Position numbers and translations under genes: made by a program | Shown here: one piece after another, positions 1 through 64,000 of the stretch | Layout: every line of letters begins with the position of its first letter | Position numbering within the stretch: the stretch's first letter is position 1 | Notes under the pieces: generated by a model | Told to the model about the DNA's origin: nothing | What the model saw: the letters and a program-made list of their open reading frames with translations, nothing else | The model's database searches: none | Assembly (NCBI GenBank): GCA_003576905.1 | Contig: QEVG01000004.1 | Location: 1-64,000, forward strand | DNA: 64,000 nucleotides | Reading direction: 5' to 3' | Source: Planctomycetota bacterium | Lineage (GTDB): Bacteria; Planctomycetota; Phycisphaerae; UBA1845; UTPLA1

Positions 1-1
1 G

Positions 2-277
2 ACGCTCAGCCCCGAAGAACTGGCGGGAATGCTGGCGATTCTGGCCCGTGGATGCACGGAGGACAGCCCCAAGGTCATCAAGCTAGACCTGAGCAATGTG
101 AAGATTGTCGGCGAACAGTGGACGATGGTGGAGACGCTGATCCTGGACTTCGCAAAGACGATCAAGGCGCAGATCCGCATCGCGCACGGACCGGGGCGGC
201 CGGCGGCCTCGGTGCTGTTTTGTCTTGGGGAATCGCCACTGACGGACCTGGCCCAAGGCACGGGGAATGACATCTGA
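2..277 (+). CDS. C-terminal end of an unidentified protein
   Basis: The reading frame is open from the first bases of the window to a TGA at 275-277, so only the last 91 residues are visible. Nothing upstream can be judged. The fragment has an alternating strand/helix pattern around 'VIKLDLSNVKIVGEQWTMV', faintly like a STAS-type fold, but no catalytic or binding motif is visible and I do not assign a family. No ribosome binding site or credible start lies inside the window, and the internal ATG at 29 is probably not the start. The stop is followed by about 550 bases without a gene. Confidence 0.6.
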   Translation, partial: TLSPEELAGMLAILARGCTEDSPKVIKLDLSNVKIVGEQWTMVETLILDFAKTIKAQIRIAHGPGRPAASVLFCLGESPLTDLAQGTGNDI

Positions 278-826
278 CGGTCACGCCGGAGGTCAACGTC
301 TCGCCCCGCAACGATCAGTTTATTGGCAAAATTACCCTTCATTACCCATATAAGTTTCACCGGGTCTGATTATCCAGGTAGATTCTAACGGTTGTAGGGT
401 TGAATCTCGGACCTTACTTGTGGGATGATCCATGGGTGGAGGTCGGGAAGTTCGGGTTAAGCGTCGGGCAGCCTGTCACTCCAGCATGTCTTAATCTTCT
501 GACGGCGACGTGCCCGCGGACCGGTTTCACATCTTCTGACCTCTGAAGCACTGGCAGACAGTGCACAGTGGAGTGCGCGGCATGTCCTGTGGTCTGTGGT
601 CCCGGGAACCGGGCGACACCGTGCGCGACTCGGCATTGAGTCGTGCGCAGCTGGATCACTCCACCAATCGCTACTCCTTCAAAGCAGATCATGCGATGGG
701 CCTCGGCCGCAGGGTTTGGGGTGTTCGCAATGAACCGGGAGCGTCCGCGGCCAAGGCGAGCCGGCCGCGGGCGACCCGCCGCATGCGCGTCGTGTCAGGT
801 CGGCGAGCCAAACGGGAGGTGTGATC
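278..826. other. Intergenic region with a short direct repeat
   Basis: About 550 bases with no credible gene. The left half is AT-richer than the surroundings. It has two copies of ATTACCC, at 331-337 and 341-347, exactly 10 bases apart, next to an AT-rich stretch (CATATAAG, 347-354). A one-turn spacing is common in response-regulator sites, so this could be a regulatory region for the large secreted protein starting at 827. That is inference only. The right half (420-810) shows nothing recognisable. Confidence 0.3.
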
Positions 827-3800
827 ATGAATCGCGTGTTTTCCGCCCGAGTCCGCGCGCGTGTCGCGCGCGGAGATCAGCGTCGAAGCATGTTCCCGGA
901 GGTGATAGTCGCGCTTGCAATGAGCTGGGTCGCGCTCGCGGCCTCTCCGGCGCGTGCGGTACTGGTGCACTTCGTGGCAAACCCGATCAACTCGGCGAAT
1001 GAGTGCCCGCCGTGCACCTCGGCCAACGGCACGGGATGCGGGGCGTTCACCCTGGACACGGTGACCGGTCGGGTTCGCTACTACATCGTGCACAACCAGG
1101 GGGGCGAAACGGCGGCGCACGTGCATGGTCCGGCGGGGTTGTGCCCGGCGACGGCGGGCGTGCTGTTCGGTCTGCCGGTCGGTCCGGTCAAGACGGGGAG
1201 TTACGGACCGCTGACGGCGGTGCAACAGGCGAACATGAATGGCTCGCTGCATTACGCAAATATTCATACGGGAACTTGCGCGACCGGCGCGATCCGCGGG
1301 CAGATCGTGCCGCTTGCGAGCGGCGTGGCGCGGGCGTGCTGCCTTCAGGGCGGGGCGATCTGCATGGATACCGATCCGAGCACGTGTCTGTGCCTGGGCG
1401 GTACGCCGCTGCCGACGGGTTCGGCGTGCGGCGGGACGCCGCAGGCTTGCTGCCTGCCGAACAACGATTGCCTGATGCTCGATCCGGTGTGCTGTGCCGC
1501 GCAGGGCGGTACGGTTCAGCCGGTGGGCGCGGCGTGCAGCGGACTACAGGCGTGCTGTCTGCCGGACGGCACCTGCGTGGATATTGATCCCCTGTGCTGT
1601 GATGACATCGGCGGAACGCCGCAGGGGGCTGGGACGAATTGTCTGACGTTTGACTGTCCGGCGCCGCAGTGCGGGCCGCTGCCGGATTTGAGCGCCTGCA
1701 TTCCCGTTACGTGTCCGAATCCGAACGACGTCTGCGTGCCGCGTTGCGTGAAGTACAACCCGCAGACCGGCGAGAAGAAGGTCCTGGCCTGCGAATGCCG
1801 CAACCCGAATGAGTGTCATGTGGCAATCGATACGCCGACCGGCGCGCCGCACTGCGCCGGCGCGTGTCCGCCGGGTTTCGACTGCGAAACGACGACGGTG
1901 ACGAACCCGGACGGGACGGTGGATATCTGTTGCGACTGCGTGCCGCGGCCCTATCAGAACTGGGTGGTGGCCGACGATTTCTGCGGGCCGACGTGTCCGA
2001 CGTGTGAATGCGATTTCGACGGCGACGGGCAATGCACGACGTTCGGCGATTTCCAGATGCTTCAGAGCTGCTTCGGGCCGGTGACGCCGGCCTGTCGCTT
2101 CGCCGATCTGAACTGTGACGGGGTGGTGGACAACATCGACGCGACGATCTGGGCGTGCCTGGCGGGCGGCAATCCGCCCGACGTGTGCTGCCCGGACGTG
2201 ACGCCGCCGCCGGTGCACATCAGCGAGGTAAGGTGGTTCGGATCGTATCTTGATCCCGATTTCGATCCAAAGGTGACGCCGAATCCGCGGCCGGTGGACG
2301 GCTGGGTGGTGGCGCTGCACCGCGATCAGCCTCCGCAACCGTGCCCGACCGGGGCGAACTTTGACACCTGCGGCGTGGTTTCACCGCCGGGCCCCGGCCC
2401 CCTGGGCTGCGTGACCTTCACGCCCGACGGTTCGGCGACGCCGATCCCGCTGACGCCTCCGGGCGGAGCGGGCTGCGCGGCAGGCTGCGTGATTCCGCCG
2501 CCGGGGTATTGGCGGATTTGCGCGCGGTACACGCCGGATTGCATCACGCCGTGCTCGCCGGTGCCGGGCGCACTTTGCGTGCTACAGTTCCTGCCGTGTG
2601 AGACGGGAATCAGCCGGCCGGACCGACTGATCGCACAGTGGATTTTCCATCCGCAGATCGTGCCGCCGGTCAACGTCGGCAAGACCGGATGCGATCAACA
2701 CGCGATCTTCGGCTATCAGGGCAAGCTGGCGGATGCGTGTCTGGTGGAGAACTGCGCGGGGCCGGACGAGATCGACCCGCTGATGCCGGGCATATTCCGG
2801 CCTCGACCGGGCGTGACCTACTGGCTGAGCGTGCAGGCGGTCGTGGGCCATCGCGTGACGCCGCCGCCGGACTGCGCGGGCATCAAGGTGCCGAACACGG
2901 TGACGCGTGAATACTGGGGCTGGCACACGACGCCGCCGGGGTATCACCACAAGGATGACGCGTACATCGGTCGCGTGGAACTGAGCTGCCGGATTGAGTG
3001 GCTTTACCGCTGGCTGTATCACCTGCACTGGAGCCAGCCGCGGTTCATTCAGTGCGCCGATGATCCAACGAAGTCGATCGACATGGCATTCTGCCTGTTT
3101 GACACGGCGGGTAATGCGTACTGGTGCCAGCCGCTGAATCCCGGGCCGCCGCCGCCGTCGGACCCGCCGCGTCCGCCGCGAACACCAACGCCGCCGGGCA
3201 TCGACGAGCTGACGAACACGGTCGCACAGGCGGTAGTGGAGTTCTTCCCGCCCGGGCCGGGCATCGTGTCGATGCAGGCCGCGGGGCTGACGCGTGTATG
3301 GCGCGACCATGCCCTCGCGCTGGGCACGCAGGTGCAGATACCGATCGAGATAATCTCGATGCACCTGACGGGGCTCTCGCCGGTCGGACCGGTGACGATC
3401 CGGGAGCAGGTGATGCCGCACAGCAATGGCCTCCTCTTCGGGCCGGGCAGCGATCCGTTCCTTCCGACGCCGATCTGGCCGATGGACAGCTTCTTCGACG
3501 TGTTCGCGCGGATTGAGCTGCCGGGCGCGCCGCCGGGATTCCAGAACCTGTTTACGCAGGCTCCGGTACACCTCGACGCCGTGGGCGGAATCTGGGAAGT
3601 GCCGCCGAGCTTCGCGGACTACCAGGGGCCGCCGGGCGGCGACGGCGTTCTGCTTTTTGACGAGTCCAATCCGACGCAGCCGGTGGGGCGGATTCTCTTC
3701 GTGAGTCATCGGGTGGTGTACCGCGGCGGCGTGGACATCCATAGTGACATGGACTGGTCACTGGGCCCGTGGGTGTGTTCCTGCGACGGCGACGTGAACG

Positions 3801-4006
3801 GGGACGGGCAGCTCAACGGACTGGATGTCGACCTGTTCACGAAGTGCCTGCTCAATCAGCCGCAGCCGCCGCTGCCGGCGCTGGGATGCCCGTGCGACTG
3901 CGCGGACATGACGGGCGACAACGTCGTCGACCTTGCGGATATCGGGCCGTTTATTGACATCCTGCTCGCGGTACCGAAGGCGGTATGTCCGCTGCGGTGT
4001 CCGTAA
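827..4006 (+). CDS. Large secreted protein: CHRD domain, Cys-rich repeats, dockerin-like repeats
   Basis: A 1059-residue exported protein. I chose the ATG at 827 over the GTG at 821 because GGGAGG lies 7 bases upstream of it. Residues 1-44 form a signal peptide with a basic N-terminus and an ASPARA cleavage site. A CHRD domain follows (about 45-165; contains 'HVHGPAG' and ends 'IRGQIVP'). Then come three tandem cysteine-rich repeats beginning ACCL, QACCLP, QACCLP. Residues about 390-445 hold a dockerin/EF-hand-like pair (FDGDGQ, DLNCDG), and a second pair is at the C-terminus (GDVNGDGQ, about 984-1055). Proline-rich linkers join the parts. Such modular secreted proteins are common in planctomycetes. 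The function is unknown; adhesion or extracellular matrix is a guess. Confidence 0.85.
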   Translation: MNRVFSARVRARVARGDQRRSMFPEVIVALAMSWVALAASPARAVLVHFVANPINSANECPPCTSANGTGCGAFTLDTVTGRVRYYIVHNQGGETAAHVHGPAGLCPATAGVLFGLPVGPVKTGSYGPLTAVQQANMNGSLHYANIHTGTCATGAIRGQIVPLASGVARACCLQGGAICMDTDPSTCLCLGGTPLPTGSACGGTPQACCLPNNDCLMLDPVCCAAQGGTVQPVGAACSGLQACCLPDGTCVDIDPLCCDDIGGTPQGAGTNCLTFDCPAPQCGPLPDLSACIPVTCPNPNDVCVPRCVKYNPQTGEKKVLACECRNPNECHVAIDTPTGAPHCAGACPPGFDCETTTVTNPDGTVDICCDCVPRPYQNWVVADDFCGPTCPTCECDFDGDGQCTTFGDFQMLQSCFGPVTPACRFADLNCDGVVDNIDATIWACLAGGNPPDVCCPDVTPPPVHISEVRWFGSYLDPDFDPKVTPNPRPVDGWVVALHRDQPPQPCPTGANFDTCGVVSPPGPGPLGCVTFTPDGSATPIPLTPPGGAGCAAGCVIPPPGYWRICARYTPDCITPCSPVPGALCVLQFLPCETGISRPDRLIAQWIFHPQIVPPVNVGKTGCDQHAIFGYQGKLADACLVENCAGPDEIDPLMPGIFRPRPGVTYWLSVQAVVGHRVTPPPDCAGIKVPNTVTREYWGWHTTPPGYHHKDDAYIGRVELSCRIEWLYRWLYHLHWSQPRFIQCADDPTKSIDMAFCLFDTAGNAYWCQPLNPGPPPPSDPPRPPRTPTPPGIDELTNTVAQAVVEFFPPGPGIVSMQAAGLTRVWRDHALALGTQVQIPIEIISMHLTGLSPVGPVTIREQVMPHSNGLLFGPGSDPFLPTPIWPMDSFFDVFARIELPGAPPGFQNLFTQAPVHLDAVGGIWEVPPSFADYQGPPGGDGVLLFDESNPTQPVGRILFVSHRVVYRGGVDIHSDMDWSLGPWVCSCDGDVNGDGQLNGLDVDLFTKCLLNQPQPPLPALGCPCDCADMTGDNVVDLADIGPFIDILLAVPKAVCPLRCP

Positions 4007-4040
4007 GGCGGGTGTAACCGGAGATTGAGTCTGCACGGCA

Positions 4041-4073
4041 AATGCCCGGCGTGCGATGCGTGCGCCGGGCATT
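4041..4073 (+). terminator. Hairpin after the secreted-protein gene
   Basis: A perfect 11-bp inverted repeat, AATGCCCGGCG (4041-4051) and CGCCGGGCATT (4063-4073), with an 11-base loop. It starts 35 bases after the stop at 4006. Only a short TT follows, so it is a weak intrinsic terminator or a 3'-end stabiliser. Confidence 0.5.
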
Positions 4074-4189
4074 CTCCATATGGCGGGTTGGGAGGATACG
4101 GGTGACCCAGGGACCGGCGGAGATGCCGCGCCCTTGGAGAGCTGGATCATCAAATGTGGCGCCGGACCTTGACGGCGCGGGGGATTGCT

Positions 4190-4218
4190 TTGACGCCCGG
4201 CGCGGGCGGACGTAAATT
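4190..4218 (+). promoter_or_regulatory. Promoter of guaA, probably leaderless
   Basis: TTGACG (4190-4195), 17 bases, then TAAATT (4213-4218). Only six bases separate the -10 box from the guaA ATG at 4225, so the predicted transcription start falls on or next to the A of ATG. No Shine-Dalgarno sequence is present. The same arrangement precedes gltX and lysS. Confidence 0.5.
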
Positions 4219-4224
4219 GGTTCA

Positions 4225-5775
4225 ATGATAAACCGCTCGATCGCCATTCTTGATTTCGGCTCGCAGTATGTACAGCTGATCGCCCGGCGGGTGCGCGAGA
4301 ACCAGGTGCATTCGCTGATTTTCTCGCCCGGCGCGTCGCCGGAAGAACTCCGCCGCCAAAACGTGATCGGGATCATTCTGTCCGGGGGGCCGGCGAGCAC
4401 GTACGCGGCGGCGGCGCCGAAGCCGCACCCGGGCATCTTCGAGATGGGCGTGCCGATCCTGGGGATCTGTTACGGGATGCAGGCGCTGTGCGAGCACCTG
4501 GGGGCCAAGGTGCATGCGGCGGCGCAGCGGGAATATGGCCGGACTGCGCTGAATCTGACGGGCGACGACGCCCTGCTGCGGCACGTGCCGCGCGGGACGA
4601 CGGTGTGGATGTCGCACGGGGACATCGTGAGCGGGATCGGCGATGACTTTGTCACGCTGGCGCGGACGCCGAGCTGCCCGCACGCGATCGTGCGGCACAC
4701 GGCGCGGCCGCTGTACGGGATGCAGTTTCACCCGGAGGTAACGCACACGCCGGAGGGTTCGCAGATACTTCGGAACTTCCTGTTTGACGTGTGCGGGGCG
4801 GAGCCGACATGGAACGCGGGGTCGATCATCGACCAGGCGGTGGAGGCGATCCGGGCGAAGGTGCGGCCCGGAGCGCAGGTGATCTGCGGTTTGTCGGGCG
4901 GGGTGGATAGTGCCGTTACGGCGGCACTGCTTCACCGGGCGGTTCCGGACCGGCTGGCGTGCATATTCGTCGACAACGGTATGCTGCGGCTCAACGAGCG
5001 GTCGCGCGTGGAGGCGATTTTCCGCGGGCATTTCAAGATGGATCTGCACGTGGTGGACGCGGCGGCGCGGTTTCTGGAGCGGCTGCGCGGGGTGGTCGAT
5101 CCGCAGGAGAAGCGCATCCGCATCGGGCACGAGTTCATCGCGGTGTTCAAGGAGGAGGCGAAGCGCATAGCCCACGCGCACTATCTCGCGCAGGGGACAC
5201 TGTACCCGGACGTGATCGAGTCGGGCCATAGCGCGGCGGGCACGGCGGCGAACATCAAGCTGCACCACAACGTGGGAGGGCTTCCGGCGGAGCTGGGGTT
5301 CGAGTTGATCGAGCCCCTGCGGGATCTTTTCAAGGATGAGGTGCGGATGATCGGGGAGCTTCTCGGGCTGACCGAGGAGATGGTGTGGCGTCATCCGTTT
5401 CCGGGGCCGGGTCTGGCGGTGCGGATTATCGGGGAGGTGACACCGGAGCGGCTGGAGCTGCTTCGCCGTGCGGACCAGATCATCATCGAGGAGCTGGTGT
5501 CGGCGGGCTGGTATCGCAAGGTGGCGCAGGCCTTCGGCGTACTGATACCGGTGGCGAGCGTGGGGGTGATGGGCGACGGCCGGGCCTACCAGGGGCAGAG
5601 TGTCATCGCGGTGCGCTTCGTGGAGTCGACGGACTTCATGACGGCGGACTGGGTGCACATCGACCCGAACGTGTTGGCGCGGATCAGCAGCCGGATCACG
5701 AACGAGGTGTCGGGGGTGAACCGCGTCGTTTATGACATCACCAGCAAGCCGCCGGCGACGATCGAGTGGGAGTAG
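4225..5775 (+). CDS. guaA: GMP synthase (glutamine-hydrolysing)
   Basis: Converts XMP, glutamine and ATP to GMP in the cytoplasm, the last step of guanine nucleotide synthesis. It has 516 residues, the usual length. Residues 1-190 are the class I glutamine amidotransferase domain with nucleophile Cys82 in GICYGMQ and the His169/Glu171 pair in FHPE. The ATP pyrophosphatase domain follows with the P-loop SGGVDS (224-229). The C-terminal dimerisation domain ends in 'PPATIEWE', as in the family. The ATG at 4225 gives the standard N-terminus (AILDFGSQY) but has no Shine-Dalgarno. It is monocistronic, with a 186-base gap before the next gene. Confidence 0.97.
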
Positions 5776-5891
5776 GGCCGGGCAAACGGTTTAACGGGGT
5801 TGAACTGCACCGGGAGTAGTGTTTGAGGGTCGCTGGCACGGAAATTGAATCGATCCATCGGCCAGATCGAAACGGAACATCGAGAAATCCA

Positions 5892-5948
5892 TTGCCGGGC
5901 CGGGGAGCATGGGATATAGTGATCTTTCGATCGGGTATCATGCCCGAT
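5892..5948 (+). promoter_or_regulatory. Promoter and possible autoregulatory operator of the Rrf2 gene
   Basis: TTGCCG (5892-5897), 17-base spacer, TATAGT (5915-5920), giving a start near 5927. Just downstream lies an inverted repeat, ATCGGG (5930-5935) and CCCGAT (5943-5948), 7 bases apart, between the predicted start and the ATG at 5962. A repressor bound there would block transcription. Rrf2 regulators often repress their own gene, so this is the natural first candidate, but it is inferred. Confidence 0.45.
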
Positions 5949-5961
5949 TTGGGCCGAAGTC

Positions 5962-6414
5962 ATGATTTACTCCGCCGGCTGTGAATACGCCATTCGCGCG
6001 GTGATGAAACTCGCGGCGATGGTTCCGCCGGGACAGTTCATGTTGCTGCGCGACCTTGTCGAGTCGGAGGGGATGCCGGCACATTTCGTGGGGAAGGTGC
6101 TTCAGACGCTGGCGCGGGCGGAGGTGCTGGTATCGGCCAAGGGGCGCGGGGGCGGATTCGCGCTGGCGCGGCCGCCGGCGGAGATCACGCTGCGGCAGAT
6201 CGTGGAGGCGATCGACGGCCCGGCGCGGATCGGGAGGTGCATTCTCGGATTCGCGCAGTGCGACGACGCGCAGCCGTGTCCGCAACATGACGACTGGGTG
6301 GAGATTCGCAGGCACATCTACGATCTGCTCGACAACACGACGGTGGCGGACCTGCTCAAGGCAATGGCGCGGAAGCAGCGAAGCGGGGCGCGGGCGACAG
6401 CGCGGCCAGGCTGA
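5962..6414 (+). CDS. Rrf2-family transcriptional regulator with Fe-S cysteines (IscR-like)
   Basis: A 150-residue winged-helix regulator starting 'MIYSAGCEYAIRAVMKLA', the typical Rrf2 opening. The wing carries GRGGGFALARP (61-71). Three cysteines at 93, 100 and 106 (RCILGFAQC and PCPQH) have nearly the spacing of the [2Fe-2S] ligands of IscR, so it probably senses iron-sulfur status, oxygen or nitric oxide. No isc or suf genes are nearby in the window. A promoter with an inverted repeat lies just upstream. The neighbours guaA and gltX are unrelated housekeeping genes, so the targets cannot be named. Confidence 0.88.
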   Translation: MIYSAGCEYAIRAVMKLAAMVPPGQFMLLRDLVESEGMPAHFVGKVLQTLARAEVLVSAKGRGGGFALARPPAEITLRQIVEAIDGPARIGRCILGFAQCDDAQPCPQHDDWVEIRRHIYDLLDNTTVADLLKAMARKQRSGARATARPG

Positions 6415-6481
6415 CCGGGCGGAATTTTCCGGGCCGCAAGAGGGGGAACATCGGGCGGGGCGGACATGCCGCCCGCGCGGC

Positions 6482-6510
6482 TTGAAGAAGTGGTCGGCAG
6501 CGTCGATCAT
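6482..6510 (+). promoter_or_regulatory. Promoter of gltX, short or absent leader
   Basis: TTGAAG (6482-6487), 17 bases, GATCAT (6505-6510). The gltX ATG at 6519 is eight bases after the -10 box, leaving almost no 5' leader and no room for a ribosome binding site. The layout matches guaA and lysS. Confidence 0.4.
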
Positions 6511-6518
6511 GGGATTCC

Positions 6519-8186
6519 ATGTCAATATCAGGCGCAATTCGGGCGCGGTTTGCGCCGTCGCCGACGGGGTATCTGCACGTCGGCGGGGCGCGGACGGCGC
6601 TGTTCAACTGGCTCTTCTGCAAGCGATTCGGCGGGACGTTTGTCCTGCGGATCGAGGACACGGACATTCTGCGCAATATCGAGGGGGCGGAACAGAAGCT
6701 CATCGACGATCTGCGCTGGCTGGGCATTCTCTACGACGAAGGTCCAGACGTCGGCGGGCCGCTGGGGCCGTATCGCCAGAGCGAGCGGCGCGACCTGTAT
6801 GACGCGGCGGTAAGGAAGCTGCTCGCCGAAGGCAAGGCGTATTACGCGTTCGACACGGCCGAGGAGCTGGACGCGATGCGCAAGTCCGCCGAGGCGCAGA
6901 AGCGGAGTTTTCGCTATCCGCGGCCGGCGCATTTTCCGACCGAGGCCGACGCGGCGCGGGCGCGGGCCGAGGGACGCCCGGTCGTCGTGCGGTTTGCGGT
7001 TCCAAACGAGTCGATCACGGTGCATGACGAGATTCTGGGGGATGTGACGTTCGGCGCGGGGGAGCTTGAGGACCTGGTGATCGTCAAGTCGAACGGGTGG
7101 CCGACGTATCACTTCGCGGTGGTGGTGGACGACGCGCATATGAAGATCAGCCACGTGCTCCGGGCGCAGGAGCACCTGATGAACACGCCGAAGCACGTGT
7201 TCATGCAGCGGGCGCTGGGATACCCGGTGCCGAAGTTCGCGCACTTGCCGCTGGTGTTCAACATTGACGGAACGAAGATGAGCAAGCGCGACAAGCACAA
7301 GGTGGTGCGCGCGGCGGTGAAAGAGCGGCTGAGGTCGAAGGCGTGGACGAAGGATGACGCGGCGCGGATTGCGGAGAGCGCCGCGGAGGCGATGGACACG
7401 TGGCTGGACAAGGCGGACACCGAGCTGGACATGGGGCAGGTGACGCGGCTGGCGGCGGCGGCGGGCGTGGTGATACCGGAGATCGACGTGCATGACTTCC
7501 GGCTGTCGGGCTACCTGCCGGAGGCGCTGGTGAATTTCGTCGCGCTGATCGGCTGGTCGCCGAAGAATGATCGGGAGGTCCTGACGCGGGAGGAGATGAT
7601 CGAGGCGTTCAGCCTGGAGGGAATCAACAAGACGGCGGGGCGATTCGACCGCGAGAAGCTGCTGGCGATGAACACGACGTATGCGGCGGCGGCGAGCCCG
7701 GCGCGGCTGCGAGAGGCGTTTCGAGACTGGGCGAGCGTCAGTGGATCGGCACTGTCTAAGCTGGATGATGCGACGGCGGCGCGGGCGCTGGAGGTGTGCA
7801 AGGGGTTTCGGACGTTTCGGGACGTCGAGTCGAAAGTGGGTGTCCTTTTCGGGCCCGACGAGGCGGTGGCGTACGACGCGGACGCGGTGCAGAAGGTTCT
7901 GGCGAAGGGCGGCGGCGCGGGGTTTGCGGTGCTGGAGAGGCTCGCCCCGATTCTTGAGAAGCTGGAGCCGTGGACGGCGGAGGGGGTGGACGGGGTCATC
8001 AAGGGGTATTGCGAGGAGAGCGGAGCGAAGATGGGGGACGTGGCCCAGCCGCTGCGCGTGGCGGTGGCGGGGAGGCCGGTGAGCCCGGCAATCGGGGAGA
8101 CGCTGGTGTTGCTGGGGAAAGCGGGGACGCTGAAGCGGATCGGCCGGTGTCTGCGGCTTCGGGATGGCGGCAGCGTGGCGAGCTAG
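6519..8186 (+). CDS. gltX: Glutamyl-tRNA synthetase
   Basis: Charges tRNA-Glu with glutamate. A class I synthetase of 555 residues. The HIGH-type motif is HVGG (20-23) within 'PSPTGYLHVGGARTALF'. The KMSKR loop (KMSKRDKHKV) is near residue 252. The C-terminal helical anticodon-binding region follows. It is somewhat longer than the usual 470-500 residues: an insert just after the KMSKR loop (about 258-315, rich in Lys, Ala and Asp) accounts for the extra length. A separate glutaminyl-tRNA synthetase lies at 10051, so this enzyme is probably of the discriminating type. No Shine-Dalgarno precedes the ATG. Confidence 0.96.
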   Translation: MSISGAIRARFAPSPTGYLHVGGARTALFNWLFCKRFGGTFVLRIEDTDILRNIEGAEQKLIDDLRWLGILYDEGPDVGGPLGPYRQSERRDLYDAAVRKLLAEGKAYYAFDTAEELDAMRKSAEAQKRSFRYPRPAHFPTEADAARARAEGRPVVVRFAVPNESITVHDEILGDVTFGAGELEDLVIVKSNGWPTYHFAVVVDDAHMKISHVLRAQEHLMNTPKHVFMQRALGYPVPKFAHLPLVFNIDGTKMSKRDKHKVVRAAVKERLRSKAWTKDDAARIAESAAEAMDTWLDKADTELDMGQVTRLAAAAGVVIPEIDVHDFRLSGYLPEALVNFVALIGWSPKNDREVLTREEMIEAFSLEGINKTAGRFDREKLLAMNTTYAAAASPARLREAFRDWASVSGSALSKLDDATAARALEVCKGFRTFRDVESKVGVLFGPDEAVAYDADAVQKVLAKGGGAGFAVLERLAPILEKLEPWTAEGVDGVIKGYCEESGAKMGDVAQPLRVAVAGRPVSPAIGETLVLLGKAGTLKRIGRCLRLRDGGSVAS

Positions 8187-8197
8187 AATCTCGTGTC

Positions 8198-8422
8198 ATG
8201 ACCTCCATGGAAACCATTCTGAGCAAGGTGAGGTCACTCCCCGACGCGGAGCGCGCGTGGCTGGTGCGGCAGCTTCTGATCGAGATCGCCGAAGCCAGGG
8301 CTGAAGGCGGTCGGGCTGTCCGGCCGAGCAGGCCGGTTGCATGGACACCGTCGGACGAGGGCGAGGACTGGATCACCTACTACCCGGATTCGCTGCTGCA
8401 CGACATGAGTACCGAGTCGTGA
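8198..8422 (+). CDS. Small protein resembling addiction-module components
   Basis: A 74-residue protein starting 11 bases after the gltX stop. The N-terminal half, 'ILSKVRSLPDAERAWLVRQL', has the LPxxER...L..LL pattern of the short antitoxin-like 'addiction module component' family. The C-terminal half (DEGEDWITYY) is acidic. No toxin gene follows; the next gene is a DedA membrane protein that begins 51 bases later. It may therefore be an orphan or a solitary regulator. The coding frame is plausible but there is no strong ribosome binding site. Confidence 0.5.
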   Translation: MTSMETILSKVRSLPDAERAWLVRQLLIEIAEARAEGGRAVRPSRPVAWTPSDEGEDWITYYPDSLLHDMSTES

Positions 8423-8473
8423 AGGGCGGTGAGGCCGCGTGGGCCACAGGGGGCGGTACCGACAGGGTGTATC

Positions 8474-9052
8474 GTGTCCCTTGAGGGGATCGTACAGGCG
8501 TTCGGCTATCCGGCGATCGCGGTCGGGACGTTTCTGGAGGGGGAGACGATCCTGGTCATCGGGGGTTTCGCGGCGCACCGGGGGTACCTTTCGCTTCCGT
8601 GGGTGATGGTGTGCGCGTTCGCGGGTTCGCTGTGCAGCGATCAGATCATGTATTTCCTGGGCCGTCGGTACGGGACGGCGATGCTGGACCGGCGTCCGGC
8701 CTGGCGCGGGCGCTTGGAGCGGGTGCAGAGGCTGTTGCACCGGCATCAGACGTGGATCATCCTGGGGTTTCGATTTGTGTATGGCCTGCGAAATGTCACG
8801 CCGATTGCACTCGGGGCGTCGGGTGTATCGCCGCGGCGGTTTGGCCTGCTGAACGTCGCGGGGGCGGCGATCTGGGCGGCGGGGATCGGGGCGCTGGGCT
8901 ACTTTCTGGGCGAGTTCGCCGAGCGGGTCATCGATGATGTGAAGCGGTACGAGGGGTGGATCCTGGTGGGCATCGCGGCGGCAGGACTGGGGCTGTGGCT
9001 GCTGCACCGGGCCCGGGCGCGGCGGAGCGGGACTCGGCAATCGGATCAGTGA
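8474..9052 (+). CDS. DedA/VTT-family membrane protein
   Basis: A 192-residue inner-membrane protein of the DedA (SNARE-associated/VTT) family, implicated in lipid scrambling and membrane homeostasis. It shows the hallmark 'FLEGETILVIGGFAA' near the N-terminus, then 'GRRYG', and the 'FRFVYGLRNVTPIALGASG' motif around residues 98-115, with about five hydrophobic segments. I chose the GTG at 8474 (AGGG six bases upstream), which gives the family's usual short N-terminus; an earlier GTG at 8429 would add 15 residues. It follows gltX and the small gene on the same strand. Confidence 0.88.
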   Translation: MSLEGIVQAFGYPAIAVGTFLEGETILVIGGFAAHRGYLSLPWVMVCAFAGSLCSDQIMYFLGRRYGTAMLDRRPAWRGRLERVQRLLHRHQTWIILGFRFVYGLRNVTPIALGASGVSPRRFGLLNVAGAAIWAAGIGALGYFLGEFAERVIDDVKRYEGWILVGIAAAGLGLWLLHRARARRSGTRQSDQ

Positions 9053-9102
9053 GAAGGCGCGCGATCAACGTCCCTGGGAACTCGGCGTGCCGCATGATCC
9101 GC

Positions 9103-9942
9103 TTATTTCGGCTCGCCCTGGCCGGGGACGCCGCAGCGGGCCAGTTCGAGATCGGTGGCGTAGATCGGCCGCGGTGGGACGCGGCGGCTGCCGTCGGGCT
9201 GGATGCAGAAGCCGAAGAGGGCTTCGGTCTGGTTTCGGGCGGCCTGGGTCACGCCGGCCAGGTAGAGCCGCGCGTAGTGGTAGCCGTCGCGGCAGCGCAC
9301 GAAGAGGTACTGCGTGTCCGGGGTGAGGTTGACGGCGGTGCGGTAGCCGGTCTTCGGTGCTTCGAGGACCTGGTTGAACTCGAAGGATTTGCGCGGATTC
9401 CCCTTGCCGATAAAGGCGTAGATACCGCCGTAGCCGACGGTTTCGAGGCGCAGGGCGCCGGAGCCGGAGGCGGCGACCCATGTCAGGATAATGTCACTCT
9501 CCTCGAAGGAGGCCGGCTGGCCGGTGTGAAGGTCGAAACCGCGGGTGGGTGCGCCGGGTTCGAGCGGCAACAGCCCCTTTCGCACGGGCAGCGCGTCGTT
9601 CGGGACGCGGGTAAGGCGCACTTCGCCGTCGCCGCTTTTTTCATAGCTGGCGTTGGGGTAGTAATTCGGCGCCCAGGCGCTGACGAAGTCGAACTCGCCT
9701 TCGATCTTCTCGAAGGCGTATCGGCCCTCGGGATCGGTGGTGTCGCCGACGGCGCGTCCCATCGGCCCGCGGGCGATGCTCGAAACGCGGGACTGCATGG
9801 TGACCTGGGCGTTGGGGATGGGCTCGCCGCTGACGGCGTCGACGATGCGGCCTTCCTTTTTGCAGCCGGCGTGCATCGGGACAAGGCCGAGAATCAGTGC
9901 GGCAAGGCATGGCGCCGTGCGTGACATTCTGGCGATTTGCAT
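9103..9942 (-). CDS. Lipoprotein with a carboxypeptidase-regulatory-like domain
   Basis: A 279-residue protein with a lipoprotein signal: a hydrophobic stretch ending 'PMHAGC' (lipobox Cys27). Residues about 30-105 look like a carboxypeptidase regulatory-like beta-sandwich ('GRIVDAVSGEPIPNAQVTM', 'TDPEGRYAF'). The rest has no recognisable domain and may bind a ligand at the cell surface. AAGGAG lies nine bases before the ATG. It is divergent from glnS; the palindromic ATTATAAT at 10003-10010 between them could serve both genes. Confidence 0.8.
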   Translation of the reverse strand: MQIARMSRTAPCLAALILGLVPMHAGCKKEGRIVDAVSGEPIPNAQVTMQSRVSSIARGPMGRAVGDTTDPEGRYAFEKIEGEFDFVSAWAPNYYPNASYEKSGDGEVRLTRVPNDALPVRKGLLPLEPGAPTRGFDLHTGQPASFEESDIILTWVAASGSGALRLETVGYGGIYAFIGKGNPRKSFEFNQVLEAPKTGYRTAVNLTPDTQYLFVRCRDGYHYARLYLAGVTQAARNQTEALFGFCIQPDGSRRVPPRPIYATDLELARCGVPGQGEPK

Positions 9943-10003
9943 GTTGCAAAGCTCCTTGCGCCCAAGGGCTGTTCGATACCCTGTGGATCAAACGGCAGGC
10001 GAT

Positions 10004-10009
10004 TATAAT
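10004..10009 (+). promoter_or_regulatory. Consensus -10 box upstream of glnS
   Basis: A perfect TATAAT within a palindromic ATTATAAT, 41 bases before the glnS ATG. The -35 region is poor on the plus strand. Because the palindrome reads TATAAT on both strands, it may also act for the divergent lipoprotein gene. Confidence 0.4.
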
Positions 10010-10050
10010 GCCCGGCGCGAACTTTGGCCCATGAACAAGAAGTGCATTTG

Positions 10051-11877
10051 ATGACGACACCGGAAACCAAGCCGACGTTGAATTTCGTTCAGGAGATCGT
10101 CGAGGCCGACAACGCCGCGCGGCGGTGGGGAACCTGGCCGGACGGTCGGCCGCGCGTGCACACGCGGTTTCCGCCCGAACCGAACGGGTACCTGCACATC
10201 GGCCATGCCAAGAGCATCTGGCTGAATTACGGGCTGGCCGAGCAGTACGGCGGCCGGTTCAACCTGCGCTTTGACGACACCAACCCGGTCGCCGAGGAGC
10301 AGGAGTACGTCGAGAGCATTGTCCGCGACGTGCGCTGGCTGGGCGTGAAGTGGGTGGGCATGCGGGACGTGACCGGCGGCGCCCGCGCCTCCGGGGCCGA
10401 CGCCGAGTCGGGCGTCATTTTCTCGAGTGATTACTTCCAGCAGATGCACGACTGGGCCGTGGAATTGATCAAGAAGGGCAGGGCCTACGTCTGCGACCTG
10501 ACGTCCGAGGAGACGTCGACGTACCGAGGCACGCTTACGAAGCCGGGCACAAACAGCCCGCACCGCGATCGAAGCGTCGAGGAGAATCTCGACCTCTTTG
10601 AGCGGATGCGCAAGGGGGAGTTTCCCGACGGGTCGCGGACGCTCCGCGCGAAGATCGACATGGCCAGCCCGAACCTGAACCTGCGCGACCCGGTGATGTA
10701 CCGGATCCTGCACGCCGCGCATCATCGGACTGGCGGGGCGTGGTGCATCTACCCGATGTACGACTGGGCGCATGGGCTGGAAGACAGCATCGAAGGCATC
10801 ACGCACAGCATCTGCACGCTGGAGTTCGAGAATCATCGACCGCTGTACGACTGGTTCATCGACGCGATCAACGAGGGGCGGACGGAGGACGGCAGCGGGC
10901 CGTGGGGGCGGACGATCCACCACCCGCAACAGATCGAGTTCGCGCGGCTCAGCGTGACGCATATGCTGATGAGCAAGCGCAAGCTGCTGGAGCTGGTGAA
11001 GGGCGGTCACGTGCGCAGCTGGGACGACCCGCGGATGCCGACGTTGTCGGGATTGCGGCGGCGGGGGTACACGCCGGAGGCGGTTCGCAACTTCTGTGCC
11101 GACGTCGGCGTGGCAAAGTTCAACGGCACGATCGAGATCGTGCGGCTGGAGAACGCCATTCGCGAGCATCTGAACAGGATTGCGCCGCGGCGGATGGCGG
11201 TCCTGCGGCCTCTGAAGCTGGTGATTACGAATTTTCCTGAAGGGTCGGTGGAGCAGCTCGACGCGGTGAACAACCCCGAGGACCCCTCGGCGGGCACGCG
11301 GAAGGTGCCGTTCGGGCGGGAGCTGTACATCGAGCGCGACGACTTTCGCGAGGAGCCGCCGAAGGGGTATCACCGGTTGTATCCCGGCAACGAGGTGCGT
11401 CTGCGCTATGCGTACTTCGTGAAATGCACGGGGGTCGTGAAGGACATGGCGACGGGCGAGGTGCGCGAGGTGCACTGCACGTACGACCCGGCGACGCGCG
11501 GCGGCGACTCACCCGACGGGCGGAAGGTGAAGGGGACGATTCACTGGGTATCGGCGGGGCACGCGGTGGACGCGGAAGTGCGGCTGTACGACCACCTGTT
11601 CTCCGCGCCGTTTCCTGAGGATGTGCCGGAAGGCGGCAGCTACCTGGCGAATCTGAACGCGAACTCGCTGGAAGTTCTGTCGGGCTGCAAGCTGGAGCCG
11701 AGCCTGGCGGAGGCGAAGTTCGGCCATGACGCGTTCGGGACGATCATGCCGGACCGGGTGCAGTTTGAGCGGCACGGGTATTTCTGCGTGGATATGGACG
11801 CCGGGCCGGGCCGGCCGGTGTTCAACCGGACGGTGTCGCTGAAGGATTCGTGGGCGAAGGTGGAGAAGAAGGGGTAG
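10051..11877 (+). CDS. glnS: Glutaminyl-tRNA synthetase
   Basis: Charges tRNA-Gln directly with glutamine. A class I synthetase of 608 residues. The signature '[17 protein letters not shown]' carries the HIGH motif, MSKRKL is the KMSKS-type loop (about residue 308), and 'RFDDTNP' binds substrate. The C-terminal two-barrel anticodon domain is complete. I chose the ATG at 10051 (AAGAAG upstream); the in-frame TTG at 10024 is less likely. An insert around residues 112-128, rich in Ala, Gly and Ser ('[12 protein letters not shown]'), extends the catalytic domain. It stands alone on the plus strand. Confidence 0.96.
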
Positions 11878-12587
11878 GCGGTGTCCGCGATCGGGGCGAA
11901 TCATAGCCGATACAATTTGGACCCGATGCCCCATTGGGGGGAATCTTGAACCCGTTGGCTGGTCTGCCGGAGAGGCTTCCGTACGAATTACGAGTTCCAC
12001 TAGACGACGGTCGGCACGTGCCATCCGATTGTCAATCCTAGAGCGAGTTCGGCAAGATGCCGAGCACGGTGACATCGGGCTTGCGTGAGATCGCCTTGCC
12101 GCGTATATGCGATCGACTGGATGAGACCCGGCGCTCCTCGAACGGCTCGCCGAACGTACGCATTAGATGCAGGATCGATTCACGGCAGGGAAATATTGGC
12201 TCCTCTCGACGGCACGTGGCGAGCATGTGGAGCCGGCAATGCAGGAATATGCGCGGCGATGTGGGAACAGTGCCGAACAATTGGTGCGTGAGTCGCCTCC
12301 CCCCGATTCTTCCGAAGTCCATTGAAGCGATACGCGAGATCTCTCGATCTCGCGTGAGGTCTTTTGGCATGTAAGCTCCGCTGCACCAGGCATTGCATGT
12401 CCGTCGGCCGCTTGCGGCAAACAGATCCACGTTCACAGATCGCCCCATTCAGCTGGGTAAGCGTCTCCATTCAGTGCTGCTGTGCTGATTGCCGAACTGG
12501 ATGCCCTGCGCCAGGGGCGGCTCGGGGGCGAAGTGGCTCGTATTCGCCTGCCAATGCTTGCAGGGTTTCTTGCGGCCGTTGCCGACT
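11878..12587. other. Long intergenic region of lower GC, no credible gene
   Basis: About 700 bases between glnS and the toxin-antitoxin pair, AT-richer than the flanks. Frames of 100-136 codons exist on both strands (for example 12057-12374 plus, 12038-12448 minus), but their compositions are unlike real proteins, they are rich in Arg, Ser and Cys, and none has a good start. A short frame at 12482-12616 (plus, 'ELDALRQGRLGGEVARIRLP') looks more protein-like and could be the tail of a decayed gene. I read the region as eroded, horizontally acquired DNA. Confidence 0.35.
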
Positions 12588-12791
12588 TCACGGTTTCAAT
12601 CGAGCGGTGCCCTTGATGGGCTCGGCGTCGGCTGGTCGGGTCTTGACGTTCTCCCATGGCACAGATCGATTCAACTCCTCAAGAAAACGTCGCACGTCGT
12701 TTCCGGCGCGGCTCCACAGCCGCCGTCGCACTTCGCGGATTTCCTCGACGACCTGTTCGGCCGCTGACAATTTCGGGTTCTTCTCGATCAT
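12588..12791 (-). CDS. Putative antitoxin partner of the PIN-domain toxin
   Basis: A 67-residue charged protein with ATG at 12791-12789 overlapping the toxin's TGA (12790-12788) in an ATGA arrangement, so it is translationally coupled. The sequence 'AAEQVVEEIREVRRRLWS' followed by 'DVRRFLEELNRS' resembles the short helical proteins often found beside this PIN subfamily (pattern 'VEEVRxIRE...D...I.ED'). The order is toxin first, partner second, the reverse of classical vapBC. The antitoxin role is inferred from position and size. Confidence 0.6.
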   Translation of the reverse strand: MIEKNPKLSAAEQVVEEIREVRRRLWSRAGNDVRRFLEELNRSVPWENVKTRPADAEPIKGTARLKP

Positions 12792-13267
12792 TGTCCGGAC
12801 TCCTCGGGCATCAGAGTCAGCGGTGTGGTGATCACGGGGGTAGCCAACCCCATGCGCGCGTTCAGGATGCCGATGTGCCGCGCCTTGTTCGAATTGGCCA
12901 GATGACGGCAGTTCCATGTCAGCAGGAACTCCATTGAGTGCAGCGATGCCATTGCAAGGTGGGCTGCATCGCCGAAGGCATCGCCGGGCATCAGTCTGTG
13001 CTCTAGGTAGTATTCGATCACATCAGGGAGTTCCGCAGGCTCGTCGAGCACCTGCACGTCAGCAATCAAGGCAAGCAGGTCCCGCGATTTGGGCTGCGGG
13101 GCGTCAGCCAGCTCCTGCAGGACGAATCGTGATGTAAAGAGGTCGTACCGAGATCGATAGCAGTCCCACCACTCGCGGGTCACATTCCGCCACGCCAGAA
13201 TCTGCTGCTCATCTCTTGTTTCGCAGTAGAAACTCGGAATCGTCGTTTCGATATACACGGAGGGCAT
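12788..13267 (-). CDS. PIN-domain ribonuclease, VapC-like toxin
   Basis: A 159-residue PIN-domain protein. It opens with 'MPSVYIETTIPSFYC', carrying the first acidic residue, continues with VLQELAD, and near the end has 'GDAFGDAAHLAMA' and 'LTWNCRHLANS', the last two acidic and Asn/His sites of this subfamily. PIN toxins cut tRNA or mRNA. I prefer the ATG at 13267 (AGGGAAG upstream). A GTG at 13285 overlaps the TGA of the upstream aldehyde dehydrogenase as GTGA and would couple the two genes. The pair may thus be read through from the dehydrogenase gene. Confidence 0.8.
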   Translation of the reverse strand: MPSVYIETTIPSFYCETRDEQQILAWRNVTREWWDCYRSRYDLFTSRFVLQELADAPQPKSRDLLALIADVQVLDEPAELPDVIEYYLEHRLMPGDAFGDAAHLAMASLHSMEFLLTWNCRHLANSNKARHIGILNARMGLATPVITTPLTLMPEESGQ

Positions 13268-13281
13268 GCCGTCTTCCCTGA

Positions 13282-14841
13282 TCACTCACCGAAGCGAATC
13301 CCCTGTGCCAGCGGGAGCTCGGTGGTGTAGTTGATCGTGTTTGTCTGCCGGCGCATGTAGGCCTTCCAGCTGTCGCTGCCGGATTCTCGGCCGCCGCCGG
13401 TTTCCTTTTCACCGCCGAAGGCTCCGCCGATCTCCGCGCCGCTCGTGCCGATGTTTACATTGGCGATGCCGCAGTCGCTGCCGGCGGCGCTGAGGAACCG
13501 CTCGGCCTCGAGCAGGTTGCGCGTGAAGATGGCACTTGACAGCCCCTGCGGCACGCCGTTGTGAAGGCGGATCGCCTCGTTGAGGTCGTCCATGGCTGAT
13601 TTCGAGTCGGCCGCGCCGGCCCTGCCGTAGGGAATGATGTAGAGGATCGGTGCAAAGGTCTCCTCCTGCACGATCTCGAATTCATTCTTCGCCTCGGCGA
13701 TGCAGGGCGTGACATAGCAGCCGCCCGCGAGTCCCGCGCCGGCGTACTTCTCGCCGCCGCAGAGGACGCGGCCGCCCTCCTTCTTCAGCCTCTCAATGGC
13801 CGACATCATCGCGCCGACGGCCTCGCCGTCGATCAGCGGGCCCATGAGCGTGCCGTCTTCGAGCGGATTGCCGATCTTCACCTGCTTGTACGCGGTGACC
13901 AGACGCTCGGTGAGCTGCGCGCGGACGCTTTCATGAACGATGATCCGCCGCGTGCTCGTGCAGCGCTGCCCGGCGGTGCCGACCGCGCCGAAGAGGATCG
14001 CCCGGACGGCAAGATTGAGGTCGGCGTCCGGCGTCACAATGATGGCATTATTTCCGCCGAGTTCGAGAATGGTCCGCCCCAGCCGCTTGCCGACGACTTC
14101 GCCGATGCGATAGCCCATGCGACAGGAGCCGGTGGCCGAGATGAGCGGCACGCGCCGGTCGTTGATGAACTTCTCCCCGATGGTGGAGCCCTTGCCGATG
14201 AGCAGGCTGAAAATAGCCGGGTTCACGCCCGACTCGCGGCAGACGCGCTCGGCGATCTTCGTCGTGGCGACGGCTGTGAGCGGCGTCTTGCTCGACGGCT
14301 TCCACACCGTGCTGTTGCCGCAGACGGCTGAAAGAGCCGAATTCCACGCCCACACCGCCACGGGGAAGTTGAACGCGCTGATGACTCCGACGACGCCGAG
14401 CGGGTGCCACTGCTCGTACATGCGGTGGCCGGGGCGCTCGCTGTGCATGGACAGGCCGTAGAGCTGGCGCGACAGGCCGCACGCGAAGTCGCAGATGTCG
14501 ATCATCTCCTGCACTTCGCCCTCGCCCTCGGCGCGGATCTTTCCCATCTCGAGCGTGACCAGAGCGCCGAGGTCGCGCTTGTGTTCGCGGAGGGCGTTTC
14601 CGAGCCGGCGGATGAGATCACCGCGCTTCGGGGCCGGCGTGACGCGCCAGTCTTCGAAGGCCTTTGTCGCTGCGGAGATGGTTTTCTCGTATTCCTCCGT
14701 CGTGGCCTGCCGGACGGAGGCGATGAGCCTGCCGTCGATGGGCGAGTAAGAGTCGAGCTGGGTGTCGGAGCCCATCCACGTGCCGTTAAAGACGCCGGGG
14801 TTGACGTGTTCAATGCCGAGTTTTCGGAGAATGTCCTGCAT
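13282..14841 (-). CDS. Aldehyde dehydrogenase, ALDH7 (aminoadipate-semialdehyde) type
   Basis: A 519-residue NAD(P)-dependent aldehyde dehydrogenase, closest in pattern to the antiquitin/ALDH7 group that oxidises alpha-aminoadipate semialdehyde in lysine breakdown. Visible motifs: 'GVVGVISAFNFPVAVWAWN' (cofactor binding), ELGGNNA with the general-base Glu, 'GTAGQRCTSTRR' with the catalytic Cys, 'QEETFAPILYI', and the ALDH7-like end 'GGGRESGSDSWKAYMRRQT'. I chose the ATG at 14841, which gives 'MQDILRKLG' with GAGG upstream; 54 more codons are open but unlikely. No other lysine-degradation gene is near. The substrate is inferred. Confidence 0.9.
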   Translation of the reverse strand: MQDILRKLGIEHVNPGVFNGTWMGSDTQLDSYSPIDGRLIASVRQATTEEYEKTISAATKAFEDWRVTPAPKRGDLIRRLGNALREHKRDLGALVTLEMGKIRAEGEGEVQEMIDICDFACGLSRQLYGLSMHSERPGHRMYEQWHPLGVVGVISAFNFPVAVWAWNSALSAVCGNSTVWKPSSKTPLTAVATTKIAERVCRESGVNPAIFSLLIGKGSTIGEKFINDRRVPLISATGSCRMGYRIGEVVGKRLGRTILELGGNNAIIVTPDADLNLAVRAILFGAVGTAGQRCTSTRRIIVHESVRAQLTERLVTAYKQVKIGNPLEDGTLMGPLIDGEAVGAMMSAIERLKKEGGRVLCGGEKYAGAGLAGGCYVTPCIAEAKNEFEIVQEETFAPILYIIPYGRAGAADSKSAMDDLNEAIRLHNGVPQGLSSAIFTRNLLEAERFLSAAGSDCGIANVNIGTSGAEIGGAFGGEKETGGGRESGSDSWKAYMRRQTNTINYTTELPLAQGIRFGE

Positions 14842-15101
14842 GGGAAGCCTCGGGGAAGTATTTCGCGCTGTTCTGTCGTCCTGCGGAGACATTTTACCCG
14901 TGGGCCGCGGATATCGCCAAGCGCGGGTGGGATTTGCGAAATCGATGCAATGCGGGGCGGAGGCCGCGACATTCGCACATGAATCGCGTGTGCCGCGAAT
15001 CATCTTTCGGTCGCACGTCGATTCGCCCGCAACACTCTCCGCGTTTTCCGAGCCTGCCCCGCCCCTCGCACCGTGGAAGCGGCCGGACCCAGAGGTAAAT
15101 C

Positions 15102-16289
15102 ATGAGTACGCGAATCTCCATGGTGGTGGTCTGCGCGCTGGCCCTGGCGGGAACCGGAGCGAATTGCCGGGTGATTCCTCCCCCGCGCCTGAAGTTCATC
15201 GATGTTCAGCTGAACAAGTCGCGCGCGCTGCCGGGCGACGTGATTGAGATCACCTGGGACTACGAGAGCGAAAACCTGCTTGCGGCGCAGAGCATCCGGC
15301 TCAACGCGGCGGTGCTCGGCGGAACCGGCTGTTTCACGCTGATCGAGAACTGCAACGCGGCGGCCCAGGAGTGCTGCGCGCCGGTCGAGATTCCCGTAAA
15401 TGATCGGTCGACGTCGTTTGTCTTCGGCCAGCCGTGCACCGTGCAGCTCCAGGCGGTCGACACGAGCGGCAACACGACGAGCATTCTCTTCGACATCCTG
15501 GTCGACGAACGGTTCTTCTTCACGGCGACATTCGACAGCGTGACAAGCGTGGACTACCCGCGGCTGGGTTTTGAATCCACCAAGGGCGGGCGGATCAATT
15601 TCTCGTCGTTCCTTGGCTTTTTTGAGGATACCGGCAACGAGTTCGCACAGACCGGCGTGATCGACGCGCTCTTGCCGGTCATGTCGCGCGAGGCAGCCTT
15701 CCGCGCCTTTTCTACGGATATCAACGAAGTGGCCGGCTTCGGCATGGTGCAGGGGTGCGCGTACCCGGCGCTGGACCCGGGCTTCTTCGGAACGCCGGAA
15801 GGCGAGCAGTTCGCGTTCAACGGCGACCCGACGGACGACGCGGCGGACGCCATCATCTTCGGCGGGGCGCTGGTGTATGACGGCGAAGTGACCACGGTGT
15901 CGGCGAAGGAGGGCGGCGACATCGAGGCGCGGTTTGATCCGACTTACATCGAGTCTGTCTTCATGGTGATCGCCCTTCGGACCGATCGGCAGGGCAACCC
16001 GTTCATCTCGGAGATTCAGCTCGGCAACCTGGACCAGGGGCTGGTCGTGCCGCTGTTTTTCGGGATTACGCCCGGCCGGTTTCTCGGGGCCGATCACGCG
16101 GTGGACTACGCGTTTCCGAACGGGATACCGGGCGAAGTGAGCGGGCACATCGTCGACGGCGCGCTGGGCTTCAACGTGACGACGGCGGCGGGCCAGATCT
16201 TTCCGTCGGTGTTCGTGGAGATTGAGCGGATCGACTGGAACATGCCGTTCTTTGCCGACACGAACCTTGGCGACCGGTTGATCCAGTGA
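15102..16289 (+). CDS. Exported protein of unknown function
   Basis: A 395-residue protein with a clear signal peptide ('MVVVCALALAGTGANC'). Cys22 could be a lipid-attachment site, but the preceding Asn makes the lipobox atypical. Residues about 30-130 resemble an Ig-like fold ('LPGDVIEITWDYES', 'VQLQAVDTSGNTTSILFD'). The remainder has repeated Asp/Gly-rich loops and no known motif. AGAGGT lies eight bases before the ATG. It is divergent from the aldehyde dehydrogenase. I do not recognise the family. Confidence 0.75.
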   Translation: MSTRISMVVVCALALAGTGANCRVIPPPRLKFIDVQLNKSRALPGDVIEITWDYESENLLAAQSIRLNAAVLGGTGCFTLIENCNAAAQECCAPVEIPVNDRSTSFVFGQPCTVQLQAVDTSGNTTSILFDILVDERFFFTATFDSVTSVDYPRLGFESTKGGRINFSSFLGFFEDTGNEFAQTGVIDALLPVMSREAAFRAFSTDINEVAGFGMVQGCAYPALDPGFFGTPEGEQFAFNGDPTDDAADAIIFGGALVYDGEVTTVSAKEGGDIEARFDPTYIESVFMVIALRTDRQGNPFISEIQLGNLDQGLVVPLFFGITPGRFLGADHAVDYAFPNGIPGEVSGHIVDGALGFNVTTAAGQIFPSVFVEIERIDWNMPFFADTNLGDRLIQ

Positions 16290-16403
16290 CGCCGCAGCGG
16301 CTCTCCCGGGGGCTGCGCGTCGGACCGAAAGAGCCCGACCGGAACCGGCGCGCGGACCCCGCTTTCCAAAGAGGCGGCTCCGGGGCTGATACCCGCGAAG
16401 GGG

Positions 16404-17201
16404 TCAGGCCTCGGAGTCGGCCTTTTTCCTGGTTTTCTTTTTGCTCTTGGGCTTGTCGCCGTCGGCGGTCTTGGAGCCTTCGGCCTTGCCGGGGCGCAAG
16501 GTGAGGTTGACGTTGATCTTCTGGGTGGGGGCGACGGATTGTCCGACGCCGCGGCCCTGGATGCCGAAATCGGCCAGGGCGACCTCAAACCGGGCGCGGA
16601 TGGAGACGGCCTCCTTGATGGGCTTGCCGCTCTTGCTTTCTCCGGCCGGGACATAGGCGATCGTGGCGGGGATCTCGACGTCCTTCTCGTGGCCGTTCAT
16701 GGCCAGCTTCCCGGCGAGGGCGGCCTTGAGGGCCTTGCCGTTCTTGGGCTGCTTCTCGTCGGGCGTCATGCCGGTGAGGGTGAAGACGATCTTCGGGTGG
16801 CTCTTGGCGTCGACCCAGGGGGCGTCTTTCATGTGCTGGTTCATCATGGGCTTGCCGGTGTCGAGATCGTCCCATGCCACTTCGAAGGCACCGCCGATCT
16901 TGTCCAGCTTGTGCAGGTTGCCCTTGAGATGGCCGGCAATCTTCTCCGCCTTGCCCTTGATCGTCTCCTTGGGGGCCTTGGAGACGAAGACAACCTCGTT
17001 GCGCTTCGACCGGGCGTCGACGGTGAAGTTCATCACCTTGTCGGGGGCGAGTTCGAGGCCCTTCTTCGCGTCCGGTTCCTTTGGCGGCTGCTTGCGGGGC
17101 ATTCCGCCGGGCACGGGCCCGGCGAGGGCGGACGATGCAAGGAAGAGGGCGGCGCAGCCGAGGGACCGTGCGCGGGTGAGGCGGTCATGGATGCGTGTCA
17201 T
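16404..17201 (-). CDS. Exported YceI-like protein
   Basis: A 265-residue exported protein with a signal peptide ending SSALAG. The core, residues about 45-230, has the pattern of YceI domains: 'FTVDARSKRNEVVFVSKAP', 'KDAPWVDAKSHPKIVFTLTG', 'ADFGIQGRGVG'. YceI proteins are periplasmic lipocalin-like carriers that bind isoprenoid or amphiphilic ligands. The C-terminus is a Lys/Asp-rich tail ('KPKSKKKTRKKADSEA') not found in typical members. GGAG lies eight bases before the ATG. The next gene upstream on the same strand is a small membrane protein, 71 bases away. Confidence 0.75.
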   Translation of the reverse strand: MTRIHDRLTRARSLGCAALFLASSALAGPVPGGMPRKQPPKEPDAKKGLELAPDKVMNFTVDARSKRNEVVFVSKAPKETIKGKAEKIAGHLKGNLHKLDKIGGAFEVAWDDLDTGKPMMNQHMKDAPWVDAKSHPKIVFTLTGMTPDEKQPKNGKALKAALAGKLAMNGHEKDVEIPATIAYVPAGESKSGKPIKEAVSIRARFEVALADFGIQGRGVGQSVAPTQKINVNLTLRPGKAEGSKTADGDKPKSKKKTRKKADSEA

Positions 17202-17272
17202 GGGATGTTCTCCACCAAAAAAGGCGCCTGGGGGAAGGGCTCGCCTGCCGGTCGGGATCTGAGACAACTGTA

Positions 17273-17650
17273 TCATAATTGAGAGGCGTTCCGGCTTCCA
17301 GCCGCGTCGAGGGCGGTCGTGCGGCGGCGGGCGAGGTAATGCCGGCCGGCGAGGATGATTGCGCCGAGCAGGACGAGGGGGGCGGTCGCGTCGACCAGGC
17401 CGAGAACAAAGAGGGGATGTCTGACCGTCTGGCGCGTGTCTTCGCCGGCCTCCGCGAATGCGGCGTCGAGGGCGGCCTCGGTCTCGTCTTCCGGAGGGAC
17501 TTCCTCGGCGACATAGACATGCGTGCAGGTGAAGAGGTAGTGCGGCTCGCCGGTGAGGGCGGTCGCGCGATGCCCGGTATAGAGGGAGAGGGCGACGAGC
17601 GCGACGGCGAGGAGGAGAAAGGCGGCGGTGACGGTGGCGGGGCGGGTCAT
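17273..17650 (-). CDS. Small membrane protein of unknown function
   Basis: A 125-residue protein with an N-terminal hydrophobic helix ('AAFLLLAVALVALSLYTG'), an acidic loop (about 50-72, Glu-rich) and a second helix ('APLVLLGAIILAG', about 90-103). The topology suggests two membrane spans with an extracytoplasmic loop. No family is recognised. It runs divergently from lysS, with about 110 bases between, and could share a transcript with the YceI-like gene downstream. Confidence 0.6.
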   Translation of the reverse strand: MTRPATVTAAFLLLAVALVALSLYTGHRATALTGEPHYLFTCTHVYVAEEVPPEDETEAALDAAFAEAGEDTRQTVRHPLFVLGLVDATAPLVLLGAIILAGRHYLARRRTTALDAAGSRNASQL

Positions 17651-17723
17651 TCGTTCATTCTACCGTTCGTTGTGGAGTCCGCCGCGGGTCGCGCGGCGGG
17701 AGCCGCCGCGAACCGATCGGTTT

Positions 17724-17752
17724 TTGACGGGGCGGGGGTTTGGCCCGATCAT
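17724..17752 (+). promoter_or_regulatory. Promoter of lysS, almost no leader
   Basis: TTGACG (17724-17729), 17 bases, GATCAT (17747-17752). The lysS ATG at 17764 is eleven bases after the -10 box, so the leader would be about four bases, and no Shine-Dalgarno is visible. This is the third housekeeping gene here with this design. Confidence 0.45.
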
Positions 17753-17763
17753 TCCGCCCTGAA

Positions 17764-19266
17764 ATGAACACGCAACACGATCAATACTACGAGGACCGGC
17801 TCCGGAAGCTTCAGGCCATCGCCGCGATGGGCATCGACCCCTACGGCCAGAAGTACACGGACGTGCGGCAGAACGCGGACATCCGGGCCTTCGCCGAGCG
17901 GCTGGCGATCGAGGCCGGGCAGACGGACGAGACGGCGCGGGTGCGCGCCGCCGGCCGGGTGATGCTGCGCCGGGTGATGGGCAAGCTCGCGTTTCTGACG
18001 ATCCGCGACTGGTCCGGCGACATGCAGATCGGCGTGTCGAAGGCGAAGGTCGGTGACGCCGGCTGGGCACTTCTCGAGAATCTCGACCTCGGCGATCACA
18101 TCGGGGCCGACGGCCTGCTCGGCCGGACAAAGACGAACGAGATCACCGTCTGGGCCGATCAGCTTACCTTCCTCTGCAAGGCGCTGCGCACGCCGCCGGA
18201 GAAGTTTCACGGCCTGACCGACGTCGACATCCGCTACCGCGAGCGGTATGTCGATCTCTTTTCCAACCCCGACGTCATGCAGACCTTCCGCGCGCGCAGC
18301 CGGATCGTCGAGGCCGTGCGGCGCTACTTCCAGGGGCAGGGCTTTCTCGAAGTCGAGACGCCGATGCTCCAATCCGTCTATGGCGGGGCGGCGGCCCGGC
18401 CCTTCATGACGCATCACAACACGCTGGACATGGACCTGTTCCTGCGCATCAGCCCCGAACTGCATCTCAAGCGGCTGCTCGTCGGCGGCATGGAGCGGGT
18501 CTTCGAGATCAACCGCAACTTCCGCAACGAGGGCATCAGCACCCAGCACAATCCCGAGTTCACCATGATGGAGTGCTACCAGGCCTACGGCGACCTGTCC
18601 GACATGATGAACCACGTCGAGGGGCTCTTCGTCGCCGGCATCGAGTCCATCGGCGGGGGCTTCAAGCGGCGCTTCCGCGAGCTGGACATCGACTTCTCGC
18701 CACCGTGGCCGCGCCGGACGTACAGCGACCTGCTCCGCGAGCATGCCGGAGTCGAGCTGAGAGACGCGGCGGGCATCCGCAAGAAGGCCGAGTCGCTCGG
18801 CCTGCTGAAGCTATCGCCGGAGGAGCTTGCCGCCGGCGTGCGCGCCGAGACGATGGACCCGGCCATCCTGGCGAATCGGGTCTTCGAGGCGACCGTGGAG
18901 CCGACGCTGATCCAGCCGACCTTTGTCGTGGAGTACCCCGCGGCCCTGTGCCCGCTGACGCGGCGGAAGAAGGACGACCCGACGATCGCGCTGCGGTTCG
19001 AGGCGTACGTCGCGTGCATGGAGGTGGGCAACGCGTACACGGAGCTGAACGACCCGGCGATCCAGCGGGAGACCTTCGGCTCGCAGCTCGAGGGCGAGGG
19101 GGACGAGACGATGCGCGTGATGGACGAGGACTTCATCAAGGCGCTGGAGTTCGGCATGCCCCCGGCCGGGGGGCTTGGCGTGGGGATTGACCGGCTGGTG
19201 ATGCTGCTGACGAATTCGGCGAGCATTCGGGATGTGATCCTGTTTCCGCTGCAAAGGCCGAAGTAG
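17764..19266 (+). CDS. lysS: Lysyl-tRNA synthetase (class II)
   Basis: Charges tRNA-Lys. It has 500 residues, the normal class II length. The N-terminal OB-fold anticodon domain (about 55-170, 'VMLRRVMGKLAFLTIRDWSG') is followed by the catalytic core with motif 1 ('RRYFQGQGFLEVETPML'), motif 2 ('FRNEGISTQHNPEFTMMECY') and motif 3 ('GLGVGIDRLVMLL'). The ATG at 17764 has no ribosome binding site, but a promoter lies immediately upstream. About 670 gene-free bases follow. Confidence 0.97.
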   Translation: MNTQHDQYYEDRLRKLQAIAAMGIDPYGQKYTDVRQNADIRAFAERLAIEAGQTDETARVRAAGRVMLRRVMGKLAFLTIRDWSGDMQIGVSKAKVGDAGWALLENLDLGDHIGADGLLGRTKTNEITVWADQLTFLCKALRTPPEKFHGLTDVDIRYRERYVDLFSNPDVMQTFRARSRIVEAVRRYFQGQGFLEVETPMLQSVYGGAAARPFMTHHNTLDMDLFLRISPELHLKRLLVGGMERVFEINRNFRNEGISTQHNPEFTMMECYQAYGDLSDMMNHVEGLFVAGIESIGGGFKRRFRELDIDFSPPWPRRTYSDLLREHAGVELRDAAGIRKKAESLGLLKLSPEELAAGVRAETMDPAILANRVFEATVEPTLIQPTFVVEYPAALCPLTRRKKDDPTIALRFEAYVACMEVGNAYTELNDPAIQRETFGSQLEGEGDETMRVMDEDFIKALEFGMPPAGGLGVGIDRLVMLLTNSASIRDVILFPLQRPK

Positions 19267-19933
19267 GGCGGGGGAACGGCGGAAAGGGAACAGGGAACAG
19301 AGAAGGCAGGGGGGGCTGGTCGGGGGGCAGTGGTGTGGCACTTGTGGCGTCTCCGGTTCGAAGCGGCGCGGGGCGCGCGGGGGGGGTGCGGGACGGCGCG
19401 GGGGGCCGCTGCGAGGGTCCGGAAAAGCAAACCTGAACGGGGGCACGCACAAATTATTTTTATCCTGAAAAACCGCGTTCCTTGCGCAGGAAGGCTGAAT
19501 GAAACCTGAACAACCTGAATGCGTTCAGGTTTGGAGCGGGGCGGGGCGCGAACGGTGAGTTGCGAAAAGCGAGCGTAAGTCATACGCGTGTCCTCCGGGC
19601 GCGGAGCGGGCGGGGCGATTCAGCGCGGGGGGATGCGCGCGATCGCCGGCCCGTTCTCGCGGGTTATGACCTTCCTCCTTGCTCGCCGTGCGCGCCTTCT
19701 TCCAACGTCGAAGCGTCGAAAGGTCGAAATTGGATCAGGGAGCAGAAAAGCACTCGAGCGCGAGAGGGATCGAGGGAGGGGAGGCGGACGGCTTCGGCGT
19801 GAAGGTCGAGATCCGCGGCAGTGGGGCGCGTGGGCACTTTATGCGAAAGAACAGGGCATGCGCGGGACGCGACTGGTGATCAGACGACTGCGCCGCGCTC
19901 TACTCTCCTCCGACAATCTGCTAGGATTCTGTG
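19267..19933. other. Intergenic region, GC-skewed, with short repeats
   Basis: About 670 bases without a credible gene. The first part is very G-rich on the plus strand (19270-19410). It holds the AAACCTGAAC motifs described separately and, at 19704-19731, three close copies of CGTCGAA/GGTCGAA, a motif that recurs after the IOR-ACD gene and before fpg. Open frames here have unnatural compositions. Confidence 0.4.
19429..19532. repeat. AAACCTGAAC repeats with a perfect hairpin
   Basis: AAACCTGAAC occurs at 19429-19438 and 19502-19511, and as its exact complement GTTCAGGTTT at 19523-19532. The last two form a perfect 10-bp inverted repeat around an 11-base loop, itself containing ACCTGAA. An AT-rich patch (AAATTATTTTTATC, 19451-19464) lies between. 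It could be an operator or a decayed mobile-element end. Confidence 0.5.
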
Positions 19934-21949
19934 ATGAGCACGGGCCGTGGAAAGAAGGACCGCAAACAAGCGAGGCGCGACGATAAGAAGCGCCAAGAAA
20001 GCCGACGGCGGGAAAAGTTCCTCGCCACACGCGCGGCTCCAGCAGAATACCCTCTCGCCCGTATCGACCCAATAAGCATGAGTCTGTTGCGAGACGAAAA
20101 GGAGCACTCCGAAGCGTTTTGGGCCAACCCGGAGATCCACTGCGCGAAGGATCTACGCGAACTAGGTTTGCGATGGAACACGGCCGGCCAGTTCCTTTCC
20201 GGCGAGGAAGCTCAAGAGGCTCTGGAACCAGCAATCGACGAGCTTATTGGATTGCTGAACCGGTTCATCTCCCGTGAGAACGCGCTGCGCTTATTCCTAT
20301 TGTTGCGAGGGAGCCTCAGAAGACCTACGGTCGGCTCATTCTTGGATGGCCATCGGACAAAGAACCTGCCATTTGACCGCCATGATCTGCGCAACGTCAT
20401 ATCAATGCTGGAGCTCGCGCTCTCGATGAGTGCCCGCGACAACGAATACTTCGAGACTTTCGGAATCGAGCAGGTGGTCGGCACTGGACCACCGAGTGAG
20501 TTGCTTACGAAATTGCCCAAAGTTCCTTCGGAAGCGATATTGGCCCTAAGAACTCTCCTCGACATTGGGATGGTGCTCTTTCTGTTTCAAAAGGCCTACT
20601 ATTGGGCTGGCCACGGTGCACACGTCAATATTCTCCCGAATGGTATGCTTGCAATGTGTTTCCCGAGTCCGGAGCATAGATCCGCACTTGAGTTCCAACG
20701 TCTCCGTGATAATGAACAGGAAGATTCGTTACAGCACCTAGTGCGCGCCGGCTTCCCGGGTCGCCTTATCGACGCACAGCCAAACAGCGATTCGATTTTC
20801 GTGATGAGGAAGACGCCAGCGGACTATGCTCAGTTCATGAGCGACATTCGTGCGAAGGATCCATCCGAATTTAATGCCCTCAACTTTGCACCTGCTTGGA
20901 TCGACTTGTCGGTGTGCTTCGATTTTCTTCGGCGTATGGGTGAAGGGGATTTAAAAAAGATCAACGATCTCACTTATCGCGAGATCATCGCTTGCGTCCG
21001 CGCTTTTTCCGAGATCGGACAATCCGCTTTCGATGATAGTGAAAGTCGATACTGGTTAGGTTGTTACGGCTGTTTTCCGATCGCGAGGTGGCTTTTTGAA
21101 GAGCGAATGGTGAAGATTCTGAGACAGAAACTCGGCGTCACCAGTGAGAACAATTGCCTTGAAACGCTCGTTAGATTCGAGCGAGTATTCCAGCTAGATC
21201 GCGGCGAAACATCGAGTCTATCGCAAGGCAGTCCCGTCCTCAAGTTCGCATCGCTCTCGAATGCATGGTTTCCCATCGAGCGAGGCGAAGGTGTACTGCT
21301 TGACTTTCTCGACTTACCCCGAGACTTGGCGAGGTGGTTAGGGCGCTTGCGCCTCGACGGCATTGGCGAAAATAGTCGCGGTCGCCTTTTTGAATCATGG
21401 CTGGCAACCGAGCTTGACCGATTGGAGCGTTCGCTTCGGCCGTTCGGCGTCTCGCGCGCTACAAGATTCGGAGACGTCTTTACTACGAAAAAGCGGCCCC
21501 ACACTGACATCGATGTAATCTGGGCGCTTCCTCCGTATCTTCTGCCCATTTCGTGCAAGAACTTTGATGTTTCGCCTGAAGAGGCTCGCGGCGTCCACAG
21601 CGCCATTACCACAAAGTGGAGCGGTGACGGAAAGGTTTCTGACAGCCTGGCCATTTGGGATGGCAAGATGACCGAATTATTTCGCTGTCCGAAATGGCGC
21701 GACCTCAATAATCGACTGGCCGAACTCGCCAAAGGCTGTCGGTTTGCGATCCCCGTGCTCGTTTCGCCGCGCGTTGAGTGGATTCCGACGCTCCGCGCCG
21801 ATTTGATGCTGCACCGCCGCACGGATGGAAAGAGCGCAGCAGCATGCGCGGTTCCACGCATTTGCACATTCGATGACCTTCGAAGGCTGGGCGAGCGCGG
21901 AGGCCCTAAGCCTCCATCGAATGCTGGCTATGTGATCGAGTTGGATTGA
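19934..21949 (+). CDS. Orphan protein with PD-(D/E)XK nuclease-like C-terminus
   Basis: A 671-residue protein of clearly lower GC than its neighbours, suggesting transfer. AGGA lies about eight bases before the ATG; a GTG at 19931 is in frame. The N-terminus (1-30) is very basic. The middle (about 60-470) is alpha-helical and unfamiliar. The C-terminal part has the layout of a PD-(D/E)XK nuclease: a helix with Glu in 'GRLFESWLATELDRL' (about 482-497), then 'HTDIDVIWALPPYLLPISCK' (about 521-541), giving D-x-D and SxK where the family has D and ExK. This hints at a restriction-type or nuclease role. No methylase or partner gene adjoins it. Function unproven. Confidence 0.75.
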   Translation: MSTGRGKKDRKQARRDDKKRQESRRREKFLATRAAPAEYPLARIDPISMSLLRDEKEHSEAFWANPEIHCAKDLRELGLRWNTAGQFLSGEEAQEALEPAIDELIGLLNRFISRENALRLFLLLRGSLRRPTVGSFLDGHRTKNLPFDRHDLRNVISMLELALSMSARDNEYFETFGIEQVVGTGPPSELLTKLPKVPSEAILALRTLLDIGMVLFLFQKAYYWAGHGAHVNILPNGMLAMCFPSPEHRSALEFQRLRDNEQEDSLQHLVRAGFPGRLIDAQPNSDSIFVMRKTPADYAQFMSDIRAKDPSEFNALNFAPAWIDLSVCFDFLRRMGEGDLKKINDLTYREIIACVRAFSEIGQSAFDDSESRYWLGCYGCFPIARWLFEERMVKILRQKLGVTSENNCLETLVRFERVFQLDRGETSSLSQGSPVLKFASLSNAWFPIERGEGVLLDFLDLPRDLARWLGRLRLDGIGENSRGRLFESWLATELDRLERSLRPFGVSRATRFGDVFTTKKRPHTDIDVIWALPPYLLPISCKNFDVSPEEARGVHSAITTKWSGDGKVSDSLAIWDGKMTELFRCPKWRDLNNRLAELAKGCRFAIPVLVSPRVEWIPTLRADLMLHRRTDGKSAAACAVPRICTFDDLRRLGERGGPKPPSNAGYVIELD

Positions 21950-22054
21950 CGATTTGCGTACGCAGGTCCCGCCGCGTAGCCAAATTGGTGCGTCCGAGAC
22001 GCACGCTACGACTGGCGCGACGTAACACGAGCGGATTGGGGAGAGAACTGAAAA

Positions 22055-22122
22055 GTGAAACTTTGCTTGTCCGGGCGACAAAGTGAAACTTTGATTGTCC
22101 GTGCGACGAGGTGAAACTTTGT
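22055..22122. repeat. Three tandem copies of a 28-bp unit
   Basis: Units start at 22055, 22083 and 22111, each beginning GTGAAACTTTG; the third is partial. Units one and two agree at 24 of 28 positions and include TTGTCCGNGCGAC. Three direct copies with no unique spacers are not a CRISPR array. IS21-family elements have multiple internal copies of end repeats of this kind, so this may be the stranded end of such an element. Confidence 0.6.
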
Positions 22123-22280
22123 GCTCCCCGGCTTGGCCGGTTTCTGAGCGCGGCGGGACAGATGGCCGCCCGAGGTCGTGGCCGGGCAACCCAGCGGCGT
22201 AGCCTGCGTTTTTGTCAGTCTCCCATCCCTGCCGGCGCAAGGGATGGGGGACGTCTGTCATGCCACCCAACAACGCGGCT

Positions 22281-22369
22281 ATGCCACCCGCGCGCGACCG
22301 GGACGGTCCTCGCCGGAGGCGAGCTCCTCGTCGAACACCACATGCCACCCGCGCGCGACCGGGACGGTC
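22281..22369. repeat. 28-bp direct repeat containing a small hairpin
   Basis: The 28-base sequence starting ATGCCACCCG occurs at 22281-22308 and 22342-22369, with a partial copy (ATGCCACCC) at 22260. Each copy contains GACCG-GGA-CGGTC, a 5-bp hairpin extended to 7 bp (GCGACCG/CGGTCGC) in the second copy. It resembles REP-type palindromic units. It lies just upstream of the permease gene. Confidence 0.55.
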
Positions 22370-22466
22370 GCACTCCCGTGGATTACGCAGGCGGCGCGTT
22401 CTTGTTCGTGGCGGAGCGGGGCGCGGCGTTTTGGCGTTTTCGGGGCGCGGCGTTTAGTATCTCCGC

Positions 22467-25142
22467 GTGCAATCACGACTTGCGGTGCTGTTGTTCGCTC
22501 TTTTCGCTCCGATCACGCTGCCGGCGTACGCGATCTTTCTCGCCATCAGCAATCTGCTCGGCGGGGCTTTCTATATCGTCATTGAGGTGACGGCGGCGCG
22601 GATACTTCGCCGCCCGATCGCGCTGACGCGCGGGCAGATGGCGGCGCTGGCCCTGCCGGTGCTGCTGGCCGCGCCGCTGGTGACGGCGGGGCACATGCTC
22701 ATCTGGCTCGTGCGGCTTGTCCTGAGCTGGCTCACCTGGCTCGGGCGCTGGCAGGCGGGTACGTCGGGCCGGGCGGCGAGTGCCGCGGTGGGGGCCGCGT
22801 GGCTGGCGGTGGCGGTGTGGACGACGGTGACGTGTCTCAACGCGGCGGTGGGGGCGGCCTGGATCGGGCGGCCGATCAGCGGCGGCCGGCAGTACGTCGA
22901 TTTCGTCAAGCGGCAGAAGCAGCTCGGCGAGATGCCCCCGGACATGCAGCAGCGGCGGCGCGAGGTGATCGCGGACCTGGAGCGTTATCGGGACGCGATG
23001 CACCCGCAGTGGGAGTTCATGCTGGGAGTGCTGCGCGACGACACGGCGATCTTCCGCTGGATTCGCAACATGGTGGTGCAGCGTCGGATCGCGGGTGTTC
23101 CGTGGTATTTCGATCCGGCGGAATTGTCGGAGGATGGCAACGATCACAGCGAGCTGATGCTGGGTCCGCTGATTCTTGTGTGGGGTCTGCTGATTCGCTG
23201 GCCGGGGATGTTCGCTTTTCTGCCGTGGCCGCCGCTTCGGCTTCTGGTGATGGCGCTGCGGGCGGGGCTTGCGGCGTGGGCGATGTATTACCTGATCACC
23301 TGGGAGCCGCTCACGATTTATTACAGCTTCTGGTTCTCGCCGGCGGAGAGCATGGGCGGGCCGCAGGCAGCGCCCCTGTATTTCAAGCTGCTGAGCCCGG
23401 CGCTGTGGCTGGGGCTTGATTATGAGCAGTGGGTACGCCCGGCCTGGTGGCTGTTTAACGCGGGTCTTTGGCTGGCGCTGGCGGTGGTGCTTGGTTTCTG
23501 CTGGCAGGCGGCGCGGAAGGCGGCGCCGCTGGTGGGTTGGCCGCGGTACTACGTGGCGTTCCTGGCTTCGCGGCTTCTTCAGCGGAAGCGGATCGCGTTT
23601 TTCAGTGTCGGTGCGGTGACGCTGTGCGTGGCGATGATGATCATCGTGATCAGCGTCATGGGGGGGTTCGTGGACAGCATCCGCAACCGGGCACACAGCC
23701 TGCTGGGCGACCTGGTGATGGACGGGCCGATGCAGGGCTGGCCGTATTACCAGGAGTTCATCGACCGGATCAGCAAGCTGAAGGACGAGCAAGGGCGTGC
23801 GCTGGTGGTGCAGGCGACGCCGCTGATCCGCACGTACGGCGTGCTTCAGTTTCCGAACACGAAGAAGACCAGCGCGGTGAGCATCGTGGGGATCCGGCTG
23901 GACGAGTACGTGCGGGTTAACAAGTTCGGGGAGGATCTGTTTTACAACAATCGCTACGGGGGGACGACGCTGGGACCGCAGGGCCAGCCGGTGTACGCGT
24001 TTGACGAGCGGAACATCGCCGTGCTGCCGGAGGCGTGCGAGCGGAAGTACCGGGCGTATCTCGATTCTCTGCCGCCGGAGGAACGGGCGAAGGAGGAAGA
24101 GAAGTACCGCCGGGAGCCGCACGACTTTTATCCCGGCCCGGGCGTGTTCAAGGGTCCGGAGGAGAAGCCGGGGGTGATCGGCAAGGAGTATCCGGGGGTG
24201 ATCATCGGGCGGAACATTCTGTTTCGCCGGCTGCCGTCGGGGGATTTTCGGCGCGGGGAGAACTATCCGCGGGGCGAGGCGTGTTACCTGACGGTGCTGC
24301 CGATGACGCGCGGGGGCGACGTGAGCCCGGAGCCGCCGCCGAAGCCGACATTCCGGTACGTGGATGACTCGCGGACGGGGATATACGAGATTGACTCGCT
24401 GAACGTGTACGTGGATTTCGACGTGCTTCAGACGCTGCTATCGATGGAGGCAGCGGAGCGTGCGGACGGCGGGGGCATGGCGGGGGCGCGGTGCACGCAG
24501 ATACAGATCAAGGCGCCGCCGGAGATCGGGGATGACCGGGCGAAGCTGGCGGCGCTGAAGGCGCGGATCGAGCAGGAGTGGCAGCGGCACATCGACGAGG
24601 CGCCGGCGGACGCGTTCGAGTTTGACATGCTGCACAACGTGAGCACGCATACGTGGGAAGAGATGCAGGCGAGCTTCATCTCGGCGATCGAGAAGGAGAA
24701 GTTCCTCGTTTTGATCATGTTCGGGGTGATCAGCATCGTGGCGATCTTTCTGATCCTGTGCATCTTTTACATGATCGTGCAGGAGAAGACGCGGGACATC
24801 GGGATCATCAAGAGCGTGGGAGGGAGTGCCGCAGGGGTGACGGCAGTGTTTCTTGCGTACGGCGGGGCGATCGGGCTGGTGGGGTGCATCCTGGGCTCGC
24901 TGCTGGGGACGGCGTTCGTGGAGCATATCAACGAGATCCAGGACTGGCTGGCGCGGATCAATCCGGCGTGGCGAGTGTGGAGCCCGGAGACGTATTCGTT
25001 TGACAAGATCCCGGACGTGTGGAAGTGGTCGGAGGTGATGTGGATCAGCGTGCTGGCGGTGGCGGCGTCGATCATCGGTGCGACGTTTCCGGCGCTTCGG
25101 GCGGGTCGGACGTGGCCGGTGGAGTCGCTGCGGTATGAGTAG
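22467..25142 (+). CDS. LolC/FtsX-type ABC transporter permease, enlarged
   Basis: An 891-residue inner-membrane protein. The C-terminal half is a MacB/FtsX-type permease of the lipoprotein-release (LolC/E) group: 'YYVAFLASRLLQRKRIAFFS' leads into the first span (about 365-400), a large periplasmic domain follows (400-745), then three spans with the typical 'EKTRDIGIIKSVGGSAAGV' motif (about 773-790). Residues 1-330 add at least five further hydrophobic segments not found in LolC. The GTG at 22467 has no obvious Shine-Dalgarno. Its ATPase partner is probably the gene at 25693, with a small toxin-antitoxin remnant between them. Confidence 0.88.
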   Translation: MQSRLAVLLFALFAPITLPAYAIFLAISNLLGGAFYIVIEVTAARILRRPIALTRGQMAALALPVLLAAPLVTAGHMLIWLVRLVLSWLTWLGRWQAGTSGRAASAAVGAAWLAVAVWTTVTCLNAAVGAAWIGRPISGGRQYVDFVKRQKQLGEMPPDMQQRRREVIADLERYRDAMHPQWEFMLGVLRDDTAIFRWIRNMVVQRRIAGVPWYFDPAELSEDGNDHSELMLGPLILVWGLLIRWPGMFAFLPWPPLRLLVMALRAGLAAWAMYYLITWEPLTIYYSFWFSPAESMGGPQAAPLYFKLLSPALWLGLDYEQWVRPAWWLFNAGLWLALAVVLGFCWQAARKAAPLVGWPRYYVAFLASRLLQRKRIAFFSVGAVTLCVAMMIIVISVMGGFVDSIRNRAHSLLGDLVMDGPMQGWPYYQEFIDRISKLKDEQGRALVVQATPLIRTYGVLQFPNTKKTSAVSIVGIRLDEYVRVNKFGEDLFYNNRYGGTTLGPQGQPVYAFDERNIAVLPEACERKYRAYLDSLPPEERAKEEEKYRREPHDFYPGPGVFKGPEEKPGVIGKEYPGVIIGRNILFRRLPSGDFRRGENYPRGEACYLTVLPMTRGGDVSPEPPPKPTFRYVDDSRTGIYEIDSLNVYVDFDVLQTLLSMEAAERADGGGMAGARCTQIQIKAPPEIGDDRAKLAALKARIEQEWQRHIDEAPADAFEFDMLHNVSTHTWEEMQASFISAIEKEKFLVLIMFGVISIVAIFLILCIFYMIVQEKTRDIGIIKSVGGSAAGVTAVFLAYGGAIGLVGCILGSLLGTAFVEHINEIQDWLARINPAWRVWSPETYSFDKIPDVWKWSEVMWISVLAVAASIIGATFPALRAGRTWPVESLRYE

Positions 25143-25231
25143 ATTGGAATGCGGCCGGCCGCATGGGGCCGGATGTGGTGCATAGTCAGGTAAGAGTCCC
25201 TGGCAGGCCGGTCTTCGGATTGAAGTGTCAC

Positions 25232-25339
25232 ATGCTTCGCACAACCGCGCACTGTGACGGTAAGGCGATTGTGCCTGATGAGCCGCTGAGTCTTTCCGAG
25301 GGGGAGCGGATCGAAGTCATCATTCTTCCGGTCCGTTGA
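25232..25339 (+). CDS. Tiny antitoxin of the AF2212/DUF104 type
   Basis: A 35-residue protein: 'MLRTTAHCDGKAIVPDEPLS' followed by LSEGERIEVIILPVR. The pattern 'V.AV.DGK...PDEPL.L.EG..V.V.I' is that of AF2212-like antitoxins, which are normally 60-75 residues and sit before a vapC toxin. It is short for the family. A degraded vapC follows directly, so this is probably the surviving half of a broken pair. Confidence 0.6.
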   Translation: MLRTTAHCDGKAIVPDEPLSLSEGERIEVIILPVR

Positions 25340-25595
25340 GACGTCGGAAAGCTCTGCAGGATGTTGATGCGATTGAATGCGATCCAGCGATTCACGTGGT
25401 GCGATGTGACGCGGCCTTGTTCGGAGCGGGGCTGGAGCTGTTTGGGAAGCGACGGGACAAGGAGTGGTCACTCACCGATTGCATATCGTTTCGCGTGTGG
25501 AGCGTGCGGATTTTGTTGACGCGTTCACAGGCGACGCTGATTTCGAACAAGCCGGATTCAGGGCCCTTCTGCGGCAGCCGCCTCCGGCGAACTGA
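25340..25595 (+). pseudogene. Remnant of a VapC (PIN-domain) toxin, truncated and frameshifted
   Basis: One frame gives 'IHVVRCDAALFGAGLELF' and 'RRDKEWSLTDCISF', the conserved last third of many PIN toxins. The sequence then shifts frame near 25495 to 'VERADFVDAFTGDADFEQAG' and 'FRALLRQPPPAN', ending at the TGA at 25593. Each piece is recognisable but no single frame spans both. The N-terminal half of the PIN domain, with the first catalytic Asp, is missing. It follows the AF2212-like gene. The toxin is almost certainly inactive. Confidence 0.7.
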
Positions 25596-25692
25596 TGGTC
25601 GCCGCCCGGCGTAGTACGGTTGCCGGGCCGGGGCTGTTCGGTTAAACCCGATGGCGCGGGCGATCCCGCGTGAAAACGGAGCGGTGTGCCGA

Positions 25693-26520
25693 GTGTCGAT
25701 ACTTCGCTGCCAGGATGTGCACAAGTCCTACTCGCTGGGCCGGACGGAGTTGCCGGTGCTGCGGGGGATTGATCTGTCTTTCGATGCCGGACGGTTTGTC
25801 GCGATCATCGGCAACAGCGGCAGCGGGAAGAGCACGCTGCTGCATGTTTTATCGGGGCTGGATGTTCCGCAGCGCGGGCAGGTATGGTTCGAGGGTCAGC
25901 CGTTATTCGAGCCGGAGGGTTTCCGGCGGATTCCGATCGGCCGGGACAGCGATGCGAATGGAAACCGGGCACGGCAGTGGCAGCGCCCGGGGCCGTTGAA
26001 GGCGAGCGGTGGGTCGGGCGGGGGGACGTCCGCGGCGGTTGCCGCGCCGCCGGTCTCGTTCAACATGCATCGCGATGAGCTGCTCAATCGCTCGTTCGGA
26101 TTTGTGTTTCAGTTTTATCATCTTCTGCCGGAGTTCGACGTACTGGAGAATGTGCTTCTGCCGGCGATGGTGGGCCGGTCGATGGGCAACTGGCTGACGG
26201 ATCGCGTGCGAACGGAGGAGCGGGCACGCAGCTTGCTGGACTCGGTGGGGCTGGGCGACCGGCTTGCGCACCGGCCGAGCGAATTGTCTGGCGGCGAGCG
26301 GCAGCGGGTCGCCATTGCCCGCGCGCTGATGAATGAGCCAGCGGTTCTTTTCGCGGACGAGCCGACGGGGAACCTGGATACGCGCACGGGCCGGGAGATT
26401 TTCGATCTGCTCAAGCGGCTGAACGCGGCGGGTCAGACGATCATCATGGTGACGCACGATCGCGAGCTGGCGGGCCGGACGGATCAGGTTGTGCAGATCG
26501 TGGACGGACGTGTACAATAG
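25693..26520 (+). CDS. LolD-type ABC transporter ATPase with an internal insert
   Basis: A 275-residue ATPase, probably the partner of the FtsX-type permease at 22467. Walker A is GNSGSGKST (about 40-48), the signature is LSGGERQ, Walker B is VLFADEP followed by the D-loop 'TGNLDTRTG' and the switch His in 'MVTHDREL'. Between Walker A and the Q-loop is an extra stretch of about 40 residues rich in Gly, Ala, Ser and Arg (roughly 82-122) that standard LolD proteins lack. I favour the GTG at 25693 (GGAG 11 bases upstream); an ATG at 25651 would add 14 residues but has no ribosome binding site. Confidence 0.9.
   Translation: MSILRCQDVHKSYSLGRTELPVLRGIDLSFDAGRFVAIIGNSGSGKSTLLHVLSGLDVPQRGQVWFEGQPLFEPEGFRRIPIGRDSDANGNRARQWQRPGPLKASGGSGGGTSAAVAAPPVSFNMHRDELLNRSFGFVFQFYHLLPEFDVLENVLLPAMVGRSMGNWLTDRVRTEERARSLLDSVGLGDRLAHRPSELSGGERQRVAIARALMNEPAVLFADEPTGNLDTRTGREIFDLLKRLNAAGQTIIMVTHDRELAGRTDQVVQIVDGRVQ
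26489..26518 (+). promoter_or_regulatory. Possible promoter for the aminotransferase gene
   Basis: TTGTGC (26489-26494), 18 bases, TACAAT (26513-26518). It lies in the last codons of the ATPase gene and faces the aminotransferase about 190 bases downstream. Confidence 0.35.
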
Positions 26521-26713
26521 GCGGGCCTGCGGTGACGAGCCTATCCTAATAATGTCAATTGCGCGTGGGGCGAGCGGCCGATCGCCGATCGCCCGGATGT
26601 TTCAAACGCCTCGGGAGGGCATTACCATGACCACGGTCGTCGGCCCAGCGGAATCGGCGCGTCGCGCTACGAAGGAGTACGGGAGTAAGGAACCGGCCAT
26701 CAAGGAGCGCCCC

Positions 26714-27613
26714 ATGGCGGATGAGTATTTGCCAAACCCGAATCTCAAGATCTGGATTGACGGAAAGCTGGTGCCGCCGGCGCAGGCGACGGTGAGCGTC
26801 TTTTCGCACGGCCTCCTTTACGGCGACGGCGTATTCGAGGGCATCCGCGTCTATAACGGCCGCATCTTTGAGGGGCCGGCCCACATGAAGCGGTTCGCCC
26901 TGAGCCTGAAGGCGATCCGGCTCGAAATCCCGTACACGATGGATCAACTCGTCGACGCGATGAAGCAGACGATCAAGGCCAACAATACCATCGACGGGTA
27001 CATCCGGCTGGTGGCGGCGCGCGGACCGGGCACATTGGGCATTCATCCGTTCCGCACGGTCGCTCCCAACGTGTTCATCATCTGCGACCGGATCCAGATG
27101 TTCGACCCGGAGATGTACGAGAAGGGGATGAAGGTCATCACGGCGTCGACGATCCGGAATCATCCGAATGCGCTGTCGCCGCAGATCAAGAGCCTTAACT
27201 ACCTCAACAACATCATGGCGAAGATCGAGGCGATCGACGCCGGATGTCTCGAAGCGGTGATGCTCAACCACGAGGGCTACGTCGGCGAGTGCACCGGCGA
27301 CAACCTGTTCATCGTCCAGGGCGGAAAGCTGCGGACCCCGGCGACGCACTGCGGCCTGCTGGGCGGCGTGACGCGGCGGCTGGTCCTCAAGATGGCCCAG
27401 AAGCGCGGCATCGCCACTGACGAGTCCACCCTGACGCGGGCGGACCTGTACTATTCCGACGAGATGTTCATCACCGGCACCGGCGCCGAGGTGTGCCCGG
27501 TCACCGAGATCGACAAGCGGCCCGTGGGCGACGGGAAGCCGGGCGCGATCACGAAGCAGCTCATCGCCGACTTCCGCGCTCATATCAAGAGCGGGGAAGA
27601 CATGCTGGCGTAA
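26714..27613 (+). CDS. ilvE: Class IV (branched-chain-type) aminotransferase
   Basis: A PLP enzyme of 299 residues transferring amino groups between branched-chain or related amino acids and 2-oxoglutarate. It has 'GLLYGDGVFEGIRVYNGRIF' (34-53), the PLP lysine Lys159 in SPQIKSLNYLNN, GECTGDNLF, and 'ITGTGAEVCPVTEIDKRP' near the end. Two starts are plausible: ATG 26714 (AGGAG at 26703-26707) and ATG 26627 (GGGAGGG upstream), which would add 29 residues; I prefer the shorter. It is the first gene of a likely amino-acid catabolic block with the IOR genes downstream, although a strong terminator separates them. The substrate range is inferred. Confidence 0.9.
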   Translation: MADEYLPNPNLKIWIDGKLVPPAQATVSVFSHGLLYGDGVFEGIRVYNGRIFEGPAHMKRFALSLKAIRLEIPYTMDQLVDAMKQTIKANNTIDGYIRLVAARGPGTLGIHPFRTVAPNVFIICDRIQMFDPEMYEKGMKVITASTIRNHPNALSPQIKSLNYLNNIMAKIEAIDAGCLEAVMLNHEGYVGECTGDNLFIVQGGKLRTPATHCGLLGGVTRRLVLKMAQKRGIATDESTLTRADLYYSDEMFITGTGAEVCPVTEIDKRPVGDGKPGAITKQLIADFRAHIKSGEDMLA

Positions 27614-27652
27614 TCAGCCGCTCGGGCAAGACTGAGCGAGACGGACCATCCA

Positions 27653-27688
27653 CCGGGCGCGCGACTCGATCGCGCGTCCGGTTTTTTT
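27653..27688 (+). terminator. Intrinsic terminator after the aminotransferase gene
   Basis: Stem CCGGGCGCGCG (27653-27663) and CGCGCGTCCGG (27671-27681), one G-T wobble, 7-base loop, followed at once by seven T residues. A textbook rho-independent terminator. Confidence 0.9.
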
Positions 27689-28032
27689 GTCGACGGTACC
27701 CGTGTAGGCATTTCGGGAGCGACTTTCCGGCGGAGCGTGGGATTACGCGGCCGGCCTGCGGGGCAGACTCGGCGACGGGAGAATCCGCAGGAATTGGGGA
27801 ATTTTCGACCGGGCCAGTGATTTGGGCGAACGCATCTCCTGCGGGGGCACGGCGGGGCATCCATAACGCCGCCAAGACCGGGCTTTGGGGGTGAAAATGC
27901 GCTCCCAAGCGGGTGCGGCGGGTGTTTATCCGTGGCACTCGACGTGCCAAGTGGGCCATTGGTGTCCGAAGGCAAGAACCCTGCGCGGGCATGCCCGGTC
28001 GAAGGGCGGCGCGCGGGGCGGAGAGATGAAAC
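27689..28032. other. Upstream region of the IOR genes
   Basis: About 340 bases between the terminator and iorA. No gene and no convincing promoter are visible. It ends with GGAGAG seven bases before the iorA ATG. Confidence 0.3.
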
Positions 28033-29634
28033 ATGTCGATGGAAATGCTCCTCGGCGACGAGGCGGTGGGGCTGGCGGCGCTGCACAGCGGGATCGGGGG
28101 CGCCTTTTCGTACCCCGGCACGCCGGCGACGGAGATCTTTGAAACGATTCAGGCGCGCAAGGGGAAGGACGTATCGACGATCTGGTCGGCGAACGAGAAG
28201 GTGGCCTACGAAGAGGCGCTGGGGATGTCGTTCGCGGGCAAGCGGGCGATCGTGTCGATGAAGCACGTCGGGCTGAACGTGGCGATGGACCCGTTCATGA
28301 GTTCGGCGCTGACCGGGGCGCGGGGCGGGCTGGTCCTGGCGGTGGCGGATGATCCGGGCATGCACTCGTCGCAGAACGAGCAGGACTCGCGCTGCCTGGG
28401 CGACTTCGCGCAGATCCCGGTATTCGAGCCGTCGAACCAGCAGGAATGCTACGACATGACGCGCGAGGCGTTCGCGATGTCGGAGCGCTGGGCGTTGCCG
28501 ATCATGATCCGGCTGGTGACGCGGCTGGCGCACAGCCGTGCGGCGGTACGGATGCGGCCTGCGGAGCACGCGAAGGGCGTGGATCGGGCGATCGACTGGC
28601 ACGAGTGGACGCTGCTTCCGCCGAACGCGCGGCAGCGGTACCGGCGGCTGATCGACATGCAGTCGACGCTGCACGAGTACTCGGAGCATTCGGCGTTCAA
28701 CGCGATTGAGCTGCGCGGGCCGAAGGGGATCATCGCCTGCGGGCTGGCGCACAATTACGTGCGCGAGGCGATCGAGGACGACGCGCGGTACTCGCTGCTC
28801 AAGATCACGACGTATCCGCCGCCGATCCGGCAGATTCGCGAGCTGATATCGCACTGCGACGAGGTGCTGGTGGTCGAGGAGGGCTATCCCTTCCTGGAGC
28901 GGCAGCTCGTCGGCCTGCTCGGGGTGCATGGCAAGCTGATCCGCGGCAAGCGCAGCGGGGCCCTGCCGCCGGACGGGGAAATGACGACGGACAAGGTGCG
29001 GACGGCGCTGGGGCTTCCGCTGGCGTCGGGCCAGCCGGCGGCGACGGGACTGCCGGCGCGGCCGCCGCGGCTGTGCGACGGGTGTCCACATTGTGACACT
29101 TTCAGGGCGATGATGTCGGCGCTGGAGGGGGTTCAGACGCCCTTTCTGATGAGCGACATCGGCTGTTACACGCTCGGGGCCCTGCCGCCGTACAACGCCG
29201 TGCAGACGTGCGTCGACATGGGAGCGTCGATCTCGATGGCCCACGGCGCGGTGCGGGCCGGCGCGCGGCCGGTGGTCTGCACGATCGGCGATTCGACCTT
29301 CACGCACTCGGGCATGACGGCGCTGATCGGGGCCATCCGCGAGAACGCCGACATGACGGTCATGATCCTGGACAACGGGACGGTGGCGATGACCGGCGGG
29401 CAGACGGCCCTGGCGACGGGCGAGAGCATGATCCAGCTTCTGCTCGGGTTGGGCGTTCCGAGGGAACATCTGATCGAGATCGATCCCATGCCGAAGCACC
29501 ACGAAAAGAACGTGGAGCTGGTCAGGAAGGAGATCGATCATCGCGGCTTGTCGGTGATCGTGGCGTGCCGCCCGTGCATTCACACGGTGCGCAAGGTGAA
29601 GAAGGAAGCGGCGGCGGCGGCGACGGCGGAGTAG
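28033..29634 (+). CDS. iorA: Indolepyruvate:ferredoxin oxidoreductase alpha subunit lacking its ferredoxin domain
   Basis: Oxidatively decarboxylates aryl- or other 2-oxo acids with CoA to acyl-CoA and reduced ferredoxin, using thiamine diphosphate. It has 533 residues. The N-terminal pyrimidine-binding part opens 'MSMEMLLGDEAVGLAALHSG' with 'FSYPGTPATEIFE'; the C-terminal part binds TDP with CDGCPHC (about 347-353), GDSTF (about 418) and 'MILDNGTVAMTGGQ'. Usual IorA proteins run past 600 residues and end with two [4Fe-4S] clusters. Here the chain stops after 'VACRPCIHTVRKVKKEA' and no CxxCxxCxxxCP motif exists. GGAGAG precedes the ATG. The beta subunit follows after 71 bases as part of a fusion. 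Confidence 0.9.
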   Translation: MSMEMLLGDEAVGLAALHSGIGGAFSYPGTPATEIFETIQARKGKDVSTIWSANEKVAYEEALGMSFAGKRAIVSMKHVGLNVAMDPFMSSALTGARGGLVLAVADDPGMHSSQNEQDSRCLGDFAQIPVFEPSNQQECYDMTREAFAMSERWALPIMIRLVTRLAHSRAAVRMRPAEHAKGVDRAIDWHEWTLLPPNARQRYRRLIDMQSTLHEYSEHSAFNAIELRGPKGIIACGLAHNYVREAIEDDARYSLLKITTYPPPIRQIRELISHCDEVLVVEEGYPFLERQLVGLLGVHGKLIRGKRSGALPPDGEMTTDKVRTALGLPLASGQPAATGLPARPPRLCDGCPHCDTFRAMMSALEGVQTPFLMSDIGCYTLGALPPYNAVQTCVDMGASISMAHGAVRAGARPVVCTIGDSTFTHSGMTALIGAIRENADMTVMILDNGTVAMTGGQTALATGESMIQLLLGLGVPREHLIEIDPMPKHHEKNVELVRKEIDHRGLSVIVACRPCIHTVRKVKKEAAAAATAE

Positions 29635-29705
29635 CGCCGCGCGGAAATGCGGCGCGCAGCATGCGGCTCGGCCGCGACGGCGCGGGCGGCAAAGAGGACG
29701 GTGCC

Positions 29706-32700
29706 ATGGAGTTTAACCTGATTCTCGCGGGCGTCGGCGGGCAGGGCATCCTGACCACGGCGCAGGCGATGTGCCTGGCGGCGATGCGGCGCGGGCTGTC
29801 GGTGAAGCAGGCCGAGGTGCACGGCATGTCGCAGCGCGGCGGTGCGGTGCAGTCGCACCTGCGCATTTCGGACGGCACGCTGTACAGCGACCTGATCCCG
29901 CGCGGGCGTGCGAACATGATTCTCGCCGTCGAACCGCTCGAGGCCCTGCGCTACGTGGAGTATCTCGGGCCCGACGGCGTGATCGTGTCCAACACCGCGC
30001 CGCTGATCAACATTCCGAACTATGGGGCGGTCGACGAGGTGATCCAGAGGATTCACCGCTACGCGAATCACGTCCTCGTCGACGCCGGGGGCCTGGCGGC
30101 GGCGGCCGGTTCGACGCGGGCGGTGAACATGGTGATGCTCGGCGCGGCGTCGATCTTCATCGAGCTGCCGCCCGATGAGTTTTTCGCGGCGATCGCCGAG
30201 ATGTTCGCGTCCAAGGGGCCGCAGATAATCAAGGCGAACCAGCGGGCCTTCGAGCTCGGGCGCGGCGCGGCGGCGGCTTATCGCGAGATGCTGGCGTCGG
30301 GCGCCGACCCGACGGCGGTGCGGCACTGGCTGGCAGAGCACCCGGACGGGGGGCGCGAGCGTGCCGCGCTTCCGGCACGCATCCTCGATCCGGCGGAGGA
30401 CCTGAGCGCCGAGCAGGCATCGCGGATCGACGAGATCCTCCGCGAGGCGGGGGAGGACAACCGGCGGCAACTGTACGAGCACGAGGCCTACCGGATCATC
30501 GAGACGGCCGGGGGCATCACGCCGCCGAAGCACTTCTTCCTGCGCAGCGGACAGGCCGTCACGCAGGCGATGCTCGACGAGCTGCCGGGCCACCGGGTGG
30601 TGATCAAGATCGTCTCGCCGACGGTGGTTCACAAGAGCGACGCGCAGGCGGTGATCTTCGTCGCGAAGGACATGGGGATCGTGCCGCACGAGATCGATCA
30701 GCTCATCGTGCGTCAGCAGAGCCTCGGGGCGCGGGTGGACGGCGTGCTTCTGGTGGAGTGCGTCGAGCACGACGGCGCGCATTTCGGCAGCGAGCTGTTC
30801 GTGGGTATCCGCGCCTCGCGCGCGTTCGGGCCGGTGATCGCCGCCGGACTGGGCGGCGTGGACACGGAGTACCTGGCGGCGAAGCTCCGGCCCGGCATCG
30901 CAGTGGCCAAGGCGCTGGCGACGCAGACGACGGCGCGCGAATTCCTGGAATTGTTCAAGACGACCGCGGCGTACGAAATTCTCGCCGGGCGCGTGCGCGG
31001 GCACCCGCGCATGGTGTCCGACGGGCAGCTCCTTCGGTGTTTCGCGGCGTTTCTGGGGATCGCGCGGCGGTTCTGCGGAATCGGCGAGGGGGGCGCGCGG
31101 CGGCTGGTCGAGCTGGAGGTGAACCCGTTCGCGTTCCGGCGGATGACGATGGTGCCGCTTGACGGGCGGGGGCGTCTGGGCTCGATCGCGGCGCCGGGCG
31201 TGCCGCGTCCGGTGGAGAAGGTGGAGGCGCTCGTGGAGCCGCGGTCGATCGCCATCGTGGGCGCATCGGGCAAGCGCGAGAACTTCGGGCGGATCATCCT
31301 CAACAACATCCTGGCGTGCGGCTTTCCGGCGGAGCACCTGTATGTCCTGCACGCGGAGGAGACGCGGATCGACGGCGTGCGCTGCGTGCGCGACGTGGCG
31401 AGCGTGCCGGAGCCGGTCGATCTGCTCATCGTCGCGGCGGCGGTGGGCGACGTGCCGGCGTTCATCGGCGATTGCATCGACAGCGGGCGGGTGCGCTCGG
31501 TGATCCTGATTCCGGGCGGGTTTGGCGAGACGGCGGGCAGCGGTGCGCTTCAGGAGCGCGTGCAGCAGCTCATCGGCGCGTCGCGGCAGCGGGCGGACAG
31601 GGGACCGGTCTTTCTCGGCGGGAACTGCCTCGGGGTGCGTTCGAGGCCGGGGCATTACGACACGTTCTTCATTCACGACAAGAAGCTGGACCCGCGGCGC
31701 CACGCGCGGCCGCGACGGCTGGCCTTTGTGAGCCAGAGCGGGGCGTTCATCGTCTCGCGGCTGTCGAACCTGCCGACTTTGGACCCGACGCTGGCGATTT
31801 CGCTGGGCAACCAGACGGACCTGGCGGTGTCGGACCTGATGACACACGTGGGGCGGCGCGACGACATCGACGTGATCGGCGTGTACATGGAGGGGTTCAA
31901 GGATGGCGACGGGATCGCCTTTGTCGAGGCGGTGCGGCGCGCGGCCGAGGCGGGCAAGCTCGTGGTCTTCTACAAGGCGGGCCGGACCGAGGCGGGCCGC
32001 AGCGCGACGGCCGGGCACACTGCCTCTATCGCGGGGGACTACGACGTCTGCGACGCGGCGGTCGGCGCGGCCGGGGCGATCGTGGTGGACACGTTTAAGG
32101 AGTTCGAACAGGTGCTGGAGATGGCCGTTCGCCTGCACGGCAAGCGCGTCGGCGGCGTGCGGATCGGGGCGATCAGCAACGCGGGGTTTGAGTCGGTGGG
32201 CATGGCCGACGCGACGATCGGCATGCGCTATCGCGTGCGGCTGCCGGAGCTTTCCGCCGAGACGACGCGGCGGCTCACCGAGGCGCTCGACCGGCACAAG
32301 CTGGCGGCGCTGGTGAACGCGCGGAACCCGCTGGACCTGACGCCGATGGCGACGGACGCGGCGTATGAGGAGTGTGCCCGGGCGCTTCTGGAGGACGCCG
32401 AGATCGACGCGCTGATCGTGAGCATGGTGCCGCTCACGCCGGCACTGCTGACCGGGGCGGACGAGATCGGCGGGGAGGGGTCGATCGCCCGGCGGCTGGC
32501 GCGGCTGGCGGCCGAGACGGCCAAGCCGATCATCACGGTGATCGACTCGGGGCCGCTTTTTGATCCGCTGGCGGACGCAATTCGGGACGGGGGCGTTCCG
32601 GTGTTGCGGACGTGCGACCAGGCGATTCGTTCGCTGGGTCGGTACCTGTGTCACCGCGCGCCCAAGGCGACGGCGGGGCTTGTGGAATCACCCAAGCCGC

Positions 32701-32756
32701 GACCGGCCGAGTCAGCACGGCGCGAGAAGGCGGAGGGGCTGGAGGTGGTGCGGTAG
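29706..32756 (+). CDS. Fusion: IOR beta subunit + ADP-forming acyl-CoA synthetase (both halves)
   Basis: A 1016-residue polypeptide. Residues 1-195 are the IOR beta (gamma-type) domain ('LILAGVGGQGILTTAQAM', 'EVHGMSQRGGAVQSHLRIS'). A linker (196-250) leads to an ATP-grasp domain (about 255-485) like the acyl-CoA synthetase beta subunit, with His309 in 'KIVSPTVVHKSDAQAV'. Residues 505-985 match the alpha subunit: CoA-binding Rossmann fold ('PRSIAIVGASGKRENFG'), ligase domains, and the phosphorylated His771 in 'SATAGHTASIAGD'. The IOR product, acyl-CoA, is the synthetase substrate, so the chain would make the acid and ATP. AGAGG lies about eight bases before the ATG. Domain identities are clear; the coupled reaction is inferred. 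Confidence 0.9.
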   Translation: MEFNLILAGVGGQGILTTAQAMCLAAMRRGLSVKQAEVHGMSQRGGAVQSHLRISDGTLYSDLIPRGRANMILAVEPLEALRYVEYLGPDGVIVSNTAPLINIPNYGAVDEVIQRIHRYANHVLVDAGGLAAAAGSTRAVNMVMLGAASIFIELPPDEFFAAIAEMFASKGPQIIKANQRAFELGRGAAAAYREMLASGADPTAVRHWLAEHPDGGRERAALPARILDPAEDLSAEQASRIDEILREAGEDNRRQLYEHEAYRIIETAGGITPPKHFFLRSGQAVTQAMLDELPGHRVVIKIVSPTVVHKSDAQAVIFVAKDMGIVPHEIDQLIVRQQSLGARVDGVLLVECVEHDGAHFGSELFVGIRASRAFGPVIAAGLGGVDTEYLAAKLRPGIAVAKALATQTTAREFLELFKTTAAYEILAGRVRGHPRMVSDGQLLRCFAAFLGIARRFCGIGEGGARRLVELEVNPFAFRRMTMVPLDGRGRLGSIAAPGVPRPVEKVEALVEPRSIAIVGASGKRENFGRIILNNILACGFPAEHLYVLHAEETRIDGVRCVRDVASVPEPVDLLIVAAAVGDVPAFIGDCIDSGRVRSVILIPGGFGETAGSGALQERVQQLIGASRQRADRGPVFLGGNCLGVRSRPGHYDTFFIHDKKLDPRRHARPRRLAFVSQSGAFIVSRLSNLPTLDPTLAISLGNQTDLAVSDLMTHVGRRDDIDVIGVYMEGFKDGDGIAFVEAVRRAAEAGKLVVFYKAGRTEAGRSATAGHTASIAGDYDVCDAAVGAAGAIVVDTFKEFEQVLEMAVRLHGKRVGGVRIGAISNAGFESVGMADATIGMRYRVRLPELSAETTRRLTEALDRHKLAALVNARNPLDLTPMATDAAYEECARALLEDAEIDALIVSMVPLTPALLTGADEIGGEGSIARRLARLAAETAKPIITVIDSGPLFDPLADAIRDGGVPVLRTCDQAIRSLGRYLCHRAPKATAGLVESPKPRPAESARREKAEGLEVVR

Positions 32757-32762
32757 GGGAGA

Positions 32763-32806
32763 CGGCGAAACAGCGAAACGGCGAAAAGTCGAAAAGTCGA
32801 AAAGTC
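32763..32806. repeat. Short purine-rich tandem repeats (GCGAAA / GTCGAAAA)
   Basis: Immediately after the fusion gene come GCGAAAC units and then three GTCGAAAA units. Similar CGTCGAAA-type clusters occur at 19704-19731 and 36608-36672. The rest of 32757-33052 holds no gene. Confidence 0.5.
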
Positions 32807-33052
32807 AGGACCGGGGATGGTATCGATGCGGCACGGGGGCTGTGCAGCAACTCGACGGATTCGCGAGCGCGTAATTCGCTCTGGCGTCCACACGCTTCGT
32901 TGAGAATCACTTCGCCAATCCAGCCAGAGAACACGCGTAAGGACTGGAAGACGTCTGGGTGAGCAGGTCAAATCGTTCTTCGGAAAGTGCTTGATCCGTG
33001 CGGACTTAGAGAAAACGCGGCGCGGCGTGGGTTGACGCCCTCAGAAGTTTGG

Positions 33053-33085
33053 CATATGTCGGTATTATCCCCTTGACAAACCAAA
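33053..33085 (+). repeat. Left terminal inverted repeat of the IS1595-type element
   Basis: Starts CATATGTCGG and ends TTGACAAACCAAA. It pairs with 35601-35633 on the other strand at 28 of 33 positions. The -35 box of the transposase promoter (TTGACA, 33073-33078) lies inside it. Confidence 0.8.
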
Positions 33086-33101
33086 TGCCGTATGTCATAA
33101 T
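33073..33101 (+). promoter_or_regulatory. Transposase promoter, leaderless
   Basis: Consensus TTGACA (33073-33078), 17 bases, CATAAT (33096-33101). The predicted start coincides with the transposase ATG at 33108, and no ribosome binding site exists. Transposase binding to the repeat would cover the -35 box and could repress expression. Confidence 0.6.
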
Positions 33102-33107
33102 TATGGC

Positions 33108-33998
33108 ATGAAACCGAAAAACTTCATGGCCCTGACCGAAGATGAAGCCCGAGCCTACCTGGAGTCTATCCGCTGGCCTGATGGCCCCGTATGCCCCCAT
33201 TGTGATAGCCGGGAGGTCACTCGGCTACAGGGCAAGGCCACGCGCCCTGGCGTCATCAAGTGCAAGTCTTGCCGGAAGCAGTTCACGGTCACCGTGGGCA
33301 GCATCTTCGAGCGAAGCCATATTTCGTGCTCGAATTGGGTCCGGGCCTTCTACATGGTCTGTTGCTCCAAGAAGGGCGTTTCGGCCCTCCAGCTTCAGCG
33401 CATGCTCGGCCTGGGTTCCTACAAAACCGCGTGGTTCATGGTTCACCGAATCCGATGGGCCATGCGGCAAGAGCCATTGAAGGCCATACTCAAGGGTGTT
33501 GTGGAAGCTGATGAAACGTGGGTTGGACCGCGCAAGCGACGGCCAGACGGGCACAATAACTGGCAAGAGAATAAAACGCCGGTAGTCGCCCTGATTCAGC
33601 GCGATGGGCCGATGCGCGTCCGCGTCCTCAACCGCGTTACCAAAGAGAACTTGAAGATGGCATTAGACGAAGCGGTTCACGATGACGCAACGCTCATGAC
33701 GGATCAGCTACAGGCTTACCGCAAAATCACCAAGCGATTCAAGGCCCACAAGACCGTCGATCATTCGCGCGGCGAATACGCTCGCGGTGACGTGCATTGC
33801 AACACGGCCGAGTCGTTCTTTTCCTTGTTGAAGCGGGGCATTCACGGCACGTTCCACCATGTCGGTAGGCAGCACCTTCACCGCTACGCGGACGAGTTCG
33901 CCTTCCGATGGAATCACCGAAAGACGACGGACGCAGAGCGGACGGAAGCGGCCCTGCGAACGGCCCCAGGAAAGCGGCTCAAGTACAAACCGGTGTAA
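33108..33998 (+). CDS. IS1595-family (ISXO2-like) DDE transposase
   Basis: A 296-residue transposase. The N-terminal zinc ribbon uses Cys29, Cys32, Cys52 and Cys55 (CPHC and CKSC). Then a helix-turn-helix region ('GVSALQLQRMLGLGSYKTAW') and the DDE core: VEADETWVG, 'DDATLMTDQLQAY', and 'HCNTAESFFSLLKRGIHG', followed by 'RYADEFAFRWNHRK', all typical of the family. It is full length with no frameshift, so possibly active. Its 3' end overlaps the convergent gene at 33979 by 20 bases. It is expressed from a promoter in the left inverted repeat. Confidence 0.93.
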   Translation: MKPKNFMALTEDEARAYLESIRWPDGPVCPHCDSREVTRLQGKATRPGVIKCKSCRKQFTVTVGSIFERSHISCSNWVRAFYMVCCSKKGVSALQLQRMLGLGSYKTAWFMVHRIRWAMRQEPLKAILKGVVEADETWVGPRKRRPDGHNNWQENKTPVVALIQRDGPMRVRVLNRVTKENLKMALDEAVHDDATLMTDQLQAYRKITKRFKAHKTVDHSRGEYARGDVHCNTAESFFSLLKRGIHGTFHHVGRQHLHRYADEFAFRWNHRKTTDAERTEAALRTAPGKRLKYKPV

Positions 33999-34383
33999 GT
34001 TCGAAGGCCTGATTTGATCTTATGACATGGCCGGTAATGTTTCGATATGGCTCGGCTTGAGCAACAGTGGGCTCAACATATGGAAGACAAGCAAAGAACG
34101 CTTCAAGCCTTATCGCACACTTGGTTCCTGTGACGCGACAGTCTAGCCCTAGTAGGTCGAATTTTGATAGCAGTGTTGCAACGTTCTTGATCTCGAATCC
34201 CACGAGCCGCTTCGTTTCAAATGACCTGTAGATCGTCAGCCAACAATCAACCCGTTCAGCGTAGTGGTCGGAATCCTCGAAGAACACCTCTACGCAATCG
34301 CCGACCGGCGAATAGGTAGGGCCAGCCTCGAACGGTCCCGGACCTTCCCGCAAAACATCATCTATAGTTTCGTTTTCGGCCAT
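33979..34383 (-). CDS. Passenger protein of unknown function (possibly DUF2283-like)
   Basis: A 134-residue protein inside the transposon. The segment 'GPTYSPVGDCVEVFFED' followed by 'VDCWLTIYRSFETKRLVGFE' recalls DUF2283-type small proteins (a short beta-sheet ending 'LVG.EI.'), but the match is loose. The C-terminal 50 residues are unfamiliar. It overlaps the gene at 34362 by 22 bases in the same orientation, so the two are a coupled pair. No function can be given. Confidence 0.6.
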   Translation of the reverse strand: MAENETIDDVLREGPGPFEAGPTYSPVGDCVEVFFEDSDHYAERVDCWLTIYRSFETKRLVGFEIKNVATLLSKFDLLGLDCRVTGTKCAIRLEAFFACLPYVEPTVAQAEPYRNITGHVIRSNQAFELTPVCT

Positions 34384-34814
34384 ATCCTTTTGTCAAATCG
34401 CAGTTGCCATCCGATTGGCAAGTTGTGTTCAGCCGGATCGGACTCGATCCAAGCCCAGTTGAAGACGACCAGCCTAGTGTCGCAAAAAACTGCGAACGTA
34501 AAACCACGCGGGGGAGGAACGAACTTATCGCTCACTCTGCGCTTGCTGGGAATACCTGTAATGCAGATTCCGTCCTTATCTGGTTCCTTCACGAAATGCG
34601 TGGGATCTCCAAAGTCCTCGTTCACCGTCCTCAGCCCCAAATAGGCAGACGAGAACGACGCAACTAACTCCTGAACGCTGTACAAGTCCCAGAACTTGTT
34701 TCCAGGATGTCGCCTCTTAATGTCATCGACGCGGGAGAGCTCAATTCTGTAAGTCGCCTCGTCGCCCGTCCTTGGGTCGATTCCATTACATTCTAGGTAT
34801 CCAGATTTTGCCAT
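34362..34814 (-). CDS. Passenger protein of unknown function
   Basis: A 150-residue protein, first gene of the minus-strand pair inside the transposon. It begins 'MAKSGYLECNGIDPRTGDEA' and has a mixed alpha/beta pattern with several Trp and Phe residues ('LVVFNWAWIESDPAEHNLPI'). No motif or membrane segment is seen. The codon use is less GC-rich than the chromosome. Its 3' end overlaps the start of the next gene. Confidence 0.6.
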   Translation of the reverse strand: MAKSGYLECNGIDPRTGDEATYRIELSRVDDIKRRHPGNKFWDLYSVQELVASFSSAYLGLRTVNEDFGDPTHFVKEPDKDGICITGIPSKRRVSDKFVPPPRGFTFAVFCDTRLVVFNWAWIESDPAEHNLPIGWQLRFDKRIWPKTKL

Positions 34815-34893
34815 AGTACCGCGCCGTCCAATTCGTTTCCATTATCGCCAATTATAGCTTGCACGGATCAAGACAACACCCTAGACTAAGTTA

Positions 34894-34991
34894 TGCGGGC
34901 GACGAGACTTGCACTCGTAAGGGGCGACGGGTTTACGGCCCGCCCCACCGGGTTCCAGGCCCGGAGCGTTTACTGTTTTCGCCACGCCCGC
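34894..34991 (-). tRNA. Class II tRNA-like cloverleaf, leucine-type body with UGG anticodon
   Basis: On the minus strand 98 bases fold as a complete cloverleaf: 7-bp acceptor (34991-34985 with 34901-34895), bases 8-9, 3-bp D stem with A14, one base, a perfect 5-bp anticodon stem with 7-base loop CCUGGAA, a 29-base variable arm, a perfect 5-bp T stem with loop UGCAAGU, then discriminator A. The body resembles tRNA-Leu. The anticodon reads UGG (proline), position 33 is C not U, and the D loop has AG instead of GG while the T loop has G at 55. No CCA is encoded. It may be a decayed or repurposed tRNA. A plus-strand promoter-like pair and a terminator flank it in the opposite sense. Confidence 0.5.
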
Positions 34992-35002
34992 AAAGGCTGA
35001 TT

Positions 35003-35049
35003 GAAGCCCCGGCAGCTCGTGTAAAGATGCGAGCCGGGGCTTCTTTTTT
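35003..35049 (+). terminator. Intrinsic terminator inside the transposon
   Basis: Perfect 11-bp stem GAAGCCCCGGC (35003-35013) and GCCGGGGCTTC (35033-35043), followed by six T residues on the plus strand. Upstream, TTGCAC (34859-34864), 17 bases and TAGACT (34882-34887) could start a plus-strand RNA at about 34894 that would run antisense across the tRNA-like element to this terminator. Confidence 0.8.
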
Positions 35050-35125
35050 CGGGGCAGATCAGCTACGGCCCCTTACGCTCTTGGCCAGCGCATGGAATCA
35101 CCTCGCTTTCCTTGGAAGAATTGTC

Positions 35126-35153
35126 TTGACAGGTGGGTTGGCCCCGCTAACAT
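35126..35153 (+). promoter_or_regulatory. Promoter of a candidate small RNA
   Basis: Consensus TTGACA (35126-35131), 16 bases, TAACAT (35148-35153), giving a start near 35160. Confidence 0.5.
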
Positions 35154-35159
35154 GCGGAC

Positions 35160-35262
35160 GTAGCCAATCCGTGGCAGACAATGCTCCGGTCAACATCAAT
35201 CGCAACAGAACTCGCGGCTACAGCGGGCCGAGGTATTCCAGACCTCGGCCCATCTGCTTTTT
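35160..35262 (+). ncRNA. Candidate ~100-nt small RNA in the transposon
   Basis: Bounded by the promoter at 35126-35153 and by a terminator hairpin: GGGCCGAGGT (35225-35234) and ACCTCGGCCC (35242-35251), a perfect 10-bp stem, then ATCTGC and five T residues (35258-35262). GTAGCC at 35160-35165 can pair with GGCTAC at 35216-35221 to close the 5' domain. No open frame of note lies inside. It could instead be an attenuated leader of the 52-residue gene at 35396. Confidence 0.4.
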
Positions 35263-35395
35263 ACGGCACGCGAACCTGATAGTGCGAGTCTACTACCCCA
35301 AGGAATTGTGGGTGTCAACGGTTTTCTCCTATATATTGCGTAAAATCCTATGCGCAAAAACCTTAACAGGTTATCCACATTCAGGAGTCGGAGTT

Positions 35396-35554
35396 ATGAA
35401 CAGGAAATCCACAAAAACCGAGCCACCTAACGGTCGCCGAACAGATTTGTTAATAAGTCCTGAAGAAGCACTACGGGCCGCGTTCCAGATCAAGGCGAAG
35501 CCACCCACCCAAAAGCCCACGAAGAAGGTCACGAAGAAGCGCAAGAAGAAATAG
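35396..35554 (+). CDS. 52-residue basic protein in the transposon
   Basis: A small protein with an ideal AGGAG (35383-35387) eight bases before its ATG. It begins MNRKSTKTEPPNGRRTD, has a short amphipathic region (LISPEEALRAAFQIKA) and ends in a Lys/Pro/Thr-rich tail (QKPTKKVTKKRKKK). The tail suggests nucleic-acid binding. TTGTGG (35306-35311) and TATATA (35330-35335) could be a promoter. It lies just inside the right inverted repeat. No known family. Confidence 0.65.
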   Translation: MNRKSTKTEPPNGRRTDLLISPEEALRAAFQIKAKPPTQKPTKKVTKKRKKK

Positions 35555-35600
35555 GCCCGCTTGACTGGCGAGCTAATGACCCTAAAATTAACCTAACAGC

Positions 35601-35633
35601 TTTGGTTTGTCATCGGAATATTACCGGCATATG
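35601..35633 (-). repeat. Right terminal inverted repeat of the IS1595-type element
   Basis: Reads on the minus strand CATATGCCGG... ending GATGACAAACCAAA, matching the left repeat at 28 of 33 positions. In place of the left repeat's TTGACA it has ATGACA. Confidence 0.8.
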
Positions 35634-35726
35634 TTAGGTATAGTGCGCGGGGGATGAGCAAGCGGTTTATTGGCGCGCAGGGAGGCCGGAATCGGCCGGC
35701 GGGCATTTCTTTTTTCGGGGCCAGGC

Positions 35727-36602
35727 ATGACGGGATTGGTTGAGCGGCGGGTGCCGCTGGGGGCGCTGAGTTGCGCGCAGCGGCGGGTGGTGGAGCGGTA
35801 CCTTTGGCTCGCCTCGGCGGCGGTGCGGAAGACCTGCGTCGTGGCGCGCGCGAACAGAGCGGGGCGCGAGTTTCGCGATCTCTGGCAGGAGGGAGCGCTG
35901 GCCCTGGCCGAGGCGGTGCGGACGCACGATCCGGCGCGGCACGGGGACTTCGCGCCCTACGCCCTTGCGCGGATTCGCTTTTCCGTCAGCCGCTACGCCC
36001 AGGAGAACAGCTGTGCCATCCGCGTGCCATACATCACGCAGCGCCGGCGGCGTGCCCGGCTTCGGGCGTCGGAACTCGATGAGTCGCCGGGCGAAGGCAC
36101 GCCCCCGCCGGCCGAGGACCCGTCGCCTTCGCGGGACACCTTGAATAATGCGTGCGTGGGCGATGGGCAAGACGGAGCGGGCGGCGGCGAAGATGAGGAG
36201 CTGATCCTCGCTGACGTTCCCGCGCGGCGCTGGGAGCCTGCCCTGCTTCCGCGCGTGGTGAACATCGGCTGTGGATCGCCTCATCCGCGGCGGGCGCATG
36301 GGCGACACGACCCGGACGCGCGAGCACGAGAAGGGGCGCGGCAGCGCCGACTTGAGGAGGTGATGGGCCCGGCGATTCGGGAGGCGGTGCGGAAGCTGAA
36401 GTCCACGCCCGGCCGGAGCGCGGACTATCGCCGCATGATCGAGTTGTGCGCGGCGGAGCGATGGCTGATTCCGGAGCCGGAGGCGAAGCTTCCGATCCGG
36501 GAGTTGGCGCGTCGGCTGGGCTGCTCGATCGGCCGGATCACGCGGTGCGAGGAGCGGTTTCGTCGCGAGGCGGCGGGGGCGCTGCGCGAGAGGGGGGTTT
36601 GA
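35727..36602 (+). CDS. Divergent sigma-70-like factor
   Basis: A 291-residue protein with sigma-70 features. Residues about 48-101 match region 2: FRDLWQEGALALAEAVRTHD, then 'FAPYALARIRFSVSRYAQEN', then IRVP, comparable with the DLIQEG...FSTYA...R.I motif of housekeeping factors. A disordered acidic/basic stretch (115-210) replaces region 3. The C-terminal 40 residues look like region 4 ('IRELARRLGCSIGRITRCEE'). It does not fit the standard groups and may direct a specialised regulon. I chose the ATG at 35727; an in-frame TTG at 35670 would add 19 residues. The transposon inserted less than 100 bases upstream. Confidence 0.7.
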   Translation: MTGLVERRVPLGALSCAQRRVVERYLWLASAAVRKTCVVARANRAGREFRDLWQEGALALAEAVRTHDPARHGDFAPYALARIRFSVSRYAQENSCAIRVPYITQRRRRARLRASELDESPGEGTPPPAEDPSPSRDTLNNACVGDGQDGAGGGEDEELILADVPARRWEPALLPRVVNIGCGSPHPRRAHGRHDPDARAREGARQRRLEEVMGPAIREAVRKLKSTPGRSADYRRMIELCAAERWLIPEPEAKLPIRELARRLGCSIGRITRCEERFRREAAGALRERGV

Positions 36603-36954
36603 GGAATCGTCGAGAGGTCGACGCGTCGAGACTTCATAAGTCAAACCGTCACGAGACCACAACGTCGAAACGGCAGAGGGGCGGAGGCGCGTGGGGGTGG
36701 CATCGATGCGATTCGGGGCGGATGTGGTGCTGACGGCGGGTACTCGGGATTGGAAGAATCACCGGCTTAGTTGGCGCCGACCGCTAGGCGCTCGAAAACG
36801 GGCGCGGGATTCGCCGCGCGCAGAAAAAAGTGGCGGAGCCGGCAGTTGTCCCGAGCCGATTCGCTGCCAGCCCCGCCATCACGATTGTACGAGTAACATG
36901 TCGCGGCGGGCCGGGCGTCTTGCAGCGCTGGCCACGTTTTTTTCACCGGTTGAA
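36603..36954. other. Intergenic region with GTCGA-type repeats
   Basis: About 350 bases. The start (36608-36672) carries GTCGAGA, GTCGACG, GTCGAGAC, AAGTC and CGTCGAAACGG units, similar to the repeats at 32763 and 19704. The rest up to the fpg start shows nothing recognisable. Confidence 0.4.
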
Positions 36955-37866
36955 ATGCCCGAATTGCCTGACGTTGAAGTCTATTGCGCGGCGCTGCGAC
37001 GGTGTGTGCAGGGACACATGCTTCGTCGGGCCGAGGTGGTAAGTCCGTTCCTGCTGAGGTCGTTCGATCCGCCGCTGAAGCGCGTGGAGGGTCGGCGCGT
37101 CGTCGGAGTTCGGCGGCTGGGCAAGCGCATTGCGCTGGGCTTGGAGGAGGATCTGCACCTGGTATTTCACCTGATGATCGCGGGGAGGTTTCGATGGCAA
37201 GCAGCCGGCGAGCGGGCGAGGCGGCTGCCGCGGAAGATCGCGCTGGCGACGTTCGCATTTGACTCGGGGACGCTGGCGCTGACGGAGCCGGCGAAGAAAA
37301 AGCGGGCGGCGCTGCATGTTGTGGCGGGGGAGGCGGGTCTGGCGGCGATGCGGCCGAGGGGGCTGGAGCCGCTGGAGGCGGACGCGGCGGCCTTCGCGGC
37401 GGCGGTAACGCGCGAGCGGCACACGCTGAAGCGGACTTTGACCGACCCGCGGCTCATTTCGGGCATCGGCAACGCCTTTTCCGACGAGATACTTCATGCC
37501 GCGCGCCTGTCACCCCTCGCACTGACGACGAGGCTGACGCCGGAGGAGATGGCCCGGCTTTACGAGGCGACGCGGGGCGTGCTTATGGGCTGGACGCGGC
37601 GGCTGCTGGCGGACTTTGCAGAGCGCTTTCCGGGTCCGGGAGACATCACGGCGTTTCGGCCGGACTTCGCGGCGCATGGAAAGTTCGGCAGGCCATGCCC
37701 GGCATGCGGGGTGAAGATCCAGCGGATCCGCTACGCGGAGAATGAGACGAACTATTGCCCGCGCTGCCAGACGGGGGATCGGGTGCTGGCGGATCGTTCG
37801 CTGTCTCGATTGCTGAAGGAGGATTGGCCGCGAACGGTTGAGGAGCTGGAGGGCGGCGGGCGGTGA
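36955..37866 (+). CDS. mutM: Fpg/Nei-family DNA glycosylase
   Basis: Removes oxidised bases such as 8-oxoguanine and cuts the strand. A 303-residue protein starting 'MPELPDVEVYCAALRR'; after Met removal Pro1 is the catalytic nucleophile and Glu2 the acid. The helix-two-turn-helix region reads 'LISGIGNAFSDEILHAA' (about 164-180). The C-terminal zinc finger has CPAC and CPRC, ending 'DRVLADRSLSRLLKEDWP'. The N-terminal sheet is standard. The ATG at 36955 gives the obligatory Pro2; the frame is open upstream but that cannot be the real start. The next gene is convergent, one base away. Confidence 0.92.
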   Translation: MPELPDVEVYCAALRRCVQGHMLRRAEVVSPFLLRSFDPPLKRVEGRRVVGVRRLGKRIALGLEEDLHLVFHLMIAGRFRWQAAGERARRLPRKIALATFAFDSGTLALTEPAKKKRAALHVVAGEAGLAAMRPRGLEPLEADAAAFAAAVTRERHTLKRTLTDPRLISGIGNAFSDEILHAARLSPLALTTRLTPEEMARLYEATRGVLMGWTRRLLADFAERFPGPGDITAFRPDFAAHGKFGRPCPACGVKIQRIRYAENETNYCPRCQTGDRVLADRSLSRLLKEDWPRTVEELEGGGR

Positions 37867-37867
37867 G

Positions 37868-38809
37868 TCAGGGGCATCCGGGCGCGGTCACGGCGCGGCG
37901 GCGGTCTTCCTCGAGCCGGCCGATCTCGGCAGTGCAGCGGTTAAGGCACTGTTCGAGAACCATGGCGGTCTCTGCGAGCAGGGACTGGAGGGCCGATGCG
38001 CCGGGTGGTTCGGCAGCCTCGCGCAGGAGCGCTTCGGCATTGAAGGCGTGCGCGGCGTCTTCGAGGTCGGGGCGCAGGCGGCGGGCGGATTCGTCGGCGC
38101 CGTCGGCGAGCGTGGCGAGGGCCTCGTCGTAGCGGGACAGGTACCGGCGGAGGGCGTGCTGCACGCGGCGGGCGCAGTCCTCGACGATCTTGTCGCGGGC
38201 CATGCCCATGAGGAACTCAAGCGGCCGCGCGCCTTCGGCGAGGCGGCAGCGGCCGAGCGAGCTGATGGTTTCGATTTCCCGGAGCAGATCGGTTCGCGCC
38301 TCGTCGCCGGCGGCCATGGTCCGGCGAATCGTGTCGGCGACGGCGGTGTGTGCGGCGATGCGGTTGGCAATGTCGCGCAGGGCGGCGCTCGCGGGTGTGT
38401 CCGCGGTCTCGGCTTCGCGCAGTTTCGCGGCCAGGGCGCGTTCGTAGTCGGCGCGGGCGCTGCCGTCGGGGTCGAGCCGGCGCTCGATGTCGCTGATCTG
38501 GCGAATCAGGTCGTTGGCGGCGTCGACGGCGGCGTCGTATTGCGCGTTCAGGGCCGATAGTGCCTGACGTGCGGCATCCGCGCGGCTGGCCCGGTCGCCT
38601 TTCAGGGCGTGGAGGATGCGGGAGAGGCTGACGCCCTCCAGGGCGCGGAGCTCCTCCTCGGTGGCGGCGAGCTGAAGCTCCATGGCCTGGAGGCGGTACT
38701 GCATGTCGACGAGGAGCTTTCGCTTTTCGTCGTGCTGCGTTCGGGCCTTTTCGCCGGCCTCGTGGCGGCGGCGAAGCTCATCGAAGTCGTGGCCGGATTC
38801 GTTGGACAT
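37868..38809 (-). CDS. Coiled-coil protein of unknown function
   Basis: A 313-residue, highly charged, almost wholly helical protein with no Pro-rich or membrane segments until its last residues. Heptad-like stretches are seen at about 10-65 ('LLVDMQYRLQAMELQLAATE') and 80-140. No catalytic motif is visible. Such proteins act as scaffolds or filaments, but nothing in the context fixes a role. It ends one base from the convergent fpg gene and is divergent from trpS. Confidence 0.7.
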   Translation of the reverse strand: MSNESGHDFDELRRRHEAGEKARTQHDEKRKLLVDMQYRLQAMELQLAATEEELRALEGVSLSRILHALKGDRASRADAARQALSALNAQYDAAVDAANDLIRQISDIERRLDPDGSARADYERALAAKLREAETADTPASAALRDIANRIAAHTAVADTIRRTMAAGDEARTDLLREIETISSLGRCRLAEGARPLEFLMGMARDKIVEDCARRVQHALRRYLSRYDEALATLADGADESARRLRPDLEDAAHAFNAEALLREAAEPPGASALQSLLAETAMVLEQCLNRCTAEIGRLEEDRRRAVTAPGCP

Positions 38810-39064
38810 GGCGCCTGCCCCCTGCCGCGTGCCGGGCCTCTAAGCGCGGTCGCGCGCCGCACTCTGCATCGGGCATTTCGCCGGCGCGCTTGACAGGCGC
38901 GCGCGAAACGGGGGCGGGTTATGGGCCGCCGCGGCGCGCCCCCTGCGCCGCGGGCGGGCGGCTTCGTATTCGGGGGGGCTGCGATTACAGTAGGCGGGTG
39001 CCCGGTCAGCGGTGTATCGGACGCAGGGCGGCGGGGGGAAACCGGAGGCGACAGGCGAGGAGTC

Positions 39065-40036
39065 ATGCGATTACTTTCGGGCGTACAACCATCGGGGAAG
39101 CTGCACCTGGGGAACTACTTCGGTGCGATGCGGCAGCACATCGAGAACCAGGACCGGCACGAGTGCTTCATTTTCATTGCGAATTACCACGCGCTCACGA
39201 CCATTCAGGACGCGAAGCTGCTGCGCGAGCTGACGCGCGACGTGGCGCTGGATTACCTGGCGCTGGGGCTGGACCCTGCCAAGGCCCTGCTTTTTCGGCA
39301 GAGCGACGTTCCGGAGGTGTGCGAGCTCGCGTGGATCCTCTCGACGGTGACGGGCAAGGGTCTGCTTGAGCGTGCGGTGTCATACAAGGACAAGACGGCG
39401 AAGGGGCTGCCGGCGAGCATGGGCTTGTTCAGCTACCCGATACTTCAGGCGGCCGACATTCTGATCTATCGCAGCGAGGCGGTGCCGGTCGGCAAGGACC
39501 AGGTGCAGCACATTGAGATGACCGCCGACATGGCGGGGTATTTTCATAATACCTACGCGTGCGACGTGTTCGTGATGCCCAAGGCGATGTTGAACGAGGC
39601 GGCGATCGTGCCGGGCGTCGACGGCGAGAAGATGAGCAAGAGCTACGGCAACACGATCGACATCTTCGACGAGCCGGGCCCGGCGAAGAAGAAGATCATG
39701 GGTCTCAAGACGGACAGCACGCCGGTGGCGGAACCGAAGAACCCGGACACGTGCAACGTGTTCGCGCTGCTCAGGCTGTTCGCGAGCAATGAGGAGAGGG
39801 CGGAGTGGGCGGCGCGGTATCGCGCCGGGGGGATGGGTTACGGGGATGCGAAGAAGCGGCTGGCGGAACTCTACGAGGAGCGCTTCGGCCCGGCGCGCGA
39901 GCGGCGCCGGAAACTGGCGGCGGATGCGGGGTACGTGGAGGACGTCCTGGCAGAGTGTGGAAGGAGGGCGCGGGCGGTGGCGGAGGGGGTGATGGAGGAT
40001 GTGCGGAAGGCATGCGGGATCGTGACGGCGGGGTGA
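39065..40036 (+). CDS. trpS: Tryptophanyl-tRNA synthetase
   Basis: Charges tRNA-Trp. A class I synthetase of 323 residues, the usual bacterial length. It starts 'MRLLSGVQPSGKLHLGNYFG' with the HIGH-type motif HLGN, contains 'GLFSYPILQAADILIYRSE' and 'VPVGKDQVQHIEMTADMA' for tryptophan binding, and the KMSKS loop 'GEKMSKSYGNTI' near residue 191. A GAGGAG lies just upstream of the ATG. The next gene is scpA, 124 bases further. This is the fourth synthetase gene in the window. Confidence 0.96.
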   Translation: MRLLSGVQPSGKLHLGNYFGAMRQHIENQDRHECFIFIANYHALTTIQDAKLLRELTRDVALDYLALGLDPAKALLFRQSDVPEVCELAWILSTVTGKGLLERAVSYKDKTAKGLPASMGLFSYPILQAADILIYRSEAVPVGKDQVQHIEMTADMAGYFHNTYACDVFVMPKAMLNEAAIVPGVDGEKMSKSYGNTIDIFDEPGPAKKKIMGLKTDSTPVAEPKNPDTCNVFALLRLFASNEERAEWAARYRAGGMGYGDAKKRLAELYEERFGPARERRRKLAADAGYVEDVLAECGRRARAVAEGVMEDVRKACGIVTAG

Positions 40037-40160
40037 AAGCGCGACTTTCTCGGCTGACCGGGCAATCATGGGTTAATGCGCTTTTCTTTTGGCTCGCGGA
40101 CATTGACAATGACCTGCGATCTGTGTGACTCCTGAGTGGTGCAAGGATGCGACGATTGCC

Positions 40161-41138
40161 ATGACCGACTACTCCATTCAAACGGACGCCTACTCCGGCC
40201 CGCTGGACCTGCTGCTCTATCTCATCCGGCGGGAGGAGATTGATCTGTACGACATCCCGATCGCGCGGGTGACGGAGCAGTACTGCCGCTACGTCGAGAC
40301 GCTGGCGACGATCGATCCGAACGTGGCGGGGGATTTTCTGGTCATGGCGGCGACGCTGATGGAGATCAAGAGCCGGATGCTGCTGCCGCGGCCGCCGGTC
40401 GAGGAGGGCGAGGCCGAGGACTTTTCCGACCCGCGGCTGGAGCTTGTGCGGCAACTGCTCGAGTACAAGAAGTTCAAGGACGCCTCGCTGGAGCTGGCCG
40501 GGGCGGCGGACATTCAGTCGCAGCGCTGGCCGCGCACGCCGGTCCGCCCGGCAAGCGCCGGACCGGGCGAGATCGACCTCGAAGACGTTCAGATCTGGGA
40601 CCTCGTCGCGGTCTTCAACAAGCTCATGTCGTCGATCGGGGCGGGGGCGGCGACGCACGACGTGGTCTTCGATGACACACCGATTGCACTGCACGCGACG
40701 GACATCCTCGACCGACTTTCCGGCGAAGGCGGGGAGATGGGCTTCGAGGCGATCTTCACGGGGCGCACCCGACCGGAGATGGTCGGGTTGTTCCTTGCCC
40801 TTCTGGAGCTGATGCGCCAGCAGCGCGTGCGGGTGGTGCAGGAGGTGGTCTTCGGGCCGATCCGGGTGATCCTGCTCAACGCCGAGCCGATCACGGTGGG
40901 GTCCGAATGGGAGCCGGCCCTGCGCGAGGCGGTGCTGGGGCCGCAGGCGCAGGAGGCTTCGGAGCCGGCAGACAGCGCCGCGGCGGCCGCGCCGATTCTC
41001 ACCGACGACGATCTCGACAACGAGCTGCTCGACGACGATCTGGAGGGGGCGTCGTACGCCGACCTCGAAAACATCAAGACCGACGTGGACATCGACACGA
41101 TCCTGAAGCACGGCCAGAAAGAGGAGCCAGAGGCATGA
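40161..41138 (+). CDS. scpA: Segregation and condensation protein A (kleisin)
   Basis: The kleisin that bridges SMC heads in the bacterial condensin. 325 residues. The N-terminal part is typical: 'YSGPLDLLLYLIRREEIDLY', 'IPIARVTEQYCRYVETLA', 'AGDFLVMAATLMEIKSRMLL'. The C-terminal winged-helix region is present (about 190-255, 'GRTRPEMVGLFLALLELMRQ'). After it comes an acidic tail of about 60 residues (DDDLDNELLDDDLEG) absent from most ScpA proteins. No scpB lies next to it. Its stop overlaps the start of the RidA gene (ATGA), so they are translationally coupled. Confidence 0.92.
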   Translation: MTDYSIQTDAYSGPLDLLLYLIRREEIDLYDIPIARVTEQYCRYVETLATIDPNVAGDFLVMAATLMEIKSRMLLPRPPVEEGEAEDFSDPRLELVRQLLEYKKFKDASLELAGAADIQSQRWPRTPVRPASAGPGEIDLEDVQIWDLVAVFNKLMSSIGAGAATHDVVFDDTPIALHATDILDRLSGEGGEMGFEAIFTGRTRPEMVGLFLALLELMRQQRVRVVQEVVFGPIRVILLNAEPITVGSEWEPALREAVLGPQAQEASEPADSAAAAAPILTDDDLDNELLDDDLEGASYADLENIKTDVDIDTILKHGQKEEPEA

Positions 41139-41590
41139 CACCCTCGCAGCGAATCGCCGAACTCGGCATCACCCTGCCGCCGCACATCGCCCCGATCGGG
41201 TCGTACATCCCCGGCATCCGCTCGGGCAACCTGGTCCTCGTGAGCGGGCAACTGCCATTTGTCGACGGCAAGCTGACCTGCACGGGCAAGGTCGGAAAAG
41301 ATGTCACACTGGAGGAGGCCCGGGCGGCGGCGCGGCAGGCGGGGATCAACGCCCTGGGCATCGCGGCCCACACGGCCGGGGGCATCGACCGCATCAAGCG
41401 GATCGTGCGACTGGCGGTGTTCGTCAACAGCGCGCCGGGTTTCTTCGATCAGCCGAAGGTCGCGAACGGGGCGAGCGATACGATGGTGGAGATCTTCGGC
41501 GAGGCGGGACGGCACGTCCGCGCGGCCGTCGGGGCGAGCGAGCTGCCGATGAACGCGGCGGTGGAAGTGGAGCTGATGGCGGAAATCTGA
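41135..41590 (+). CDS. RidA/YjgF-family protein
   Basis: A 151-residue protein of the larger-type RidA (endoribonuclease L-PSP) family, which hydrolyses reactive enamine/imine intermediates. It shows 'SGNLVLVSGQLPFVDGKLTC', 'AGGIDRIKRIVRLAVFVNSA' and 'MVEIFGEAGRHVRAAVG', ending 'PMNAAVEVELMAEI'. The usual catalytic Arg lies in GEAGRHVR and the C-terminal Glu is present. Its ATG overlaps the scpA stop. A functional link to chromosome segregation is not expected; coupling probably just sets expression. Confidence 0.9.
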   Translation: MTPSQRIAELGITLPPHIAPIGSYIPGIRSGNLVLVSGQLPFVDGKLTCTGKVGKDVTLEEARAAARQAGINALGIAAHTAGGIDRIKRIVRLAVFVNSAPGFFDQPKVANGASDTMVEIFGEAGRHVRAAVGASELPMNAAVEVELMAEI

Positions 41591-41614
41591 CCGCCGCCGC
41601 GGATCGCGACCGGA

Positions 41615-42268
41615 TCAGGGGGCGACGGTCGCGCCGGGGGCGCCGGCGTCGCGGCGGGCCTGTTCGAGATGGCGGATGATGCCGTCGAGCATGCACTCCC
41701 AGCCGCGGAGCGTTTCATCCAGTTCATATTGAAGGATGTCGCCGAGGAGCACGTGATCGCGCGACTCGATCGCGCTCTTGAGTCCGCGCAGCTGCCGGGC
41801 CAGGTCGTGGAGCCAGTCGAGCAGGGGGCGGCCCTCGATTACAAGGTCCTCGAAGTCGATCCGGCACAGGGCCCCGCCCTGCGTCACGGCCTCGTGGGTC
41901 TGCCCCCAGATGGCGAGGCAGCGGACAAGGGCGGACATCGCCTCGGAGACACGCCCGCGCGAAAGGGCTTCGGCGGCCTCGCGGACGCCGGTGAAGCTAT
42001 CGGCGAGGGCCATCCGGGTCTGGCGGAGTGCCTCGAGAACGACATCGACCGGGTGACCGGTGACGAACTCCAGCCGGGCGAAATCGCCGGCCGGACGTTC
42101 GAGAACGGCTTCGAGCATTTCGGGGGAGACTTCACGCTCGTCGCAGCGGATGCCGAGGACCAAGAGGTCCGTACCGGCGAGGCTCCTGCGGGCGGCGTCG
42201 AGGGCCTGGCCCACGGTCGCACTGTGCGCCGCGGGGCCGAGGGGTTTTCCGTCGAGAAGGATGTTCAT
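41615..42268 (-). CDS. Protein of unknown function
   Basis: A 217-residue soluble protein, starting 'MNILLDGKPLGPAAHSATVG' and mostly helical after residue 70. Regions such as 'PLLDWLHDLARQLRGLKSAI' suggest a helical bundle. No motif is recognised. It is convergent with the RidA gene (24 bases between stops) and lies 43 bases downstream of the membrane-anchored gene at 42312, in the same orientation, so the two may be one operon. Confidence 0.65.
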   Translation of the reverse strand: MNILLDGKPLGPAAHSATVGQALDAARRSLAGTDLLVLGIRCDEREVSPEMLEAVLERPAGDFARLEFVTGHPVDVVLEALRQTRMALADSFTGVREAAEALSRGRVSEAMSALVRCLAIWGQTHEAVTQGGALCRIDFEDLVIEGRPLLDWLHDLARQLRGLKSAIESRDHVLLGDILQYELDETLRGWECMLDGIIRHLEQARRDAGAPGATVAP

Positions 42269-42311
42269 ATCGTCTGCCGCGCGCGGCGCTTGCCGGACGG
42301 GTCGCCGCCCG

Positions 42312-43220
42312 TCATGCCAGAAGTGTTCGCAGGACCCAGATGCAGAACATGCCGCAGGCGGCGGTAATGCCCGCCGAGGTAAGCATCACGTCCCAGCGGA
42401 AGCGCCGCCGGCCGCGTCCGTCGGAATCGCCGAACGGGTCGCCGGGTTTCCATGTGAGTCGGGCGGGTACGAGTTGGCCGCTGCCGATCCGCTTGGGCGT
42501 GTGCGGGGGGCGCACACTTCCAGCGGTGGCGGCCTCCGCCGCCAGACCGGCAGCGACCTCCGACGACTCCGCCGTCGGGGTCGAACTCTTTTCGCTCGCC
42601 GCGATGACCACGGCGGTTACAGGCTGCGAATTCTCGGAGACTTCGCATGTCGCCGGCTCGGCATCGGACAAGGGAGACGGCTCGATCGCGACCGGCTCGG
42701 ACGCGGCCTCGGATTCATCGGTCCGGGCGAAGGCGTCGAGGGTGTCCTGAATCGGCGTCTGAACCAGCGGCATGGAGAGGAGGACATCTTCAATAGCGCT
42801 GTGGTCGTCCTCTGTGTGCGCCGGGGGGGCGGTCTCCGCGGGCCGCGCGGAGATGACCGTTTCCGTCGCCGGCGTTTCAAAGTCGAGTGGGTCCGCATCT
42901 TCGATGTCGGAAGTCGTGGGCTTCGAGCCGAAGAGGTCGGTGTTCCAAGGCCATGTGTCCTCGGCATCGTCGGGAGTGGACTGTGAGGCGCTCGGCCGCG
43001 CGTGCTCGGTGTCCGCCCGGGCCTCAATGTCGGTATCGTCCTCGAAGTCTTCGGGATGTCGGAGGGTCAGCCGGGGCAGCGAGAGTTCCGCGGCCGATTC
43101 GGCAAGGAAGGCCTCGAGATCGTCGGTGGCGGATTCGTTGCGATCAAAGAGGGACCCGTCGTGCCGGCGGGGTGAGACGCCCGGCTCAAAGGGTTGATCC
43201 AGTTTCGGTTTTTCGTTCAT
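42312..43220 (-). CDS. Acidic, disordered protein with a C-terminal membrane anchor
   Basis: A 302-residue protein. Residues 1-265 are rich in Asp, Glu, Ser, Thr and Pro with little predicted structure. Residues about 278-300 ('SAGITAACGMFCIWVLRTLL') form one hydrophobic helix at the very end, preceded by basic residues (RGRRRFRW). This tail-anchored layout recurs in the gene at 47685, although the sequences differ. No known family. Confidence 0.65.
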   Translation of the reverse strand: MNEKPKLDQPFEPGVSPRRHDGSLFDRNESATDDLEAFLAESAAELSLPRLTLRHPEDFEDDTDIEARADTEHARPSASQSTPDDAEDTWPWNTDLFGSKPTTSDIEDADPLDFETPATETVISARPAETAPPAHTEDDHSAIEDVLLSMPLVQTPIQDTLDAFARTDESEAASEPVAIEPSPLSDAEPATCEVSENSQPVTAVVIAASEKSSTPTAESSEVAAGLAAEAATAGSVRPPHTPKRIGSGQLVPARLTWKPGDPFGDSDGRGRRRFRWDVMLTSAGITAACGMFCIWVLRTLLA

Positions 43221-43380
43221 GGTCGCCTCCGATCAATCCTGCCGCATGGCCGCACGCGGGGCAGCGGTCGATCGCTCCTGTTTCTCTCGGAAAGCCGTCA
43301 CGGATGGGGAGCCATCAGGATGCGTGACGCATTGGCAATGCAACCAACTACCCCGTTATCGGCCATCTTCGCGTTGTCAC

Positions 43381-43429
43381 TTGACCGGAAGCGATGTTAG
43401 TTAAGATATTGTCAATCATAATGTTGACA
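43381..43429 (+). promoter_or_regulatory. Promoter-like region with an inverted repeat upstream of hom
   Basis: TTGACC (43381-43386) with GATATT (43405-43410) 18 bases on. It is followed by TGTCAA (43410-43415) and TTGACA (43424-43429), a perfect 6-bp inverted repeat 8 bases apart, in an AT-rich patch 150 bases before hom. The repeat could be an operator. Confidence 0.35.
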
Positions 43430-43576
43430 CTGATTTCGTCGGCCAGGCCGGTCAATGGCTCGCGCAGATTTCACATTGTCGGACCGGCCGCACGTGGCGC
43501 GCGTATCCTTTGCGGGTCAAGCCTTGCTCCACGTGAATGCTCCGCGGGCCGACAATAGCGGTACGAGAGGCGGAAC

Positions 43577-44902
43577 ATGGCGGCACGAATCGGGATCGGG
43601 CTTGTGGGCTGCGGCGTGGTGGGGGAAGCGCTGGCGCGGATGCTCCTGGAGCAGCGGGCAGAGATCGCGGCGCGGACAGGATTGGAGTTCGAATTGCGGC
43701 ACGTCGTGGTGCGCGATCCGGCGAAGCGCCGGGGGGTGCAACTGCCGGGAGGAGTGGTCGGCCCGGACACGGCGGCGATGCTGGCCGATCGGGACGTTCG
43801 GATCGTGGTGGAACTGATGGGGGGAACGGATCGGGCGCGGGAGATGGTGCTTTCGGCGCTCTCGTCCGGCAAGGACGTGGTGACGGCGAACAAGGCGCTT
43901 TTGGCGGTGCATGGCCGGGAGGTGTTCGCGGCGGCGCGGGCGGCGGGGCGCTGCGTCGCGTTCGAGGCGGCGGTGGCCGGCGGGATACCGCTGATCGAAT
44001 CGGTGCGGCGCGGACTGATCGGTAACGACATCGAGGCCGCGTACGGCATACTCAACGGCACGTGCAATTACATCCTGACGCGGATGCTCGACAACAATGC
44101 GAGCTATGCCCATGCGCTGGCCGAAGCGCAGCGGCTGGGCTATGCCGAGGCGGATCCGACGCTGGACGTGGACGGCACGGACTCGGCGCACAAGCTGACG
44201 ATCCTGGCGTCGATTGCGATGCGTCGGTCGTGCGAGCTGGCGCGCGTGCGCGTCAGCGGGATCGCGGGGATCGAGTTGATCGACCTGGCCTCCGGACGCG
44301 AGCTGGGTTACGTGTGCAAGCTGCTGGCGACGGCCCGGCAGTACGAGGACGGGCTGGATCTGACCGTCGAGCCGACGTTCGTGCCGAAGGAGCACCCGCT
44401 GGCGGCGGTGGCGGGGCCGTTTAACGCGGTGAGCGTTTACGGAAGCGCGGCCGGGCATACGTTTTACTACGGGCGCGGGGCGGGCGGAGCGCCGACGGCC
44501 AGCGCGGTACTTTCCGACATGATCGAGGTGGCCTCCGGCAACGCGGGGCGGGTATTCGCGCAGCTCGCCGTGCTGCCGGACCAGACGCCGCCGCCGGCGT
44601 ACCGCCCGGCGGGTGAGACAGTCGCGCGGCACTATCTGCGGATCGGCCTTGCGGATCGGCCGGGCGGGATCGGGCGGATCGCAAGCACGCTGGGGGCCGA
44701 GGGGATCAGCATCGCCACGATCACGCAGCACGAGCCGCCGCGCAACGGCGGGGTTCACGTGGTGCCGGTGATCGTGACGACGCACCCGGTGAAGCGTTGC
44801 GCGGTGGATCGGGCGATCCGCTCGATGACGGCGGTGGACGGCGTGGTGTCGCGACCGGTGTGCATACCGGTGTTCAGCGATCCGGGCGGCGGGGCGGGCT
44901 GA
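43577..44902 (+). CDS. hom: Homoserine dehydrogenase
   Basis: Reduces aspartate semialdehyde to homoserine for threonine, methionine and isoleucine synthesis. It has 441 residues, the size of the monofunctional type with an ACT domain. The NAD(P)-binding motif is GLVGCGVVGEAL (8-19); ELMGGTDRAR and 'GKDVVTANKALLAVHG' follow; the catalytic region is 'FEAAVAGGIPLIESVRRGL' and 'ILNGTCNYILTRM', with 'GYAEADPTLDVDGTDSAHKL'. The C-terminal ACT domain (about 352-430, 'IGLADRPGGIGRIASTLGAE') suggests threonine feedback inhibition. No other pathway genes adjoin. Confidence 0.96.
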   Translation: MAARIGIGLVGCGVVGEALARMLLEQRAEIAARTGLEFELRHVVVRDPAKRRGVQLPGGVVGPDTAAMLADRDVRIVVELMGGTDRAREMVLSALSSGKDVVTANKALLAVHGREVFAAARAAGRCVAFEAAVAGGIPLIESVRRGLIGNDIEAAYGILNGTCNYILTRMLDNNASYAHALAEAQRLGYAEADPTLDVDGTDSAHKLTILASIAMRRSCELARVRVSGIAGIELIDLASGRELGYVCKLLATARQYEDGLDLTVEPTFVPKEHPLAAVAGPFNAVSVYGSAAGHTFYYGRGAGGAPTASAVLSDMIEVASGNAGRVFAQLAVLPDQTPPPAYRPAGETVARHYLRIGLADRPGGIGRIASTLGAEGISIATITQHEPPRNGGVHVVPVIVTTHPVKRCAVDRAIRSMTAVDGVVSRPVCIPVFSDPGGGAG

Positions 44903-44964
44903 CGCGCGCGCCGGGATGGTGCCGGATAACAGGCACTCATGCACGGCGTGCGCTGCGCGGCCGG

Positions 44965-45528
44965 TCAGTTCTCGGCGGGCAAGGCGCAGATGTTGGAGCC
45001 GCACTGGTTCCAGCCGCCGGGTTCGCGGCGATAGATATCCACCGAGCGCAGGCCGAGCCGCTCTTCCTTTCCGTCCGGGCCGTCGATCCAGTAATCGGCG
45101 ACGTAATAGACGACGGCGACGTCGCCGTAGAGGTGCACGTCCACGTCGAGAAGCTCGTAGCGGCGGCCGCGCAGCGTCTGGAGGATGCGGTCTGCATTCT
45201 CCATGTAGGCGTCGATTCCGCGGACGAGCTTTGTGCTGCGGACCTGGAAACCGCGCCAGTCGTCGGTGTGCCCGGTGCGGATGGCCTCGCGGTCCAATCG
45301 GATGTAGGCCTGAAAGAGGCCGTGAATGTGGGCGACGATCTCTTCGCGATCGGCGCGGCGTCGTGGGTCCGGTTCCATGGTTGATACCTCGCTGAGGGCC
45401 GGAGCGTTTGGTGAGAGCGCCGGCCGTTCGGGTGTGCATGTGATAAAAAAGGGCAGCGCAAGCCCGGCAGCGGTTGCCGCCGGGATGCGCCGTCGACGCG
45501 GGGATCGGGAGTGGATGGCGCGTCGCAT
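44965..45528 (-). CDS. Exported NTF2-like (SnoaL-type) protein
   Basis: A 187-residue protein. Residues 1-32 form an Arg-rich, then hydrophobic export signal ending 'ALPFFITC', a possible lipobox. The rest (about 50-187) is a cone-like NTF2/SnoaL fold: a helix 'IVAHIHGLFQAYIRLDREAI', then strands 'LDVDVHLYGDVAVVYYVADY' and RLGLRSVDIYRREPGGW. Such domains act as enzymes or binding modules; the substrate is unknown. The start at 45528 is two bases after the stop of the small cysteine-rich gene upstream, so they form one transcript. The shorter start 'MEPDPRRR' would make a cytoplasmic protein. Confidence 0.65.
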   Translation of the reverse strand: MRRAIHSRSPRRRRIPAATAAGLALPFFITCTPERPALSPNAPALSEVSTMEPDPRRRADREEIVAHIHGLFQAYIRLDREAIRTGHTDDWRGFQVRSTKLVRGIDAYMENADRILQTLRGRRYELLDVDVHLYGDVAVVYYVADYWIDGPDGKEERLGLRSVDIYRREPGGWNQCGSNICALPAEN

Positions 45529-45530
45529 GG

Positions 45531-45695
45531 TTACTTGGCCGCCAGGTACTTTTCGGGCTTGGCTTCGAGCTTGCGCTTGCAGTCGTCGCAGCAGACACGG
45601 GCGGTCTTGCCGCCGACGCGAACGGTGATCGCGCCGGCGTCGAGGTCGTAATCGCACACGGGGCACTTGGCCTTTGCGGCAGGGCTGGATTTCAT
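45531..45695 (-). CDS. Small YHS/TRASH-like metal-binding protein
   Basis: A 54-residue protein with four cysteines in two pairs: CPVC (11-14) and CCDDC (about 35-39), then 'KRKLEAKPEKYLAAK'. The pattern CPVC...GGKT...CC..C...L...P.KY resembles the YHS/TRASH type of heavy-metal sensors and chaperones. AAGGAG lies about eight bases before the ATG. It is too short to contain any other domain. Upstream is the AraC gene on the same strand; downstream is the exported NTF2-like gene, two bases away. A metal link for the pair is inferred. Confidence 0.75.
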   Translation of the reverse strand: MKSSPAAKAKCPVCDYDLDAGAITVRVGGKTARVCCDDCKRKLEAKPEKYLAAK

Positions 45696-45795
45696 GGGCT
45701 TACTCCTTCTGAAGTTGGTGTGTTGCCGTCGGCCGGACCGATGCCGGACCGCGCCGCACGGCGTGTCTTGATCAAAGATAGAACAGGCGGGCGGC

Positions 45796-46698
45796 TCAGG
45801 CTTGGAGAGTCTTGCTCATTTCGCGGCGCAGCGAGCGGGTGCGCCCGGCGCGGAAAGCGGAGGGGGAGACTCCGAAGGCCCGGCGGAAAAGCGTTGTGAA
45901 GTGGCTGTGATCGGAGAAGCCCAGGTCAAGCGCAAGGCGGGTCAGGTCGTCGTCGCCCTCGTCGAGGCGGGCGAGGGCGGCGCGGAGGCGAAGCTGCGTG
46001 CGGTAGCCGTGGATCGTGTGCCCGGTACGGTCCCGGAAGACGCGGCACATGTGATAGGGAGAGAGATGGACGGCTTCGGCGACGTCGTCGATCCCGAGCG
46101 GCTCGGCGTAATGCGCGGAGAGGAAGTTTCGGACACGGGCGGCGGCGTCGGCGTGGGCGGCGTCGGTGTCGAATCTTCGCGTGCGGCGGGGCGCTCCGCG
46201 GACTTCGTGGATCGACTGAAGGAGTCCGCCGACGAGGGCGAGCACGCGTTCCTCGACGGCGATGTCGGTGAGGTGGCGGGAATGCACGGCGCGCATCAGC
46301 TCGAGGTGGGAGAGATAAATGCTGTTTGCGACGGGCGCCTCGGGCACGGCAAACAGACGCCGGCGGCCGGATGCGGCGGGATCGTGCGCGGCGGCCACGG
46401 AGTCAAGCAGGTCGCGGCGAATCCAGAAGACGGAGCAGTCGTCGCCCCCGGCCACGGGATGACTGACGCGGTACACTTCGTCGCGGTTGAAAAAGACGGC
46501 ATGGTTGGCGTTGGCGACGACCTGCCGTGTGCCGAGGTGTTTGACGAAGACGCCGCGACGGACGAAGGCGATGTCGTCCATGGTGGAACATTCTTCGCAG
46601 CCGCAGGCGCCGTCGGCGGGGCGGCATCGCACGTCGCCGACCATGACGGCGGAGCTTTTGAAGAGGGATGTAAAGCGGATACCGCAGCTCTCGGGCAT
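45796..46698 (-). CDS. AraC-family transcriptional regulator
   Basis: A 300-residue regulator. The N-terminal cupin-like sensor (1-170) contains an unusual cysteine cluster, 'CRPADGACGCEECSTMDD' (about 24-41). The C-terminal 100 residues form the AraC DNA-binding domain with two helix-turn-helix units: 'LGIDDVAEAVHLSPYHMCRV' and 'LTRLALDLGFSDHSHFTTLF', ending RRAFGVSPSAFR. I chose the ATG at 46698 with GAAGAG upstream. The Cys-rich protein and exported protein downstream on the same strand are possible targets. Confidence 0.88.
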   Translation of the reverse strand: MPESCGIRFTSLFKSSAVMVGDVRCRPADGACGCEECSTMDDIAFVRRGVFVKHLGTRQVVANANHAVFFNRDEVYRVSHPVAGGDDCSVFWIRRDLLDSVAAAHDPAASGRRRLFAVPEAPVANSIYLSHLELMRAVHSRHLTDIAVEERVLALVGGLLQSIHEVRGAPRRTRRFDTDAAHADAAARVRNFLSAHYAEPLGIDDVAEAVHLSPYHMCRVFRDRTGHTIHGYRTQLRLRAALARLDEGDDDLTRLALDLGFSDHSHFTTLFRRAFGVSPSAFRAGRTRSLRREMSKTLQA

Positions 46699-46829
46699 CT
46701 CTTCATTTGAGCAATCGGCGAGGGCGGAGTCAATTCTGCGGCGGGGCAGAAAAGGCGCATTATCGGCGGAAAAAACGGAGTCCGCGGCGGACAAACGAGC
46801 AGGAATCTGCAAGCGGGCCCGGAGAAAGG

Positions 46830-47552
46830 CTACGCGCGGGGCGTGAGGCGATGGGCGGCCCAGTGCGCCGCGGCGGCGACGGCGGCGGTCTCGACGCGGA
46901 GAATCGACTCGGCGAGGCGCGCCGGGCGGCCGCCGGCGCTGCGGATGGCGGTGATCTCGGCGTCGGTGAAGCCGCCCTCGGGGCCGATGAGGATGAGTGC
47001 CGATTTCGTGGCACTAGCATGGATTCCGGCCGGCAGGGCGGGATGCGCCGGGTCGGCGTCGCAATAGTAGACGGCGGCTGCCGGGCAGGCGGTGAGGGCC
47101 TCCGAGAGCGTTGCCGGCGCGTCGATGGACATGGCCCTCATCTGGCGCGACTGCTTGGAGGCCTCGACGGCCTTGCGCCGCCAGCGGTCGATCTTCGCCT
47201 CACCGGGGCGGACCAGGCCGCGGGCCGCCAGGAGCGGGATCAGCCGGATGACGCCGAGTTCGGCGCATTTTTCCACGAGCCAGTCGGCGCGGTCGCCCTT
47301 CGGCACGGCGCAGGCGATGACCAGTTCGGCCGTCGCGGCGCCGGCCTGTCGACGGGCGAGGATCTCGACGTCCAGCGCGTCGCGCGCGGCGGCGACAATT
47401 CGCCCGTCCGCCTCCTGGCCGCGGCCGTCGAAGAGCGTGACGTGGTCGCCCGGACCGAGGCGGAGGACCTTGTGCGCGTGTCGGGCCTCGTCGCCGGCCA
47501 GGCGAATCGTGGCGGCGGAGAGGTCTTCTACGTGAAAGCGGCGTGGCGCCAT
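46830..47552 (-). CDS. rsmE: 16S rRNA (uracil-1498-N3) methyltransferase
   Basis: A 240-residue SPOUT methyltransferase that methylates U1498 of 16S rRNA. It has the N-terminal PUA-like part ('MAPRRFHVEDLSAATIRLAG', then 'HAHKVLRLGPGD') and the knotted SAM site ('SALILIGPEGGFTDAEI' and 'RLAESILRVETAAVAA', about 185-230). The start 'MAPRRF' at 47552 gives normal length; the longer frame is unlikely. It is divergent from the gene at 47685. Confidence 0.92.
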   Translation of the reverse strand: MAPRRFHVEDLSAATIRLAGDEARHAHKVLRLGPGDHVTLFDGRGQEADGRIVAAARDALDVEILARRQAGAATAELVIACAVPKGDRADWLVEKCAELGVIRLIPLLAARGLVRPGEAKIDRWRRKAVEASKQSRQMRAMSIDAPATLSEALTACPAAAVYYCDADPAHPALPAGIHASATKSALILIGPEGGFTDAEITAIRSAGGRPARLAESILRVETAAVAAAAHWAAHRLTPRA

Positions 47553-47684
47553 GTGACCATGTTGCGCCGCGCAGGGCCGCGAAACAAGCGACGAGCGGCG
47601 GGTGTCCGTGTCGTGTTGCAGGGTGCGCATGCCGGGGGCCGATAACAAGATCAGCGGAGGGAGCCGCTCGGAGACAGTGCGCGC

Positions 47685-48512
47685 ATGCCCCATGAAGAGC
47701 CGGACAATTCGCCGTCGCCGGAGGGTTCGTCGGCCTCGGGGACACAGGAGATCGAACAGCTTCTCGCGCAGGCGGAGTCGCTGGTGAAGGACATCGCCGG
47801 GGCCGTGGGGGTTGAGCCGCCGGCGATCGAGGGCGAAGGCCTGCCGACGCCGATGCCGGAGGAGCCCGACGCACTGAGCGTCGTGGAGATGGCGGCGGTT
47901 CAGGTGGAGGAACTCGAACGTACCGTCGACGCGGAAGCGCCTTCGCCGGCGAAAGGCGCGGCGGCGCCGGCGGCCGTGCCGGACGCACTGAAGGCTTTCG
48001 AATCAGACAGGGGAGGCGACCCACCAGAGAAAAGCGCGGGGCGTGCGCCAACGGCGGTTGAGCCGTCGCGTGACGGTTCCGAGCCAAGGACGGGCCGCGC
48101 TGCGCCGATCGCGACGCCGGGGCGGGCAATACGGCAGGCGGTGACCCCGTCGGGCGTGGCCCTGGAGGAAAAGCCTCCGATCGAGTCGGCGGCCGCGCCC
48201 GAGGCGGCGGCGGAGGTCGAGACCGAGTCGGCCGCCGGGGAACCGGTCGCGCAGCGTCGCAAGGGCGGGCTCGCGCGGCGCGCGGCGATGTCAATCCTGA
48301 TGGCACTCCGCAACACGGCCGTTGCGGTGCCCAACGGCGCCCTGCGGCTCGTCATCCTGCTGAACCGCCCGCTTGCCGGCCTGTCGCCGCGGACGCGGAC
48401 GATCATCGGGCTGATCGGGCTGGCCTCGCTGCTGATGGGGGGGCTGGCGCTGGTGCTGCCGAAGATGGCGCAGGAAAACCCGTACGTGAACATGAAGCCG
48501 TACGCGGGATAG
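47685..48512 (+). CDS. Acidic protein with a C-terminal membrane helix
   Basis: A 275-residue protein. Residues 1-195 are Glu/Ala/Pro-rich and probably disordered. Residues about 196-235 are basic and helical ('GLARRAAMSILMALRNTAVA'), and 'TIIGLIGLASLLMGGLALVL' (about 243-262) is a clear membrane span with a short tail. The layout resembles the protein at 42312. GGAG lies 11 bases before the ATG. No known family. Confidence 0.65.
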   Translation: MPHEEPDNSPSPEGSSASGTQEIEQLLAQAESLVKDIAGAVGVEPPAIEGEGLPTPMPEEPDALSVVEMAAVQVEELERTVDAEAPSPAKGAAAPAAVPDALKAFESDRGGDPPEKSAGRAPTAVEPSRDGSEPRTGRAAPIATPGRAIRQAVTPSGVALEEKPPIESAAAPEAAAEVETESAAGEPVAQRRKGGLARRAAMSILMALRNTAVAVPNGALRLVILLNRPLAGLSPRTRTIIGLIGLASLLMGGLALVLPKMAQENPYVNMKPYAG

Positions 48513-48550
48513 GCGCGGGTGGAAATGATCCGGTCGAGGGGCTGTCGGGT

Positions 48551-49438
48551 TTACATGCCGTAGGTGGCGGGGTCGAAGTCGGCTTCGGAAAGGCCGACGC
48601 CGAGCTGGATGTTTCGGTACTCGTACTTCCCGAGCAGATGCTGCGGTTCTTTGGAGTCTTGCGAGAAACAATAGACCGCGACGGGCACGCGGTATTCCTT
48701 GTCGATGAAGATCTCGGCGATTCGATCGGGGTAGATGCCGCCTTCGCCGGTGTAGGGAAGGGTGCGGCGCACGACCCAGACGGGTCGTCCGTCGAAGCGG
48801 GTCTCGCCGCAGTACTCGAGCTTGAGTTCGCCCTTGGCCCTGGCGATGTCGCAATACTTGATGAGCAGGAAAAGGGCCTTCGTGAAGCCGAACTCATCGA
48901 CGTAGCGGCGCGAACTCTTTCTGGCGAGCTTGCCGTGGATCGGCTGCTTGATGCTCTTGACGAGCAGCCGTGCGATGGCGCCGGGCTGACAGACCGCCTG
49001 CTCGCGCTCTTCCGGCGAATCGGCGTCTTCGTCGATCCAGCGATCCTTGACGTAAATGACGCGCTCGGCGAGGCCGGGATTGCGCTGCCAGTGAAGAACG
49101 ACGCTGTAGGGCTCCTGGCGGAAAAGGACGTCGATCTCCTGCTCCTCGCTCATGCCCGATGGGAGCATCTCCTGCTTGACGAGCGTGCAGCGATAGTCCT
49201 TGACCTGGGCGATGTGTCGCTCGCGCGCCTGCTTGAGGGCGGCGAGCGGGTCGGCCTGGATCAGTTTCTCAAAGGGGTCATGGGCCACGGTTGCGGCCAT
49301 GACGATCGGCGTGCGCGGGGCGAGGACGACTTCGTTCTCGTCGGTGAGCGCGAACTGGACATAGAGCAGGCAGACGAGGATGGCGCCGATGAAGAGTTGG
49401 ATGCGTCGATGAGGAAGGTTTTTGGGGTCTCTCGGCAT
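48551..49438 (-). CDS. DUF1571 protein, membrane-anchored
   Basis: A 295-residue protein with an N-terminal membrane anchor or signal ('LFIGAILVCLLYVQFALT'). The core matches the DUF1571 pattern of planctomycetes: 'HIAQVKDYRCTLVKQEMLPS', 'FRQEPYSVVLHWQRNP', 'GRPVWVVRRTLPYTGEGG' and a late 'EYRVPVAVYCFSQDS'. The function is unknown; the fold resembles outer-membrane lipoprotein carriers (LolA-like), so envelope work is likely. I chose the start MPRDPKN at 49438. Confidence 0.82.
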   Translation of the reverse strand: MPRDPKNLPHRRIQLFIGAILVCLLYVQFALTDENEVVLAPRTPIVMAATVAHDPFEKLIQADPLAALKQARERHIAQVKDYRCTLVKQEMLPSGMSEEQEIDVLFRQEPYSVVLHWQRNPGLAERVIYVKDRWIDEDADSPEEREQAVCQPGAIARLLVKSIKQPIHGKLARKSSRRYVDEFGFTKALFLLIKYCDIARAKGELKLEYCGETRFDGRPVWVVRRTLPYTGEGGIYPDRIAEIFIDKEYRVPVAVYCFSQDSKEPQHLLGKYEYRNIQLGVGLSEADFDPATYGM

Positions 49439-49504
49439 ATCGTACTCGGTCTGTCCTTGGGTTATCCCTGGCGTGGACCTCATCAACCGTGGCCCATCGC
49501 ACAC

Positions 49505-49872
49505 TCACACGACGCCCGAAGCATACGCACAGGTACGCGGCGCCTTGTTTAACATCGGAGCCCGATCGTCATCGGGTTAACCCGATCGGTCCGGCTGGCT
49601 CCCAGAGAGTCCTGTCGCAGGGTCCTTAGTTATCCTGGCTTGCACCAACTCCATCGCGGTCGTCTGAGATCAGGAGCAGCGCCGAGCTCCCTCGCCGTCG
49701 CGCCATTAACCCTTCTCAAGCGGCGGAATACAGATTACCGCGTCTAGTAAGCGTATCTCACGCAAACCCGCCAGTCAAATCGACGAAAGCTTATACGCTA
49801 CTGGAGTTTACGGGAATGCGGGTATTTGAATCGAAGCAATCGGATTGGTGGTTTTTTAGATGGTTCGGGTAG
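49505..49872. other. Intergenic region with a perfect 16-bp palindrome
   Basis: About 370 bases between two minus-strand genes. ATCGGGTTAACCCGAT at 49571-49586 is an exact palindrome and a good operator candidate; its half-site ATCGGG/CCCGAT also occurs at the Rrf2 promoter but with wider spacing. The remainder (49590-49870) is AT-richer and holds no gene I can support. Confidence 0.45.
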
Positions 49873-50490
49873 TCAGGTCCGGTAAAGTGCGTGTTTCATG
49901 ATATAGGACGCAACCCCGTCGGGGACAAGGTATCGGATGGGCTTGCCGGCGCGGACCCGGCTGCGAATATCAGTGGCGCTAATGTCGATGGCTGGCGTGC
50001 GGAGGCAGTCGGCCAGAAGCTGCATTGCGGATTGCTCGCCGACGGCGGCTGCGAGGTGTCCGATGGGCGGCGGGCTCCAGCCGGGGCGGACCGCGGTGAC
50101 GATGCGGACGATCTTCACCAGTTCCGCGACGCGATACCAGGTGGGCAGTTCGGGGAGAGTGTCGCCGCCAATGAACCAGGCGAGTTCGACATCGGGTCCC
50201 ATCATATTCCGAAACTCGGTGACGGTGTCGAAGGTGTAGCTCGGTCCGTGGCGGCGGAGTTCGAGGTCGGAGACGCCGAAGAGCGGATCGGCCTCGACGG
50301 CGAGGGCGGCCATGGCGAGGCGGTGCGCAGGGTCGGTCAGGGAGACCGACTGCTTGTGGGGCGGGCGCGCGGAGGGAATCAGCACGACGCGGTCGAGGCC
50401 AAGCTGCTCGGCGATGCCGCGGGCGCTGATGAGGTGGCCGAAGTGGATCGGGTCAAAGCTGCCGCCGTAGAGGCCGATGCGGTGAGACAT
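49873..50490 (-). CDS. nadD: Nicotinate-mononucleotide adenylyltransferase
   Basis: Joins ATP to nicotinate mononucleotide in NAD synthesis. It has 205 residues, the expected length. The nucleotidyltransferase motif 'IGLYGGSFDPIHFGHL' is at the start, and 'IPSARPPHKQ' and 'ISATDIRSRVRAGKPIRYLV' follow, the last being the ISSTxIR motif. It lies ten bases downstream of a lipoprotein gene on the same strand, so the two are probably co-transcribed. Confidence 0.95.
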   Translation of the reverse strand: MSHRIGLYGGSFDPIHFGHLISARGIAEQLGLDRVVLIPSARPPHKQSVSLTDPAHRLAMAALAVEADPLFGVSDLELRRHGPSYTFDTVTEFRNMMGPDVELAWFIGGDTLPELPTWYRVAELVKIVRIVTAVRPGWSPPPIGHLAAAVGEQSAMQLLADCLRTPAIDISATDIRSRVRAGKPIRYLVPDGVASYIMKHALYRT

Positions 50491-50500
50491 CTTGCGGGCT

Positions 50501-51274
50501 TCAGGGTTCCACGGCGCCGGCGGCGGGCTTTGCGGCGGACGCCTCGGGCGACGCGGGCTTCCAGGCGATGTCGAGTGCCATATCAGTGACCTCGACCGAA
50601 GCGGCGACGGCCTTGCCCTCCTCGGAGGAGACCTCGGCCCGGCCGGTGACGATCAGGTAGTAGCCGCGCTCGGGCTCGAACCGGGCGTCGAAGACGAGTT
50701 CCTGTTCCTTGCCGCTGGACTTCGGGCCGAGCGCGAGGCTGCTGTTGAGGATGTTTCCCGACTTGAGCTCGCGGCCGACGGTGTCTTTTATGAAGAAGCG
50801 AAGCGTGGTCTTCGCGGTGGTGCTGTCCTCGGCGGCGTTCGGGGCGTCGCGCTTTATCTCGTTGGCCTCGGACACCTTCAGGCGAAGCTTGACGGTCGCG
50901 TCGAGCGCGCGGTTGGTCTTGTTGTCGAAGCTGTAGCCGATCTGGAACTCGCCCCAGCCGCTGCCGTCGGGCTCGCACTCGGCCAGGCACACCGCGCCGG
51001 CGGCCCCGACCCGGCGGGATTCACCGCGGCCGGTGCCGGTCTGACCGGAACGGAACGAAGCATAGTTCAACTCCGACGAGCCGGGCACGCGGATGGATCC
51101 GCTCTCGGCCATCGAGGCGTCGAGGTCGTAGCGCCGGGCCTCAGCGAGCTTGACCTCTCCGCCCGCCTCGCCGCCGCCGCAGCCGGCAAACAGGGGCGCG
51201 ATGCAGATCGCGGGCAGCAGAAAACGCGAGCGGCGGGCCGAGTCGGACACGCGGGAGAATCGACAATGGTTCAT
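50501..51274 (-). CDS. Lipoprotein of unknown function
   Basis: A 257-residue lipoprotein with a lipobox at 'APLFAGC' (Cys32), followed by a Gly/Glu linker. The body seems to be a beta-sandwich ('GWGEFQIGYSFDNKTNRALD', 'FEPERGYYLIVTGRAEVSSE'). No family motif is seen. It precedes nadD on the same strand with ten bases between them. A role in the envelope is all that can be inferred. Confidence 0.75.
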   Translation of the reverse strand: MNHCRFSRVSDSARRSRFLLPAICIAPLFAGCGGGEAGGEVKLAEARRYDLDASMAESGSIRVPGSSELNYASFRSGQTGTGRGESRRVGAAGAVCLAECEPDGSGWGEFQIGYSFDNKTNRALDATVKLRLKVSEANEIKRDAPNAAEDSTTAKTTLRFFIKDTVGRELKSGNILNSSLALGPKSSGKEQELVFDARFEPERGYYLIVTGRAEVSSEEGKAVAASVEVTDMALDIAWKPASPEASAAKPAAGAVEP

Positions 51275-51453
51275 GGCGGATTAAGCCTACGGCGGCCCCG
51301 GTTTGGTGTAAAGCATGCCGCGCGGGCTTGCTTGCCGGGCGGCGGTGAAGCGGTGACAATCGATCGGGCGTTCGGTCTGTCGCGGAAGCGCCGGGTACCG
51401 GACGGAACCGGCCGGCCCGCGCCGGGGCAGGGGAAAGACGAGAGGCCCATTTC

Positions 51454-53040
51454 ATGGTGAAGAGCAACTTCGGTCTGGAGCACCACGGGCTCAGCCCGAC
51501 AAAGCCGGTGCATTGGAATTTGTCCGCGCCGGTGCTCGTGGAGGCGGCGCTGGCGCGGCAGGAGGGGTTGCTCACAAACCTGGGCGCGCTGGCGGCCCTG
51601 ACGGGAAAGCGAACGGGGCGCTCCCCGAACGACAAGTTCGTTGTGCGCGACGCGGCGACGGAGTCGACGGTGGCGTGGGGGAAGACGAATCAGCCGATGA
51701 GCCCGGAGCATTTTGAGCGGCTTCACCGCCGGGCGGCGGATTACCTGAACGGGCACGAACTGTTCGTGCTCGACGCCTGGGCGGGAGCGGACGCGAAGTA
51801 CGGGATGCCGATCCGGGTGGTGACGACAAAGGCCTGGCACGCCCTGTTCGGCCGGCAACTGTTTCGGCGGCCCAGCGCCGCGGAAATCGCGGGGAGCCGG
51901 CCGGAGTTTGTGATCCTGGCCGCGCCCGATTGCCATGCCGATCCGCTGACGGACGGAACGCAGAGCGAGGCGTTCATTGTCACCAACTTCACCCGGAAGA
52001 TCGTGCTGATCGGCGGGACGCACTACGCGGGGGAGATCAAGAAGTCGATCTTCACGATTCTGAACCACCTGCTGCCGGAGCGGGGCGTGTTTCCGATGCA
52101 CTGTTCGGCGAATGTCGGTCCGGGGGGGGACGTGGCGCTGTTCTTCGGCTTGTCGGGAACGGGCAAGACGACGTTGAGCGCCGATCCGGAGCGTCGGCTG
52201 ATCGGCGACGACGAGCACGGCTGGTCGGAGCGGGGGATCTTCAACTTCGAGGGGGGCTGTTACGCGAAGTGCATTCGGCTGTCAAAGGAGCGCGAGCCGC
52301 AGATTTATCATGCGCTGCGCTTCGGGGCGGTACTGGAGAACGTGGTCGTCGACCCGGATACGCGGGCGGTGGACTTCGACAGCGAGAAATACACTGAGAA
52401 CACGCGGGCGGCGTACCCGGTGGAGTACATTGATAACGCGATCCCGGAAGGATTCGCGAACGGTCACCCGAAGGCGGTGATCTTTCTGACCTGTGACGCG
52501 TTCGGCGTGTTGCCGCCGATTTCGCGGCTGACGACGGCGCAGGCGATGTATCACTTTCTGTCGGGCTACACGGCGAAACTGGCGGGGACGGAGGCGGGGG
52601 TCGGGAGCGAGCCGCAGGCGACGTTCAGCACGGGCTTCGGGCAGCCGTTCCTGACGCGGAGCCCGATGGTGTACGCCCGGATGCTGGCGGAGAAGATCGG
52701 CCGCCATGGGTCGACGTGTTACCTGGTGAATACGGGCTGGTCGGGCGGGGGCTTCGGCCTGGGCAAGCGGATGGCACTTCCGGCGACGCGTGCGATGGTG
52801 TCGGCGGCGCTGCGCGGAGAGCTGGAGCGTGTCGCGACAACGGAGGACCCGGTGTTCGGGCTGCACATGCCGACGGCGGTGCCGCACGTCTCGCCGGAGC
52901 TATTGATTCCGCGGAACGCATGGGCGGACGCGTCGGCCTATGACGCGCAGGCGCGGCACCTGGCGGGGCTGTTCGTGAAGAACTTCGAAAAGTTTCCGGA
53001 CGCGTCGGCGGACGTGAAAGCCGCGGGTCCGCGTGCGTAG
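51454..53040 (+). CDS. pckA: Phosphoenolpyruvate carboxykinase (ATP)
   Basis: Converts oxaloacetate and ATP to phosphoenolpyruvate, the entry to gluconeogenesis. It has 528 residues, typical for the ATP type. The N-terminal part has 'LTGKRTGRSPNDKFVVRD'; the nucleotide loop is 'FFGLSGTGKTTLSADPER' (about 229-246), followed by 'LIGDDEHGW' and 'FNFEGGCYAKCI' for metal and substrate. 'LVNTGWSGGGFGLGKRM' near the C-terminus is also typical. It is convergent with the gene at 53067, 26 bases apart. No biotin or transporter genes are nearby. Confidence 0.96.
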   Translation: MVKSNFGLEHHGLSPTKPVHWNLSAPVLVEAALARQEGLLTNLGALAALTGKRTGRSPNDKFVVRDAATESTVAWGKTNQPMSPEHFERLHRRAADYLNGHELFVLDAWAGADAKYGMPIRVVTTKAWHALFGRQLFRRPSAAEIAGSRPEFVILAAPDCHADPLTDGTQSEAFIVTNFTRKIVLIGGTHYAGEIKKSIFTILNHLLPERGVFPMHCSANVGPGGDVALFFGLSGTGKTTLSADPERRLIGDDEHGWSERGIFNFEGGCYAKCIRLSKEREPQIYHALRFGAVLENVVVDPDTRAVDFDSEKYTENTRAAYPVEYIDNAIPEGFANGHPKAVIFLTCDAFGVLPPISRLTTAQAMYHFLSGYTAKLAGTEAGVGSEPQATFSTGFGQPFLTRSPMVYARMLAEKIGRHGSTCYLVNTGWSGGGFGLGKRMALPATRAMVSAALRGELERVATTEDPVFGLHMPTAVPHVSPELLIPRNAWADASAYDAQARHLAGLFVKNFEKFPDASADVKAAGPRA

Positions 53041-53066
53041 CGGGTAATACCTGAGGCTTTTTCAAT

Positions 53067-54218
53067 TCAATCCACTATCGCATTCACAAATCCCTGAATA
53101 TCCCTGCCGTCGATGAGGCCGTCGTCGTTGGCGTCGAGCGGGCAGGGGTCGGCGGGGCTGGTCTTGGTGAGCAGCAGGCTTACGAACACCGGTACGTCTG
53201 CGATCGCGGCCTGGCCGTCGCCGTCGGCGTCGCCGGGGACGCAGGCGGGAACTTCGTCGGGCACGAAGACAAGCCACTGGCACTGTGTCACGCCCTCTGC
53301 GACCGTACGCGCTTCACCGAAATCCAGGGCGTCGCCATCTCCGTTCTCGTCAAAGGTCCAGCGAATGACGCCGGATGCGCCGCCGTCGGCGATGAAGTGT
53401 CCGGCGCCGGCGCCGGCGAGGGCCGTCGCGTTTGAGAAGCCCGTCGCGTACTCAATGACTTCCCCGAAATCGAGGGCATCGTCGTCGCCGGTAAGGTCGT
53501 GGAGGCGCAGCAGCCGGCCGTCGGCGGGGCGGAGCAGGTGTGCGATTGCAGTGGACTGAACTGCGATGCGTGAGCCGGCGGCGGTGTTCTCGACGTAACT
53601 GATGTTCTCGGCGAAGTCGAGGAAGTCATTGTCGCCGTTGCGGTCGTGCAGGATTCGAACCGGGATCGCCGCATTGTTCTGGGCGACGAGGATCTTTCCG
53701 TCGGGGCGCACGGCCGCGGCGACGGGCGCGGTGAGCCCGGCCGCGATGGAGGAGATCTCGCCCGCATCAAGCGCGTCTCCGTCGTCGTTCGTATCGCGCA
53801 GCCGATACAGGCAGTTGCAGGTTGCGTCGGCGACGAGGAGGGAGCCGTCGTCCGCGGCAGAGATGCAGACGGGCGTGGCAGTGGGAAGCTGGGCGAACAA
53901 GAGGACCTCGCCGAAATCGAGTGCGTCGCCGTCCGCGTTCGCGTCGCGCAGCACAAGCACCTGAGCCGCGGCGGGATTCACGACGTAGAGCCGATCGCCA
54001 AGGGACGCGGCGGCCGTGATGCCGACGGGCAGACTGTCGGCGTAGACGGCGATCTCGGAAAAGTCGAAGAAATCGCCGTCGCCGGTGTGATCGCGCAGGG
54101 CAAGGACCTGCGCCGGGCGCGTCGCGAAGAGCGTGCCCGTCGGGAGGGCGGAGAGCGGGGCCGCGGCGAAAAGCGCGGCAAGCGCGGTGAAACAGGCTGG
54201 CCTCTTTACCCGAAGCAC
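53067..54218 (-). CDS. Secreted protein with six calcium-loop repeats and a dockerin-like end
   Basis: A 383-residue exported protein with a signal peptide ending AAPLSA. Residues about 35-325 contain six repeats of about 50 residues, each with an Asp/Asn-rich loop of the form LRD-N-DGDALDFGE ('LRDANADGDALDFGEVLLFA', 'LRDTNDDGDALDAGEISSIA', and so on). They alternate with beta-rich stretches, as expected of a six-bladed propeller with a calcium loop in each blade. The C-terminal 50 residues are a dockerin-like EF-hand pair ('GDADGDGQAAIADV', 'DANDDGLIDGRDIQGFV'). The function is unknown. Confidence 0.75.
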   Translation of the reverse strand: MLRVKRPACFTALAALFAAAPLSALPTGTLFATRPAQVLALRDHTGDGDFFDFSEIAVYADSLPVGITAAASLGDRLYVVNPAAAQVLVLRDANADGDALDFGEVLLFAQLPTATPVCISAADDGSLLVADATCNCLYRLRDTNDDGDALDAGEISSIAAGLTAPVAAAVRPDGKILVAQNNAAIPVRILHDRNGDNDFLDFAENISYVENTAAGSRIAVQSTAIAHLLRPADGRLLRLHDLTGDDDALDFGEVIEYATGFSNATALAGAGAGHFIADGGASGVIRWTFDENGDGDALDFGEARTVAEGVTQCQWLVFVPDEVPACVPGDADGDGQAAIADVPVFVSLLLTKTSPADPCPLDANDDGLIDGRDIQGFVNAIVD

Positions 54219-54394
54219 GGGAAGCAGTGTATCGGCGCGGCCGGGGGGCTGTCATCTCCAAAACAGCGAACGCAACTGCCGCTCGGGTGGCATTTTGCGC
54301 GCAGGCCAGCGCGCGCGGCGCGCACGGGGAGCAAGATGGGGGGTATCAAGCGCGAGGCGGCGGGACATGGGCGCGGGCGCGCGGGGGAGGGGAC

Positions 54395-55681
54395 GTGTCG
54401 GTTCGATTGCTGCCCTATCAGCGGGCCGTGGTCCTGTCGCGGGAGCGCTTTACGTGGAACTGCTGGGCGCGCCAGACGGGCAAGAGTTTTACGTTTTCGC
54501 TGCGAAGGCTGCTTCGCGGCATGGCGCGAAATCGGCACCAGATCATCCTGTCGGCCGGCGCGCGGCAGAGCCGCGAGGTGATGGAGAAGCTGCGCCGGCA
54601 CTGCGAATCGCTTCGGCTGTGGTACGAGTGGCGCGAGCTGGACTGCCTGGCGCACGCGGCGATCCGTCAGCTTGAAATCCGGCTTGGCAGCGGGGTCCGG
54701 GTGATCGGGCTGCCGGCGAATCCGATGACGGCGCGCGGATTCTCGGGAGACGTATTTCTCGACGAGTTCGCGATGCACGCCGACGACGAGGCCATCTGGG
54801 CGGCACTCTTCCCGACGGTGCTGCGCGGGGAGGGAGAGCTGGACATCGCCTCGACGCCGCGCGGCTGCGCGAACATGTTCGCCCGGCTGAGGGAGAACCC
54901 GGCGTTCGGGGCGCGGACGCTGACGCTGTCGGAGGCGGTGGAGCAGGGTCTCGACGTCGACATCTCGGGGCTGCGCGCGGCGGCGGGAGACGAGTGGACA
55001 TGGCGGCAGGAGTTCTGCTGCGAGTTTCTGGACGAGGCGACGGCGTTCCTGACCTATGCGCTGATTCAGGCGTGCCAGGACGCCCGGCTGGAGACGGAGA
55101 TCGACTGGCCGGCGCTGCGGCGGCGCGGGGCGGAGCTGTACGCGGGCGTGGACGTGGGCCGGCGGCGCGACCTGACCGTGGTGTGGCTTTGGGAACGCGA
55201 GGGTGACAGACTCGTGACACGCGGCGTGCAGGTTCTGCGCGACTGTCCCTTTGACGCACAGGAGGAGGCGATCGCGGGGATTCTGGCGCACCGGCCGGTG
55301 GCACGGTGCTGCATCGACGCGACCGGGATGGGGCTGCACCTGGCGGAGCGGCTTGCGGGGCGGTTCGGCGACTTTCGCGTCGAGCGCGTCGTCTTCACGT
55401 CGGGGCTGAAGAACGAACTTGCGGGGCGGCTGCGGATGATGGCCGAGCGCGGGCACCTGGCGATTCCGGTGGATGAAGAAATCAGCGCGGACTGGCACTC
55501 GGTCGCGCGGGTTGTAACCGGGGCGGGACAGGTGCGTTACGAGGCGGACCGCTCGCGCGGCGGCCACGCCGACCGGTTCTGGGCGGCGGCGCTGGGCCTT
55601 CATGCGGCGCGGGAGCCCGGCGGCGCGCCGGGATTCGTGAGCGGCGGGCGGCTGACATTCGCGCGGACCGGGGCGTGGTGA
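54395..55681 (+). CDS. Phage terminase large subunit (Mu gp28-type)
   Basis: The motor that pumps DNA into the capsid. It has 428 residues. The ATPase part has Walker A ARQTGKS (about 25-31) and Walker B DVFLDEFA (about 116-123). The C-terminal RNase H-like nuclease shows its acidic residues in 'AGVDVGRRRDLTVVWLWE', 'CCIDATGMG' and 'GGHADRFWAAALGLHA'. I chose the GTG at 54395, with GGAGG upstream; the open frame extends 56 codons further without a good start. The small terminase subunit is not present in the window. Confidence 0.88.
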   Translation: MSVRLLPYQRAVVLSRERFTWNCWARQTGKSFTFSLRRLLRGMARNRHQIILSAGARQSREVMEKLRRHCESLRLWYEWRELDCLAHAAIRQLEIRLGSGVRVIGLPANPMTARGFSGDVFLDEFAMHADDEAIWAALFPTVLRGEGELDIASTPRGCANMFARLRENPAFGARTLTLSEAVEQGLDVDISGLRAAAGDEWTWRQEFCCEFLDEATAFLTYALIQACQDARLETEIDWPALRRRGAELYAGVDVGRRRDLTVVWLWEREGDRLVTRGVQVLRDCPFDAQEEAIAGILAHRPVARCCIDATGMGLHLAERLAGRFGDFRVERVVFTSGLKNELAGRLRMMAERGHLAIPVDEEISADWHSVARVVTGAGQVRYEADRSRGGHADRFWAAALGLHAAREPGGAPGFVSGGRLTFARTGAW

Positions 55682-55757
55682 CGGCGGGCCGGCATGTGCA
55701 CCTCCGCCGCGCTCCGCGGCGGGCACGGGGTAATGAAATGCGAAGGAGCGTGACTTC

Positions 55758-57056
55758 ATGGGTATCGTGACGCGGCTGGTCAATGCAATTTCGGCGACGC
55801 GGCGGATGCCGCGGCCCGGCGTCCTTGTGGGCCGGGGCCGGGAGGATTCGTGGCGGCAGTACCCGGCGGACGGACTGACGCCGCAACGCCTGACGGCGAT
55901 TCTGCGCGAGGCGGACGCGGGCGATGCGGCGGCGCAGATGGCACTGTTCGAGCAGATGGAGGAAAAGGACGCCCATCTGCACAGCGTGGCCCATACGCGG
56001 CGGCTGGCGGTGACGGGACTGCCGTGGGAGATCGCCTCGGCGCGAAACATGCCCGGCTGGGCAGGGGCGGGTCGAACCGCCGCCGAGGGGGAGGGGGCGG
56101 ACGCGGCGGCGGCGTACTGCGAGCGGACCCTGCGCGCGCTGCCGGGCTTCGAGGAGTCGCTGGCGCACCTGTCGCTGGCGGTCGGGCGGAATATCGCGCT
56201 GGCGGAGCTGGTATGGGAGGGCTCGGCGGAGGGGCTGCGGCTGGCGGAGATCGTGCCGGTGCCGTTCGAGCGGATCGCGATCGGCCGGGAAGGCGAGCTG
56301 CGGGTGCTGACGCACGACCGCGACCGCGAGGGAATCGCCCTGCCGCCGGACAAGTTCATCGTGCACGCGCCGCAGGCGGCGAGCGGACATCCGCTGCGCG
56401 GAGGGCTGCTTCGCGTCACATCGTTGGCATATCTCGGAAAGCACTTCGCCATCAAGGACTGGCTGATCTTCGCGGAGGTCTTCGGCATGCCGGTGCGCGT
56501 GGCACGGTACGCGCCGAACGCGACGCCGGAGGAGAAGCGCGAGCTGCTCGACATGCTCCGGCAGCTCGGTGCGGACGCGACGGGCATCTTCTCAAAGGCG
56601 GTGGACATCGAGATCAAGCAGACGCGGACGCCGGGCGAGGTCAACCTGTACGAAAACCTGTGCCTGTACTTCGACCGGGAGATCAGCAAGGCGTGGCTGG
56701 GCCAGACGCTGACGACGGACACGGCGCGGATGCTGGCCAGCGCCGGGGCGGCGGCGGTACACGACCAGGTGCGCCGCGACCTGCGCGATGACGACCTGCG
56801 GAAGGAGGCGCACACGATCCGGCGTGACCTGCTCGCGCCGCTGACGCGGCTGCGCTTCGGACCGGACGTGCCGATTCCGCACTTCCGGAGGCTTCCTGAA
56901 CAGCGGTTCGATCCGGCGGCGCTGGGCGCGACGCTGGACATCGCGGTGAACCGGCTGGGGGCGCGGGTGCCGGCGCGGTGGGCGCACACGGCGCTGGGAA
57001 TCCCCGAGGCGGCGGCGGGCGAGGAGGTGCTGAAAGGCCGCGCGGCGGGCGACTGA
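55758..57056 (+). CDS. Phage portal protein (Mu gp29-like, DUF935)
   Basis: Forms the dodecameric ring through which DNA enters the head. It has 432 residues, with the DUF935-type layout: 'DAAAQMALFEQMEEKDAHLH', then 'SVAHTRRLAVTGLPWEI', 'DKFIVHAPQAASGHPLRGGL', and the conserved 'KHFAIKDWLIFAEVFGMPVR' (about 230-250). The C-terminus is helical. AAGGAG lies nine bases before the ATG. It lies between terminase and protease, as in Mu. Confidence 0.88.
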   Translation: MGIVTRLVNAISATRRMPRPGVLVGRGREDSWRQYPADGLTPQRLTAILREADAGDAAAQMALFEQMEEKDAHLHSVAHTRRLAVTGLPWEIASARNMPGWAGAGRTAAEGEGADAAAAYCERTLRALPGFEESLAHLSLAVGRNIALAELVWEGSAEGLRLAEIVPVPFERIAIGREGELRVLTHDRDREGIALPPDKFIVHAPQAASGHPLRGGLLRVTSLAYLGKHFAIKDWLIFAEVFGMPVRVARYAPNATPEEKRELLDMLRQLGADATGIFSKAVDIEIKQTRTPGEVNLYENLCLYFDREISKAWLGQTLTTDTARMLASAGAAAVHDQVRRDLRDDDLRKEAHTIRRDLLAPLTRLRFGPDVPIPHFRRLPEQRFDPAALGATLDIAVNRLGARVPARWAHTALGIPEAAAGEEVLKGRAAGD

Positions 57057-57128
57057 CGGGCGCGCGCGCGGAGCAAGTCGTGTGATCAAACGCCGGAAAC
57101 GGCAAGGGCAGGTCATAGGGAGGTATTC

Positions 57129-58115
57129 ATGGACAAGCGAACGGGCAATTCGGCGGCGGCTGCGGCGGAACTGGATCGGGTCGTGATGGACGCGGCGGCG
57201 CTCTCGGAAGGCGCGGTGCCGAACGAAATTCTGATCGCGCCGTGGGGCGAGGTGCGGACGTCGGCGGGGGACTTCGTGCTCGATGCTGAAGCCGCCGTGG
57301 AAACCATCGCCGCGTTCGAGGCGCACGGGACCGATGTGCCGGTGGACTTCGAGCATCAGACGCTCGGCGGCGCGTACAGCGCGCCGGACGGGCTCGCGCC
57401 GGCGGCCGGCTGGATTAAGGCGCTGTCGGCGGTGAGCCCGGAGGAGGCGGCGGCGACGGGCCGGGCGGCGGGGCTTTGGGGCCGGGTGGAGTGGACGGAG
57501 GACGGTGCGCGGCGACTGGCGGCTCGGCAGTACCGCTACCTGTCGCCGGTGGCCCTGGTGCGCCGGAGCGATCGAAGGCTGGTCGGGCTGCACTCGGTGG
57601 CGCTGACGAACAAGCCGGCGATCGCGCGGATGCGGCCGGTGGTGGCGCGCGAAACCGTTGCGGTATCCGCGCCGGAATCGGAGAACGGCCCCGATGCGGA
57701 CGTGGCGGAGCAATTGCGCGCAGTGCTGCACCTGGAGGAGGGGACGCCGCGCGACGTGGTGCTGGTGGCGGCGGCCGATCGAATCCTCGTGCTGGAGCGT
57801 CTGGAGACGATGCGCCGGGCGGAGGAGCGCGTCGCCGCGGCGATGAGCGAGGGAAAGCTGACGGCGGGGCAGCGCGAATGGGCCCTTTCGCTGGCGGTGC
57901 GCGATCCGGAGGAGTTCGAGCGGTGGCGTCGGCAGGCGCCGGCGCTCGTGCCGCTGGGGCGGCTCACGCTGCCGGCGACGCGGCGCTCGGCCGAGCCGGC
58001 GCGCAGCGCGGAGGCCGCCGCCCGGGCGGAGTGGCATCAGCACCGCGCCTTCCTGGAGAAGCTGTGCAGCGAGGAGGCGTTCGTCGCGGCGGCGCGGCGC
58101 GAGTCGGCGGGCTGA
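57129..58115 (+). CDS. Mu-like I protein: head maturation protease with scaffold
   Basis: A 328-residue protein of the Mu I type, combining the capsid protease with a scaffolding tail. The N-terminal protease part has 'DVPVDFEHQTLGGAYSAPDG' and 'AAGWIKALSAVSPEE', then 'RQYRYLSPVALVRRSDRRLV' and 'LHSVALTNKPAIARM', as in the family. The C-terminal half (about 190-325) is helical and probably the scaffold. GGGAGG lies nine bases before the ATG. It precedes the capsid genes in the expected position. Confidence 0.85.
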   Translation: MDKRTGNSAAAAAELDRVVMDAAALSEGAVPNEILIAPWGEVRTSAGDFVLDAEAAVETIAAFEAHGTDVPVDFEHQTLGGAYSAPDGLAPAAGWIKALSAVSPEEAAATGRAAGLWGRVEWTEDGARRLAARQYRYLSPVALVRRSDRRLVGLHSVALTNKPAIARMRPVVARETVAVSAPESENGPDADVAEQLRAVLHLEEGTPRDVVLVAAADRILVLERLETMRRAEERVAAAMSEGKLTAGQREWALSLAVRDPEEFERWRRQAPALVPLGRLTLPATRRSAEPARSAEAAARAEWHQHRAFLEKLCSEEAFVAAARRESAG

Positions 58116-58188
58116 TCGCCGCGGGGGGATCGTCATCTCGGGCCGGGTGTCTGAAGTTTGTCATTCAATTCGATGAAAGGAGCCAATC

Positions 58189-58944
58189 ATGCCGCTTACG
58201 GCGAATCGTGAACTGTCGCGTTACATCGACCAGGAACTGCGGGCCTTTCCCGTGGCCGCCTCGGCGCATGTCTTCAAAGGCGCGCTGGTGGGAATCGACC
58301 GGGCCACGGGCCTGGTCCGCAACCTCGTCGCCGGAGACGTCTTCGCAGGCATCGCGTACGAGGAGATGGACAATTCCGCCGGCGCCGCCGGGGCCCTGAG
58401 CGTCCGGCTTTACACGCAGGGCGACTTCATTCTCAAGACGACGAACGCGAACCAGGCGTGGGTGGGCGCGCCGGTGTACGCCGTGGACTCGGACGCGACG
58501 ACGGCCGCGCCGGGCGTGGGGGCGAGTTACTGCGGCGTGCTGCTCGGCGTCGTGGGTGTCAACCAGGGGATCGTGCGCATCATGCCGATGAGCGCGCCCC
58601 AGGTGGAGCGCGCCGTGCACGTCGCGCTGGCCAGCTCGCTGTCGGCGGCGACGTCGAACCCGGTCATGATCACGCAGCGGGCGATCCGCATTCTGCACGC
58701 GCAGGTCTCGTTCAACACGGTGCCCGGCGCGGGCACTCTCGACGTCGGCACGGACAACAGCGACCCCGACGAGGTGATCGACGCGTTCAATCTCACGACG
58801 CTTTCTCCGAACACTCCGACGCTGCTTTCGCTGAACTTCACGGACGTGGCCGCGGGCCAGCGCATCTGGGCGAAGGTGGGTCAGGCCAGCACGACGGCGG
58901 GCGTCGGCGGCGTCCTGTCGATGCGGTACATCGAGCTGCCGTAG
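58189..58944 (+). CDS. Capsid decoration-type protein (DUF2190-like)
   Basis: A 251-residue protein. The N-terminal half resembles head-decoration or DUF2190-type proteins ('FKGALVGIDRATGLVRNLVA', 'GDVFAGIAYEEMDNSAGAAG', 'VRLYTQGDFILKTTNANQAW'). The C-terminal half (about 140-250) is beta-rich and looks like a separate jelly-roll module ('RAIRILHAQVSFNTVPGAG', 'QRIWAKVGQASTTAGVGGVL'). AAGGAG precedes the ATG. It lies directly before the major capsid gene. The assignment rests on composition and position. Confidence 0.7.
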   Translation: MPLTANRELSRYIDQELRAFPVAASAHVFKGALVGIDRATGLVRNLVAGDVFAGIAYEEMDNSAGAAGALSVRLYTQGDFILKTTNANQAWVGAPVYAVDSDATTAAPGVGASYCGVLLGVVGVNQGIVRIMPMSAPQVERAVHVALASSLSAATSNPVMITQRAIRILHAQVSFNTVPGAGTLDVGTDNSDPDEVIDAFNLTTLSPNTPTLLSLNFTDVAAGQRIWAKVGQASTTAGVGGVLSMRYIELP

Positions 58945-59012
58945 CGGGACCGGCGGGCAAATGGGGACACGAGAAACCCGCGAATCGGGAAATCCAATTA
59001 AGGAGAGGCCAT

Positions 59013-59927
59013 ATGGCTGTCATTAACACGGGATTACTGACCAAGGGGCTTCGCAGTGAGTTCTTCGAGCGGTTTGATTCGACGCCCGTGCATTACGGGG
59101 AGCTGTCGACGCGCGTGGTGTCGACGAGCGACCGCGAGGACTATCGCTGGCTGGGGACGGTGCCGCGGGTGCGCGAGTGGGGCACGGGCCGGCTGGCGCA
59201 GGGGCTGCGGACCGAGAGCTACTCGATCGAGAATCTGAAGTACGAGGCGACGATCGAGGTGGACCGCGACGAGATCAGCGACGACCAGACGGGGCAGATC
59301 CGGCTGCGCGTGGGGGAACTGGCCCAGCGGGCGGCGACACACAAGGACTACCTGGTGAGCCAGCTCCTGATCGGCGGCGAGTCGGCCGGGAACCACGCCT
59401 ACGACGGCGTGAGTTTCTTCAGCGAGGCGCACGTGTCGGGCGCGTCGGGCAACCAGGGGAACCTGCTTTCCGCGGCGGCGGGCGATCCGGATTCGCCGAC
59501 GGTGGAGGAGTTCAAGGAGGCCCTGAAGGCGGCGATCGGGACGATGCTCGGATTCAAGGACGACCAGGGCGAGCCGATGCTGCTGTCGGCGACGGGTCTG
59601 GTGTGCGTGGTGCCGCCGACGATGCTCTTCGCGGCGACGGAGGCGGTGAGCGCCACGGTGACGGACATGTCCGCCAATTCCCTGCGCGGCATCGCACGGG
59701 TGATCGCCTTTCCGTGGCTGACCGATCGGTCGAAGTGGTACCTGCTGAAGACGGACGGCGTGATCCGGCCGTTCATCTTCCAGGACCGCGAGCCGGTGGA
59801 GTTCAACGCCCTGACCGAGGACAGCGACGAGGGCTTCCGGCGCGAGAAGTTTCTCTTCGGCGTGCGGGCGCGGTACCGCATGGCCTACGGCTACTGGCAG
59901 TTCGCGGTGCGGACGGACTTCGAGTAA
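59013..59927 (+). CDS. Major capsid protein (Mu gpT-like)
   Basis: Forms the icosahedral shell. It has 304 residues, similar to Mu T (HK97 fold). It opens 'MAVINTGLLTKGLRSEFFER' and has 'VVSTSDREDYRWLGTVPRVR', 'ENLKYEATIEVDRDEISDDQ', 'HKDYLVSQLLIGG', 'FFSEAHVSG' and, near the end, 'KFLFGVRARYRMAYGYWQFA', all family hallmarks. A strong AAGGAG lies seven bases before the ATG, consistent with high expression. Confidence 0.93.
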   Translation: MAVINTGLLTKGLRSEFFERFDSTPVHYGELSTRVVSTSDREDYRWLGTVPRVREWGTGRLAQGLRTESYSIENLKYEATIEVDRDEISDDQTGQIRLRVGELAQRAATHKDYLVSQLLIGGESAGNHAYDGVSFFSEAHVSGASGNQGNLLSAAAGDPDSPTVEEFKEALKAAIGTMLGFKDDQGEPMLLSATGLVCVVPPTMLFAATEAVSATVTDMSANSLRGIARVIAFPWLTDRSKWYLLKTDGVIRPFIFQDREPVEFNALTEDSDEGFRREKFLFGVRARYRMAYGYWQFAVRTDFE

Positions 59928-60066
59928 CCGGCGGCCGGGCCGCGCGGGCGCGGGGTTCGGCGGCGGGTGCGGCCGCCGCCGGACCCGCCGGGCCGGGGGG
60001 CGGGGCTTTTTGCTTCGCCCGCCGGTCCTCCGCGCCGTGGCTGTCTCCGATCGGAGTGTCATTACA

Positions 60067-60510
60067 ATGGCATACATCACAAACGCCGACCTCGAACAGC
60101 GGGTCGGCACGCAGGCGTACATCCAGCTCACCGACGACGCGGGCATCGGCAGCGCCGACGCGGCCAAGGCGGACGAAGCGCGGCTGGGCGCCGAGGGCGA
60201 GGCAAACAGCTACCTCGCGGCGCGCTACGCGGTGCCGATCGACCTGGCGGGCGAGGCGCAGCTCGCGGCGGTCCTCCGTTCCTTCGTGCTGGACATCGCG
60301 GCCTATCGTCTGCACGGGCGGCGGCCCCCGGTGCCGGCCGACATCGTGCGGCGGCGCGAGGAGGCGGTGACCTGGCTGGCGCGGGTGGCCTCGGGGCTGG
60401 TGCAGCTTCCGGCGTCGGCCGCGCCGCGGGAGAGCGCGGCCCTGGGCATTCTCGGCGAGGCGGCGGGCCCGGCGCGGCAACTGACGCGCGACACGATGCG
60501 GAATCTGTAG
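60067..60510 (+). CDS. Mu gp36-like head-completion protein (DUF1320)
   Basis: A 147-residue protein starting 'MAYITNADLEQRVGTQAYIQ'. It has 'ANSYLAARYAVPIDLAGEAQ' and 'SFVLDIAAYRLHGRRPPVPA', the conserved parts of DUF1320 proteins, which form a ring under the portal. It follows the capsid gene after 139 bases that contain a 9-bp hairpin (59958-59981) and then a short T run (CTTTTTGC), possibly lowering downstream expression. Confidence 0.88.
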   Translation: MAYITNADLEQRVGTQAYIQLTDDAGIGSADAAKADEARLGAEGEANSYLAARYAVPIDLAGEAQLAAVLRSFVLDIAAYRLHGRRPPVPADIVRRREEAVTWLARVASGLVQLPASAAPRESAALGILGEAAGPARQLTRDTMRNL

Positions 60511-60553
60511 GACCCGCGGCCCTGCGGCGCGGGCCGCGCGAGGTGTCAATATC

Positions 60554-61627
60554 ATGTCACGAATCGGCGACCTGGAAAACGCGATCGTCGCGCGGCTCGC
60601 GACGGCGCTGGTCGGCGGCGCGCCGGCCTTCGCGGTGGTGAAGGGCCATTCGGGCGGTTACCGCCCGGCGCTGTCGGAGGCGATCCGGCGCGAGCGGCTT
60701 TTGGCGGCGTACGTGGCGTTCAGCTACGAGCCGGTCTCGCCGGAGACGCCGGACATCGAGCGCGGGCCGCAGTTTCGCGTGCTGGTGGCGACGCGCATGC
60801 TCCGGGGCGGGGACGATCCGCGGCACGGCGACGGCGCGGCGCCGGGCGCCTTCGAGCTGATGGACGTCGTGCGCGCGCGGCTCGATCTGCACGAGCCCAA
60901 CGGCGACGTGCAGCTGCAATGTCTTTTCGAGCGCTTTGTCGAGGCGGACGACCGCGTGGCGATCTACGAGATCGGCTACCGAGCGTGGCCGTTTTTCGCG
61001 CAGGTTCCGTCGGGCGATCCGCTCCTGGCCGGGCCGCGCGTGATCGGTTCGGCGACGGACTTTATCCGCTTCGATCCGGCGACGGGTTTGTACACGCTTG
61101 CCGGCGCGGCGCGGCCGACGCAGGATCTGCCCTTCTTCGGGCCGGCGGGCATCCTGTCGTACAACGCGGGCAGCGTGGCCGTCGCCACGTTTTTGACCAG
61201 CGCCGACGCGGCGGCAAACGTCCCGGCGGTTCAGGTGGCGGCCAACGCCGACGGCGGGTGGCGGTCGTTTCCGGTGGCGATTCCCGAGTGGTGCGACGTG
61301 GACGACACCGCGGAGGTCATCGTGCCGGTGCAGGCCGTCGCCTCGGCGACGGGAAACCTCTCGCTCCGCGCGAGCTGGGACCGCGTGCGCGCCGGAGCGG
61401 GCGGCGTGAGCGAGGCGAGCGTGTCGGGCGTAGTGGCCGGGCCGGTGGCGGCGGGTGACATCGCGTATGTCACCATCGGGACGCTTTCCGCGTCGACCTT
61501 CGCGCCGGGAGATGTCATCTGCCTTGCGGTGCAGCGGCTCGGCGCGACCGACGCGGCGGACACCTATTCGCAGGATATTCTCATTGCCCGGTGCGGGTGG
61601 CTCCGTTTCCGGCGGTCTCGCTTGTAG
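60554..61627 (+). CDS. Fusion: Mu gp37-like protein (DUF1834) plus unknown beta-rich domain
   Basis: A 357-residue protein. Residues 1-150 match gp37/DUF1834 neck proteins ('MSRIGDLENAIVARLATALV', 'LLAAYVAFSYEPVSPETPDI', 'FRVLVATRMLRGG'). Residues about 160-357 are an extra beta-rich domain ('AVATFLTSADAAANVPAVQV', 'VPVQAVASATGNLSLRASWD', 'SASTFAPGDVICLAVQRLGA') like the jelly-roll modules found in phage virion proteins. Usual gp37 proteins are about 140-200 residues. It is the last gene of the module; no tail genes follow. Confidence 0.8.
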   Translation: MSRIGDLENAIVARLATALVGGAPAFAVVKGHSGGYRPALSEAIRRERLLAAYVAFSYEPVSPETPDIERGPQFRVLVATRMLRGGDDPRHGDGAAPGAFELMDVVRARLDLHEPNGDVQLQCLFERFVEADDRVAIYEIGYRAWPFFAQVPSGDPLLAGPRVIGSATDFIRFDPATGLYTLAGAARPTQDLPFFGPAGILSYNAGSVAVATFLTSADAAANVPAVQVAANADGGWRSFPVAIPEWCDVDDTAEVIVPVQAVASATGNLSLRASWDRVRAGAGGVSEASVSGVVAGPVAAGDIAYVTIGTLSASTFAPGDVICLAVQRLGATDAADTYSQDILIARCGWLRFRRSRL

Positions 61628-61935
61628 GACCGGACGGCCGCCAGGGCCGGGCGCGACCGCCCAGGTCCAAACCGCGCCTGGCCTCTCGTGTCTGTGATTC
61701 CCGCGGTGGACCCGGACCCAACCCGGCGGCGAGCACCATTTAATATCCTGTCAACACATAAGTTATATCTTGCCCGCCGCGTTGCGCAGGCGTTACAAGC
61801 AGCCCCTTCTCCCCGATGTATATTGCTCTTGTCGGATTCGCGGTTTTTCCATCGACGCATCCGGACCTTCGTGGCGGTGTGTCCGCCGATCGCAGGGTAT
61901 CAACTCTTTTTTCGAGGCATCACGAGGAGATGAAC
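61628..61935. other. Intergenic region upstream of the DUF1573 gene
   Basis: About 310 bases marking the end of the phage module. An AT-rich island (61739-61770, with TTATAT at 61763-61768) probably holds the promoter of the DUF1573 gene, but no clean -35 box is visible. No attachment-site-like repeat was recognised. Confidence 0.35.
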
Positions 61936-63399
61936 ATGAATCGCTACAGCCTGTTTGCTCGTACGACCGTCGCCGCCGCTGCACTGGCGCTGGTCCTGGC
62001 CGGTGTGAGCCGCGCCGAGGAGCCCGCCAAGCAGCAGCCGCAGAATGCCGACCCCCATGCCGGGCACAATCACGCCCAGCCAGCCAACCCGCCGCAGAAG
62101 ATCACGGTGCCGGCGAACCAGGTCAAGCCGGGCCAGCCGGCGCAGCTTCGTCCTGGCGAGACGGCTCCGCTGCCCCCGCCGAACGCGATGAAGGGTCCGG
62201 CGACTCCGGTGAAGCCGACGCCCGGTCAGGACATTCCCGCGCCGACGGTCGTGCTGAAGGAAGGCGAGGTTCCGGCGATCAAGTTCGACACGCCGACGTA
62301 CGAATTCGGTCGCGTCCGCTCGGGTCAGGAAGTCGTGCACGATTTCTGGTTTACGAACACCGGAACCGGCCCGGTCGAGATTCTGAAGGTCCGCCCCTCG
62401 TGCGGTTGCACGACGGCCGGCCAGCATGACAAGATCGTCCAGCCCGGCCAGACCGGCAAGATTCCGATTCGACTCAACCCCGGCAACGCCAGCGGCCCGA
62501 TCCACAAGACGATCATGGTGAACACGAACGTTCCCGGCGAGGGCTCGACGGTTACGCTGCACATCCAGGGCGAGGTGTGGCATCCGATCCAGGCGACGCC
62601 GACGAGCGCGTCGTTCGGTCGATTGACGAGCGAGATGGCCGCTTCGGCGAGCATGGAGCGCAAGCTGACGATCGTGAACAACACCGAGGAGAAGGTGACG
62701 GTCAGCGATCCGAAGAGCAGCAATCCGTCGTTCAAGGCGACGGTAAACCCGCTGGAAGAGGGCAAGAAGTTCGAGCTGGTCGTCACGGTGGTTCCGCCGC
62801 TGGCCTCGGGTCCGGTGACGGGCAACATCGAGCTGACGACGACGCTGGCCGACATGCCGAAGATGCTGATCCCGGTGAACGCGTACGTCACGGCGGACGT
62901 GGACGTGACGCCGAACCAGCTCACGCTTCCGGCCAACCGGAACGGCAACATCCAGCGGCAGTTCTTCATCCGCAACAACACGCCGAACCCGGTGAAGGTT
63001 TCGGACCTGGCCTCGACGAACGAGAACCTGAAACTGTCAATCGTCGAGACCCAGCCGGTGGGCAAGGCCTATCGGCTGACCGTCGACATTCCGCAGGATT
63101 ACGTCGTCGCTTCGGGCGGTGACAAGATCACGCTCAAGACCGACAACAAGAGCGTTCCGACGCTGACGATTCCGATCAACTCGGCACCGTCGATCGCGGA
63201 CGTGACCAAGCAGTTCGGCACGACGCCGACCCAGACGACGCCGGGCGCGGCGACGCCCGCGGCCCCGGCCGCTCCTGCCGCCGGCGCGGCAACGGGCACG
63301 GCCGCCGGCGCCAAGCCGGCGACGCCGCCGGTTCAGCAGGTGCCGCCGCAGGCCCAGCCCGCGGGCTCGGGCACTCCGGCCGCCGGTTCCGGGAAGTAG
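61936..63399 (+). CDS. Exported DUF1573-family protein
   Basis: A 487-residue exported protein with a signal peptide ending 'GVSRAEE'. A His-rich segment (HAGHNHAQ) and a Pro-rich linker lead to the DUF1573 domain (about 115-210: 'FDTPTYEFGRVRSGQEVVHD', 'FWFTNTGTGPVEILKVRPSC', 'GCTTAG'), with the typical CGC motif. Two or three further Ig-like domains follow. The C-terminus is a Pro/Ala/Gly-rich tail. The start at 61936 has GAGGAG six bases upstream. DUF1573 proteins are abundant in planctomycetes and Bacteroidetes; their function is unknown. Confidence 0.85.
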   Translation: MNRYSLFARTTVAAAALALVLAGVSRAEEPAKQQPQNADPHAGHNHAQPANPPQKITVPANQVKPGQPAQLRPGETAPLPPPNAMKGPATPVKPTPGQDIPAPTVVLKEGEVPAIKFDTPTYEFGRVRSGQEVVHDFWFTNTGTGPVEILKVRPSCGCTTAGQHDKIVQPGQTGKIPIRLNPGNASGPIHKTIMVNTNVPGEGSTVTLHIQGEVWHPIQATPTSASFGRLTSEMAASASMERKLTIVNNTEEKVTVSDPKSSNPSFKATVNPLEEGKKFELVVTVVPPLASGPVTGNIELTTTLADMPKMLIPVNAYVTADVDVTPNQLTLPANRNGNIQRQFFIRNNTPNPVKVSDLASTNENLKLSIVETQPVGKAYRLTVDIPQDYVVASGGDKITLKTDNKSVPTLTIPINSAPSIADVTKQFGTTPTQTTPGAATPAAPAAPAAGAATGTAAGAKPATPPVQQVPPQAQPAGSGTPAAGSGK

Positions 63400-63415
63400 T
63401 CGTTTATCCTGCTCC

Positions 63416-63453
63416 AGCCCTGGTGGTGTCGGAATATCGGCACCACCAGGGCT
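63416..63453 (+). terminator. Strong hairpin after the DUF1573 gene
   Basis: Perfect 13-bp inverted repeat AGCCCTGGTGGTG (63416-63428) and CACCACCAGGGCT (63441-63453) with a 12-base loop, starting 17 bases after the stop. No T run follows on the plus strand, so it may act as a stabiliser rather than a strict intrinsic terminator. Confidence 0.55.
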
Positions 63454-63496
63454 CCTTCATCGGCGGGCATCGCTGCCGGGAAAGGAATCGTGGGCC

Positions 63497-64000
63497 ATGC
63501 TTCGTGAACTCGGCATGTGCGTCGTGCTGATGGCGATCAGCGCCGGTCTGGCCGTCGCGACAAACGTCTTCCGCGCCGACGAGGGCAAGAGGCTTCCCTG
63601 GATTCGGCGCGGTCTTCCGATGGAGGGCTCGGCCGCCCGCTCGGACAATGCCGGCAAAGGGCCCAACGCGGTCGGTCAGACCGATCCGAACGCCGGGGAA
63701 ACTCCCGTGACCGCGCCGGCGGCGGGCGAAGCGCCCGGCGCAAGCGACGTGACTATGGAAGAAGTCCTCGCTGCGCTGGCCGGAAACACGGCGTACTTCG
63801 TGGACGCGCGGGAGAAGGCGGAGTATGTCGACGGCCATCTGCGCGGGGCGGTGAATCTGCCGTCGAGCGCGATCTATGAGAACGCGGACGCCGTGACGGC
63901 GGTCGTTCCGCCCGACGCGCGGGTGATCGTCTATTGCGGAGGCGGGCAGTGCGAGGCGAGTCACAACGTCTCCGACGCGCTGCGCCGCGATTTCGGATAC
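63497..64000 (+). CDS. Rhodanese-domain protein, incomplete at the window end
   Basis: The first 168 residues are visible; the gene continues beyond the window. An N-terminal membrane anchor ('MCVVLMAISAGLAVATNVFR') is followed by a disordered Gly/Pro/Ala linker and a rhodanese domain from about residue 85 ('TMEEVLAALAGNTAYFVDAR', 'YVDGHLRGAVNLPSSAIY'). The active-site loop is CGGGQCEASH with Cys at about 150, the sulfur carrier. It may form an operon with the DUF1573 gene across the hairpin. Confidence 0.8.
   Translation, partial: MLRELGMCVVLMAISAGLAVATNVFRADEGKRLPWIRRGLPMEGSAARSDNAGKGPNAVGQTDPNAGETPVTAPAAGEAPGASDVTMEEVLAALAGNTAYFVDAREKAEYVDGHLRGAVNLPSSAIYENADAVTAVVPPDARVIVYCGGGQCEASHNVSDALRRDFGY

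Follow-up and report, generated by a model that had tools for sequence, protein, structure and literature searches.

A single gene in the window (the whole 64,000-nucleotide stretch of planctomycetotal DNA analysed here) encodes one polypeptide in which a linker connects an IorB-like 2-oxoacid oxidoreductase subunit to a complete NDP-forming acyl-CoA synthetase (ACD). Together with an iorA-like gene that ends 71 bp upstream, it probably specifies a bifunctional complex in which 2-oxoacid oxidation is coupled to ATP formation. The architecture is real, conserved and built of known enzymes, and is apparently undescribed. The features discussed below are as follows.

27652 to 27682, + strand: terminator-like hairpin from a consensus scan, 13 pairs followed by a T-run, between an aminotransferase gene and iorA
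28033 to 29634, + strand: iorA-like gene, 533 amino acids, with POR_N and TPP-binding domains (Pfam) and without a C-terminal ferredoxin domain
29706 to 32756, + strand: fused gene iorB-acd, 1016 amino acids, ATG at 29706 and stop ending at 32756, kept as a fusion in relatives
29736 to 30263, + strand: POR (IorB, gamma-type) domain, residues 11-186, from Pfam POR, NF005324 and predicted fold
30291 to 30449, + strand: linker region, residues 196-248, from the structure model and spacing
30450 to 31169, + strand: ATP-grasp domain, residues 249-488, Pfam ATP-grasp_5
30630 to 30632, + strand: codon of His309, which aligns with the HK motif in 9y43 and 8wzu and by homology is the first phosphoryl acceptor
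31242 to 31640, + strand: CoA-binding domain, residues 513-645, Pfam CoA_binding_2
31713 to 32123, + strand: succinyl-CoA-ligase-like flavodoxin domain with the swinging loop, residues 670-806, Pfam Succ_CoA_lig
32016 to 32018, + strand: codon of His771, which aligns with the SHTG motif in 9y43 and by homology is the swinging-loop phosphohistidine
32124 to 32660, + strand: CoA-ligase domain (ACD domain 5), residues 807-985, from a TIGR02717 match over 507-979 and a fold match

The first-pass annotation had described an unbroken 1016-residue frame joining an IOR beta domain to an ATP-grasp domain and CoA-binding/ligase parts, and this description holds. The frame is open from ATG to stop, and a search between residues 195 and 250 found no in-frame stop codon. 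The Pfam scan (E threshold 0.001) listed four families in the 1016-residue protein, all above their curated cut-offs: POR at 11-186, ATP-grasp_5 at 249-488, CoA_binding_2 at 513-645 and Succ_CoA_lig at 670-806. The residue numbers given earlier are also correct, the VVHKSD histidine being 309 and the GHTASIAG histidine 771, so both catalytic histidines are present in the C-terminal portion. The same-genus genome G016 has an identical frame layout, with 71% identity across residues 1-988; in the other genome of this genus searched (G015) neither part of the fusion was found. Purifying selection acts on both halves of the fused gene: when the window was compared with the related locus L005, dN was ~0.2 and dS 1.0-1.8 for the two halves. 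The linker is looser than the halves (dN 0.46, dS 1.5), and over the last 31 residues constraint is slight (dN 0.96, dS 1.4).

The N-terminal half passes the NCBIfam IOR beta model NF005324 over residues 1-191 (250.7 bits, cut-off 222) and scores below the cut-off of a second such model, TIGR03334 (145.1 bits, cut-off 205.8). Because the POR part is hardly tested when the full-length model is used for structure comparison, it was modelled separately, and its predicted fold matches the gamma subunits and domains of 2-oxoacid:ferredoxin oxidoreductases (OFORs). The domain set of the OFOR superfamily is complete, with POR, POR_N and TPP_enzyme_C all over their Pfam cut-offs and the gamma fold predicted. 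In the linker, helices are predicted at residues 202-211 and from residue 235, with low confidence at 217-226, and the spacing between the halves is nearly constant, varying by 5 residues across 67 fused loci (duplicates counted).

The C-terminal half has the features of the ACD superfamily: ATP-grasp, CoA-binding and flavodoxin-like domains by Pfam, and domain 5 by TIGR02717 and fold. This part of the model follows the domain order of 9y43, the Nitrosopumilus 3-hydroxypropionate-CoA ligase (ADP-forming), and can be superposed on it across 677 residues (Z 33.1, rmsd 4.4, 24% identity; Foldseek E 1.2e-38), and residues 502-989 align with residues 1-456 of chain 8wzu_A (Z 36.8, rmsd 2.9, 442 aligned). 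In 9y43, too, the ATP-grasp domain comes first, followed by the CoA-binding and ligase parts, and an N-terminal ATP-grasp domain in this Nitrosopumilus enzyme is also reported in the accessible text of PMC11237513. Unlike the present protein, 9y43 has no oxidoreductase domain, and the specific model NF045492 gives 212.1 bits here, far below its cut-off of 1300. His309 is histidine in 71 of 72 ACD rows, the remaining row having a gap at a contig start, and His771 in all 72; both are kept, together with Glu729, in 41/41 fused rows. The loop around His771 (residues 760-774) is modelled with pLDDT below 50. A phosphoryl-transfer role for H535 in Nmar_0206, described in the accessible part of PMC11494057, offers a precedent for His309.

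The IorA-like protein aligns with TIGR03336 as far as model position 542 of 595 and scores 502.5 bits, under the cut-off of 650.9. Its cysteines 348, 351, 378 and 515 are invariant in 82/82 aligned relatives (26/26, 13/13 and 43/43 in three groups), and G419, D420, D447 and N448 are kept in all but at most two rows; we take the former to be the ligands of a proximal [4Fe-4S] cluster and the latter to be the TPP motif. Pfam detects no Fer4 domain in IorA, and a Fer4-like motif occurs in just 1 of the 82 relatives. The protein thus differs from IOR proper in missing both the TIGR03336 cut-off and the C-terminal ferredoxin domain. Archaeal and Bacteroides IorAB share with this system an IorB above the NF005324 cut-off, an IorA with POR_N followed by a TPP domain, and the four invariant cysteines; here, in contrast, IorB is joined to an ACD, IorA lacks the ferredoxin domain, and TIGR03336 and TIGR03334 are both missed.

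A search of genomes for the same fusion yielded 49 distinct fused genes that were read, and 6 more later, from Planctomycetota, Myxococcota, Acidobacteriota and Armatimonadota. In the wider genome searches not every match was read; the fused counts there are of matches spanning both halves, and further variants may exist. Of the 49, 46 have iorA on the same strand and three sit at a contig start. In 41 further loci iorA, iorB and acd are unfused but neighbouring. The closest standalone IorB genes, too, adjoin enzymes that handle acyl-CoA, namely an AMP-forming ligase, a CoA-transferase or a thioesterase. The coupling of IOR and ACD is accordingly well supported, and the functional link proposed in the first-pass annotation is borne out by both arrangements. 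Open-frame lengths in Acidobacteriota and Myxococcota hinted that the halves had been joined independently there as well (G766, G1226, G1130 and others); this was refuted by reading 20 + 20 fetched stretches, which hold separate genes with an intervening stop or in different frames.

In each of three ACD trees all fused rows fall in one clade: 41/49 rows of that clade are fused in tree 1 (SH-aLRT 100), 47/54 in tree 2 (support 91) and 53/59 in tree 3 (support 91). Parsimony gives 8 changes of the fused label in tree 1 and 7 in tree 2, and cannot by itself separate gains from losses. A split pair (L073) and an ACD alone (L135) lie within the fused clade in trees 1 and 2 and outside it in tree 3; L148 lies within it in trees 1 and 3 and outside in tree 2. 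L073 may reflect either genuine fission or a frameshift, and rows truncated at a contig end (L074, L086, and L137 with L138) are uninformative on fusion. In the IorB tree the unfused L140 and L165 fall among fused IorB sequences, and the ACDs of those genomes branch outside the fused clade. The fusion may have arisen once, though these trees fall short of proof.

In the mechanism we propose, IorA (carrying TPP and one proximal [4Fe-4S] cluster) and the IorB half would carry out oxidative decarboxylation, converting a 2-oxoacid, CoA and oxidised ferredoxin to acyl-CoA, CO2 and reduced ferredoxin. From acyl-CoA, ADP and Pi the tethered ACD half would then form the acid, CoA and ATP, with the swinging-loop His771 and the ATP-grasp His309 relaying the phosphoryl group. 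Tethering would hold producer and consumer of acyl-CoA together, allowing CoA to be recycled on the spot. We infer these activities, a substrate class of aryl or other amino-acid-derived 2-oxoacids, and a net direction towards acid and ATP; the assembly would presumably be (IorA)2(IorB-ACD)2, and acyl-CoA may be handed over directly between the halves. Because the host genome has three COX1-family matches, the ATP yield of the route in this organism may be minor. It is conceivable, if doubtful, that the complex is a dedicated energy-conserving particle that turns an amino-acid-derived 2-oxoacid into acid, reduced ferredoxin and ATP, the acyl group moving between the TPP and ACD sites with no release of acyl-CoA, and that it arose by a one-time fusion of neighbouring genes now found in at least four phyla, respiratory-oxidase hosts included.

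In peptide-fermenting archaea a classical way of making ATP is to oxidise 2-oxoacids with ferredoxin and then to use an ADP-forming synthetase; the enzymes known there are separate. According to the accessible text of PMC9986279 the route from 2-oxoacid through acyl-CoA to acid and ATP is established in Thermococcales; the pathway logic is the same, but OFORs and ADP-forming synthetases are described there as separate enzymes. In Peptostreptococcales, IOR-type genes lie near an ADP-forming ligase (PF13607 included) or a phosphate acyltransferase and kinase (PMC13285125, Jiang 2026, accessible part); IOR is near an acyl-CoA-to-ATP enzyme as here, but as neighbouring genes, and no such fusion was found in that text. 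The first-pass annotation knew of no description of the fusion, and we likewise found none in the full-text literature searched, which lacks many subscription papers, nor in the accessible portions of PMC11494057, PMC9986279, PMC3035292, PMC11237513 and PMC13285125; an automatic annotation in a domain-architecture database may well exist. That a one-clade fusion is kept across several phyla, mostly in uncultured bacteria, indicates that oxidation and ATP formation function together. The fusion offers a compact system for testing acyl-CoA tethering or channelling, and a handle for assigning amino-acid fermentation in genomes where the gene would otherwise bear only one of two partial names.

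Apart from iorA, no conserved neighbour that would name the substrate was found in the loci examined; 7 of 10 chosen neighbours of fused genes matched in a Pfam scan, all to different families. The aminotransferase gene upstream of iorA in the window was considered as an operon member and judged unlikely; it is probably a separate unit, because the terminator-like hairpin intervenes and fused genes elsewhere generally lack such a neighbour (among fetched loci only L054 has an aminotransferase-like neighbour, at 29% identity). As a boundary outside the iorA/iorB-acd unit the hairpin is suggestive only, since the consensus scan found 1 against a mean of 3.3 in shuffles, a number not above chance. 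At L074, a Cys/Met-type PLP gene lies on the opposite strand.

Because IorA and the ACD part miss the equivalog and acetate-CoA ligase cut-offs (for the ACD part, TIGR02717 226.8 of 567.15 (567.2) and NF045494 214.2 of 1200), annotation sets the substrate of neither half. As the ACD part reaches no substrate-specific cut-off, there is room for an aliphatic 2-oxoacid in place of an arylpyruvate, such as 2-oxobutyrate derived from methionine via gamma-lyase, with propionate or a branched acid and ATP as products. A hint of 2-oxobutyrate comes from L059, L061 and L066, three of the 25 fused loci listed, where a methionine gamma-lyase-like PLP gene lies immediately downstream in the same orientation. 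Methionine gamma-lyase is the best NCBIfam match of all three genes, but their scores (473.5, 336.1 and 328.7) fall below its cut-off of 549.7, and IorB is above one IOR beta cut-off; we consider an aliphatic substrate possible but unlikely.

Somewhat improbable, in our judgement, is that the system runs in reverse for biosynthesis or salvage, an acid being activated with ATP and the acyl-CoA carboxylated by reduced ferredoxin to a 2-oxoacid that is then transaminated. The accessible text of PMC13285125 proposes IOR reversal in a methanogen and takes an arylacetate-CoA ligase beside Bacteroides IOR to suggest a biosynthetic role. In addition, 15 of 41 loci with a standalone IorB relative share a neighbour cluster whose one scanned representative is an AMP-forming ligase. 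Against this reading, the enzyme fused to IorB belongs to the ADP-forming, reversible type, and the neighbourhoods of fused genes show no other widely recurring family. The host also has a prephenate dehydratase and therefore does not depend on reverse IOR for phenylalanine.

That the ACD half is a sensor or protein-modifying module resembling PatZ-type acyltransferases, and not a synthetase, is highly improbable. The structure comparison did return PatZ (9it0, Z 33.3), but that match is limited to model residues 501-993 and both phosphoryl-transfer histidines are retained. An acetyltransferase (GNAT) domain defines PatZ-type protein acetyltransferases, and Pfam shows none in the fused protein. 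An artefact of assembly or sequencing, conceivable for a draft of 65 contigs, is refuted for practical purposes by independent copies of the junction, which occurs with nearly constant spacing in 49 distinct genes; three (L051, L065 and L071) come from records titled as chromosomes.

With oxidation coupled to ATP formation as the preferred role of the fused gene, ACDs of this type can apparently also serve other acyl-CoAs, because several genomes, among them G009, G348 and G089 (drafts, 92-99% complete), keep the ACD without a detected IorA.

The first-pass annotation had proposed an indolepyruvate oxidoreductase (IOR) beta subunit joined to a complete ADP-forming acyl-CoA synthetase (ACD) on one unbroken polypeptide, and translation and domain searches bear this out: the 1016-residue frame opens with ATG and contains no internal stops, and four Pfam domains, all over cut-off, span both halves.

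28033-29634 (+): iorA, 533 residues, POR_N and TPP domains (Pfam), ending 71 bp 5' of the fused gene
29706-32756 (+): fused gene iorB-acd, 1016 residues
residues 11-186 of the fused protein (+): POR
residues 249-488 (+): ATP-grasp_5
residues 513-645 (+): CoA_binding_2
residues 670-806 (+): Succ_CoA_lig

Among NCBIfam models, the first part scores 250.7 bits against the IOR beta model NF005324 (cut-off 222) and falls below the cut-off of TIGR03334, while the remainder matches ACD models far under their equivalog cut-offs (TIGR02717, 226.8 versus 567.15). A class IV (branched-chain type) aminotransferase gene lies at 26489-27613 and, because a terminator-like hairpin (27652-27682) follows it, probably forms its own transcription unit. 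On the other side, an IS1595-family transposase with a zinc-ribbon domain occupies 33108-33998 (+), its ORF starting 351 bp past the end of the fused gene.

A whole-protein structure predicted from 25 fused sequences has a mean pLDDT of 81.8 and a pTM of 0.77, and its ACD part matches the 3-hydroxypropionyl-CoA synthetase 9y43 over 677 residues (Z 33.1, rmsd 4.4), with identical domain order. Modelled alone, the first 215 residues reach a pLDDT of 92.1 and resemble the gamma component, be it a subunit or a domain, of oxidoreductases acting on 2-oxoglutarate, pyruvate and other 2-oxoacids. The catalytic histidines lie where they had been placed, at positions 309 and 771, and both are present, as is Glu729, in 41/41 aligned fused rows. 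In ACDs the ATP-grasp histidine accepts phosphate and hands it to a histidine on a swinging loop (PMC11494057); the loop carrying His771 (760-774) is among the stretches modelled with pLDDT below 50, which fits a mobile element.

The IorA proteins of this group have no C-terminal ferredoxin domain. A Pfam scan found no Fer4 domain in the window's protein, and in an alignment of 82 relatives the distant L162 alone has the corresponding motif. Every one of the 82 rows has the same four cysteines, which we take to correspond to the proximal-cluster ligands. Together with the missing domain, these suggest that electrons would probably pass from the proximal cluster straight to soluble ferredoxin.

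The fusion is widespread. At a match threshold of E 1e-60, 46 of the 397 genomes in the class sample matched; 31 carry one frame over both halves (30 of them stop-free, the lone TGA in G396 being the terminal stop), two (G007 and G329) have a match that passes the junction and ends part-way, with the remainder on another contig, and the remaining 13 have an ACD that is not linked to IorB, a split gene or one truncated by a contig end. Of the 392 genomes in the phylum sample 20 matched, three of them, including the window, with a single match over both halves. Fused genes were also found in the phylum of locus L067, which the tree labels Myxococcota and the record title Deltaproteobacteria (35/329 genomes match, 7 fused, one of which is cut by a contig start and misses residues 1-26), in that of L065, by record title Acidobacteriota (89/347, 3 fused), and in that of L078, Fimbriimonadaceae in Armatimonadota (11/291, 9 fused, of which 7 were read as single ORFs and one is cut at residue 908); other matches in the phylum samples were unfused IorB or ACD, or pieces. 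The 67 fused loci reduce to 50 distinct sequences, or 49 without one fragment of the window itself, and six Armatimonadota fused genes were found beyond these. A same-strand iorA accompanies 46 of the 49, upstream of the fused gene in the loci listed; the other three lie at contig starts. Across the 67 loci, duplicates counted, the spacing between the halves varies over a range of only 5 residues.

Full-text literature searches returned no description of the fusion among the matches listed, nor do passages of PMC11237513, on archaeal fusions, describe it. The parts and the pathway logic, from 2-oxoacid through acyl-CoA to acid and ATP, are already known (PMC9986279); the covalent joining of IorB to ACD and its wide conservation appear to be new.

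At 41 loci the three genes iorA, iorB and acd neighbour one another without being joined; in L156 they run acd, iorA, iorB. By ORF ends, the neighbouring genes share a frame in 13 and differ in 28, which is the chance expectation. In each of three ACD trees every fused row falls in one clade: 41 fused of 49 rows in the first (SH-aLRT 100), 47 of 54 in the second (FastTree, support 91) and 53 of 59 in the third (support 91). Neighbouring-gene rows lie nearly all outside it; L073 does so in one of the three trees. The IorB tree also groups the fused rows (42 of 48 clade rows, support 94), with the unfused IorBs of L140 and L165 nested among them; the ACDs of those two genomes fall outside the fused ACD clade. 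Separate fusions may have occurred inside that clade. The simplest account of these trees would be one fusion of neighbouring genes, followed by spread and some later losses or exchanges.

In all three trees, lone ACDs of G009 (the window's own family; L163), G348 (L139) and G089 (L143) fall within the fused clade. A TIGR03336 search of these draft genomes (92-99% complete) found no IorA-like gene, with best E-values of 9e-17 in G009, 1e-15 in G089 and 1e-14 in G348, against about 1e-145 in iorA-bearing genomes. The oxidoreductase half thus seems to have been lost on its own, and the ACD half is probably able to work by itself on acyl-CoA from other sources. In G015, of the window's genus, a genome search found neither part.

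Because the IOR label is supported by one IorB model, IorA scores below its family cut-off (NCBIfam) and no widely recurring neighbour was found around the fused loci to name a substrate, the system is better called an IOR-like 2-oxoacid:ferredoxin oxidoreductase joined to an ACD than a proven IOR. A methionine gamma-lyase-like PLP gene, scoring under its family cut-off, directly follows the fused gene in 3/25 fused loci (L059:5319-6662, L061:10360-11691 and L066:11061-12374), which makes 2-oxobutyrate a candidate substrate.

Neighbours of 41 standalone-IorB loci, mostly from Bacteroidota, were grouped into sequence clusters, with one or two members of each put through Pfam. These came out as an AMP-forming ligase for a cluster of 15 loci, class I aminotransferases for clusters of 15 and 7, an ACT-domain protein for one of 14 and an acetyl-CoA hydrolase/transferase for one of 6; a 4HBT thioesterase was also among them. 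One oxidoreductase type is thus paired with several enzymes making or removing its acyl-CoA. In the L092, L109 and L112 clusters, mostly Bacteroidota, the same IorB subfamily has a thioesterase, AMP-forming ligase or CoA-transferase-type partner, depending on lineage. For Peptostreptococcales, Jiang and others (2026; PMC13285125) describe IOR-type genes in the neighbourhood of acyl kinases or ADP-forming ligases; for the AMP-forming ligase pairing in Bacteroides they propose a biosynthetic role. In some Aminicenantes a divergent Rrf2-type regulator gene lies beside the unfused operon (L081:5580-6092 (-)), with ResB and cytochrome c assembly genes further up (L081:2314-4814 (-)); both neighbour clusters recur in L077, L083 and L084.

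The host genome (4.7 Mb, 65 contigs, 97% complete) contains prephenate dehydratase and three COX1-family matches, so the organism can probably make phenylalanine by the common route and respire; a catabolic role for the fused complex is likelier than a biosynthetic one, as an indication rather than proof. It also encodes a succinate-CoA ligase alpha subunit and a second ACD with its ATP-grasp domain at the opposite end. Four more of its genes have a POR domain; they include a PFOR (TIGR02176, 1677 bits) and a 2-oxoacid:acceptor alpha subunit. L133 (G000:C11:89144) is another oxidoreductase fusion of the host, in which a single frame holds a gamma domain of PorC type, scoring over the TIGR02175 cut-off, and a GltD-like NAD(P)-binding part, scoring under that of PRK12771.
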